Positions 1 through 38,356 of a stretch of DNA of 38,356 bases are shown here, piece after piece (within the stretch, counting starts at the first letter, position 1; each line of letters starts with the position of its first letter). Under the pieces are notes generated by a model. That model ran no database searches and was not told the origin of the DNA. It worked only from the letters and a program-made list of their open reading frames with translations. The position numbers and the translations under genes were made by a program. Source of the stretch: Verrucomicrobiaceae bacterium (GTDB lineage Bacteria; Verrucomicrobiota; Verrucomicrobiia; Chthoniobacterales; JAATET01); NCBI GenBank assembly GCA_027488755.1, contig JAIYAZ010000122.1, forward strand, positions 1 through 38,356. Reading direction: 5' to 3'.

Positions 1-145
1 GCGGTTTTTTCTGCCGGGCAATGGCTGGGCATTTTCGACCACGGCTGCCGGGGACTTCGCGGCAGAATGCGGAATGGGATGTTCGTGGGATGTGCGGAGG
101 GTCTTTGCGTGACCAGGTTTTCTCAAGCTTCGGAACCATCACCCG

Positions 146-165
146 CCGCTCCTCGCCGGGAGCGG
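146..165 (-). terminator. Hairpin just downstream of glsA
   Basis: A perfect 7-bp inverted repeat, CCGCTCC / GGAGCGG with a 6-nt loop, lies 6 bp beyond the glutaminase stop codon. No T-run follows it on the minus strand, so it may stabilise the 3' end or help termination rather than act as a classical intrinsic terminator. The rest of positions 1-171 shows no gene I can support. Confidence 0.3.
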
Positions 166-171
166 GGCGAG

Positions 172-1119
172 CTAGCCGAGGTTTTCCTTGCGGACGGTCG
201 GCAGGAGAATGTCTAGGCCGAGCTTTTCCGAGATTTCCCGCATCATGTTTTGGCCGGCCACGCTGTTGCCGACCTCATCCAGCGCCGGGGAGAACGTGCC
301 AATGCCGCCGACGCCGGAGTAGGCTGCGAGGAGGCCGCCGCCGACCCCGGATTTTGTGGGGACGCCCACATTGACCATGTAGGTGCCCGTGCCGTTGTAG
401 AGTCCGCAGGTCGCCATCAGGCCCACCACGATCCGCGCCTCCCGGGCGGTCAGCACGCGCTCGCCGGTGGAGAGAACTCCGCCGGCGGCGAAAAATCGGC
501 CCATTTTAGCCAGCACGCTGGCCGTCACCCGGATCGAGCACTGGCGGAAATACACGTCGAGGATGTCCTCCACGTCGCCATCGATGTCGCCGTAGCTTTT
601 CATCATCCAGGCCAGGGCGCGGTTGGTGTGTCCCGTGGCCTTTTCCGAGAGATAGGTTTCCCGGTCGAGATCAAGCCCGGGGGACTCGCTGATCCGCTGC
701 ATGAACCGGAGAATCCGGTCGAACTTTTCGTCGGGGCTGCCTCCGGCGATGAGGGAGGTCGTCAGGATGGCGCCAGCGTTGATAAAGGGATTTGACGGCA
801 CGTGCGCGGAGCCGGTCTGGAGTTTGACGATGGAGTTGAACGCGTCGCCGGAAGGTTCCTGGCGCATGTGCCGAAAGACCTCTGCCTCGCCGCGGTCGAG
901 CAACGCGAGGGCGAGGACCACCGTTTTGGAAATGCTCTCGATGGCGAAGGGGATTTCGCTTTCCCCGGCGGTGACGATCCGTCCGTCCTGAAACGCGATG
1001 GCAATCCCGAGATGCCCGGGGTCGACGCGCGCCAGCTCGGGGATGTAGGTGGCGACCTGGCCTCGTTTGTAATCCTCGCGGTGCCTTCCAACGAGGTCCT
1101 GTAGAATCGCGTCGATCAT
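172..1119 (-). CDS. glsA: Glutaminase (acid-resistance type)
   Basis: Serine-dependent glutaminase, L-glutamine + H2O to L-glutamate + ammonia, predicted cytoplasmic. At 315 residues it matches the bacterial family (about 305-310). The Ser-x-x-Lys catalytic motif is S62-I-S-K65 in ESISK; NAGAI around residue 116 and KSGVGGG near the C-terminus are further family signatures. It is the last gene of the minus-strand set gadB-gadC-glsA, 26 bp after gadC. In E. coli the acid-induced glutaminase YbaS works with GadC: ammonia made from glutamine neutralises protons and the glutamate feeds GadB. The same role is inferred here from the gene order. It overlaps no other real gene. Confidence 0.95.
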   Translation of the reverse strand: MIDAILQDLVGRHREDYKRGQVATYIPELARVDPGHLGIAIAFQDGRIVTAGESEIPFAIESISKTVVLALALLDRGEAEVFRHMRQEPSGDAFNSIVKLQTGSAHVPSNPFINAGAILTTSLIAGGSPDEKFDRILRFMQRISESPGLDLDRETYLSEKATGHTNRALAWMMKSYGDIDGDVEDILDVYFRQCSIRVTASVLAKMGRFFAAGGVLSTGERVLTAREARIVVGLMATCGLYNGTGTYMVNVGVPTKSGVGGGLLAAYSGVGGIGTFSPALDEVGNSVAGQNMMREISEKLGLDILLPTVRKENLG

Positions 1120-1145
1120 GGGGGGAGCGGGAAGTTCGCGTGGCC

Positions 1146-2711
1146 TCAGCCGACGGGCTTGTTGTGGGGCTCCTGGTCGAGGGTGCTCTCCGCGGTCGGG
1201 ATGAGGTGGTGGGATCCGCGGGCCTTCGGGTGCAGCCAGAAATGACCCTCCGGGGCATTGTGAAGGCGAATGGGAACCATGTCCGCCACGGCCCCTTTGG
1301 AACGTTTATCGTGCAGCGCGTAGATGAGGAAGGGCAGCGCAAAAATGATCAGAAAACTGATGATGAGAATCGACACGTAGGTCCGGTCACCATGGGCTCC
1401 GGGCAATCCGCTCGGAGGGAAGAACGAAATGACGAATGCCAGCACGGAGATGCTGAGCCCGGCGAGGGCCACGGTTAACTTCACCGCCGGCCCGCCGGGA
1501 ATCGAGTAGACGCGCTTTTTGTCGCCGTGCTTCAGCACGAGGTTCATGTAACCCAGGAAGAGCAGGAAATACGTGATGAGGTAGAGCACGACCGTCAGGG
1601 CCAGGGCGATGAGGAACGACATGTTGCTGCCGCCTCCGCCCATGGTGAGCACGACGATCGCCACGGAGGTGATGGTGAGTTGAAAGACCACCAGCGGAAC
1701 GGGCACGCCGTTCTTGTTCACCTTCGCCATTGATTTCGGAAGGATGCCCTTTTGCGCGGTGACATACATGCCCCGAGAGGGTCCAACGATCCAGGACGTG
1801 ATCTCGGCAACCACGCCGAGGAGAAGAATCGCCCCGATCACGCGAACCAGCCATTCGAGGTGCGCTCCGTGGGAATTGATCAGCACCTGGAAGGTCTGCA
1901 CGACGCCCGCGCTGAGGTTGATCTCGTTTTGGGGAATCACTGCCGCGACCGAGAGGCCGCCGATCGAGCTCAGACCGATGGCGGCCGCCATGAGCAGAAA
2001 CATTGCGATGGGGTAATCGCGGCCCGGGTTGGTCATTTCGTTGACGTGGGTGGCCGAGGCCTCGACCCCCATGTAACTCAGGATAAACGCGACCAGCACC
2101 ACGAGGGTGTTGATCTTGGTGAAGTCGGGGAAAAAGGTCGCCGAGTTCATCGCGATTTCCAGCTTCGATCCGCTGGTCAAATGGATGACCGCCAGCACGA
2201 CGAGAATCGCGGCCGGCAGCAGAATCCCGCCGAGGAAACCGGCCTTGGCGATGCGGGCCGTGTATTTGGTGCCGCCGAGCTGGGTGAAGGCGAGGAACCA
2301 GACGATTAAAAGGCAGGCGACCGTTTTCAGCAGTGGATCGGTGTTGAGCGCCGGCCAGCCGAGCACGTAGGAAAGCGCGCCGAGCACGAAGTAAAGCATG
2401 GGGATGAAGCCGACCGCGATCTGGAGGTAGGTAAAGGCAATGGCGGCGAATCCCCACCGCTCCCCGAGCGTGTTGGAAACCCACGCAAACACGCCGCCAT
2501 CCTCCCAGCCTTCCACGGTGGCCATTTCGGCGGCGCACAGCGCGACCGGAATAAACCAAAGCAGCCCGCCAAGCAGCAGGAAGAAGATCAGGCTGAAGCC
2601 GGAGGTGGCGAAGGTGGGGTATTCATACACCGCCATGACCATCGAGGCGGTAATGGCGAAGAATCCAAACAGGCCGAGCTGCCGGGCGGGGTTGGGGGCG
2701 GGTTTGTCCAT
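1146..2711 (-). CDS. gadC: Glutamate/GABA antiporter, APC family
   Basis: Inner-membrane amino-acid exchanger that imports glutamate and exports GABA. The 521 residues resemble E. coli GadC (511) along the whole length: the first membrane segment carries [20 protein letters not shown], and the middle carries [18 protein letters not shown] and [16 protein letters not shown]. About 12 hydrophobic segments are visible. The C-terminal tail has [18 protein letters not shown], matching the GadC C-plug that blocks the cytoplasmic side at neutral pH, so pH gating is probably kept. It sits between gadB (34 bp upstream) and glsA (26 bp downstream) and is probably cotranscribed with both. Confidence 0.96.
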
Positions 2712-2745
2712 GGGATGGTCGGGGTTGGGGGCGGCGAACGGTCGG

Positions 2746-4137
2746 CTAGTGGTGGTAACCCTGTCCCTCGGCGGCGGTGATCGGGTGGGTGGCCGGGTGC
2801 TTGTCGAAATACGCGATGCTCTGGCGGAAATCCTCGATGAGCAGGGAGATCAAATCGGCGCTGACCCCGTGGCGGATGAGTGCCCGCTGGACGACGAGGT
2901 CCTCCCGGTGGGCCGGCATGGAGTAGGCGGGCACCTGCCAGCCGCGCACCCGGAGGCGGTCGGCGAGATCGTAGAGCGTGAAGGGGACGTCGGCCCCGTC
3001 CTTGAGCTTCCAGCTCACGCAGGGGATTCCGGAGGCGGGATCGCCGCCGTAGATCAACTCAAACGGCCCGAGCTTCAAAATCGCCGCCGCGAACATCTGC
3101 GCGGTGTCGTAGCAGGCCTGCTGGAGCTTGGTGTAACCCTCACGACCGAGGCGGATGAAATTGTAATACTGGGCGATGATCTGTCCGCCGGGCCGGGAGA
3201 AATTCAGCGCGAACGTCGGCATGTTTCCGCCGAGGTAGTTCACGTTGAAGATGAGGTCCTCCGGCAGATCCTTCGTCTCGCGCCAGACCACCCAGCCGGC
3301 GCCGAGGGGGGCCAGGCCGAATTTGTGGCCGGACGAGTTGATGGATTTGACCCGCGGCAGACGGAAATCCCACAGCACCTCGGGGGCGCAAAACGGCGCG
3401 AGGAAGCCGCCGCTGGCTCCGTCCACGTGGATGGGAATGTCCCAGCCCTTGTCCTTCTGGAGTTGATCGAGCGCATCGCTCACGGCTTTCACGGGCTCGT
3501 ATTGGCCGGTGAACGTCACGCCGAGGGTGGGCACCACGCCGATGGTGTTTTCGTCGCAGCGCTTGATGACCTCCTCCGGCGTCATCAGGAGGCGTCCGCC
3601 CTCCATCGGGATTTCCCGCAGTTCGATGTCCCAATACCGGGCGAACTTGTGCCAGCAAATCTGGACCGGCCCGGAGATCATGTTCGGCTTGTCGGTGCTT
3701 TTGCCCTCGGCCCGCCGTTTCTCCCGCCAGCGCCATTTCATCGCCATGCCGCCGAGCATGGCCGCCTCGCTGGAGCCGGTGGTCGAACACCCGATGGTTT
3801 CCGCCGCCTCGGGGGAATTCCAAAGATCGGCCAGCATGTGGACGCAGCGGCCCTCGATGGCCGCCGTCTGCGGATACTCGTCCTTGTCGATCATGTTCTT
3901 GTCGATGCACTCGTCCATCAGACGGTGCACCTCCGGCTCCTCCCAGGTCTGACAAAAGGTCGCCAGGTTCTGCCGCGCGTTGCCGTCGAGCATGAGTTCG
4001 TCGTGGATCGCCTGATACGCGCCGCGGGCCGTTTCCTCGGTTTGGGGAAAGCCCTGGAGCGGCAGGGCGTGGGCGAGTTCGGTGGAGGCGAAAACCTCGT
4101 CGGCGAAGGAGGGTGGGAGGGTTTTGTGGAGCGGCAT
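2746..4137 (-). CDS. gadB: Glutamate decarboxylase
   Basis: PLP-dependent decarboxylase, L-glutamate + H+ to GABA + CO2, the proton-consuming step of glutamate-dependent acid resistance. It has 463 residues against 466 in E. coli GadB. The PLP lysine is K272 in SSGHKFG and the PLP-ring aspartate is D239 in HVDGASGG. The N-terminal core has [15 protein letters not shown]. The protein ends GYHH; its penultimate His462 corresponds to the penultimate histidine of E. coli GadB (H465), which blocks the active site at neutral pH. First gene of the minus-strand operon, divergent from the porin gene across a regulatory region with a palindromic element. No clear Shine-Dalgarno site precedes the ATG. 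Confidence 0.97.
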
Positions 4138-4197
4138 GATGGTTCGCGGGGTGTGCGCCCATCTATTGCCGTTCGGAAATCCGCGTCAATCTTTCTT

Positions 4198-4237
4198 TAC
4201 TTAAGTATTTTTGACATTGATCAAGCATACCTAAGTA
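4198..4237. promoter_or_regulatory. Symmetric 40-bp operator between gadB and porin
   Basis: The AT-rich centre of the gadB/porin divergent region has three nested parts: TACTTAAGTA (4198-4207, a perfect palindrome), 3 bp, TTGACATTGATCAA (4211-4224), 3 bp, and TACCTAAGTA (4228-4237). The central box fits TTGA-N6-TCAA, the site type of FNR, FixK and other CRP-family regulators. Overall the two 20-bp halves match at 14 positions as a dyad centred at 4217.5. The decamers start exactly 30 bp apart, about three helical turns. Inferred: a CRP/FNR-family dimer binds the centre and a second factor, or the same one cooperatively, binds the flanks to control both directions. No confident -35/-10 pair could be assigned. 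Confidence 0.6.
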
Positions 4238-4285
4238 GCTTTGGCTTGACGGCTGGAAGGCGCATTGGTGGACTGCGCGCACCCC

Positions 4286-5716
4286 ATGAAACGCCTCTTG
4301 TTTCCCGTCCTGTCGGGCCTCGTGCTGGCCGCCGGTTCCTCCCTCGCGCAGCCGGGGCCGTCGCAACCGACCGCTGCACCCGCGTTCGAGTCCGGCGCGC
4401 AAAATTGGTGGGACGGAGGCAGTTCCCTGCCGACGGTGCACGAGCGATGGAACCTGCGGTTTCACCGCAAAAGTCGCCTGCAGACCGGATCGGTCCTTCC
4501 CGGGACAACCGTGCGACAGCAGCTGGCCGATGCCGGATTGAGCTTCAACGGTGCCTACACCGCATTTTTCCTGGGGAACGTGGCCGGGGGCGCCGAGCAG
4601 GCCTTCGCCTACAACCACATGCTGTTTCTTCAGGTGAACCTCGACTTCGAGAAAATGGTGGGTTGGAAGGGCGGCTCGCTGATCTGGTCCATCGCGGATA
4701 ACGCGGGCAAGGACCTCTCGCGCTCGATCGGAAACAACTTCCAAATCTCCACCGACTACGGCCCCAACACGTTCATGTTTAACGAGTTTTACCTCAAGCA
4801 GGAGCTGCTTGACGGGGCGCTCACGCTCAAGCTGGGGCAGATGTCCGCGCTCAACGACTTTCTCGCGTCGCCCCTCTACGACGTCTATTCGAATCTCGCG
4901 TTTTGCGGGAACCCGTTGGCCGTGGCGTTCAACGTGCCCGCCACCGTGATGCCCGTGGCTTCGTGGGGGGCCCACGTGAAGGTCACCCAGCCCGAATGGT
5001 ATGCGCAGACGGGGATTTATCAGGTCTCCGACCGCCTCGGGCAGGTGCCCTACCACGGCGCGGATTACAGCATTCGGTCGGGCGATGGCACGATCCTGTT
5101 CGCGGAGGCAGGTTGGACGCCCTCCTTTTTCAAACGCGAGGGCACGTCGACCAAGACCTCGTCCAAAACCTCCGACGACAAAAAAACCTTCGCGCCGGTG
5201 GAGGATGCGGGCAGCCCCGGCTACCCCGGGCACTACAAGGTCGGCGCCTACTTTTCGAATTGGAGCTACGCCCCGTTCTCGAGCGGTTCGGATGTCGCCA
5301 ACGTGTATGGCTTTTATGTGCTCGCCGACCAAAAGATCTATCAGGAAGCCGGTTCCCCGTCGGAGGGGCTGACGCTGTGGTCGGCCTTCGTCTGCTCCCC
5401 GCAGGAGCTCGTCGCGCAGATTCCGTATTTTGTCTCCGGCGGCGCGCAATACGTCGGGCTCATCCCGCATCGCGACAAGGACACCACGATTTTCGGCGTC
5501 GCCTACGGCAGCTACAGCAGCAATCTCGCCTCCCAGCAGGCCTCGCAGGGATTGCCGCAGGAGGATTATGAAATGGTCTTCGAGTGGGCGTATCAGATCC
5601 AGGTCAACAAGTGGCTGCAGGTCCAACCCGACGTCCAATACATCGTCAACCCCGGCGCCACGCACACGCTGAACAACGGCCTCGTCATCGGCGCCGTCGT
5701 CAACGTCAGCTTCTAA
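4286..5716 (+). CDS. OprB-type carbohydrate-selective porin
   Basis: Predicted outer-membrane beta-barrel of the OprB family. The ATG at 4286 starts a signal peptide (KRLLFPVLSGLVLAAGSSLAQ); a TTG 21 bp upstream is in frame but would spoil the signal. The mature protein has 476 residues including signal, typical for OprB. Family features include QLADAGLSFNGAYTAFFLGN, the repeated aromatic strands, LGQMSALNDFLASPLYDVYSN, and the C-terminal strand ending VVNVSF, the terminal Phe expected for outer-membrane insertion. It is divergent from gadB and shares the palindromic control region, so it may admit glutamate, glutamine or other solutes for acid resistance; that link is inferred. Substrate is unknown. 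Confidence 0.85.
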   Translation: MKRLLFPVLSGLVLAAGSSLAQPGPSQPTAAPAFESGAQNWWDGGSSLPTVHERWNLRFHRKSRLQTGSVLPGTTVRQQLADAGLSFNGAYTAFFLGNVAGGAEQAFAYNHMLFLQVNLDFEKMVGWKGGSLIWSIADNAGKDLSRSIGNNFQISTDYGPNTFMFNEFYLKQELLDGALTLKLGQMSALNDFLASPLYDVYSNLAFCGNPLAVAFNVPATVMPVASWGAHVKVTQPEWYAQTGIYQVSDRLGQVPYHGADYSIRSGDGTILFAEAGWTPSFFKREGTSTKTSSKTSDDKKTFAPVEDAGSPGYPGHYKVGAYFSNWSYAPFSSGSDVANVYGFYVLADQKIYQEAGSPSEGLTLWSAFVCSPQELVAQIPYFVSGGAQYVGLIPHRDKDTTIFGVAYGSYSSNLASQQASQGLPQEDYEMVFEWAYQIQVNKWLQVQPDVQYIVNPGATHTLNNGLVIGAVVNVSF

Positions 5717-5773
5717 CCGCCGCTCCCTTCCCCCGGCCCGCGCGGGACGAGTCGCACCTCCAAGCCGCCCTTC

Positions 5774-7120
5774 GTGCCGCCCAGGCTGGACCAACCTGAA
5801 CCGCCCCGCCCGCCGCATTCCGAAGCGTCGGACCTCGACCGGGAAATGCCGGGCATCGGGCGGGCGTGCCTCGTCGCGCTCCTGGCCGGCCTGGCGACCG
5901 GCGTGGTGGGGGCGGGCTTTCGCGCGGGCCTGAGCTGGCTCGGCCCGCGGCACGTGGCCTTTGTCGAATGGGCCCACGCGTGGCCGTGGCTGGGCTGGCT
6001 GGCCCCGGTTTTGTTGGGGGCGTTGGGGGCCGGGCTGGCGCGGCTCCTCGTGCGTCCCCAGCCGCTGGCGGCGGGGTCGGGCGTGCAGCACGTCGAGGCG
6101 ATCATGCGCGGCGAAGCGGAGCCGGCGTCGCTGTGGGTCGTGCCGATCAAGTTCGTCGGGGGACTCGTCGGCATCGGAACCGGCCTGGCGCTTGGCCGGG
6201 AAGGGCCGACGATTCAAATGGGGGCCACGCTCGGCGCGGCCCTGGCGGCCCGCTTTCGCTGCGGCTGGGAGGTCATCCGGGACCTGCAGGCGGCGATGGG
6301 CGGAGCGGGCCTGGCGGTGGCCTTTAACGCGCCGATCGGCGGGGCGATGTTTGTGTTTGAGGAGGTGGCCCATGCGTTTCGCCTGCGCCTGACGCTGCTG
6401 ACCCTGCTCGGCTCCGCCGTGGCGGTGGCCGTGGCGCGGCTGCTTCTCGGCGATGCCCCGGACTTCCGGGTCGCGCCGTTGCTGGCCGGGGATTCCGGGC
6501 CCGTGCTCCTGTATCTGGGGTTCGGCCTCGCGCTCGGGCTGCTCGGCGTGCTCTACAATCGCCTGATCATCGGGTGCATCGACACAATGGAGCGCCTGAG
6601 GCGGTGGCCGGCCGAGGCCCGCGCGGCTTTGATCGGAGCGATCGTGGGCGGCGTGGCCTGGTATTCCCCGCATTTTGTGGGCGGGGGTGACGCCCTTTGC
6701 CAGGCCGTCCTCGGCGGGGGGCTGCCGATTTCTTTTCTCCTCGTGGTTCTCGCGGTGCGCTGGTTTGTCGGGCCGCTGAGTTATGCCGCCGGCACCCCTG
6801 GCGGCATCTTCTCGCCGCTGCTGCTCGTGGGCGCCGCGCTCGGGGCGGGGTTTGCCACCGGCGTGAACGGGCTCCTGCCCGAGGGGCAGGCGGTGTCCAC
6901 CGTCGCCTTTGCCGTGGTCGGAATGAGTGCCTTTTTCACCGCTGTGGTCCGGGCCCCGTTTACCGGCTTTATTCTCATTGCGGAAATGACGGCCACCAGC
7001 AATCTCATGGTGCCGATGCTGATCGCCGGATTCGGAGCCATGCTGGGGGCCTCCCTGCTGAAGGGCCAACCCATCTACGACACCCTGCGCCTCCGCCTGC
7101 GAAAAACGCCGACGCCGTGA
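5774..7120 (+). CDS. ClC-family H+/Cl- exchanger
   Basis: Inner-membrane chloride/proton antiporter of the ClC family, 448 residues. Ion-pathway motifs are in order: GSGV (S102), GREGP with gating E143, FEEV with E197 matching the internal proton glutamate (E203) of E. coli ClC-ec1, GIFSP, and the tyrosine in GQPIYDTL matching Y445. Retention of both glutamates predicts coupled exchange rather than a plain channel. In E. coli such exchangers relieve the charge imbalance caused by GadB/GadC during extreme acid shock, which fits the neighbourhood. The start is GTG at 5774; an in-frame ATG at 5846 would also leave all helices. It lies 57 bp after the porin and overlaps the next gene. Confidence 0.92.
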   Translation: MPPRLDQPEPPRPPHSEASDLDREMPGIGRACLVALLAGLATGVVGAGFRAGLSWLGPRHVAFVEWAHAWPWLGWLAPVLLGALGAGLARLLVRPQPLAAGSGVQHVEAIMRGEAEPASLWVVPIKFVGGLVGIGTGLALGREGPTIQMGATLGAALAARFRCGWEVIRDLQAAMGGAGLAVAFNAPIGGAMFVFEEVAHAFRLRLTLLTLLGSAVAVAVARLLLGDAPDFRVAPLLAGDSGPVLLYLGFGLALGLLGVLYNRLIIGCIDTMERLRRWPAEARAALIGAIVGGVAWYSPHFVGGGDALCQAVLGGGLPISFLLVVLAVRWFVGPLSYAAGTPGGIFSPLLLVGAALGAGFATGVNGLLPEGQAVSTVAFAVVGMSAFFTAVVRAPFTGFILIAEMTATSNLMVPMLIAGFGAMLGASLLKGQPIYDTLRLRLRKTPTP

Positions 7121-7602
7121 ACGCGCCCCTTCCCGCCCTCCCCGATATGCCGACCGAGTCCTCGCTGTTTGTCCTGGCTTTGAGCGCCGCGGTGTTCTGC
7201 GTGATTGTTTCCACCAACCTCATCGGGCTGCACGCCATCGCCGTGTTCATCCGCAAACGCCCGGCCGGCAGTTTGCGCCACGTGATTTTCCTTCACGAGG
7301 TGCGCTTCATCCTGCTGGTCATGTTTTCGTTCTTCCTGCTGTATTTTCTGACGAACGCCCTCTGGGCCGCCTTTATGAGCGTGACCGGGGTGCTGCCCAC
7401 CTACCACCAGTGCCTGTTTTACGCGCTGGAGAACTACACCTCGCTGGGGCTCACGCGGGTGCAGGTGGATGACAGTTGGAGAATCCTCGCGCCCCTGATT
7501 TCGCTCTCCGGCGTGTTTTGCCTGGGCTGGTCCATCGCCGTGCTGGTGAGCGTGTTCGGCCATCTGTATTCGACCGGGCCGGATTCCGGGCCGACCCCCT
7601 GA
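7117..7602 (+). CDS. Small K+-channel-like membrane protein
   Basis: A protein of 161 residues with about three to four hydrophobic segments. The C-terminal half (LPTYHQCLFYALENYTSLGL, then WRILAPLISLSGVFCLGWSI) looks like the pore helix, filter and inner helix of small bacterial Ion_trans_2 potassium-channel proteins. The expected filter TxGYG is altered to SLGLT, so selectivity, or even conduction, is uncertain. GTG at 7117 overlaps the ClC stop codon as GTGA, which suggests translational coupling; an alternative ATG is at 7147. Coupling to a ClC exchanger in an acid-resistance island suggests a role in charge compensation, but this is inference. Confidence 0.7.
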   Translation: MNAPLPALPDMPTESSLFVLALSAAVFCVIVSTNLIGLHAIAVFIRKRPAGSLRHVIFLHEVRFILLVMFSFFLLYFLTNALWAAFMSVTGVLPTYHQCLFYALENYTSLGLTRVQVDDSWRILAPLISLSGVFCLGWSIAVLVSVFGHLYSTGPDSGPTP

Positions 7603-7622
7603 ACGCCGCGCGCCGCGGCGTT
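7602..7622. terminator. Bidirectional hairpin between convergent genes
   Basis: A perfect 9-bp inverted repeat, AACGCCGCG / CGCGGCGTT with a CGC loop, occupies the gap between two convergent stop codons and includes the last base of one and two bases of the other. It is very GC-rich and lacks a long T-run, so termination by this hairpin is likely but not proven. Confidence 0.5.
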
Positions 7623-8241
7623 ACCGCAGCAATTCCGTGAGGATGGGCAGCGCCTCCGCCGTGCGCTTCACGTCGAGACGCCGGAGCAGCCGCGAGCGGT
7701 GGACATCGAGGGTCCGGCGGCTGATGCCGAGGCGCTCGGCCGTCGCCGCGCTGCTTTCGCCGCGAAGCATGCCCTCGGCCGCGTCCCGTTCCCGCGGGGT
7801 GAGTTGAATCTTCGGGGGCACGAGCGGCGGCGGGGAGATGCGGCTCTGGAGCGCCTTGTTGACGAGGTCGAGGAGCGTCTGGTCGTGAAACGGCTTTTCC
7901 AGAAAATCCATGGCCCCGCCCCGAATGGCCCGCAGCGCGGTGGGGATGTCCCCGTGCCCGGACAAAAAAATGATCGGGATGCGATACCTCATTTTGGTGA
8001 GCCGGGCCTGCACATCCAGCCCGCTGTAAATCGGCATGCGGAGATCAAGGATGAGGCAGCCGCAGGCGTCGAGCGCCTCGCGATCGAGCAGGAAAGCCTT
8101 CGCGTCGTGAAACACCCGGCAGGGCATCCGCATCGAGCGCAGCAGGCTGGCCACGGCGAGGGCCACCTCCTGGTCGTCGTCCAGAATGATGACCTCGCCA
8201 AACGGCGGGGCGGGGGCGGGATCAGGCCGGGATTTTTTCAT
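7621..8241 (-). CDS. FixJ/NarL-type response regulator
   Basis: A protein of 206 residues with an N-terminal receiver domain (about 16-130) and a C-terminal LuxR-type helix-turn-helix (about 145-200). The receiver has the acidic pocket DDD at 21-23, phospho-acceptor D66 in ILDLRMP, the conserved Ser in FLSGHG, and Lys in EKPF. The output domain has [13 protein letters not shown] and [15 protein letters not shown]. The layout is that of FixJ/TodT-type transcription factors. It overlaps the end of the kinase gene by 20 bp, so the two are cotranscribed and surely partners. Target genes are not shown by the sequence; the nearby acid-resistance promoter is one candidate. Confidence 0.92.
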
Positions 8242-9700
8242 GGCGCATCGAAAATCTCGCGCAGACGGTCTGATTTTTCAGCGGAAGGATCACTAATTTT
8301 CCCCCGTGGGCCTCGGTGATCGACCGGCAGATCGGCAGGCCCAGGCCGAGGCCTCCGGGTTTGGTCGTAAAAAAGGGCTCGAAGCAGCGGCCCAGGTCGG
8401 GGGTCGGGACCTGGGGGGGGATCGGGTTCACGACTTTCAGCACGACATCCCCGCCCCGCCGCGTCAAATGGACTTCGATCACCGCGGCCGACTCGGAGTC
8501 CTCGGGCTGCGGGCTGTTTTCAATCGCGTTCGAGATGAGGTTCAGCACGAGCTGGCCGAGTTGGACGGCGTCCCCGAGCACCGGGGTATCGCGATGGACC
8601 GCCTTCGGGACGAGGCGGACATTCCGGCGCTCGCCAAAGTGGCGCAGGGTTTCGATGGAATCCTCCACGATGCGGCTCAGCTCCACCGGCTTCAGCTCGG
8701 CCTCGTGGCGGATCGAGCGGCGCATGGCCTGCACGATGTCCGCCGCCTTGCGGGCGAGGTCCACGCATTTTTCGATGGCCTCGAGCGCCTCCGCGCGGTC
8801 CTTGGAATCCGCCAGAAACCTCCGGGCGGCCTGGCTGTAGGTGCTGAGGGCGGCCAGCGGCTGATTCAGCTCATGCGCCAGCCGGCCGGCGACCTCCGAG
8901 GCGGAGGCCAGCCGCAGGGCCATGGCCAGTTGCTCGTCGCGCAGCGAGTTGTCCCGCTCGCGTTGGACGCGTTCGGTGACCCAGGAATACACGCCGATCA
9001 ACCGCGTCGGGGCGCCCTCCGGACTCCGCGTCACCACGCGCCCCCGGCTTTCGATGAACACGTAGGGGCGGTTTTCCGCGGGCCATTGCCGGACCACCGT
9101 GCGGTAGTTGTCGTCGCCCGTTTTGGAGATGCGCTCCAACTCCGCCGCGGCGTAGTGCCGGTCGTCGGGATGCACGGTCGCCGAGGCGTCCTCCGCCCGC
9201 ATGAAGAGGCTGACCGGTCGGTAGCCCTGGTCGTTTTCGAAGGCGGCGTTGAAAACCACCTCACCGGTCACCACGTTCCAGTCCCAAAAAAACAGGTCGG
9301 CGGCCTGCATCGCGAGCGACAGCCGGTGCGCGTCCAGCCGGGCCAGCCGCCGCGCTTCGTCCTGCCGATGGAGTTCCACCCTCGCCTGAACGGCGGCGAG
9401 AAAGTCCCGCTGCGGGGAGGGTTTTGTCCGCGGGGCGGGAGGGGCGTCGCCGTGCCCGACGGCAAGATGGCCCGGCCGACGGCCCTTCTGCGGGGCCACA
9501 AACTTCAAGGTCGCGGGAAGGCCGATGCGGCGTTTCCATTTGTTGAGCAGAAGGGAATCCGCGGCGGACTCGACGGTGAACTCCACCGGCCGGCCTTGGA
9601 GGCGCGGCGCGGCGCGGCTCACTTCTTTCCATGCCGCGAGGATTTGGCCGTCCAGATACTTCGGAAGAGAGGTCTTCGTTCCCATCTGCGGGGCGATCAT
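8222..9700 (-). CDS. PAS-domain sensor histidine kinase
   Basis: Cytoplasmic sensor kinase of 492 residues with no membrane segment. Residues 1-100 are a Pro/Arg-rich region I do not recognise; about 125-245 is a PAS domain ([15 protein letters not shown] to [10 protein letters not shown]); the H-box is around H276 ([20 protein letters not shown]); the ATPase domain has N-box [12 protein letters not shown]-box CFEPFFTTK and G2 box GLGLGLP. H-box and F/G2 boxes resemble FixL/DctB-type kinases. The G1 box, normally DxGxG, reads VVNPIPP here, an odd loss that may weaken ATP binding. It pairs with the overlapping response regulator. I see no evidence that the PAS domain binds haem. Start may be 15 bp later at an internal ATG. 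Confidence 0.9.
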
Positions 9701-9754
9701 CGCGAAGGTCCGGGGGCAAGGGAATCCTAACTTTTCCCGGCGGGATGCGCAAAG

Positions 9755-9781
9755 TGCGGAGGTCGTAGACCGCCGCTACAG
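9755..9781. repeat. Dispersed GGCGGTC-type palindrome, copy 1
   Basis: Imperfect palindrome GCGGAGGTC-GTA-GACCGCCGC followed by TACAG, with one mismatch between the arms, in the 137-bp gap between the kinase and the C39-like gene. It matches copy 2 at 14416-14442 including the downstream GCTACAG, so it is a REP-like dispersed element rather than a gene-specific operator. Confidence 0.6.
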
Positions 9782-9837
9782 ATCCTGGGGTAGCATGGCG
9801 CTTGAACCTGGGGGTTTCTGTTCGTAGCAAGTCGGGG

Positions 9838-10573
9838 ATGAAACGCTGCGCGCCGACGGGATGGGTTTTTGTGGTTGGGGTCGGAGTCGCGGTGGGGGGG
9901 GCTGATGAGTTGCGCGGGGCCGTGGGGAGGGGCCGCGGGCGATGGGGGTCAGCCGAAGGAGGAATGGGCGGAGAGCGATCGGCCGCTTAAAGGGTATCCG
10001 GGGCAGAAAACGGGTCTGATGCAGGGTGCCGACACGGTGTGGGCGGCGCGGTTGATCGGGCCGCAGGAGTATTTTGCCCAGCCGAACGATTGGACGTGCA
10101 GCGCGTCGTCTTACATCATGGTTTATCGCGCGTTGACCGGGCGGGATCTTCCCCTGAGTGAGGTGGTGGCCCGAACCGGGGCGAAGCCGGGCGTGGGCGC
10201 GGAAAATCGTCGGGTCGTCGAAGCGATGAAAATGTTGGGGCCGAAGTATGAAGTGATCAGCGGCCAGGCATCGACCCACTCGGCGAGCGAGAGTCGGATC
10301 GAGGCGGCGGAGAAAGCGGCGGAGCATGCGGTGCTCACGCGGTTGCTCCGGGAGGGGTATCTGGTGATTCTGAATTTTCGCAATACGGAGGACCATGGCG
10401 GCCACTATGGAGTGCTCCAAGGGTTGAACGGCCGGGCGATCCAGATTGCGGACCCGTATTATGGCCGGGTTTCCGTTCTGCCGTGGGAGGACTTCGATTA
10501 TCGCAGCGGCTATAGCGATCCCGTGCGACACGGCTGGTATGTCGCGGTGCGGCCGAAGCCAGGGGCGGGTTAA
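9838..10573 (+). CDS. C39-like cysteine peptidase lipoprotein, frameshifted at G8 tract
   Basis: The main frame encodes a papain-fold C39-like protein: the oxyanion Gln and catalytic Cys in QPNDWTCSASSY, catalytic His in GGHYGVLQGL, and Asp in IADPYYG. Such domains cleave peptides or act as secreted proteases or toxin processors; the substrate here is unknown. In that frame the first ATG is at 9905, with no export signal. ATG 9838 in another frame starts a signal peptide (MKRCAPTGWVFVVGVGVAVG). Removing one G from the eight at 9894-9901 joins both frames and creates the lipobox LMSC directly after the hydrophobic stretch. Thus the intact product is very probably a lipoprotein. The G8 may be a sequencing error, a mutation or a phase-variable switch. 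The stop overlaps the next convergent stop at TTAA. Confidence 0.75.
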
Positions 10574-11421
10574 AAGGTGCCGGTGAGGGTGAGTTTGGTG
10601 GGTTTGGATTTGCGGCCGGTGGTTTTGTTGACGGCGACGAGGGTGAGGGTGTTTTTACCGGGGCGGAGGGGGGCGACGCGGAGCTTCCAGGTGGTGCCTT
10701 TGACGGGGAGGGTTTTGAATTTTTTGCCGCCGTTGAGGGACCACTGGATGCTGGTGGTGTTGGTGGCGGTGCCTTTGAGGAGGTAGCTGGGGCCGCGGGC
10801 GAGGAAGGTTTTTCCGGTGGCTTTGACGGAAGGCGGGCGGATGTCGGTGAGGGTGCCGAGGAATTCCGCGGAGAGGATGCCGCTGGTTTTGTGGGCGAGG
10901 CGGGTGCTGCTGGTGGGGGCGACGCCGTAAATGCGGACGACGTAGGGGGCGGCGCTGGTGGCGGTCGCGTTGCCGAGGGGGATGGTCCAGGTGGTATTTG
11001 ACTGGCCGGAGGGGACTTCGAGGGTGGCGAGGTCGTTGGTGTAGGCGTCGGTGGAGGCGCGGGCGGTGAGGGAGAGGTTGCCGGAGGTGCTAGCGGCACC
11101 GAAGTCGAGGGTGCGGAGGGTAAGGCGGTAGCCGGGTTTGGCGGCGAGGCGGTATTCGAGGTATTTCGCGGGGTCGGGGGAGCCGTTGGTGCTCCAGTTG
11201 GTCCAGGCCTTGTCGGTGCCGCTGGCGGGGGTGACGCCGGCGAAGAAGAAGAGCGAGCCGGTGGCGTTGACGGCCAGGTCCGTGTAGTTCGGCGAGGTGG
11301 GGCCGGTGACGAAGGTGGCATTCCCGGTATACCAGATCGCGAGGGTGGTCGCTTGGGCGTGGGCGGAAGGAGCGAGGGGCGCAGCGAGGAGGGCGAGGGC
11401 GAGGAGGAGCGGGCGGATCAT
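10570..11421 (-). CDS. Secreted beta-rich protein with shared C-terminal domain (paralog A)
   Basis: A protein of 283 residues with a clear signal peptide (MIRPLLLALALLAAPLAPSAHA). The body, about 25-195, begins LAIWYTGNATFVTG and contains YLEYRLAAKPGYRLTL, GAASTSGNLSLTAR and YVVRIYGV, like an exported beta-sandwich. The last ~85 residues (SYLLKGTATNTTSIQWSLNG to LRPGKNTLTLVAVNK) resemble the C-terminal domain of the propeller and SGNH proteins nearby. It is a close paralog of the gene at 11787-12650. The start at 11421 is chosen because the longer frame upstream is low-complexity Pro/Ser and overlaps other genes. Function unknown. Confidence 0.8.
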   Translation of the reverse strand: MIRPLLLALALLAAPLAPSAHAQATTLAIWYTGNATFVTGPTSPNYTDLAVNATGSLFFFAGVTPASGTDKAWTNWSTNGSPDPAKYLEYRLAAKPGYRLTLRTLDFGAASTSGNLSLTARASTDAYTNDLATLEVPSGQSNTTWTIPLGNATATSAAPYVVRIYGVAPTSSTRLAHKTSGILSAEFLGTLTDIRPPSVKATGKTFLARGPSYLLKGTATNTTSIQWSLNGGKKFKTLPVKGTTWKLRVAPLRPGKNTLTLVAVNKTTGRKSKPTKLTLTGTF

Positions 11422-11500
11422 GAGAGTTAGGGAGCCGGGGAGGAGTCTTGAGCAAGATCGGCAATCTAGCAAGGGCCAAGCAGAAGGGCGGGGTTGGGGG

Positions 11501-11779
11501 CTAGAGGAGTCCGTGGCGGGTGAAGAGGGTGGTGACGAGGGCGCGGGCGTGGGGGAGGGAGATGTGGGTGTCGTAGACGAGGGCGTGGGGGCCATCGAGG
11601 AGGGCGTAGGAGGCGACGCCGAGGGTGTAGGCGCCGTCGTCGAGCCAGTTGGGACGGGCGGCGTAGGCGCGGCGGCCGGGGATGCGGCCGTCGTAGAAGG
11701 CGAGGAGGTGGGGGGCGGGCCGGAGGACGCGCAGGGTGGAGCCGAGGGGGGCGAGGAGGGGCTCCGGTGGGGGCGACAC
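11501..11779 (-). pseudogene. Truncated metallo-beta-lactamase-fold hydrolase with class D 3' end
   Basis: From a GTG at 11779 the frame gives 92 residues. About 15-75 (LLAFYDGRIPGRRAY, NWLDDGAYTLGVASYALLDG, ALVYDTHISLPHAR) look like the N-terminus of MBL-fold hydrolases, just before the usual HxHxDH metal motif. That motif and the rest of the enzyme are absent. Instead the frame ends ARALVTTLFTRHGLL-stop, nearly the same as the end of the class D beta-lactamase (ARALVTALFTRHGLL). At DNA level 11501-11550 matches 14451-14500 at 46 of 50 positions and the similarity ends abruptly. This is most simply a gene remnant fused to a copied gene end. It lies between two paralogous secreted-protein genes. 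Confidence 0.65.
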
Positions 11780-11786
11780 GGGCGGG

Positions 11787-12650
11787 TCAGCGGAGGATGG
11801 TGACCTTGTAGGGCCGGGATTTCTGGCCGGTGGCGGTGTTGATGGCGACGAGGGAGAGGGTGTTTTTGCCGGGGCGGAGGGGCGCGACGCGGAGCTGCCA
11901 GGTGCGGCCGTTGACGGGGAGGGTCCGGGGTATATTGGTGCCGTTGAGGCTCCACTGGATGGCCGTGGTTTTGGTGGACGTGCCTTTGAGGAGGAAGCTG
12001 GGGGCGGTCGACGAGAAGGTTTTGCCGGAGGTCTCAAGCGAAGGGGGGCGGATATCGGCGAAACTACCGAGGAACGCGGCGGAGAAGATGCCGGCCGAGG
12101 TGTTGTCGATGCCGGGGGTCATGTTGACGAGGCGGGTGCTGCTGGAGGAGGCAACGCCGTAGATGCGGACCGTGTAGGGGGTGCCGGCAGGGACCGTGGC
12201 GGAGCCGAGGGGAATGTCCCAGGCGACTTTGTTCTGATCGGAAATGACCGGGAGCGTTGCGACTACGGTCGAAAAGTTGTCCGCCGAAGTTCGGGCGGTG
12301 AGGGTAAGGTTGCCCGAAGTGCTGGCGGCTCCGAAGGTAAGCGCGCTTAGGGAGAGGCGGTAGCCGGGGCTGGCTGCGAGCCGGTATTCGAGATACTTGC
12401 CGGTGTCCGGGGAATCGGTGGTGCTCCAGTTGGTCCAGGAGCTGTAGCTGCCGGCGGGGGTTAGGCCGGAGAAGATAAACGCGGAGGTTTGGCGGTCAAT
12501 GGCCGAAAACTCAAAGATATCTGGTGGGGTGGGGCTGGTGACGAGGGTGAAATTGCGGGCATACCACACGGCAAGGCTGTTGGTCTGCGCAGGGATGTCC
12601 GCAGTGACCGAAGCGAAGGCGAGGCCGAGAGCGACGAGGCAACGGAGCAT
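11787..12650 (-). CDS. Secreted beta-rich protein with shared C-terminal domain (paralog B)
   Basis: A 287-residue exported protein; ATG 12650 (MLRCLVALGLAFASVTADIP) gives a good signal peptide, and an ATG 30 bp upstream adds a polar leader. It aligns with paralog A from end to end: LAVWYARNFTLVTSP, YSSWTNWSTTDSPDTGKYLE, FGAASTSGNLTLTARTSADN, YTVRIYGVASSSSTRL, and the tail FLLKGTSTKTTAIQWSLNG with LRPGKNTLSLVAINTATGQ. The pair probably arose by tandem duplication, with the MBL remnant now between them. The tail resembles the C-terminal domain of the SGNH and propeller proteins in the block. Function unknown; an extracellular binding or structural role is likely. Confidence 0.82.
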   Translation of the reverse strand: MLRCLVALGLAFASVTADIPAQTNSLAVWYARNFTLVTSPTPPDIFEFSAIDRQTSAFIFSGLTPAGSYSSWTNWSTTDSPDTGKYLEYRLAASPGYRLSLSALTFGAASTSGNLTLTARTSADNFSTVVATLPVISDQNKVAWDIPLGSATVPAGTPYTVRIYGVASSSSTRLVNMTPGIDNTSAGIFSAAFLGSFADIRPPSLETSGKTFSSTAPSFLLKGTSTKTTAIQWSLNGTNIPRTLPVNGRTWQLRVAPLRPGKNTLSLVAINTATGQKSRPYKVTILR

Positions 12651-12823
12651 ATGGGGGGAACGTTGGACTAAGTTTTGCACTGCTCACCCGAAGAACAAGA
12701 CCAAACCCGCCGAGTTGGATTGGTGAGCACTGCGTTGTCGGAGAAAACGGGGACAACGACGCTGGCCCGGCCAGGCATGACGTGCGGCGGACCTCTCCAC
12801 CAAGCGGGGGATTCAGGCCGGCG

Positions 12824-14179
12824 CTACAGGGAGCGGACGGTGACCGTGGTCTCGGTGGTGGCGCCGGACTCGCTGGTGGCGCGGAGGGTGAGCTTGGCGG
12901 GGGCGCCGGGCTTGAGGCCGCGGAGGGTGATGTTCCAGTTCGCCGCGGAGCCGCTGGCGCGTTTGTAGGGGCCGGTGAGACCGAGGCGGAACTCGATGAG
13001 CGTGGCGTTGGTGCTGGTGCCTTTGAGGATGAGGTTGCCGCGGCGGGCGGTGGCGTTTTTGGGCGCGGTGATGGTGGGCGCGGGCGGCGGGGTGGTGAGG
13101 TAACCGAGGTCTTCCCAGAGTTTACCGGCGAGGTATTGGGAGCAGGTGAACGACTCGTGGATGCCGTCGCCCTGCCAATTGTTGGTGACCATGTTGGCGT
13201 AGCTGCCGATGAGGCCGTAGCCGTCGAAGTAGTAGCCGCCGCGGGCGGTGGCGTGGGCTTCAAGGATGGTGTTTTCGGCGGCCTGTTTGGTTTGGTTGGG
13301 GTCCTGGTCGGGGGTGAGCGGGGAGGAGCCGACGAAGATCCATTCGGTGGTGGGTTTGGCCTCGTCGAAGATGTCGCGGAAGTCTTCGAGGGCTTCGGCG
13401 TAGTAGGAGGGGTCTTCCTTCATTTCGAAGAAGGCGAGGTCGAGGTCGAGTTCGCGGAGGTAGTCGATGAGGATGTCGCGGTCGCCGCTGATGGCGGTGG
13501 GCAGGGCGAGCCCGCCGCGGTCGAGGGAGCGGAAGGTGACGCCGGGGGCGGAGAGGTTGCGGAAGATGGGGCGCAGGGGGATGCGGACCGGGCCACCGCT
13601 GAGGTGGACGAAGCGGACGCGGGTCATTTGGAAGGGTTTGTTGAGGACGATTTTGCCCCAGCCGCGGGAGGGGGCGGCGCAGTCGACGTTGAGGGAGCCG
13701 GGTTCGTCGGTCCAGGTGGCGTTGCCCCAGCCGATGGCGCGCTGGACCTTGAAGCGGCCGAGGGTGGGGCCCTTTTCGTAGTAGAGGACGGTGCGGGTCG
13801 CGGCAACCCAGCCGCCGCCGCTGCCGAACCAGACCGAGCCGCCGGCGTTGAGGGTGAAGATTTCGCCGGTGAAGGAGTAGGCGTTGTCCCAAGGGAGCGC
13901 GAGCGTGCCTTTGCTGACGGTGGCGTTGCCTTCGAGGACGTAGGTAAGGATGCCGTCGGTGGCTTTCGGGAAGACGGCTTCGAACCAGGGACGGATGATC
14001 TTGGGTTTGTTGTTGGCGACGGAGTCCCCGACGATGCCGATATTGACCTGCACTTTCTTTTTGGCGGCCACCTGCTTGAGTTTGGCGTAGGTGCGGGCCA
14101 GCTCGGGAGACTCCTCGTAAGCGTTGGCGGTGGCGTGGATGACGCTAAGCAGTAACAGAATGCAGAATAGATGTTTCAT
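12824..14179 (-). CDS. Secreted SGNH/GDSL-type hydrolase with C-terminal beta domain
   Basis: A protein of 451 residues with an N-terminal signal peptide (MKHLFCILLLLSVIHATANA). The SGNH block I is GIVGDSVANN with nucleophile S53; block V is DGIHES, giving the Asp/His pair; SGGPVRIPL and WIFVGSSPLTPDQ lie between. The catalytic part, about 40-370, probably deacylates an extracellular ester such as an acylated polysaccharide; substrate unknown. The last ~80 residues (APKNATARRGNLILKGTSTN to ETTVTVRSL) are nearly the same domain as in the four propeller proteins. ATG 14179 is chosen over one 51 bp upstream because it begins the signal peptide. A 270-bp gap with palindromes lies upstream. Confidence 0.85.
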   Translation of the reverse strand: MKHLFCILLLLSVIHATANAYEESPELARTYAKLKQVAAKKKVQVNIGIVGDSVANNKPKIIRPWFEAVFPKATDGILTYVLEGNATVSKGTLALPWDNAYSFTGEIFTLNAGGSVWFGSGGGWVAATRTVLYYEKGPTLGRFKVQRAIGWGNATWTDEPGSLNVDCAAPSRGWGKIVLNKPFQMTRVRFVHLSGGPVRIPLRPIFRNLSAPGVTFRSLDRGGLALPTAISGDRDILIDYLRELDLDLAFFEMKEDPSYYAEALEDFRDIFDEAKPTTEWIFVGSSPLTPDQDPNQTKQAAENTILEAHATARGGYYFDGYGLIGSYANMVTNNWQGDGIHESFTCSQYLAGKLWEDLGYLTTPPPAPTITAPKNATARRGNLILKGTSTNATLIEFRLGLTGPYKRASGSAANWNITLRGLKPGAPAKLTLRATSESGATTETTVTVRSL

Positions 14180-14360
14180 TTTCCCCCCCAGGAACAGGCG
14201 GGAGGAAAGCAAACGGGCGGTTAATGGCAATCAAAAAATGCAGAAGACCTTAATTGACGTTAAATGAGGGTTCTGGGCGCGGCGGGGGTGAATTGCCGTA
14301 AGCAGTTGGATGATAAGGGGTTTGGGTGAGGGCTGCACGGGCAATCCAAACGCCAATAAG

Positions 14361-14387
14361 GGCGGCGGGGGGAGACCGCCGCTCCAG
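14361..14387. repeat. Dispersed palindrome, degenerate copy 3
   Basis: GGCGGCGGGGGGAGACCGCCG followed by CTCCAG resembles copies 1 and 2 (GACCGCCGCTACAG) with a disrupted left arm. It lies 29 bp from copy 2 in the same gap between the SGNH and class D genes. Confidence 0.35.
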
Positions 14388-14415
14388 GAGCAGAGGGGGG
14401 CGGCTGGTAGGGGGG

Positions 14416-14442
14416 TTCGGCGGTCATAGACCGCCGCTACAG
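14416..14442. repeat. Dispersed GGCGGTC-type palindrome, copy 2
   Basis: Perfect palindrome CGGCGGTC-ATA-GACCGCCG followed by CTACAG, 9 bp past the class D stop codon. It shares the right arm and CTACAG with copy 1 at 9755-9781. It may serve as a transcription-end hairpin, but its recurrence marks it as a mobile or REP-like element. Confidence 0.65.
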
Positions 14443-14450
14443 GGGGGGCT

Positions 14451-15221
14451 TTAAAGGAGGCCGTGGCGGGTGAAGAGGGCGGTGACGAGGGCGCGGGCGT
14501 TTTTGCCGGTGGCGTCGGGGCGGTCGGTGAGGGCGCAGGCGAAGACGAGGGTGCGGCCTCCGGTGATGAGGGTGCCGACGAACCAGCCGGTGGCGGGGGT
14601 GGTTTTGCCGGGGGAGCCGGTGCCGGTTTTGCCGGAGAGGGTGCCGCGGGGCGTTTTTTCGGCGAGCATGATGGTCTCCAGGGCGGCGAGGGTGGCGGGC
14701 GAGAAGGGGAGGGCGCCGGTGATGAGGCGGCGGAGGAGGTCGGCCTGCTGGTCCGCGGAGATGAGGAGGGGGGTGCGGTCGGGGGCGGGGAGCCAGAAAA
14801 CGTCGGGGCCGGAGGTGGTGTCGCGGTTGCCGTAGTCGAGGCGTTTCAGCCAGTCGTTCATCCGCGCGGGGCCGATGCGGCGGGCGAGGGCCTGGTAGGC
14901 GGGGACGCAGGAGGCGGCGTAGGCCTGGCGGAGGGTGAGGTCGCGGTTCCAGTCGGGGTAGGGGCGGGTGACGCCGTCCCATTTCCAGAAGGGTTCGTCG
15001 GGGGATTTGAGGAGGCCGAGTTCGAGGCCGAGGGCGGTGTTCCAGATTTTGAAGGTGGAACAGGGAGGGAGCGGGGTGGCGGCGAGGGCGGGGTCGTGGC
15101 GGAGGGTTTCGCCGGTGGCGGCGTCGAGGAGGACGAGGGTGCCGGGGCGGTCGCCGAAGGCGGTGGTGAGGTCGGCGGCGGTGAGGGGGAGCGCGGCGGC
15201 GGCGAGGAGGGCGAGGAGCAT
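14451..15221 (-). CDS. Class D beta-lactamase family (OXA-type)
   Basis: A protein of 256 residues beginning with a short signal peptide (MLLALLAAAALPLTAADL), hence predicted periplasmic. All class D motifs are present: S55-T-F-K58 (nucleophile Ser and the Lys that is carboxylated in active enzymes), S104-C-V106, Y130-G-N132 and K198-T-G200, plus a WxxAP-like WLPAP. It should hydrolyse beta-lactams by a serine acyl-enzyme; activity and spectrum cannot be read from sequence, and some family members act as sensors. It is 44 bp downstream of the coiled-coil protein gene, on the same strand as the propeller genes. Its last 50 bp are duplicated at 11501-11550. The ATG chosen starts the hydrophobic leader; the longer frame upstream overlaps the neighbour. 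Confidence 0.88.
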   Translation of the reverse strand: MLLALLAAAALPLTAADLTTAFGDRPGTLVLLDAATGETLRHDPALAATPLPPCSTFKIWNTALGLELGLLKSPDEPFWKWDGVTRPYPDWNRDLTLRQAYAASCVPAYQALARRIGPARMNDWLKRLDYGNRDTTSGPDVFWLPAPDRTPLLISADQQADLLRRLITGALPFSPATLAALETIMLAEKTPRGTLSGKTGTGSPGKTTPATGWFVGTLITGGRTLVFACALTDRPDATGKNARALVTALFTRHGLL

Positions 15222-15265
15222 GGGAAGGAGGGGGGCGGGCGCGGCGAACTCTGGAGGTTGCTTTT

Positions 15266-15586
15266 CTAGCGGGAGACCGGGGAGTAGGTTCGCGGCGGGG
15301 ATTTTTTCGCCTGGGCGGCCGGGCCGGTGGAGGTGGCCTGGAGGGAGGCGTAGCGCGGGGCGAGGGCGCGGGCCTGGGCGAGGGCGGCGCGGGAGAGCTG
15401 GCGGCGGGCTTCGAGTTGCCGGGTTAGCTCGGTTTGCTGGCGGAGGGTGGCGGTTTCCGCGCGCAGTTGGGCGATGGTCTGGTCCTGGCGGGCGGCGAGG
15501 GTTTGGTGGTGGCGATGTTGGAGAAACAACGCGCCGATGCAGATGAGCAGGGCCAGCAGGAGGGTCGGGACGAGCGGGGATTTCAT
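15266..15586 (-). CDS. Small single-pass membrane coiled-coil protein
   Basis: A 106-residue protein, not recognised. Residues 4-24 are one hydrophobic segment (LVPTLLLALLICIGALFLQ), followed by a helical, Gln/Glu/Arg/Ala-rich stretch (about 28-85) with heptad-like leucines (TIAQLRAETATLRQQTELTR) and a Pro/Ser/Lys-rich tail. It is probably anchored in the inner membrane with a coiled coil projecting outside. It lies 44 bp before the class D beta-lactamase gene and 115 bp after the next upstream gene. No function can be assigned. Confidence 0.65.
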   Translation of the reverse strand: MKSPLVPTLLLALLICIGALFLQHRHHQTLAARQDQTIAQLRAETATLRQQTELTRQLEARRQLSRAALAQARALAPRYASLQATSTGPAAQAKKSPPRTYSPVSR

Positions 15587-15701
15587 GGGCGGTCAATGGC
15601 CGGCCGAAGCGTCCGCCCGATGGAGCCGGGCCGCAAGGACGATTCCCGGGTAAATCGGGGCCCGGGCGAAAGATGGGCGGGAACCCGGCGAGGGCGCTCC
15701 G

Positions 15702-16466
15702 CTAGAGCCAGTCGACGGTGAGGATCTGGTCGACGGAGACTTTGCCGCCGGCGGATTCGAGGTCTTCGACGGAGGTTTTCCAGCCGACGCGGCATTTGCG
15801 GCCTTCGTATTCCTGGGGGTCGGCGAGGACGCGCTCAAGGGCGGCGTCGGGTTTGAGGAGGAAGTAGGAGATTTCCTCGCCGGCGGCGGTGCGCATTTTC
15901 CAGTGGGCGTAGTCGCCCTGCTCGATGCCGAGGAAGGTGCCGGTGGTGGTTTTTCCGGCGGGGGCCTTGGCGGGCTGGGGGGCTTTGCCGTCGGCGGCCT
16001 TTTGCAGGGCGGCGGCGTAGGTGGCGGTGTCGGCGAGGAGTTTTTCGGTGAGGCCGGCGTAGTCTTCGCCGTGGGGGACGAAGGTTTTGTCGGTGCTGAG
16101 CCATTGGGCGATGGCGCCGTCGGCGAAGTAGAGGCGTTCCTCGATGGTTTTGCCGGTTTCGGAGTTTTTGCGGGTGGTGAAGACGAAGAGGGGCTGGCCG
16201 GCTTGGAGGTAGATTTCGTCGGTGCCGCCGGCGTTGCCGGGGGTGGCGTCGATGCGCAGGAGGGTGCCGTCTTCGCTCATCCACCCGGTGAGGCGGATGG
16301 GCCCGTCGGGGCCGGTGACGCTGGCTTTGACCTTTTGCAGGGAGTCGAGGCGGGCGTTGACGTCCTTGTAGAGGGCCTTGTGCGGGGCGGTGTCGACCTG
16401 CGCCAGGAGCGGGGCGGCCGAGGCGGCGAGGGCGACGAGGGCGGGAAGAAGGAGGCGACGGCGCAT
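15702..16466 (-). CDS. Secreted protein of unknown function
   Basis: A 254-residue exported protein (signal MRRRLLLPALVALAASAAPLLAQ). Mid-section features include IRLTGWMSEDGTLLRIDATP, FTTRKNSETGKTIEERLYF, and a Lys/Ala/Pro linker (KAPQPAKAPAGKTT) before a C-terminal domain ending GRKCRVGWKTSVEDLESAGG. No catalytic motif is recognised. The N-terminal half looks like a small beta-rich periplasmic domain that reports on a quantity (DEIYLQAGQPLFVF). It starts 11 bp after the last propeller gene, so it is probably the fifth gene of that transcription unit. The very long frame above it, to 18248, is a shadow. Confidence 0.7.
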   Translation of the reverse strand: MRRRLLLPALVALAASAAPLLAQVDTAPHKALYKDVNARLDSLQKVKASVTGPDGPIRLTGWMSEDGTLLRIDATPGNAGGTDEIYLQAGQPLFVFTTRKNSETGKTIEERLYFADGAIAQWLSTDKTFVPHGEDYAGLTEKLLADTATYAAALQKAADGKAPQPAKAPAGKTTTGTFLGIEQGDYAHWKMRTAAGEEISYFLLKPDAALERVLADPQEYEGRKCRVGWKTSVEDLESAGGKVSVDQILTVDWL

Positions 16467-16477
16467 GGGTGGCGGGG

Positions 16478-17905
16478 TCAGAGCGATTTGACGGTGACGA
16501 TGGCCTGGGTGGTGGTGCCGCTGCCGGAGGTGGCGACGATGGTGACGCGGTGGGTTTTGCCGGCGGCGAGTTTGGTGAGTTTGATGGTCCAGTTGGCGGC
16601 GGGGCCGGTGGCGGATTTGAACGCACCCGTCGTGCCAACGCGGTAGGTGATACGGATGGCGTTGGTGCTGGTGCCTTTGAGGGTGACGGTGCCTTTGCGG
16701 GCGGTGGCGGTGGCGGCGGTCGTGAGGGTGGGGGGATTCACGTTGAAGACGGGGCCGAAGCGGAGGATGCGGTTGTTGCCGAAGTCGGCGACGAACATCG
16801 TGCTGGTGCCGGCGGTGAAGATTTGGCCGGGGTTGCCGAAGCCGGTGGCGGTGGTGGCGGGGTTGTTCGAGGTGAAGTTGCCCTGGCCGAGGACGATGTC
16901 GGCACTCGCGCCATTGGGCTTGGTGGCGGCGGCGGCGAAGCCGATGACGCGGTAGTTGCCGCTCTCGCTGACCCAGAGGGTGCCGTCGGCGGAGAGGTGG
17001 ATGTCGTTGGGGTTGAGGAACTGGCTGGCGGAGGTGCCTGCGCCGCCGGTGGTGAAATTCGCCTGGCCGAGGAGGGCGTCGGCGTCGGCGCCGTTGGCCT
17101 TCGCGGCGGCGTTGTCGAAGCGGAGGACGCGCTGGTTGCGCACGTCCATGACCCAGAGGCGGCCGGCGGCATCGGCGCGCACGGCGTAGGGGAAGTTCAT
17201 GCCGGAGCGGGAGGTGGCCTTGCTGGTGGAGGTGAAGTCGGGCTGGCCGAGAACGCCGTCGGCTTGGGCGCCGCTGGCCTTGGTGGCGGCGGCGTCGAAG
17301 CGGAGGACGCGGTCCCAATCGTCGCCCACCCAGATGCGGCCGGCGGAATCGCCGGTGAGGCCGAGGACCCACTTGAAGCTGGTGCGGTCGGGGCCGGTGG
17401 GGATGGTGTTGGTGGCAAAATCCGGCTGGCCGAGGACGCCGTCGGCCGGGGCGCCGGTGGCCTTGGTGGAGGCGTTGTCGAAGCGGAGGACACGGCGGTT
17501 GTTGCTGTCGCTGACCCAGAGCCGGTCGGCGGCGTCGAGGTAGAGCGAGGTGGGATTCCAGAGGGTGTTGGCGGCGGGGTTGCCGCCGCGGTTCGCGGTG
17601 CCGGAGACAAAGTCGGGCTGGCCGAAAACGGCTTCGGCGGCGGCGCCGGTGACGTAGGCGTTGGCGGCGGAGAAGCGGAGGATGCGGTTGTTGTTGCTGT
17701 CGGCGACGAAGAGCTTGCCCGTCTTGAGGCTCATGACGAGGCCGACGGCGTTGTCCAGCGTGGATGCGGTGACGTTCCCGGTGCTGGAGGTGAAGTCGGT
17801 CTGGCCGAGGACGCTGGTGGCGGACTGGTTGGTCGTGAAGCCGGCGTGGGTTGACAGGATGGGCGCGAGGAGCGCGGCGACGGCGGCGAGGAGGAGCTTT
17901 TTCAC
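16478..17905 (-). CDS. Six-bladed NHL-type propeller protein 1
   Basis: Secreted protein of 475 residues, start GTG at 17905, signal KKLLLAAVAALLAPILSTHA. Six repeats of ~57-60 residues follow, each opening with a [VL]xGQxxF motif (VLGQTDF, VFGQPDF, VLGQPDF twice, LLGQANF, VLGQGNF) and centred on DxAGRLWVxDxxNxRVLRF, the NHL signature: one propeller. The last ~80 residues are a beta domain (TLKGTSTNAIRITYRVG to IVTVKSL) shared by seven proteins here. NHL propellers bind ligands or, in some families, act as lyases; no catalytic set is evident. Last of four tandem paralogs, 8 bp from the next. Confidence 0.88.
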   Translation of the reverse strand: MKKLLLAAVAALLAPILSTHAGFTTNQSATSVLGQTDFTSSTGNVTASTLDNAVGLVMSLKTGKLFVADSNNNRILRFSAANAYVTGAAAEAVFGQPDFVSGTANRGGNPAANTLWNPTSLYLDAADRLWVSDSNNRRVLRFDNASTKATGAPADGVLGQPDFATNTIPTGPDRTSFKWVLGLTGDSAGRIWVGDDWDRVLRFDAAATKASGAQADGVLGQPDFTSTSKATSRSGMNFPYAVRADAAGRLWVMDVRNQRVLRFDNAAAKANGADADALLGQANFTTGGAGTSASQFLNPNDIHLSADGTLWVSESGNYRVIGFAAAATKPNGASADIVLGQGNFTSNNPATTATGFGNPGQIFTAGTSTMFVADFGNNRILRFGPVFNVNPPTLTTAATATARKGTVTLKGTSTNAIRITYRVGTTGAFKSATGPAANWTIKLTKLAAGKTHRVTIVATSGSGTTTQAIVTVKSL

Positions 17906-17913
17906 GGCGGGGG

Positions 17914-19344
17914 CTAGAGGGACTTGACGGTGACGGTGGTCTGGGTGGTCTGGCCGCTGGAGTTGGTGGCAGTGATGGTGACGCGGTGGGTTTTGCCGGC
18001 GGCGAGTTTGGTGAGCTTGATGGTCCAGTTGGCGGCGGGGCCGGTGGCGGGCTTGAAGGCGCCGGTGGGGCCGACGCGGTAGGTGACGCGGGTGGCGTTG
18101 GTGCTGGTGCCTTTGAGGGTGACGGTGCCGTTGCGGGCGGTGGCCTTGGAGGGGCTCTTGAGGGTGGGGGCGGGGAAGACGCGCGGGCCGAAGCGGAGGA
18201 CGCGGGCGGCCTGGTAGTCGGAGACAAAGAAGGTGCCGGGGGCGGCAAAGGTCACCTGCGCGGGGCCGAGCAGGCGGTTCGGGTCGAAGCCGTAGGCCCG
18301 CGTGGTGAAGTCTTTCTGCCCGATGACGAGGTCGGCGGCGGCTCCGTTGGTCTTGGTGGCGGCTTTGTTGAAGCCGAGGAGGCGACCGTTGCCGGTGTCG
18401 CTGACCCAGACGTTGCCGGCGGGGTCGGCGGTGACCGCGTAGGGGCTTTTCAGGCCGGTGGCGGTCAGGCTGGTGTTGGCGGTGAGGAAGTCGGGCTGGC
18501 CGAGGACGGCGTCGGCGTTGGCCCCGTTGGCTTTGGAGGCGGCCGCGTTGAAGCGGAGGACGCGGTTGTTGTTGGTGTCGGCGACCCAGAGGCGGCCGGC
18601 GGAGTCGACCGACATCCCCCAGGGCAGGTCGAACCCGGAGCGACTGAGGGCGGTGCCCTGGGAGACAAAGTCGGGCTGGCCGAGGACGGCGTTGGCGTTG
18701 GCGCCGTTGGCTTTTTTGGCGGCGTTGTCCCAGCGGAGAATGCGGCTGCGGCTTTGGTCGGTGACCCAGATGCGACCGGCGGCATCCCCGGTGACGGAGA
18801 CGGGGTCGTAGAGCTGGCTGGCGCTGGCCGGGACGAAGGGAGTCGGGCGGACGGAGGTGAAGTCGGGCTGGCCGAGGATGCCGTCGGCATTGGCGCCGCT
18901 GGCCTTGGTGGCGGCGCGGTCGAAGCGGAGGACGCGGCCGTTGTAGTAATCGGCGACCCAGAGGCGGCCTTCCCCGTCGAGGTAGAGTCCGGCGGGGTAG
19001 GAAAGGCCGTTGGCGGTGCCGGAGCTGGCTAGGTTCGACGTCAAATCGGGTTGCCCGAAGACGGCTTCGGCCGGGCTGCCGGTGACAAAGGCGTCGGCGG
19101 AGGCGTAGCGGAGGACGCGGTTGCTGAGGGAGTCCGAGACGAAGAGTTTGCCGGATACCGGGTCGAAGGCGCAGCCTTCGGTGCTGGCGAGGGTGGCGGC
19201 GGTAACGGTGCCGTTGAAGGAGTTGCCGCTGAAGTCGGGCTGGCCGAGGAGGCTGGTGGCGGATTGGTTGGAGGTGAAGCCGGCGTGGGTTGGCAGGATG
19301 GGCGCGAGGAGCGCGGCGCAGGCGGCGAGGAGGAGCTTTTTCAT
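17914..19344 (-). CDS. Six-bladed NHL-type propeller protein 2
   Basis: A 476-residue exported paralog of its neighbours; signal MKKLLLAACAALLAPILPTHA is almost the same as in copy 1. Its six blades open LLGQPDF, VFGQPDL, VLGQPDF (three times) and VIGQKDF, and blade centres read GRLWVADTNNNRVLRF. The C-terminal domain (GTVTLKGTSTNATRVTYRVG to TTVTVKSL) is nearly the same as in copy 1, including at DNA level, suggesting recent duplication or gene conversion. Start is the ATG opening the signal peptide; the 41 codons upstream in frame overlap the end of copy 3. Spacing is 8 bp on both sides, so it is an operon member. Confidence 0.9.
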   Translation of the reverse strand: MKKLLLAACAALLAPILPTHAGFTSNQSATSLLGQPDFSGNSFNGTVTAATLASTEGCAFDPVSGKLFVSDSLSNRVLRYASADAFVTGSPAEAVFGQPDLTSNLASSGTANGLSYPAGLYLDGEGRLWVADYYNGRVLRFDRAATKASGANADGILGQPDFTSVRPTPFVPASASQLYDPVSVTGDAAGRIWVTDQSRSRILRWDNAAKKANGANANAVLGQPDFVSQGTALSRSGFDLPWGMSVDSAGRLWVADTNNNRVLRFNAAASKANGANADAVLGQPDFLTANTSLTATGLKSPYAVTADPAGNVWVSDTGNGRLLGFNKAATKTNGAAADLVIGQKDFTTRAYGFDPNRLLGPAQVTFAAPGTFFVSDYQAARVLRFGPRVFPAPTLKSPSKATARNGTVTLKGTSTNATRVTYRVGPTGAFKPATGPAANWTIKLTKLAAGKTHRVTITATNSSGQTTQTTVTVKSL

Positions 19345-19352
19345 GGCGGGGG

Positions 19353-20789
19353 TTAGAGCGATTTGACGGTGACGGTGGTCTGGGTCGTCTGGCCGCCGGA
19401 GGTGGTGGCGATGATGGTGACCTTGAAGGTTTTGCCGGCGGCGAGTTTGGTGAGCTTGATGGTCCACGCGGCGGCGGAGCCGGCGGCGGGTTTGAAGGCG
19501 CCCTTGGAGCCGACGCGGTAGGTGATGCGGGCGGCGTTCGTGCTGGTGCCCTTCAGGGTGACGGCGCCCTTGCGCGCGGTGGCCTTGGCGGCGGTGGTGA
19601 GGGTGGGCTTGGCCGCGGGGGTCGGGGTCGGGACGGGGCCGAAGCGGGCGACGCGATTGCCCTGGGGGTCGGCGACCAGGAGGGTGTTTGGGCCGGCAAA
19701 GGCGGCCTGCACGGGGAAGAGCAGGCTGGAGGGCCCGGTGCTGACCTGCTTGGAGGTGAAGTTGCTCTGGCCGAGGAGGAGGTCGGCGTCGGCGCCGTTG
19801 GTCTTGGAGGCGGCGTTGGTGAAACCGATGAGGCGGCGGTTGGAGCTGTCGCTGATCCAGACGGTGCCGTCGGGGCCGGCGGTGACGGAGTAGGGGTTGA
19901 CGAGCGCGGAGGCGGTGAGGCCGATGTTGGAGGCGGTGAAGTCGGGCTGGCCGAGGACGCCGTCGGCATCGGCGCCGTTGGCCTTGGTGGCGGCGCTGTC
20001 GAAGCGGAGGACGCGGCTGTTGTTGGAATCGGCCACCCAGAGGCGGCCGGCGGAGTCGAGGGAGAGGCCCTGGGGGAGGTAGAGGCCGGAGCTGGAGGTG
20101 CCGGCGAATCGTGCGGTTAAGCTGGTCTGCCCGAGGACGGCGTCGGCGTTGGCGCCGTTGGCCTTGGCGGCGGCGTTGTCGAAGCGGAGGACGCGGTTGC
20201 GGCTTTGCTCGGCGACCCAGAGGCGGCCGGCGGCGTCGCCGGCGAGGCCGCCCGGGTTGTAGGTTTGATTGGCGGTGGTGGCGGTAAAGATGCTGAGGCG
20301 GGTGGAGGTGAAGTCGGGCTGGCCAAGGACGCCGTCGGCGTTGGCGCCGTTGGCCTTGGTGGCGGCGCGGTCGAAGCGGAGGACGCGGCCGTTTTCGGTG
20401 TCGGCGACCCAGAGGCGGCCGGCTTTGTCCACGTAGAGGGCGGAGGGGCGGTCGAGGCCGTTGCGGGTGGTGGCGTTATTGCTGGAGGTGAAATTGCCCT
20501 GGCCGAGCACGGCCTCGGCGGCGGCGCCGGTGGTGTAGGCGTCGGCGGAGGCGTAGCGGAGGACGCGGTGGGCCGAGGTGTCGGCGACGAAGACCTTGCC
20601 CGTGGTGGGGTCGACGGCGCAGCCGGTGGGGGCGTTCAGGTTCGCGGCACCGAGGGTGCCGTTGAAGGACATGGTGTCGAGGTCGGGCTGGCCGAGGGCG
20701 CTGGTGGCGGACTCGTTGGTGGTGAAGCTGGCGAGGCCGGGGAGCGCGGGCGCGAGGAGGGCGGCCAGCGCGGTGAGGAGGATTTTCAT
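19353..20789 (-). CDS. Six-bladed NHL-type propeller protein 3
   Basis: A 478-residue paralog with signal MKILLTALAALLAPALPGLA. Blades open ALGQPDL, VLGQGNF, VLGQPDF, VLGQTSL, VLGQPDF and LLGQSNF, with RLWVADSNNSRVLRF-type centres. A Pro/Thr linker (PTPTPAAKPTL) joins the propeller to the shared C-terminal domain (GAVTLKGTSTNAARITYRVG to TTVTVKSL). More diverged at the N-terminus than copies 1 and 2. It starts 12 bp after copy 4 and ends 8 bp before copy 2. Extracellular; ligand unknown. Confidence 0.9.
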   Translation of the reverse strand: MKILLTALAALLAPALPGLASFTTNESATSALGQPDLDTMSFNGTLGAANLNAPTGCAVDPTTGKVFVADTSAHRVLRYASADAYTTGAAAEAVLGQGNFTSSNNATTRNGLDRPSALYVDKAGRLWVADTENGRVLRFDRAATKANGANADGVLGQPDFTSTRLSIFTATTANQTYNPGGLAGDAAGRLWVAEQSRNRVLRFDNAAAKANGANADAVLGQTSLTARFAGTSSSGLYLPQGLSLDSAGRLWVADSNNSRVLRFDSAATKANGADADGVLGQPDFTASNIGLTASALVNPYSVTAGPDGTVWISDSSNRRLIGFTNAASKTNGADADLLLGQSNFTSKQVSTGPSSLLFPVQAAFAGPNTLLVADPQGNRVARFGPVPTPTPAAKPTLTTAAKATARKGAVTLKGTSTNAARITYRVGSKGAFKPAAGSAAAWTIKLTKLAAGKTFKVTIIATTSGGQTTQTTVTVKSL

Positions 20790-20801
20790 TACGGCGTAGG
20801 G

Positions 20802-22235
20802 TTAGAGGGATTTGACGGTCACGATGGCCTGTTTGGTGCCGGCGCCGGGGGCGGTGGCGAGGATGGTGACCTTGTAGGTTTTGCCGGGGGCGAGCCGGGT
20901 GAGTTTGATGGTCCAGTTGGCGGTGGTGCCGGCGGCGGACTTGAAGGCGCCCTTCGTGCCGACGCGGTAGGTGATGACGGTGGCGTTGGTGCTGGTGCCC
21001 TTGATCGTGACGGTGCCGCGGCGGGCGGTGGCGGTTTTGGGCGCGGTGAGCGTGGCCGGGGTATACACGGTGGGGCCGAAGCGGAGGACGCGGTTGGCGT
21101 CGTAGTCGCCGACGAAGAAGGTGTCGGGGCCGGCGAAGGCGATCTGGGTGGGGTTGTTAAAGCCGTTCGCGCTGGGGTTCTTGGTGCTCGTGACGAAGTC
21201 GGGCTGGCCGATGACGAGATCGGCGTCGGCGCCGTTGGCCTTGGTGGCGGCGTTGGTGTAGGCGAGGATGCGGGCGTTGCTGTAGTCGCTCACCCAGAGG
21301 GTGCCGTTGGTGGCGGCGGTGACGTAGTAGGGCTTATTCAGGTTTGAGGCGGTGGCCGAGGCAACGACGAGGCTCGCGAGGTTTGCCTGCCCGAGGACGG
21401 CATCGGCGCTTGCACCGTTGGCCTTGGTGGCGGCGGAGTCGAAGCGGAGGACGCGATTGTTGTCGGCGTCGCCAACCCAGAGGCGGCCGGCGGAGTCCAA
21501 GGAGAGGCCGTAGGGTCCACGCATGCCGGAGGCAGAGGTGGCGGCGGTGGCGGTGGTGAAGTTCCCCTGGCCGAGGACGGCGTCGGCGTTGGCGCCGTTG
21601 GCCTTGGCGGCGGCGTTGTCGAAGCGGAGGACGCGATTCTTGGCGGTGTCGGAGACCCAGATGCGGCCGGCGGAGTCTCCGGTCACGCCGGTGGCCTGGA
21701 AGATGTTCCCGGCGGTGGGGGCAGCGTTAGGATTCGAGCTGGTGAAGTCGGGCTTGCCGAGGACGCCGTCGGCGGCGGCTCCCGTGGCCTTGGTGGCGGC
21801 CTTGTCAAAGCGCAGCACGCGGCCGCCGTAATACTCGGGGACCCAGAGGCGGCCGGCTTTGTCGAGGTAGAGATTGACGGGATAATACATGCCCGTGGCG
21901 GTCGGGGTCTGGGAGCCGCCGTATGCGATTGTGGAGGTGAAATTGCCCTGGCCGAGGACGGCTTCGGCGGAGGCTCCCGTGGCGTAGGCATTCGCCGAGG
22001 AAAACCGGAGGACGCGGTTGCTGCTGGAGTCGGCGATGAAGAGTTTGCCGGTCACGGGGTCCACGACGGTGCCCTCAGGGTTTTCAATGCTCGCGGCGGT
22101 GGCGTTGCCCGGGGCGGTGATGCTGGTGAAATCCGGTTGGCCGAGCACGCTGACGGCGGTCTGGTTGTTGGTGAAGGCGGCGTGGCCCGACAGGGCGGGC
22201 AGGAAGAGGGCGAGGGCGAGGGCGCGGAATTTCAT
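20802..22235 (-). CDS. Six-bladed NHL-type propeller protein 4
   Basis: First gene of the four-member tandem array, 477 residues, signal MKFRALALALFLPALSGHA. Blades open VLGQPDF, VLGQGNF, VLGKPDF, VLGQGNF, VLGQANL and VIGQPDF. The shared C-terminal domain reads GTVTIKGTSTNATVITYRVG to AIVTVKSL. A 166-bp gap separates it from the divergent aldo/keto reductase, and the promoter for the whole array (and perhaps for the genes down to the class D beta-lactamase) should lie there; I could not pick out a convincing -35/-10 pair. No Shine-Dalgarno site is visible. Confidence 0.9.
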   Translation of the reverse strand: MKFRALALALFLPALSGHAAFTNNQTAVSVLGQPDFTSITAPGNATAASIENPEGTVVDPVTGKLFIADSSSNRVLRFSSANAYATGASAEAVLGQGNFTSTIAYGGSQTPTATGMYYPVNLYLDKAGRLWVPEYYGGRVLRFDKAATKATGAAADGVLGKPDFTSSNPNAAPTAGNIFQATGVTGDSAGRIWVSDTAKNRVLRFDNAAAKANGANADAVLGQGNFTTATAATSASGMRGPYGLSLDSAGRLWVGDADNNRVLRFDSAATKANGASADAVLGQANLASLVVASATASNLNKPYYVTAATNGTLWVSDYSNARILAYTNAATKANGADADLVIGQPDFVTSTKNPSANGFNNPTQIAFAGPDTFFVGDYDANRVLRFGPTVYTPATLTAPKTATARRGTVTIKGTSTNATVITYRVGTKGAFKSAAGTTANWTIKLTRLAPGKTYKVTILATAPGAGTKQAIVTVKSL

Positions 22236-22401
22236 TGGAGAAGGAACGGTGGCGGGGCTGGTTTATTCGCCGAAAAATACGAAGGAGGCGAAATGTTCGC
22301 GCTACATAACCCCGGGTGGACCGGAAAGCAATGGCGGGAAGGTTGGGCGTTGAATCGCGGCGGGGTTGGGTGAAGGATGGGCGGTCCGCCGATTTTTACC
22401 C

Positions 22402-23352
22402 ATGAGCACCCGCACCCGACTTGGTTCGTCCGACCTGGAAATTACGCCGCTGGGCCTCGGGGCATGGGCGATGGGCGGGCCGTGGGAATTCGGCTGGGGG
22501 GCGCAGGATGATGCGGAGTCGATCGCGGCGATTCATGCCGCGCTGGAGCGGGGGATCAACTGGATCGACACGGCCGCGGTTTACGGGCTGGGGCATTCCG
22601 AGCGGGTGGTGGCCCGGGCGCTGCGGGAATGGCGCGGCCCGCGGCCGGCGGTATTTACGAAGTGCGGGATGATCTGGGACGGCCAGGGGCGGATCGATTA
22701 CTCGCTGCGCGCGGAGAGCGTGCGCCGGGAGTGCGAGGCCAGCCTGGAGCGGCTCGGGGTGGAGGTGATCGACCTTTACCAGATCCACTGGACGGCGGAT
22801 GAGCGGGAGGAAACGCTGGAGGGTTGGGAGACACTGGCTGCGCTGCAGGCCGAGGGGAAGGTGCGCTGGATCGGGGTGTGCAACGCGAGCGCGGAGGAGC
22901 TGGACGCGCTGGCGGCGATCGCGCCGGTGACGTCGCTGCAGCCGCCGTATTCGTTGATCCGGCGCGAGGTCGAGGCGGGTCCGCTGCCGTGGTGCGCGGC
23001 CCACGGCGCGGGGGTGATCGCCTATTCGCCGATGGGGTCGGGTTTGCTGACGGGGGCGATGACGCGCGAGCGGCTCGAAACGCTGCCGGCCGACGACTGG
23101 CGCCGCCGGAACGACCACTTCCAGGAGCCGAAGCTCACCGGGAATCTCGCGACGGCCGAGCGGCTGCGCGCGGTGGCGGCGGCCCATGGCCGCACGGCGG
23201 CGGAGGCCGCGCTGGCCTGGGTGCTGCGCGATCCCGTGGTGACCGGGGCCATCGTGGGGGCCCGGAGCGCCGAGCAGGTCGCAGGATTTATCGGCGCGAT
23301 GGATTTCCGGCTTACGGCGGAGGAAATCGCCGCGGTGGAGGCGGCGGGCTAG
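22402..23352 (+). CDS. Aldo/keto reductase
   Basis: Cytoplasmic NAD(P)H-dependent oxidoreductase of the aldo/keto reductase superfamily, 316 residues. The tetrad is D56 and Y61 in NWIDTAAVYG, K87 in VFTKCG and H129 in YQIHW. A typical TIM-barrel order follows: VRWIGVCNASAEEL, LQPPYSLIRREVE, VIAYSPMGSGLLTG, and the cofactor-phosphate loop VTGAIVGARSAEQV. ATG 22402 gives MSTRTRLGSSDLEITPLGLG, the usual family start. The natural substrate is not predictable. Its stop overlaps the convergent phnA stop in CTAG. Confidence 0.93.
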   Translation: MSTRTRLGSSDLEITPLGLGAWAMGGPWEFGWGAQDDAESIAAIHAALERGINWIDTAAVYGLGHSERVVARALREWRGPRPAVFTKCGMIWDGQGRIDYSLRAESVRRECEASLERLGVEVIDLYQIHWTADEREETLEGWETLAALQAEGKVRWIGVCNASAEELDALAAIAPVTSLQPPYSLIRREVEAGPLPWCAAHGAGVIAYSPMGSGLLTGAMTRERLETLPADDWRRRNDHFQEPKLTGNLATAERLRAVAAAHGRTAAEAALAWVLRDPVVTGAIVGARSAEQVAGFIGAMDFRLTAEEIAAVEAAG

Positions 23353-23684
23353 GCGCGGCGGACGAAGCAGGCCTTGAGGCCGACGGAGACGCCGTCGATT
23401 CTGCAGGAGATTTCGTGGTCGCCGTCCACGAGGCGGATGGGGCGGGATTTCGTGCCGCCCTTGAGGGACTGCGAGGAGCCTTTGAGGGGGAGGTCCTTGA
23501 GGAGGATGACGCAGTCGCCGTCGGCGAGCACGTTGCCGTGGGCGTCCTTGACGACGCGGGGCGCCTCGGGCGCCTCGGGCGCGGCGGCTTTGTCCCACTC
23601 GTGGCCGCAGGTGAGGCATTCGTAGTGGTCGGGGTGGGCGAGCAGGTCGTTCATCTCACAGAGGGGGCAGGCGGTCGGGGTCAT
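23349..23684 (-). CDS. phnA: PhnA/YjdM-family zinc-ribbon protein
   Basis: A 111-residue protein, the same length as E. coli YjdM (PhnA). The N-terminal zinc ribbon has CPLC (residues 6-9) and CLTCGHEW; the C-terminal domain has VVKDAHGNVLADGDCVILLK, DLPLKGSSQSLKGGTKSRPI and LVDGDHEISCRIDG, all family hallmarks. Despite the name, the family has no proven part in phosphonate breakdown; its function is unclear. It is 14 bp after the AEC transporter gene and likely cotranscribed. It ends in the CTAG that is also the convergent reductase stop. Confidence 0.93.
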   Translation of the reverse strand: MTPTACPLCEMNDLLAHPDHYECLTCGHEWDKAAAPEAPEAPRVVKDAHGNVLADGDCVILLKDLPLKGSSQSLKGGTKSRPIRLVDGDHEISCRIDGVSVGLKACFVRRA

Positions 23685-23698
23685 GGGTCGGGGGGATC

Positions 23699-24619
23699 CT
23701 AGGTGATCGCGAGCACGACGGCGAGGCTGACCACGGAGGCGGCGGTGGTCACGGCGATGGTGCCGGCGGCGAACGGGGCGTCGCCGCGCATTTGGGTGGC
23801 CATGGTGTAGGCGACGACGGCGGTCGGGCAGGCGCAGAAGACGAGGGCGACGCGGGTGTCGGCCGGGCCGAGGTCGAGCAGGCGGCAGAGGAGCCAACCG
23901 ACGGCGGGGAGGGCGGCGACCTTGAGCGTGGTGGCGAACGCGATGGCGCCGAAGCGGCGGGTGAGCGGGGTCATTTCCAGGGCGCCGCCGATGCAGAGGA
24001 GCGAGAGGGGCACGGCGAGGCCGCCGAGGGAGCGGAGGACTTCGTCGAGCGCGGGGGGGATGGCGGCGCCGGTGAGGCCGTAGAGCAGGCCGAGGGTGCC
24101 GGCGATGACGAGGGGGTTGAGCAGGACGCGGCGGACGAAGGGGCCGGGCTTGAGGTCGCGGCCCTGGAAGGTCGTGGCGGCGAGGGCGTTGTTGATGACG
24201 GTCATGGCCGTCATGACGAGCACGGCGGTGGCGAGGAGTTCCGGGGCGTCGCCGAGGGCGACGTGGCCGAGGCTGTGGGCGAGGATGGGGATGCCGATGT
24301 AGGCGAGGTTGCCGAAGAAGGCGGTCGCGACGAAGGTCGGCCGGGATTCCGCCGGGAGGCCGGTCAGGCGCGAGAGCAGCGCGGACCCGGCGAGGACGGC
24401 GAGGGTGGCGGCGGTGATGACGCCGATGAGCCAGAGCGTAATCGGCGGGGGATGGCCGGCGTGCGCGGCGGCGCGGAAGATGAGGGCGGGCAGCGCGACC
24501 CAGAACGCGAGCTTGTTGAGTTCGCCGATGAAGTTGCGGCCGAGGAAGTGGATCGCCGCGAGGCCGGCGCCGAGGGCGATGAGCAAAAACACCGGGGCGA
24601 GGACGGCGACGATGTGCAT
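23699..24619 (-). CDS. AEC-family transporter (auxin efflux carrier type)
   Basis: Inner-membrane secondary transporter, 306 residues with about 9-10 hydrophobic helices. The family is shown by LNKLAFWVALPALIFRAAA in the second helix, FFGNLAYIGIPILAHSLG, LLNPLVIAGTLGLLYG, and LGGLAVPLSLLCIGGALEM, where GN and the broken helices form the crossover. Bacterial AEC members carry malate, malonate or other organic acids; substrate unknown here. It is divergent from the LOG-family gene across 130 bp and upstream of phnA in a two-gene unit. Confidence 0.88.
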   Translation of the reverse strand: MHIVAVLAPVFLLIALGAGLAAIHFLGRNFIGELNKLAFWVALPALIFRAAAHAGHPPPITLWLIGVITAATLAVLAGSALLSRLTGLPAESRPTFVATAFFGNLAYIGIPILAHSLGHVALGDAPELLATAVLVMTAMTVINNALAATTFQGRDLKPGPFVRRVLLNPLVIAGTLGLLYGLTGAAIPPALDEVLRSLGGLAVPLSLLCIGGALEMTPLTRRFGAIAFATTLKVAALPAVGWLLCRLLDLGPADTRVALVFCACPTAVVAYTMATQMRGDAPFAAGTIAVTTAASVVSLAVVLAIT

Positions 24620-24749
24620 CGGGGCCGGTATTCATGCCGGGAAGGGGGCGTTTTGGCCATCGCAGAAGCCGGGGAGGCGACCGGCGGGGGCGAATTTTCG
24701 GCTCTTTCGGCCCGGCGATTGCTTGGTAGGGTTCCGAAAGACAAGAAGT

Positions 24750-25841
24750 ATGCCCAAGATTCGCCTTTCCGGGACCGTGCTCGGCCCCGATGACCCCAAC
24801 CGTTCCACCCGCGCCAAGCTTCTCTATCTGCTCTTTGCCGCCGGGTGGGACATTTACAACTCGAACGGTGACCAGCGCATCACGCTGTCGAACATCGAAA
24901 AGAAAATCATCGAGTCCGACGCGTTCGTCTTCACCCCCGGCGCGACGCTGGAGGACATGTTCAAGGCGATCTCGATCTTTGTCGGCTTCCAGACGCTGGA
25001 CCGCAACCTCACGGGCAAACCGACCGTGATCATGAACGAGGACGGCTCGTGGAATCCGCTGTTCTCCGTGCTCGAGCACCTGCGCCGCATGGGCACGGTG
25101 AAGCAGGATCCCGCGGATTACCTGCTCGGCGTCGACTCGCCCGAGGCGGTGCTGCACGCGCTGGAGCGGGTGGGCAGCCGCGGCGTGCCGGACGCGGGGC
25201 GGCACAAGTTTACGCCGTCAGACGTGACGATCAGCGACCTGCCGTTTCCCGAGGATTACGTGGGCAGCGCGTGCGTCTTTTGCTCGGCCTCGCTGGAGGA
25301 TCCCCACTATCTCGCCGACGGCGAGGAACTCGGCCGCCGCCTCGCGCAGAACCGGATCGGTTGCGTGTCAGGCGCGGGCCGCTCGGGCATCATGGGCGCC
25401 GTGGTGAAGGGCTCCTACGAGGCCGGCGGCTGGACCGCCGGCTCGAACGTCCCGCACATCATCGAGCTGGAGGGCCTGCCCGACGGGCTCTCGCGGTTCT
25501 GGCCGCGGCCGGACATCTACACCCGCATGGAGGTGATGATCGAAAACTCCGACGCCTTCGTGATCTTCCCCGGCGGCGCCGGCACGGTGCAGGAACTGCT
25601 CGCGCTGATGATCTTCAAGCACCAGAAAAACCCGCTCATGGACGGCAAGCCCGTCGTGATCTTCAACCGCCCGTCGCCTGGCGACATCGGGTTCTGGGAC
25701 CCGCTCATCGACCTGCTGAGCGACCTCTGCCAGCCCGGGGATTTCCTCGTGGCACGGGACCTCGACGACATCGTGCCGACCATCCTGCCCGGGATGAAGC
25801 GGGAGAAGCCGGCGGCGGCTGAGGCGGAGCTGGCGGCCTAG
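24750..25841 (+). CDS. LOG-family (lysine decarboxylase-like) protein
   Basis: A protein of 363 residues. The C-terminal half has the complete LOG signature: SGAGRSGIMGAVVKGSYEAG and PGGAGTVQELLALMIF, with CVFCSAS and NSDAFVIFPGG around them. LOG enzymes hydrolyse nucleotide 5'-monophosphates, including cytokinin riboside phosphates. The N-terminal half (about 1-125) repeats the fold in degenerate form (ESDAFVFTPGATLEDMFKAI, GKPTVIMNEDGSWNP), giving a two-module protein longer than a single-domain LOG (about 180-200). ATG 24750 follows a purine-rich stretch and is the first after the divergent gene. Exact substrate uncertain. Confidence 0.88.
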   Translation: MPKIRLSGTVLGPDDPNRSTRAKLLYLLFAAGWDIYNSNGDQRITLSNIEKKIIESDAFVFTPGATLEDMFKAISIFVGFQTLDRNLTGKPTVIMNEDGSWNPLFSVLEHLRRMGTVKQDPADYLLGVDSPEAVLHALERVGSRGVPDAGRHKFTPSDVTISDLPFPEDYVGSACVFCSASLEDPHYLADGEELGRRLAQNRIGCVSGAGRSGIMGAVVKGSYEAGGWTAGSNVPHIIELEGLPDGLSRFWPRPDIYTRMEVMIENSDAFVIFPGGAGTVQELLALMIFKHQKNPLMDGKPVVIFNRPSPGDIGFWDPLIDLLSDLCQPGDFLVARDLDDIVPTILPGMKREKPAAAEAELAA

Positions 25842-25893
25842 GCCGGCGGCAGGAACGTCTCGCCGAACGCGCGCCGGGGTGCGAGGCTGCGCC

Positions 25894-26043
25894 ATGCCGC
25901 ATCGTCCGAAGAAAACCAAAAAAACCGACGCGCCGAAATCCGGCGTGACCCGCGCGGAACAGCTCGCCGAGAAGCGGCGCACGGAATGGGCCGTGCGCTC
26001 GACGCTGGCGAAGTTTCAGAACCGCTCCTCCGAGCGCAAGTAG
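25894..26043 (+). CDS. Small basic protein (49 residues)
   Basis: Starting MPHRPKKTKKTDAPKSGVTR and ending FQNRSSERK, this 49-residue frame lies 52 bp after the LOG-family gene and 15 bp before the pseudouridine synthase gene, on the same strand. It is rich in Lys/Arg with a helical middle (RAEQLAEKRRTEWAVRSTLA), resembling a small RNA- or ribosome-associated protein. Position and spacing support it as a real gene; no family is recognised. Confidence 0.55.
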   Translation: MPHRPKKTKKTDAPKSGVTRAEQLAEKRRTEWAVRSTLAKFQNRSSERK

Positions 26044-26058
26044 GAGGCCGGGCGCGGC

Positions 26059-26949
26059 ATGCTCAAGCCCCTCACGATCACCGAGCCTGCACCGTTGCTG
26101 GCGTTTTTGTTCGCGCGGCTGCCCGATGTGAAAAAAACGAAGGTGCGCGAGTGGCTGAAGTTTCAGGCCGTGCTGGTGAACGGCCGGCCGGTCACGCAAT
26201 TCGACCACGCGCTCCAGCCCGGCGACACGGTGGAAATCCGCTCGGGCCGCTTCGCCGCGCCCAAGGTCACGCTGGGCGGCGGCATGCGCATCTGGCACGA
26301 GGACGCGCACCTCATCGTCATCGACAAACCGGCCGACCTGCTGAGCATTGCCAGCCCCGACGAGGACGAGCGCACCGCCTACTTCCTGCTCACGGACTAC
26401 GTGCGCAAGCACCGGCCCGACGGGCGCGAGCGCGTGTGGATCGTGCACCGGCTCGACCGCGAGACCTCGGGGCTGATGGTGTTTGCGAAGACCGCGGCGG
26501 TGAAGGAGGCGCTGCAGGAGGGTTGGGACGACGTGGAAAAACGCTACGAGGCGGTCGTCGAAGGCCGGCTGCGCGAGCCGCGCGGCACGTTTGAATGCCA
26601 CCTCGACGAACGCAACCGCTTCAAGGTTTTCGTCGCCCCGCGCAGCGAGCACACGCGGCATGCGGTGACGCATTTTCGCGTGCTCGCCGAGGGCCGCCAC
26701 CGCTCGCTCGTGGAGCTCACGCTCGACACGGGCCGGCGCCACCAGATCCGCGTGCAGCTCGCCGACGCGGGCTGCCCGATCGTGGGCGACGAGAAATACG
26801 GCGCGCAGTCCGACCCCGCGAAACGCCTCGCGCTGCACGCGACCGCGCTGCGGTTCACGCATCCGGTGACCGGCGCGGAGCTGGCCTTCGCCTCGCCGTT
26901 GCCCAAGCCGCTGGTGGCCCTCGTGGGGCCGGTGGGCGGGCGCGGGTGA
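26059..26949 (+). CDS. RluA-family RNA pseudouridine synthase
   Basis: Isomerises uridine to pseudouridine in rRNA or tRNA; 296 residues. An N-terminal S4-like RNA-binding stretch (VREWLKFQAVLVNGRPVTQF, LQPGDTVEI) precedes the catalytic domain with motif I HRLDRETSG (catalytic Asp D133), VIDKPADLLS, RRHQIRVQLADAGCPIVGDEKYG and LHATALRFTHP. This layout is that of RluC/RluD-like enzymes. The target position cannot be read from sequence. It follows the small basic gene by 15 bp and may share its transcript. Confidence 0.92.
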   Translation: MLKPLTITEPAPLLAFLFARLPDVKKTKVREWLKFQAVLVNGRPVTQFDHALQPGDTVEIRSGRFAAPKVTLGGGMRIWHEDAHLIVIDKPADLLSIASPDEDERTAYFLLTDYVRKHRPDGRERVWIVHRLDRETSGLMVFAKTAAVKEALQEGWDDVEKRYEAVVEGRLREPRGTFECHLDERNRFKVFVAPRSEHTRHAVTHFRVLAEGRHRSLVELTLDTGRRHQIRVQLADAGCPIVGDEKYGAQSDPAKRLALHATALRFTHPVTGAELAFASPLPKPLVALVGPVGGRG

Positions 26950-26972
26950 GATTTTTTTGGAAAAAACTATCG

Positions 26973-27020
26973 GGCGGTCAAACCGCCGTTTATCACGGCG
27001 GGAAATCCACGTTTTCCGCC
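26973..27020 (+). promoter_or_regulatory. Overlapping hairpins abutting a start codon
   Basis: Three inverted repeats overlap here: GGCGGT/ACCGCC (26973-26978 with 26982-26987), CCGCCG/CGGCGG (26983-26988 with 26996-27001), and GGCGGGAAA/TTTTCCGCC (26997-27005 with 27012-27020, one mismatch), the last ending at the next ATG. The first and second cannot form together, nor can the second and third. The first may also be the end hairpin of the upstream gene or a degenerate dispersed palindrome. Confidence 0.4.
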
Positions 27021-27542
27021 ATGAAATCCGCCTTCCTGCTCCTGCCGCTCGTCGCTTTGCTTTTGGCCGCTCCCGCCCGGGCGAACGAGGAGGTGGGTTT
27101 CCCCGAGGAGGGGCCGCTCATCACGCTCACGCTGCCGGAGGGCTGGGTCTACAAGCACAACGAGGGCGTGCTGCAGGCGGCGGCCTCCGAGGACCTCGAC
27201 ACGATGCTGATCGTGCGTCCGCTCGAGGCCACGAAGAAGGAAGGCTCGCAGGCCCTCGAGGAGATCAAGGCCCCGCTCGACAAGACCTACGGCGAGGCCA
27301 TTGAGTATGACAAACTTGAGGAGGGCGGAACGGAGAACCTCGGCTTTTACATTCTCAACGCGACGGCCAAGACGCAGACCGGCAACGAGGGCGTGGTGAA
27401 TTCCTACATCGTCTCGATCATGATCACCTTCCCCGACAGCGACCAGTTGCTGCTCGCGCAGTTCCTTTCCACCGAGAAGGGCGCGCAGGACAACGCCGAG
27501 GCGATCGTCAAGATCATCCAGTCGCTCAAAAAGGTGGAGTAG
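27021..27542 (+). CDS. Small secreted protein with PsbP-like LPEGW domain
   Basis: A 173-residue protein with signal MKSAFLLLPLVALLLAAPARA. The mature part, LITLTLPEGWVYKHNEGVLQ to AIVKIIQSLKKVE, is an alternating-strand domain of the kind seen in periplasmic PsbP/MOG1-fold proteins and it resembles the C-terminal half of the protein at 32861-33877 (FTMELPADWAV). No catalytic residues are evident. ATG 27021 has no Shine-Dalgarno site and is abutted by overlapping hairpins. Convergent with the seven-gene operon; stops are 10 bp apart. Confidence 0.78.
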   Translation: MKSAFLLLPLVALLLAAPARANEEVGFPEEGPLITLTLPEGWVYKHNEGVLQAAASEDLDTMLIVRPLEATKKEGSQALEEIKAPLDKTYGEAIEYDKLEEGGTENLGFYILNATAKTQTGNEGVVNSYIVSIMITFPDSDQLLLAQFLSTEKGAQDNAEAIVKIIQSLKKVE

Positions 27543-27552
27543 CCCGCGGCGA

Positions 27553-27960
27553 CTACAGCCCTTTGAACGAGTCGGCGAAGAGCCGGTAGATCGCGTAGAG
27601 ATCAAACGCGAGGCCGAGGGCGAGCAGGCCGGAGAAGCTGAACCAGAGGCGCTTTCGGTGGTGGCGCCAGAACATCGCGAGGCCGGCGGGCAGGCCCGCG
27701 AGGCCGGTGAGGGCGATGCCGATTTGGAGCGGGATGATCCAGGCCATTTCCGTGCCCGGGTTGTTGATGACGAGCCCGGGGAGCGTGACGTTTTTGAATA
27801 TCCCGAGCAGGATTTCCAGCAAGAGGCCCCCGGCGAAGGAGAGTCCGAGCAGGACCACGTGGGCCAGCCCCCACAGGATGATGAAGGTGATGCCGAGGAC
27901 GATCGAACCTGGGCGGACGGGTTCGGCGGGCGCGGCGGGGAGTTCGGGTGCTTCGTTCAT
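27553..27960 (-). CDS. Three-helix membrane protein, unknown function
   Basis: A 135-residue protein with a Pro/Ala/Glu-rich N-terminus (about 1-18) and three hydrophobic segments near 19-50, 73-97 and 105-127. A basic loop (WRHHRKRLW, 98-106) would face the cytoplasm. No family is recognised. It is the last gene of the minus-strand operon, 11 bp after its upstream neighbour, and the only one in it without a cleavable-looking signal peptide. Confidence 0.72.
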   Translation of the reverse strand: MNEAPELPAAPAEPVRPGSIVLGITFIILWGLAHVVLLGLSFAGGLLLEILLGIFKNVTLPGLVINNPGTEMAWIIPLQIGIALTGLAGLPAGLAMFWRHHRKRLWFSFSGLLALGLAFDLYAIYRLFADSFKGL

Positions 27961-27971
27961 GGCGGAGAGGG

Positions 27972-28757
27972 TTAGCGGATGATGCCCATTTCCTGGCGCG
28001 AGCCGCGGCCGGCGTCGGTCACGCGGGAGTTGGGGCAGTTCGGCGGGTCGGTGATGTAGTTGCGGTGCCGCTCGGGGACGATGGTGCCGCGGTTGGCGCG
28101 GGGTTCGCCGAAGCGGACGCGGGAGTAGCCGACGTCGTTGCAGGTGAGGATTTCCGGGCCCGTGTAGTGCTCGGACCACATGACGGACCAGTTGCCGAGG
28201 CGGTGCCATTTTTTGGGGACGGTGATGGTGCCGATGAGGCGTTCGCGGCCGGAGGGTTCTTCGCGCACGGTGGCGCTCCATTCGGTGCCCTTGCCGCTGG
28301 AGCCGCTCAGGAACATGCGGAGGCGGTAGGTGCGGCCGGCCTTCCAGTTGAAGGGGATGAAGGTTTGGTAGCCGACGCCTTCGTGGCCGAAAGCCTGGGC
28401 GATGCCGGGGCCGCGGGCGGCGAGGGCGTTCCAGATGGAGAAAATGGCGACCTTGCCCTCGCTGCCGTCGGGCCGGGTGCCGCGGGTTTGCAGGCCGAAG
28501 TAGGCGGTGTCGCCCTGCACGAGCTCGACCTGGTGGGACCAGAAGTAGCCGACCTCGGAGCCGGGATCCACCTCGGGGGTGAGTCGGTGTTCGAAGTCGA
28601 CGTAGCCGATTTTGCCGGTGGGGCTCACGGGCGGCTCGGGCCAGATCCACTCGGTGTAGGTGCCGGTGGGGCCGTGCTTGTGGTCGGCGGCGCGGGAGGC
28701 GGGCGCGGCGAGGAGGAGCGCGGCGGCGAGGGCGGCGGAGAGGAGGCGGGGGCTCAT
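27972..28757 (-). CDS. Secreted DUF3472-like protein
   Basis: A 261-residue exported protein, signal MSPRLLSAALAAALLLAAPASRA. The middle (AYFGLQTRGTRPDGSEGKVA, FSIWNALAARGPGIAQAFGH, FIPFNWKAGRTYRLRMFL) has the pattern of DUF3472-type beta-sandwich domains, which occur in extracellular carbohydrate-linked proteins. A second half with WSVMWSEHYTGPEILTCND may bind a sugar or peptide; no active site is seen. Its ATG overlaps the upstream gene's TGA (ATGA), which points to translational coupling. Confidence 0.75.
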   Translation of the reverse strand: MSPRLLSAALAAALLLAAPASRAADHKHGPTGTYTEWIWPEPPVSPTGKIGYVDFEHRLTPEVDPGSEVGYFWSHQVELVQGDTAYFGLQTRGTRPDGSEGKVAIFSIWNALAARGPGIAQAFGHEGVGYQTFIPFNWKAGRTYRLRMFLSGSSGKGTEWSATVREEPSGRERLIGTITVPKKWHRLGNWSVMWSEHYTGPEILTCNDVGYSRVRFGEPRANRGTIVPERHRNYITDPPNCPNSRVTDAGRGSRQEMGIIR

Positions 28758-29785
28758 GGGGCGACGGGGTTGCCGTTTTGGTAGGAGCGGGTTTTGTCGC
28801 GGGGGCCGCCCTGCGTGGTGAAGGTGGCGGGGTCGGCGCCTTCGACGACGCGGCTGAGGAAATAGACCTGGCGGGAGTCGCGGGCGTAGCCGCGGCCGAG
28901 CGCCTCGAAGGTCGCGCCGTCGGCGATGTCGCTGGTGGGCGTGTCGGAGGTGTAGAAATGGCTGCAGTCGCGGGCGACGACGAAGGTCTGGCCGCGGATG
29001 GCGTCGTTTTTGTAAACGCGCACGGTGAAGCTGGCGGCGTCCGCGCCGGGGATGGGCTCGCCGCGGTAATAAACGCGGGTGGCGTCCTTCGCGTAGTTTC
29101 CGCCGAGGACTTCGACTTTGGCGGGGCCGCTGGTGGGCGTGGTTTTTTCGCCGACGTAGAGGGCGCGGGAGTCGCGGGCCCAGGCGGTGCCGGGCGCGGC
29201 GTTGGCGTCGATGACCTCAAAGCTGGCGGGATCGAGCACCTTCACGGGGTCGGGCCCGAAGTAGTAGCCGCGGCGGTCGCGGCCGATGGGGGCGTCGCCG
29301 CCGAGGGGTTCGTAGCTGGCGGGGTCCGCGCCGCGGATGACGGAGCGGCCGAGGTAGACCTGGCGGCGGTCGCGGGCGAGGCCGGCGCGGCGGGGGTCGG
29401 GCTGGAAGCTGGCGGGGTCCGCGCCGGCGAGGGGGGCGCCTTCGAGGTAAACGCGGCGGGCGTCCCGGGCGTAGGGGGCGTTGCGATTCGCCCCGCGGCC
29501 GGGGACGAGGGCGAAGCTGGCGGGGTCGGCGTCGGGGATGATTTTGCCCTGGTAGAAGGCGCGTTTGGCGTCCTTCCCGTAGGTGGTGCGCTGGAGGATT
29601 TCGAAGGTCGTGGCGTCGGCCTGGGGGATTTTTTCGGCCTTCGTATACCAGATGGCGAACACGTAAACGCGTTCGCCGTAGAGCACGTCGCCCCCCTTCA
29701 CGGCGTAGCCGAGGGCGTCGGCGCGGCTGGGCGCGGCGGGGGCCGCGAGCAGCGCGACGGCGAGGAGGGCCGGGGCGGCGCGCAT
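28754..29785 (-). CDS. Secreted DKNYY-repeat protein
   Basis: Exported 343-residue protein (signal MRAAPALLAVALLAAPAAPSRA). It is made of about eight ~40-residue repeats of the DKNYY type: YARDSRQVYFLSRVVEGADP, YAKDATRVYYRGEPIPGADA, LARDRRQVYLGRSVIRGADP, each with a [YL]xxDxxxVYxxGxxIxGADPxSF core. In the family the repeats stack as a beta structure of unknown function. ATG 29785 begins the signal; an upstream in-frame ATG adds 14 polar residues overlapping the neighbour. It starts 4 bp after the upstream stop and overlaps the next start, so it is firmly in an operon. Confidence 0.85.
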   Translation of the reverse strand: MRAAPALLAVALLAAPAAPSRADALGYAVKGGDVLYGERVYVFAIWYTKAEKIPQADATTFEILQRTTYGKDAKRAFYQGKIIPDADPASFALVPGRGANRNAPYARDARRVYLEGAPLAGADPASFQPDPRRAGLARDRRQVYLGRSVIRGADPASYEPLGGDAPIGRDRRGYYFGPDPVKVLDPASFEVIDANAAPGTAWARDSRALYVGEKTTPTSGPAKVEVLGGNYAKDATRVYYRGEPIPGADAASFTVRVYKNDAIRGQTFVVARDCSHFYTSDTPTSDIADGATFEALGRGYARDSRQVYFLSRVVEGADPATFTTQGGPRDKTRSYQNGNPVAP

Positions 29786-29789
29786 GCGG

Positions 29790-30185
29790 TTAACCCTCGG
29801 GGAAGAGGAGCGCGGCGGGCGCGCCAAAGGTGTCGGGCCAGGAGGCGTAGGCCACGTCGGAGATGCCGACGGCGCAGGTGATGAGCTGCCATTCGCTGTC
29901 GACGATTTTCCAGAGGATGGCGGTGTCGGCGCTTTCGGCCTGGCCGAGGCGGATGGGTTTGCCGGCGGCGTTGACGATCTGGCCGTTGAAGAAGGCCCAG
30001 TCGCCGAGGCGCTGGATCGAGCCGGAGAATTTCACGGGCTGCCCGGCTTCGCGCTCGACCGTGGTGCGGGAGAGGTCGAAGAGGCTGGCGCGGAGTTCCG
30101 AGCCTTTCGGGATTTCCTTCGGGGCGGCGAGGGCGGAGGCGCTGAGGCCGAGCGTGAGCGCGAGTAGCAGGGCGAGGGCTTTCAT
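29790..30185 (-). CDS. Small secreted protein, unknown function
   Basis: A 131-residue protein with a signal peptide (MKALALLLALTLGLSASALA). The mature part (LRASLFDLSRTTVEREAGQP, WAFFNGQIVNAAGKPIRLGQ, WQLITCAVGISDVAYASWPD) appears to be a single small alpha/beta domain; a single Cys is present. No family is recognised. Operon position: 28 bp after the upstream gene and 4 bp before the DKNYY gene. Confidence 0.72.
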   Translation of the reverse strand: MKALALLLALTLGLSASALAAPKEIPKGSELRASLFDLSRTTVEREAGQPVKFSGSIQRLGDWAFFNGQIVNAAGKPIRLGQAESADTAILWKIVDSEWQLITCAVGISDVAYASWPDTFGAPAALLFPEG

Positions 30186-30213
30186 GGTTTTTTGGTGGAG
30201 GTGGGTGGGTTGA

Positions 30214-31491
30214 TTATTCCGGGATGAGGGTTTCGTTTTCGACCTCGCCGTCGCGGGTGAGGGCGCGGCCGGGGAGGGAGACGTAGCCGCCGTCCTCGGT
30301 GTGCTTTTCGAAGACGGAGATGCCGGCGGGCGTGAGGATGGCGAGGCCGTCGCCGAGAGCGAGGCCCTGGCAGGTGGAGGTTTTGTCCTCGGCTTTCCAG
30401 ACGACTTTTTTGGCGATGTCGCCGCCGGAGATGGTGACGGGGACGCGCTCGGGGCCGCCGGCCACGTCGCGGATGGCGGTGTAGCGGCCGTCGAGGGATT
30501 CGTCGGGGAAGTTCACGTGGGTGATGTCGGCGTTGCCGACGAGGATGGTTTCCGGATTCGGGGTGCGGGAGTTCGCGCCGGCCCAGACGCCGATGAGGGA
30601 TTGGCCGTCGGCCTGGCCGACGATGCGGTAGATGGCGAGGCCGTCGTCGAGGGCGATGCCGAGCGTCTGGCCGACGAGGAGGCCCTGGCCGTGGGAGACG
30701 GAGTCGCCGATTTTCCACTCGAGGCCGACGATGCCATTGACGACGCGGATCTCGACCGTGCCCTGGTAGGGGGTGCCGTCGGGATTTTTGCCGGAGACGG
30801 GGTGGGTGCCCACGAGGCGGTCGGCGGGGAAGCCTTCCGCGGCGGCGGGGGCGGGCTCGGCGGCGGCGGCCTGCTGGCTGGCGAGGGTTTCGCCGGCGGG
30901 CGGGGCGGGGTTCGGGAACATGCCGGCGGGCGGCGTGGAGGGCTCCATGGTGCTGGTGCCGACGATTTTCGCCGTGGCGCCGTTGACCTCGACGTCGGCC
31001 CAGACGCTGACGTCCTTCGGTTCCGCGGTGTCGCTGGTTGCCCGGGGGGTCGCCCAGAAGCGCAGGAGGAGCGTGCCGTCGGTCTGCCAGCGCAGGAGTT
31101 CGGTGCCGGAGGCGACTTCGTCCACGGCGTTGAGCTCGGCCGATTGGTCGTCGGTGAGCGGCGGGATTTCGACCGGCTTAAGCGAGTCGTCGGTGACCCG
31201 GTAAAGCGTCGCGGCCTGGTAGCGGGGGGCGCCGCCGGTGACGGCGACGTATTTCCGATCGGGCGACCAGAGGAAACTCGGCACGGCGGAGGATTCGAAT
31301 CCGTAATCGCTTTTGCCGGGCTCGTCGTTTTCGCCGCGGTCCCAGAATGTCCCGAGCACCTCGCCGGTGTCGGTGTTTTTCAGGACGAGGAGGGTTTCGT
31401 TGCCATCCTTCGGGACGATGTCGAGGGTGGCGTGAAGGGAGGCAACGGCGAAAAACAGACTGCCGAGGGTGAGGCGGAGCGTGGGGTTCAT
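30214..31491 (-). CDS. Secreted beta-repeat protein, paralog 1
   Basis: A 425-residue exported protein (signal MNPTLRLTLGSLFFAVASLHA). An N-terminal part has SDYGFESSAVPSFLWSPDRK, like a WD/propeller-type strand. After an Ala/Pro linker come two copies of a ~70-residue beta module: LVGTHPVSGKNPDGTPYQGT with LEWKIGDSVSHGQGLLVGQT, and LDGRYTAIRDVAGGPERVPV with VVWKAEDKTSTCQGLALGDG. The GTxxVxGxNPDGxxYxG style is common in proteins of Planctomycetes and Verrucomicrobia with unknown roles. Paralog of the next gene (25 bp apart); middle of the operon. Confidence 0.8.
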   Translation of the reverse strand: MNPTLRLTLGSLFFAVASLHATLDIVPKDGNETLLVLKNTDTGEVLGTFWDRGENDEPGKSDYGFESSAVPSFLWSPDRKYVAVTGGAPRYQAATLYRVTDDSLKPVEIPPLTDDQSAELNAVDEVASGTELLRWQTDGTLLLRFWATPRATSDTAEPKDVSVWADVEVNGATAKIVGTSTMEPSTPPAGMFPNPAPPAGETLASQQAAAAEPAPAAAEGFPADRLVGTHPVSGKNPDGTPYQGTVEIRVVNGIVGLEWKIGDSVSHGQGLLVGQTLGIALDDGLAIYRIVGQADGQSLIGVWAGANSRTPNPETILVGNADITHVNFPDESLDGRYTAIRDVAGGPERVPVTISGGDIAKKVVWKAEDKTSTCQGLALGDGLAILTPAGISVFEKHTEDGGYVSLPGRALTRDGEVENETLIPE

Positions 31492-31516
31492 CGGGTGGTT
31501 GGCGGGCGGGGTGGTC

Positions 31517-32812
31517 TTAGAACGGCGGGAAGAGGTTCTCGGGCTCGATGGTGTTTTCGCCGGTGAGGGTCTGGCCCATGAGGTAGGGCGCGTCGAGGGA
31601 GGAGTTCACGAAAAACACGGAGACGCCCTGGGCGCGGCGGATGGCCAGGCCGTTGCCGAGGGCGAGGCCGGTGAGCGGCTCGGCTTTGCCGTCGGCGGGC
31701 CAGGTGATCGCCTTGAGCGGGCCGTCGCCGGTGATCGAGACGGGGACTTTTTGGGGCGTCATGAATTTTCCAATGAGGGCCGTCACGTTCGGGAAGGTCG
31801 TTTCGGCCGGGGCGGGTTTGCCGACGAGGATGATCTCCTCGTTGACTGCGTCCGCGCCTGACGTGGCCCAGCGGCCGACGAGGGTGAGGCCACCGTCGTC
31901 CGGGCTGATGAATTTGTTCCAATCGCCGACGACCTTGTAGAGGGCGACGCCGTCGGCGAGGGCGACGGCAAGGTTGCGGCCCTGGATTAATCCGGTGCCG
32001 CGGGTGACGTCGGCGCCGATTTTCCATTCCATCGAAACGCGCATGCCGCCGGACATGCCCTCCGGTTGGACCTTGATGTCGACGGTGCCTTCGTAGGCGG
32101 AGCCGTCGGGGTTTTTGCCGGTGACCCGGTGGGTGCCCACGAGGTCGTCGGGCGAGCCGTTCCAGTTGGGATCCTGTTCCACGGCGGGTTTTTCGGCGGC
32201 TGCCGGGGAGGTGAGGCTGGCGATGAGGGTCTCGGCGACGGTGGAATCCGCGGCCGGTTCCGTCGCGGCGGTGGACGCGATCGCGGCGGTGTCGCCGGTG
32301 AATGTCACGTCGGCCCACAGGCTGGCCTCGACCTGGGGTTTGTCGTCAGTCTCGCGCGTGGCGGCGAAGAAACTCAGCAGCAGCGTGCCATTGTGCTGCC
32401 AGCGGACGGCCCGGGTCTGCTCGCTGGCAAGCTGGCTGGCGGCGCGCACGGCTTCCAGGGCGTCGGCGGAGCCGGGCGGGAAAGCGGGGAGCGCGATGGG
32501 TTTGAGCGTTTGGTCGAGGGCCTCGAAGAGGCTCACGTAGCGGTAACGGCCGGTGTCCGGATCGTTGACCGCGACGTAGCGGCGATCCTCGGACCACAGG
32601 AAATTCCCCGGCCCGCTGTCACCGGAGTAGCCGTAATCGCTCTTCTGCGTGGCGGGATCACAGAAGGTGCCCAGCACCTTGCCGGTGGCCGTGTCCTTGA
32701 GCACGTAGGCGCTGGCCTCGTCGTCGGGCTTGATTCGGACGATGTCGAGCGCGGCAAGGGCGGGTGCCGCCACGAAGAGCCCCAGAAGGAGCAGGGGCCG
32801 GAGTGGGTTCAT
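31517..32812 (-). CDS. Secreted beta-repeat protein, paralog 2
   Basis: A 431-residue paralog of the gene at 30214 with signal MNPLRPLLLLGLFVAAPALA. Matching regions are LDIVRIKPDDEASAYVLKD, SDYGYSGDSGPGNFLWSEDR, LVGTHRVTGKNPDGSAYEGT and the second module VPVSITGDGPLKAITWPADG / LTGLALGNGLAIRRAQGVSV. The linker has Ser/Ala/Glu-rich sequence in place of the Pro-rich one. Conservation of order and length shows a tandem duplication older than the propeller array. Function unknown; probably periplasmic or surface. Confidence 0.8.
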   Translation of the reverse strand: MNPLRPLLLLGLFVAAPALAALDIVRIKPDDEASAYVLKDTATGKVLGTFCDPATQKSDYGYSGDSGPGNFLWSEDRRYVAVNDPDTGRYRYVSLFEALDQTLKPIALPAFPPGSADALEAVRAASQLASEQTRAVRWQHNGTLLLSFFAATRETDDKPQVEASLWADVTFTGDTAAIASTAATEPAADSTVAETLIASLTSPAAAEKPAVEQDPNWNGSPDDLVGTHRVTGKNPDGSAYEGTVDIKVQPEGMSGGMRVSMEWKIGADVTRGTGLIQGRNLAVALADGVALYKVVGDWNKFISPDDGGLTLVGRWATSGADAVNEEIILVGKPAPAETTFPNVTALIGKFMTPQKVPVSITGDGPLKAITWPADGKAEPLTGLALGNGLAIRRAQGVSVFFVNSSLDAPYLMGQTLTGENTIEPENLFPPF

Positions 32813-32860
32813 GGCAGGATTAACGCGGCGCGCGGGGATTTATTCACCCGCAGGAAATAT

Positions 32861-33877
32861 TCATTGGAGCTTGGCGGAGCCGAGCATTTGGAGCATCGCC
32901 CCGGCGTTGCCGGCGAGTTCCGCTTCCGGCGCCCAGGTGGTGAGGATGAAGCTTTTTTCCGCGCCGTTCTTGGAGAACACGCCGATGCCGAGCTTGTGTT
33001 TCACGCCCTTGTCCTCGGCTGCGCCGTCGACCGAACGGAAGGTGACGCCGGTGGCCGGGTTCGTCTGCGGGGCCATGGTCTCGCTCCATTCTATGCTCTC
33101 AAAGCGGCGGCCGTTTTGGTCCTTGATGGATTCCACGGCGTCCTCCACGTCGTCGGGGTCGACCACCACCACGCTCGTGGTGAACTTTTTGTCGGCCGCG
33201 ACGATCCAGGCGCCCTTCTCGTCGCTTTCCACGGCCCAGTCGGCGGGCAATTCCATGGTGAACTGCGGCTCATCCGCGCTCGGGTAGGCGTAGGTCTGCG
33301 TGTCGCCGGAGCTGGCCGGGGCGCTGGATGACGCGGCCGAGTCGCCGCCCTCCGCGGGGACCTTGAACTCGGCGAGTTCGGGCACAATTTTTTCGCGCGC
33401 GGCGATGATCTCCTTGGCCCCCACGTCGGAGCCGGCCGGGATGCGCACGGCATACTGCACGGCCTCGACGCCGTCGCCCTTCTGCTCCACGCGCCAGAGG
33501 TTCCACTCGTAACCGGGGTCATCGCCCTCGCCATCGGGCAGGAGAAAATCGGCGATGTAGGAGCCCGCCGCCTCGTTTTCCATGAGCTGGCCCTGGGCGT
33601 TCGGCGAGCTGGCCTTCGCGTTTTCGATGAGCTTCTGCGCGTAGGCTTTCGGGTCGTCCGTGCCGCTGAATTCGCGCACGGAGATCAGCGTCGACCAGTT
33701 TTTGAAGGTCTCGCCGGCCGGCAAATACTCAAGGATTCCGCCCTCGGTGGAGCGCAGGAAAAAAACCTGTCCGTCGAAGGAAAAGGCGGCTTCCTCATCG
33801 GAAGCGGCTCTCAGGGAAGGGGTTGCGCAAATACTGACGATCAGCGCGAGCGCCGCGAGGATGGATCGGATGGGCAC
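32861..33877 (-). CDS. Secreted protein with PsbP-like domain; first gene of operon
   Basis: A 338-residue exported protein (signal MPIRSILAALALIVSICATP). The N-terminal part has ESVREFSGTDDP-type sequence (ISVREFSGTDDPKAYAQKLI) and WNLWRVEQKGDGVEAVQYAV; an Ala/Ser/Gly linker follows, then FTMELPADWAVESDEKGAWI and a C-terminal domain resembling the protein at 27021. Such domains sit at the outer face of membranes; no active site is recognised. First of seven same-strand genes with gaps of 48, 25, 28, 4, -4 and 11 bp. It is divergent from slyD across 158 bp. Confidence 0.78.
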   Translation of the reverse strand: MPIRSILAALALIVSICATPSLRAASDEEAAFSFDGQVFFLRSTEGGILEYLPAGETFKNWSTLISVREFSGTDDPKAYAQKLIENAKASSPNAQGQLMENEAAGSYIADFLLPDGEGDDPGYEWNLWRVEQKGDGVEAVQYAVRIPAGSDVGAKEIIAAREKIVPELAEFKVPAEGGDSAASSSAPASSGDTQTYAYPSADEPQFTMELPADWAVESDEKGAWIVAADKKFTTSVVVVDPDDVEDAVESIKDQNGRRFESIEWSETMAPQTNPATGVTFRSVDGAAEDKGVKHKLGIGVFSKNGAEKSFILTTWAPEAELAGNAGAMLQMLGSAKLQ

Positions 33878-33924
33878 GGTCCCGCATGCCTTTCAGAAAG
33901 CGGCCGAAATGTCAGGAAGAATCT

Positions 33925-33960
33925 GCCCCGCCTCGCGCGGGGGGGCGGGGCGGGGTTTTT
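33925..33960 (+). terminator. Terminator-like hairpin in slyD leader
   Basis: GCCCCGCC (33925-33932) pairs with GGCGGGGC (33944-33951), followed by GGGG and TTTTT (33956-33960), the layout of an intrinsic terminator on the plus strand. No plus-strand gene lies just upstream, since the flanking genes diverge. A second hairpin, GGCGCGG/CCGCGCC (33999-34018), lies nearer the start. Inferred: a transcription attenuator in the slyD leader, or a roadblock to antisense transcripts. Confidence 0.45.
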
Positions 33961-34035
33961 CGGGCTGGTGTTCCGGGCGGGCGGACGTAGCGTTCCGGGG
34001 CGCGGAATTTCCCGCGCCTTAACCCACACCCCGTC

Positions 34036-34518
34036 ATGCAAATCACCACCGGCAAAGTTGTTTTTATTGATTACACCCTCACGGACGATGAGCAGGAGAT
34101 CATCGACTCGTCCCGGGGCGGCGAGCCGCTCGGTTATCTGCACGGCGTCGGGCAGCTCGTTCCCGGCCTGGAGGCCGCCCTCGAGGGCCGCACGGCGGGG
34201 GAAAAACTCCAGGTCGTCATCGCGCCCGAGGATGGTTACGGCCAGCCCGACCCCGGGCTCGTCGCGGTGATTCCCGCCAACCAAATCGAGGGCGTCGACG
34301 AAATCGAGGAGGGCATGCAGCTCCACACCGAAACCGAGGACGGCGAGCAAACCGTGCTCGTGACGAAAATCGAGGGCAACGAGGTGACGATCGACGCGAA
34401 CCATCCGCTCGCCGGCGTGACGCTTAATTTCGACGTCACCGTCGTGGAAGTGCGTGACGCCACGCCCGAAGAGATCGACCACGGCCACGCCCACGGCCCG
34501 GACGGCCACGGGCACTAA
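34036..34518 (+). CDS. slyD: FKBP-type peptidyl-prolyl isomerase, SlyD-like
   Basis: A 160-residue protein that speeds cis-trans proline isomerisation and chaperones folding in the cytoplasm. The FKBP core starts VVFIDYTLTDDEQEIIDSS and has LGYLHGVGQLVPGLEAALEG and YGQPDPGLVAVIPANQI; the insert-in-flap domain (LHTETEDGEQTVLVTKIEGN, NHPLAGVTLNFDVTVVEVR) is the SlyD hallmark. The tail DHGHAHGPDGHGH is His-rich, as in SlyD, and can bind nickel or other metals. Gap to the convergent VTT gene is 15 bp. A terminator-like hairpin in its leader suggests attenuation. Confidence 0.93.
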   Translation: MQITTGKVVFIDYTLTDDEQEIIDSSRGGEPLGYLHGVGQLVPGLEAALEGRTAGEKLQVVIAPEDGYGQPDPGLVAVIPANQIEGVDEIEEGMQLHTETEDGEQTVLVTKIEGNEVTIDANHPLAGVTLNFDVTVVEVRDATPEEIDHGHAHGPDGHGH

Positions 34519-34533
34519 CGCCCGCGCCCGCCG

Positions 34534-35301
34534 CTAGCGCTTCTTCGTGTAGAGCAGGGGATCCACGTGCAGCCGCGCCAGCGCGCGGCGGGCGATGGCC
34601 CCAATGACCGCCATCACCACGAACAGCGCGGCAAACCCCGCGACGGCCACCGGCCAGCCCGGCCCGTCGCGCAGGAAGCTCTGGATGTCCGCCGCGCCGC
34701 TCTGCGCGGCCGCCTGCGCAAACAGCATCACCATCAGCGTGCGCGGCAGCATCCCGAGCACGCTCCCGAGCAGGTAAGGCCCCAGCGCCACGCCCGAGCA
34801 GGCCATCAGCATGTTCATGAACGCGAACGGCGCCTGCGGCGGCACCCGCAGCAGCGCGATCATCAGCGTGGCCGGAACGAATCCCCGCCCGACCAGCGCG
34901 TGCCGGATCGCCCGCGCCTCCGGCTTCGCCTCGATCCAGGCCTCGAATTTCCGCCCCGCCACCACCCGCGTGATTACAAACCCGATGAGCGCCGCCCCCG
35001 CAAACGCCACCGCCGCCGCCACCCCGCCGCGCGCCACGCCGAACACCCACCCGCCCAGCACCGCCTGCGCCGTGGTCGGCAGCAGGCCGAGGCCCGCCGT
35101 CACCATCAGAATCGCCGCGTAAATCACCACGGCCGTCTCGCCATTCGAGCGCAGCCAGGTCGCGGCGGCCCCGAGTTCGTAGAGCAGCACCAGCCCCGCC
35201 AGTCCCGGCGCGCTCAGCCAGAACGCCGCGAGCAACCCCGCCGGCCCGAGGGCGGTGAGGCGGCGCAGGGTTTCGCGAAGCAGGGCGGGGTAGCGGTTCA
35301 T
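34534..35301 (-). CDS. VTT-domain (DedA/TVP38-type) membrane protein
   Basis: A 255-residue inner-membrane protein with about 5-6 hydrophobic segments. The VTT/SNARE-associated core reads GLGLLPTTAQAVLGGWVFGVAR, then GAALIGFVITRVVAGRKFEAWI, with the characteristic LRVPPQAPFAFMNMLMACSG and LGSVLGMLPRTLMVMLFAQ. Bacterial members act in lipid translocation, possibly as flippases or polyprenyl-phosphate carriers; the role here is not shown. ATG 35301 gives the most usual length and lies in the 133-bp gap to the divergent gene. A longer frame upstream is unlikely. Confidence 0.85.
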   Translation of the reverse strand: MNRYPALLRETLRRLTALGPAGLLAAFWLSAPGLAGLVLLYELGAAATWLRSNGETAVVIYAAILMVTAGLGLLPTTAQAVLGGWVFGVARGGVAAAVAFAGAALIGFVITRVVAGRKFEAWIEAKPEARAIRHALVGRGFVPATLMIALLRVPPQAPFAFMNMLMACSGVALGPYLLGSVLGMLPRTLMVMLFAQAAAQSGAADIQSFLRDGPGWPVAVAGFAALFVVMAVIGAIARRALARLHVDPLLYTKKR

Positions 35302-35434
35302 GGGCGCGCGGAGTGTGGCGCAGCCGGCGGAAATCGGCCAGCCGCGATGCGAAGTTGCGATTCCCGTTACGGTGCCCGCCGCTCCCCTGGAGGGAATTGT
35401 TTGTTCGGGCGCGAAAAAGGGGTAAACTTTTCCC

Positions 35435-38356
35435 ATGGCCGCCATTTCGCGCTTCCTCGCGGCAGGGTTCCTTCTCGTTTCCCTGTCTTCCACGCTGCCG
35501 GCGGCTCAGACCGTCCAAATCGTCAACGCCAACGCCGACACCATCCCCGACAGCCAGATCAAGGTGCTGTTCGTCGGAAACCCCGCCGTCGTCACCTCGT
35601 CGAATGGCACGAACATCTCCGGCGTGCGCAACCTCGGCGTCATCCCGGTCACCGTCACCGTCAGCCAGGCCGCCGGCGCTAGCTTCGTGCAAAGCAGCGC
35701 CCTCACGAACAACGCCACCCTCGCCACGCTGCCGGCCACGCCGTTTCCCATCCAGTTCCTCTCCGGGGCCAACTCCGCGCTCCCCGCCCCCGTCTACACC
35801 GTCACGAGCGTGAACCCCGCCACGGGCAATCTCACCGTCACGCCCGCCGTGACGAACGCCCAGTCCCCCGGCGACCAGTTCACCGTCGGCGCCTACGCGC
35901 AGGCGCTTAGCAGCCTGCCCAGCGCCGGCACGATCATCTCCCCGCTCTCCGGCAAAACCGCCAACGTCTACACCGTCAACGCGAGCATGTCCGCCGGCGT
36001 CATCTACCTCGCCACCGGCAACCTCACCTACCTGGAAAGCGCCCCCCCCTTCATCGGCAGCAACGTCACCTTCCAGACCCTCGAACTCACCACCGCCGTC
36101 GACGGTGTCAGCGCCAGCTCGTCCGACCTCACCTGCATCGATTACTTCGCCCTCCCGCTCCAGATCGAAAGCATCAACGTCTCCAACAACTCCACGCAGG
36201 ACGTCCGCACCTTCTCCTTCGGCCTGCCCACGCTCACCAGCCAGCTCCAGGCCCTCGGCTGCACGCCGCAGAACGGCTTCTACTACGGCCCCGGCCACGT
36301 CACCGCCAACGGCACGAACACCTACCCGCCCAGCTTCGGCCCCTACCTCGCCTCCGTCGTCAACGCCCCCTTCACCGTCGCCCGCGTCGCCCAGGGCTTC
36401 GGCGCCGCCGATCCCACCTACGTCTACGGCATAACCGTCGCGAACAACTACACGTCGACCTACACCTACAACGCGAGCGTCTCCGCGGGCGCCGGCAACT
36501 ACACCGTCACCATGACGCCGACCGGCAACAACACCCTCACCGCCAACGCCTCCGTCGGCTACACCGGCTACCTCCCGAACCCCGCCGACATCGCCAGCCT
36601 CACCATCAACCTCCCCGCGCCCGGCAACGCCACCGTCGGCTCCGACTACAACGCCGTCATCTACGGCTGCGTGCTCAACTCCCAGTCCTTCGCCGTCAAC
36701 CTCAAGCCCGGCTCGCACCCGCTCACGCCGACCACCGTCTCCGGCCCCTTCGCCGTGACCACCGCCACCTCCGCGACGGCCTTCAACTCCGCCAACCTCA
36801 CCTACCTCCAGACCAACTTCCTCAACGGCCTCACCGTGTCCTTCACCTCCGGCACCAACACCGGCAAAAACGCCACCATCTCCACCGTCGACGCCGGCGG
36901 CAACGTCACCGTCGGCACCGGCCTCACCCAGACCCCGCAGCCCGGGGATGCCTACAAAATCCTCATCCCCGTCACCGCCCCCATCGGCAACTCCACCACC
37001 CAGTTCCTCTCCACCGGCCTCGCCAACCTGAAGTTCCAGGCCCCCTTCCAGGTCACCTTCCGCTCGGGCAACAACACCACCGGCGCCAACGCCACCACCA
37101 CCGCCGTCGCCATGACCCCCGGCGGCGTCCTCACCCTCAACGCCACGCTCAACTCCGCCCCCGTGCCCGGCGACCTCTTCGAAGTCACCGTCGCCCCCGC
37201 CGACCTCTTCACCCAGCTCTACACGAACAGCTCCTACAGCTACGCCGTCGCCGACGTCCTCGCCGGCTTCAACTTCGGCTACCTCGACGGGGCGAATTCC
37301 GGCAATTCCTCCGCCGAGTGGTATGCCAGCTTCCCGCAGAAATTCCCCTTCGGCCTCGCCCGCGGCCCCACCAACGACGGCTTCTACAACCCCTGGGCCG
37401 CCGTCTTCTACAACGCCTCCGACGCCTACGGCTTCGCCTTCAGCGACCGCATCAACCCCAGCCCGCTCATGAGCACGAGCCCCACCACGCAGGCCTTCCG
37501 CATCACCGTGCTCCCCGCCGACCAACTCGACGCCCCCCTCGTCACCGTCAGCAACGCCACCGCCACCACCCTCACCCTCGGGTGGCCCCCGGTCGCCGGC
37601 GCGAACTACACCCTCACCACCGAGCCGCCCATCGCCCCCGCCAGCATCTCGATCAATTCCACCCTCGGCCACGCCACCCTCTCCGGCCTCAACCCCGGCA
37701 CCCCCTACCAGGTCAACGTCCTCGCCACCAAGGGCGCCCAAAGCTCCACCATCCTCCCCCTCTACACCGCCACCACCGGCACCGCCCCCGCCACCACCGG
37801 CAACATCACCTTCCAGGGCAAGGTCGTCTGGTCCGGCACCACCCCGCTCACCCCGAACTACGTCCTCGCCTTCAACGGAGCGAACCTCACCGCGGGCGAC
37901 GGCCGCACCTTCCCGACCACCACCTTCAACGGCACCGGCAACGCCACGAACCAGCTCGTCATCAGCATCGTGGACTCCTCCCAGGGCAACCAAACCGTCT
38001 ACCAGGGCGTCGCGAACCTCGCCTTCAGCGCCCTCGTCAGCAACAGCTTCAACGTCACCGGCACCCCCCTCGTCTACGGCTCCATCGCCACCACCGCGAA
38101 CGGCACCTCCATCGAGCAAATGAACCTCGCGCCGGCCTCGGGGCCCTACTTCTCCTCGAACTTTACGCTTACCGCCACGAGCAACTTCCAGCCCGAAGCC
38201 CGCAAAGCCTTCGCCCCCGTCGGCTCGGTCTCCCCGACGCCCACGCCAACCCCGACGCCCACGCCCACGCCAACCCCGACGCCAACCCCGACGCCAACCC
38301 CGACGCCAACCCCGACGCCAACCCCGACGCCAACCCCGACGCCCACCCCGGCGCCC
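35435..38356 (+). CDS. GH64-like secreted beta-1,3-glucanase-type protein, 3' partial
   Basis: Open from ATG 35435 to the window edge (at least 974 codons), signal MAAISRFLAAGFLLVSLSSTLPAAQ. The body has GH64/thaumatin-like signatures: VIYLATGNLTY, TFQTLELTT (E217), LTCIDYFALPLQIESI (D236), and near 650-690 FYNPWAAVFYNASDAYGFAFSD with FRITVLP. By recollection of a Streptomyces GH64 enzyme, E217 and D236 fall where the catalytic Glu and Asp lie. Three modules of ~45 residues (near 108-151, 469-510 and 542-587) each carry a SGxN motif and end PGDxF/Y. A fibronectin-III-like domain (about 690-775) follows, then another beta domain and a Thr-Pro tract. Rich in Asn/Thr/Ser. Substrate unproven. Confidence 0.75.
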   Translation, partial: MAAISRFLAAGFLLVSLSSTLPAAQTVQIVNANADTIPDSQIKVLFVGNPAVVTSSNGTNISGVRNLGVIPVTVTVSQAAGASFVQSSALTNNATLATLPATPFPIQFLSGANSALPAPVYTVTSVNPATGNLTVTPAVTNAQSPGDQFTVGAYAQALSSLPSAGTIISPLSGKTANVYTVNASMSAGVIYLATGNLTYLESAPPFIGSNVTFQTLELTTAVDGVSASSSDLTCIDYFALPLQIESINVSNNSTQDVRTFSFGLPTLTSQLQALGCTPQNGFYYGPGHVTANGTNTYPPSFGPYLASVVNAPFTVARVAQGFGAADPTYVYGITVANNYTSTYTYNASVSAGAGNYTVTMTPTGNNTLTANASVGYTGYLPNPADIASLTINLPAPGNATVGSDYNAVIYGCVLNSQSFAVNLKPGSHPLTPTTVSGPFAVTTATSATAFNSANLTYLQTNFLNGLTVSFTSGTNTGKNATISTVDAGGNVTVGTGLTQTPQPGDAYKILIPVTAPIGNSTTQFLSTGLANLKFQAPFQVTFRSGNNTTGANATTTAVAMTPGGVLTLNATLNSAPVPGDLFEVTVAPADLFTQLYTNSSYSYAVADVLAGFNFGYLDGANSGNSSAEWYASFPQKFPFGLARGPTNDGFYNPWAAVFYNASDAYGFAFSDRINPSPLMSTSPTTQAFRITVLPADQLDAPLVTVSNATATTLTLGWPPVAGANYTLTTEPPIAPASISINSTLGHATLSGLNPGTPYQVNVLATKGAQSSTILPLYTATTGTAPATTGNITFQGKVVWSGTTPLTPNYVLAFNGANLTAGDGRTFPTTTFNGTGNATNQLVISIVDSSQGNQTVYQGVANLAFSALVSNSFNVTGTPLVYGSIATTANGTSIEQMNLAPASGPYFSSNFTLTATSNFQPEARKAFAPVGSVSPTPTPTPTPTPTPTPTPTPTPTPTPTPTPTPTPTPTPTPAP
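38229..38356 (+). repeat. Thr-Pro minisatellite within secreted protein gene
   Basis: Tandem 12-bp units of the type CCAACCCCGACG (with CCCACGCCCACG variants) encode an alternating Thr-Pro run at the C-terminal side of the GH64-like protein and reach the window edge. Such extended linkers separate surface domains; the copy number should vary between strains. Confidence 0.8.

Follow-up and report, generated by a model that had tools for sequence, protein, structure and literature searches.

The window analysed here, a 38,356-nucleotide stretch of DNA from a Verrucomicrobiaceae bacterium (GCA_027488755.1, contig JAIYAZ010000122.1), contains a cluster of genes for glutaminase A (glsA), a glutamate/GABA antiporter (gadC) and glutamate decarboxylase (gadB), all three of which score above the curated cut-offs of their families (Table 1). 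The contig's left end falls just past glsA. Diverging from gadB, an OprB-family porin gene is followed by the genes for a ClcA-like member of the ClC family and for a small hydrophobic protein, for which no family match was found in Pfam or NCBIfam. Taken together, glsA-gadC-gadB and oprB-clcA-small membrane gene look like a glutamine/glutamate-dependent acid-resistance island. The genes for a response regulator and a histidine kinase lie convergent to the right-hand (oprB) operon. Elsewhere in the window, NHL-repeat proteins are encoded by three consecutive genes on the minus strand (17914-22235).

Table 1. Genes and sequence elements of the putative acid-resistance island and its intergenic region.
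Feature	Position	Strand	Evidence or remark
glsA, glutaminase A	172-1119	-	TIGR03814, 359 bits (cut-off 255)
gadC, glutamate/GABA antiporter	1146-2711	-	TIGR00910, 803 bits (cut-off 673.5)
gadB, glutamate decarboxylase	2746-4137	-	TIGR01788, 644 bits (cut-off 380); PF00282
TTGACG	4184-4189	-	Possible -35 element for gadB, or outer TTGAC half-site
Left decamer TACTTAAGTA	4198-4207		Perfect palindrome; proposed site of second regulator; it and its partner are the genome's only copies
Core box TTGACATTGATCAA	4211-4224		FNR/FixK/DNR type, TTGAY-N4-RTCAA
Right decamer TACCTAAGTA	4228-4237		Palindrome with one mismatch
TTGACG	4246-4251	+	Possible -35 element for oprB, or outer TTGAC half-site
oprB, OprB-family porin	4286-5716	+	PF04966, 212 bits; signal-peptide-like N terminus
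ClC-family chloride channel/exchanger, ClcA-like	5774-7120	+	PF00654, 257 bits; NF003640, 314 bits (below cut-off of 350)
Hydrophobic protein of 151 aa, probably membrane	7147-7602	+	Follows clcA
Response regulator, FixJ/NarL class	7621-8241	-	PF00072, PF00196; best NCBIfam match FixJ; candidate decamer reader
PAS histidine kinase	8222-9700	-	Overlaps regulator gene; kinase part most like FixL; probable partner of response regulator

gadB starts with an ATG at 4137 on the minus strand and oprB with one at 4286 on the plus strand. The two enclose a divergent intergenic region of 148 bp, and it is in this promoter region that the original prediction had located a nested symmetric operator. The block is exact in the sequence. 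From 4198 to 4237 it has the form TACTTAAGTA-N3-TTGA-N6-TCAA-N3-TACCTAAGTA, the letters being, in order, TACTTAAGTA (4198-4207), TTT, TTGA (4211-4214), CATTGA, TCAA (4221-4224), GCA and TACCTAAGTA (4228-4237). TTGA-N6-TCAA is centred at 4217.5 between the two near-identical decamers, each 3 bp away, and 14 of the 20 positions of this 40-bp dyad are symmetric. The claimed extent of 40 bp, on the other hand, was too short, since the outer hexamers CGTCAA (4184-4189) and TTGACG (4246-4251) are mirror images equidistant from the same centre, each 8 bp from its decamer, and extend the dyad to 68 bp (4184-4251) with 21 of 34 positions matching. The centres of the five elements follow one another at the near-regular distances of 16, 15, 15 and 16 bp. 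TACTTAAGTA is perfectly palindromic, TACCTAAGTA is so save for a single base, and the 3-bp spacers supply merely one of the 14 symmetric matches; the overall symmetry arises mostly because three palindromes sit at equal 15-bp spacing. What is non-trivial is this equal spacing, together with decamers that are nearly identical and rare and a TTGACG pair placed symmetrically around them.

Allowing up to one mismatch, TACYTAAGTA is matched four times in the window, all four inside the block (expected, 0.09). TTGA-N6-TCAA and TTGAYNNNNRTCAA are each matched once, against 0.24 and 0.02 expected, respectively. Exact copies of the decamer, sought throughout the 3.48-Mb genome, were confined to the block, as expected for a dedicated local regulator, and this excludes the numerous random copies lacking promoter bias that had been named as an argument against the operator. 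With one mismatch the decamer occurs at three further places in the 3.48-Mb genome, comprising a 23S rRNA-like sequence (judged by eye) and two open frames, none of them (0/3) a promoter location. When the 148-bp intergenic region was subjected to 2000 dinucleotide shuffles, 0.1% of them reached a 14/20 dyad and none (0/2000) reached 21/34.

The core TTGACATTGATCAA satisfies TTGAY-N4-RTCAA, which is matched once in the window against 0.02 expected, and equals the FixK/FnrN consensus TTGANCNNGATCAANG (PMC4999443) at 10 of its 12 specified bases. One protein in the genome has a Crp-type HTH (HTH_Crp_2) above the cut-off. It is also one of two proteins with a cNMP-binding domain, and no HTH was found in the other, a 190-aa frame. 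The Crp-type protein is a 683-aa fusion, of which residues 2-386 match the NirJ1 heme-d1 radical SAM model with 462 bits (below the cut-off of 650), and residues 483-673 form a Crp/Fnr-type regulator with DNR as its closest PDB match. Its recognition helix, RQETLSRTLRHL, carries the FNR-type ETLSR. ExxSR is the motif of the FNR class, which reads TTGA, and not of the CRP class. In addition, TTGACCGTCGTCAA lies 38 bp upstream of the first ATG in the two-gene operon of the fusion protein. The fusion gene itself (1804-3855 of locus L128, genome contig C12) joins a NirJ1-like radical SAM/SPASM part to a DNR-like cNMP-binding/Crp-type HTH part, and its operon partner is a second radical SAM gene (734-1804); a heme-type biosynthesis enzyme fused to its own likely heme/NO-type regulator would be unusual.

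The original prediction had assigned the centre of the block to a protein of the CRP/FNR/FixK family. Judged by sequence, the FNR/FixK interpretation is supported, the sole clear Crp-type HTH of the genome having ETLSR and a box before its own operon. The CRP (TGTGA) reading of the core was rejected on sequence. The ETLSR of the DNR-like regulator and the box at its own operon strengthen the assignment, and similar boxes stand before coxB and cydA. These boxes were obtained from a motif survey covering 1.18 Mb, about one third of the 3.48-Mb genome, in stretches, in which TTGA-N6-TCAA was found at 10 sites. Four of the ten are intergenic and directly upstream of genes, namely the acid-resistance island, the operon of the Crp-like regulator, coxB (a non-strict match, 24 bp before the start) and the gene for cytochrome bd subunit I (cydA, 26 bp before the gene). 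Given a noncoding share of about 11%, measured over 0.72 Mb with a simple ORF caller, this is a modest bias (p ~0.02, binomial, by hand) resting on a handful of sites; the window site, which the ORF caller had marked as coding via spurious frames, was counted as noncoding by hand. The cydA site is weaker as evidence because a perfect 34-bp hairpin has this box at its centre. This inverted repeat, CCCCCACGCTTTGAC-CCCC-GTCAAAGCGTGGGGG (12695-12731 of locus L152, genome contig C160), holds TTGAC-N4-GTCAA and may form a hairpin instead of serving as an operator.

One might suppose that a single regulator, perhaps acting as a tetramer or cooperative oligomer, reads all five elements of the block and that the FNR-like centre is incidental. 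The near-regular spacing of the centres would suit such a protein, but core and decamers are different palindromes, each complete alone, and the core-type box occurs elsewhere in the genome without decamers, so we regard a single reader as very improbable.

For the decamers, which had been attributed to an unnamed factor, the attribution can be refined to a candidate. The FixJ/NarL-type response regulator encoded in the island is the best candidate reader, and a plausible one by resemblance. Its match to the FixJ family NF006900 (138 bits) fails the cut-off of 255 and is a resemblance of class only; its PDB matches are StyR and FixJ, and NarL comes closest when the HTH is taken by itself. TAAGTA forms part of published FixJ sites, and the FixJ consensus is GTAMGTAG (PMC4999443). 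In the block, TAAGTA is found at 4202 and 4232, and CTAAGTAG at 4231-4238 equals this consensus at seven of eight positions. Exact GTAMGTAG was not found in the window, nor a full FixJ site in the decamers, nor the decamer upstream of the kinase and response regulator genes. A NarL 7-2-7 reading was rejected, the heptamer-like halves overlapping within 10 bp with no 2-bp gap.

It is also possible, if less than probable, that the same composite operator, with a DNR/FNR-type protein at its core, is read at the decamers by another LuxR-type regulator or by an off-contig regulator of MarR/TetR type. The genome encodes five other proteins with a LuxR-type (GerE) HTH, one of them another FixJ-like response regulator; a compact palindromic decamer suits many dimeric HTH regulators, and the contig ends beside glsA, so a neighbouring regulator could be out of view. 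Against this, no regulator other than the two-component pair at 7621-9700 was seen adjoining the island, and TAAGTA fits the published FixJ sites (PMC4999443).

A sigma-70 scan returned no promoter at normal spacing, and no convincing -10 element was found on either side, the best matching at three of six positions. Such weak -10 elements suit activator-dependent promoters and look equally like no promoter. If the TTGACG hexamers served as -35 elements, the centre of the core would lie some 64 bp upstream of either start, class-I-like with respect to both, and the decamers would lie about 48 bp upstream of the starts.

The sites, their spacing and uniqueness and the genes around them are observed, as are the existence of the candidate regulators and the type of their helix. 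From these we infer how binding, start sites, and the sign and logic of regulation may fit together. The block would act as a composite bidirectional operator that co-regulates two divergent operons, leftward glsA-gadC-gadB and rightward oprB-clcA-small membrane protein. The DNR/FNR-class C-terminal half of the NirJ1-like radical SAM fusion would bind the central TTGAC-N4-RTCAA box. Given TTGACG hexamers that act as -35 elements, this box would stand in its class-I-like position and would link the island with oxygen, nitrosative or heme state. Both palindromic decamers would be bound by a second regulator, the first candidate being the FixJ/NarL-type response regulator encoded nearby. We give an even chance to this arrangement, in which a DNR/FNR-class protein at the core and a second regulator on the decamers (best candidate, 7621-8241) serve both operons. 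As only 3 bp separate the core from each decamer, the two regulators would be in contact and would either cooperate or exclude each other. The footprint of a Crp-family dimer, about 22 bp, would reach up to both decamers or slightly into them, and contact, whether cooperative or exclusive, is likely. Two regulators in contact would make a two-input switch working in both directions. The boldest form of this proposal, a mirror-symmetric two-input switch that drives the entire island both ways and in which the NirJ-fused oxygen/NO/heme regulator at the centre competes or cooperates with a two-component regulator dedicated to the island on the flanking palindromes, is rather doubtful.

The alignment of homologous intergenic regions, suggested with the original prediction as a check, gave no positive. 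gadB was found at E <= 1e-80 in 8 of 213 members of the order, the source genome included, and the block was not found upstream of gadB in the seven others (54-78% identical), where the neighbouring genes differ or nothing comparable precedes gadB. In the three other members of the genus no gadB was found at E <= 1e-60, and their porins show 43-45% identity. Nor was the block found at the oprB homologues examined in the order and phylum (mostly <=45% identity, with one partial match at 55%), and a scan of GTDB genomes yielded no close porin homologue, the best outside match being a Verrucomicrobia bin at 40% identity. Among 388 genomes of the phylum, paired decamers with up to two mismatches were found in the source window alone, and with three mismatches they were no commoner than a reversed-pattern control. 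No orthologue of the response regulator was found at 1e-35 in 384 genomes of the class, and no divergent gadB/oprB arrangement among the relatives examined. This absence does not refute the block, because the regions compared, lacking divergent gadB-oprB, are not truly orthologous. Since gadB was not found in the other genus members and the paired decamers were found in the window alone, the island looks accessory in the genus and the operator private on present data. In one genome of the phylum (G736), glsA-gadB-gadC-oprB are collinear, without the block (2326-7727 of locus L072, contig C161), a run that suggests that an OprB-type porin recurs with gad genes. In three genomes of the same order (loci L021, L022 and L025), gadB is preceded by an inverted repeat, TTACCT-CGA/GGA-AAGGTA, which may be a gad operator of a different kind.

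Lack of conservation in relatives would also be expected if the block were AT-rich promoter DNA of a GC-rich genome with fortuitous palindromes, its symmetry unused by any regulator. The weakness of both putative promoters and the presence in the window of one other plain 14/20 dyad (centre 17086) point the same way. Chance of this kind is nevertheless unlikely in view of the shuffles, none of which reached 21/34, the uniqueness of the decamers in 3.48 Mb, and the existence of a Crp-family regulator whose helix matches and whose operon is itself preceded by a matching box.

What is known of the control of glutamate-dependent acid resistance comes mainly from enterobacteria. In E. coli, the gad genes are controlled by the EvgAS > YdeO > GadE cascade, where, similarly, a two-component system with a LuxR-type response regulator heads the control of glutamate-dependent acid resistance (PMC4222967). 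The present locus differs in having a single symmetric operator between two operons and a candidate regulator encoded in the island, and no GadE or YdeO counterpart was identified here. The Bacteroides GAD system consists of gadB, glsA, gadC and a potassium channel (PMC8082179), and shares with the island the clustering of glutaminase, decarboxylase and antiporter with membrane channel genes nearby; here, unlike in Bacteroides, there is a divergent operon that encodes a porin, a ClC protein and a small membrane protein without a family match.

As for the regulators, the core resembles the boxes of the FNR/FixK/FnrN system, DNR included, both in its 10/12 agreement and in the ExxSR helix of the genome's DNR-like Crp-type protein. 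What differs from that system is the fusion of the regulator to a NirJ1-like radical SAM enzyme, and also the target, an acid-resistance island and not respiratory genes alone. The decamers share TAAGTA with FixJ sites (GTAMGTAG, TAAGTAATTTCCCTTA), with CTAAGTAG at the right decamer agreeing with GTAMGTAG at 7/8 positions, and each hold a heptamer-like TACYTAA on both strands, comparable to the NarL heptamer TACYYMT, but their half-sites overlap in one 10-bp palindrome, with neither the 7-2-7 arrangement nor a full FixJ site. The parts are, by sequence resemblance, of known kinds in a new arrangement, and the combination was found in no relative searched. If the proposal is true, the locus would be a small case of a single operator serving two promoters equally, and it would draw attention to an odd regulator in which a NirJ1-like enzyme and a DNR-like transcription factor are joined. 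Compared with the enterobacteria, another bacterial lineage would then, through one symmetric operator, tie these enzymes both to a respiratory regulator of the FNR/DNR class and to a porin/ClC operon.
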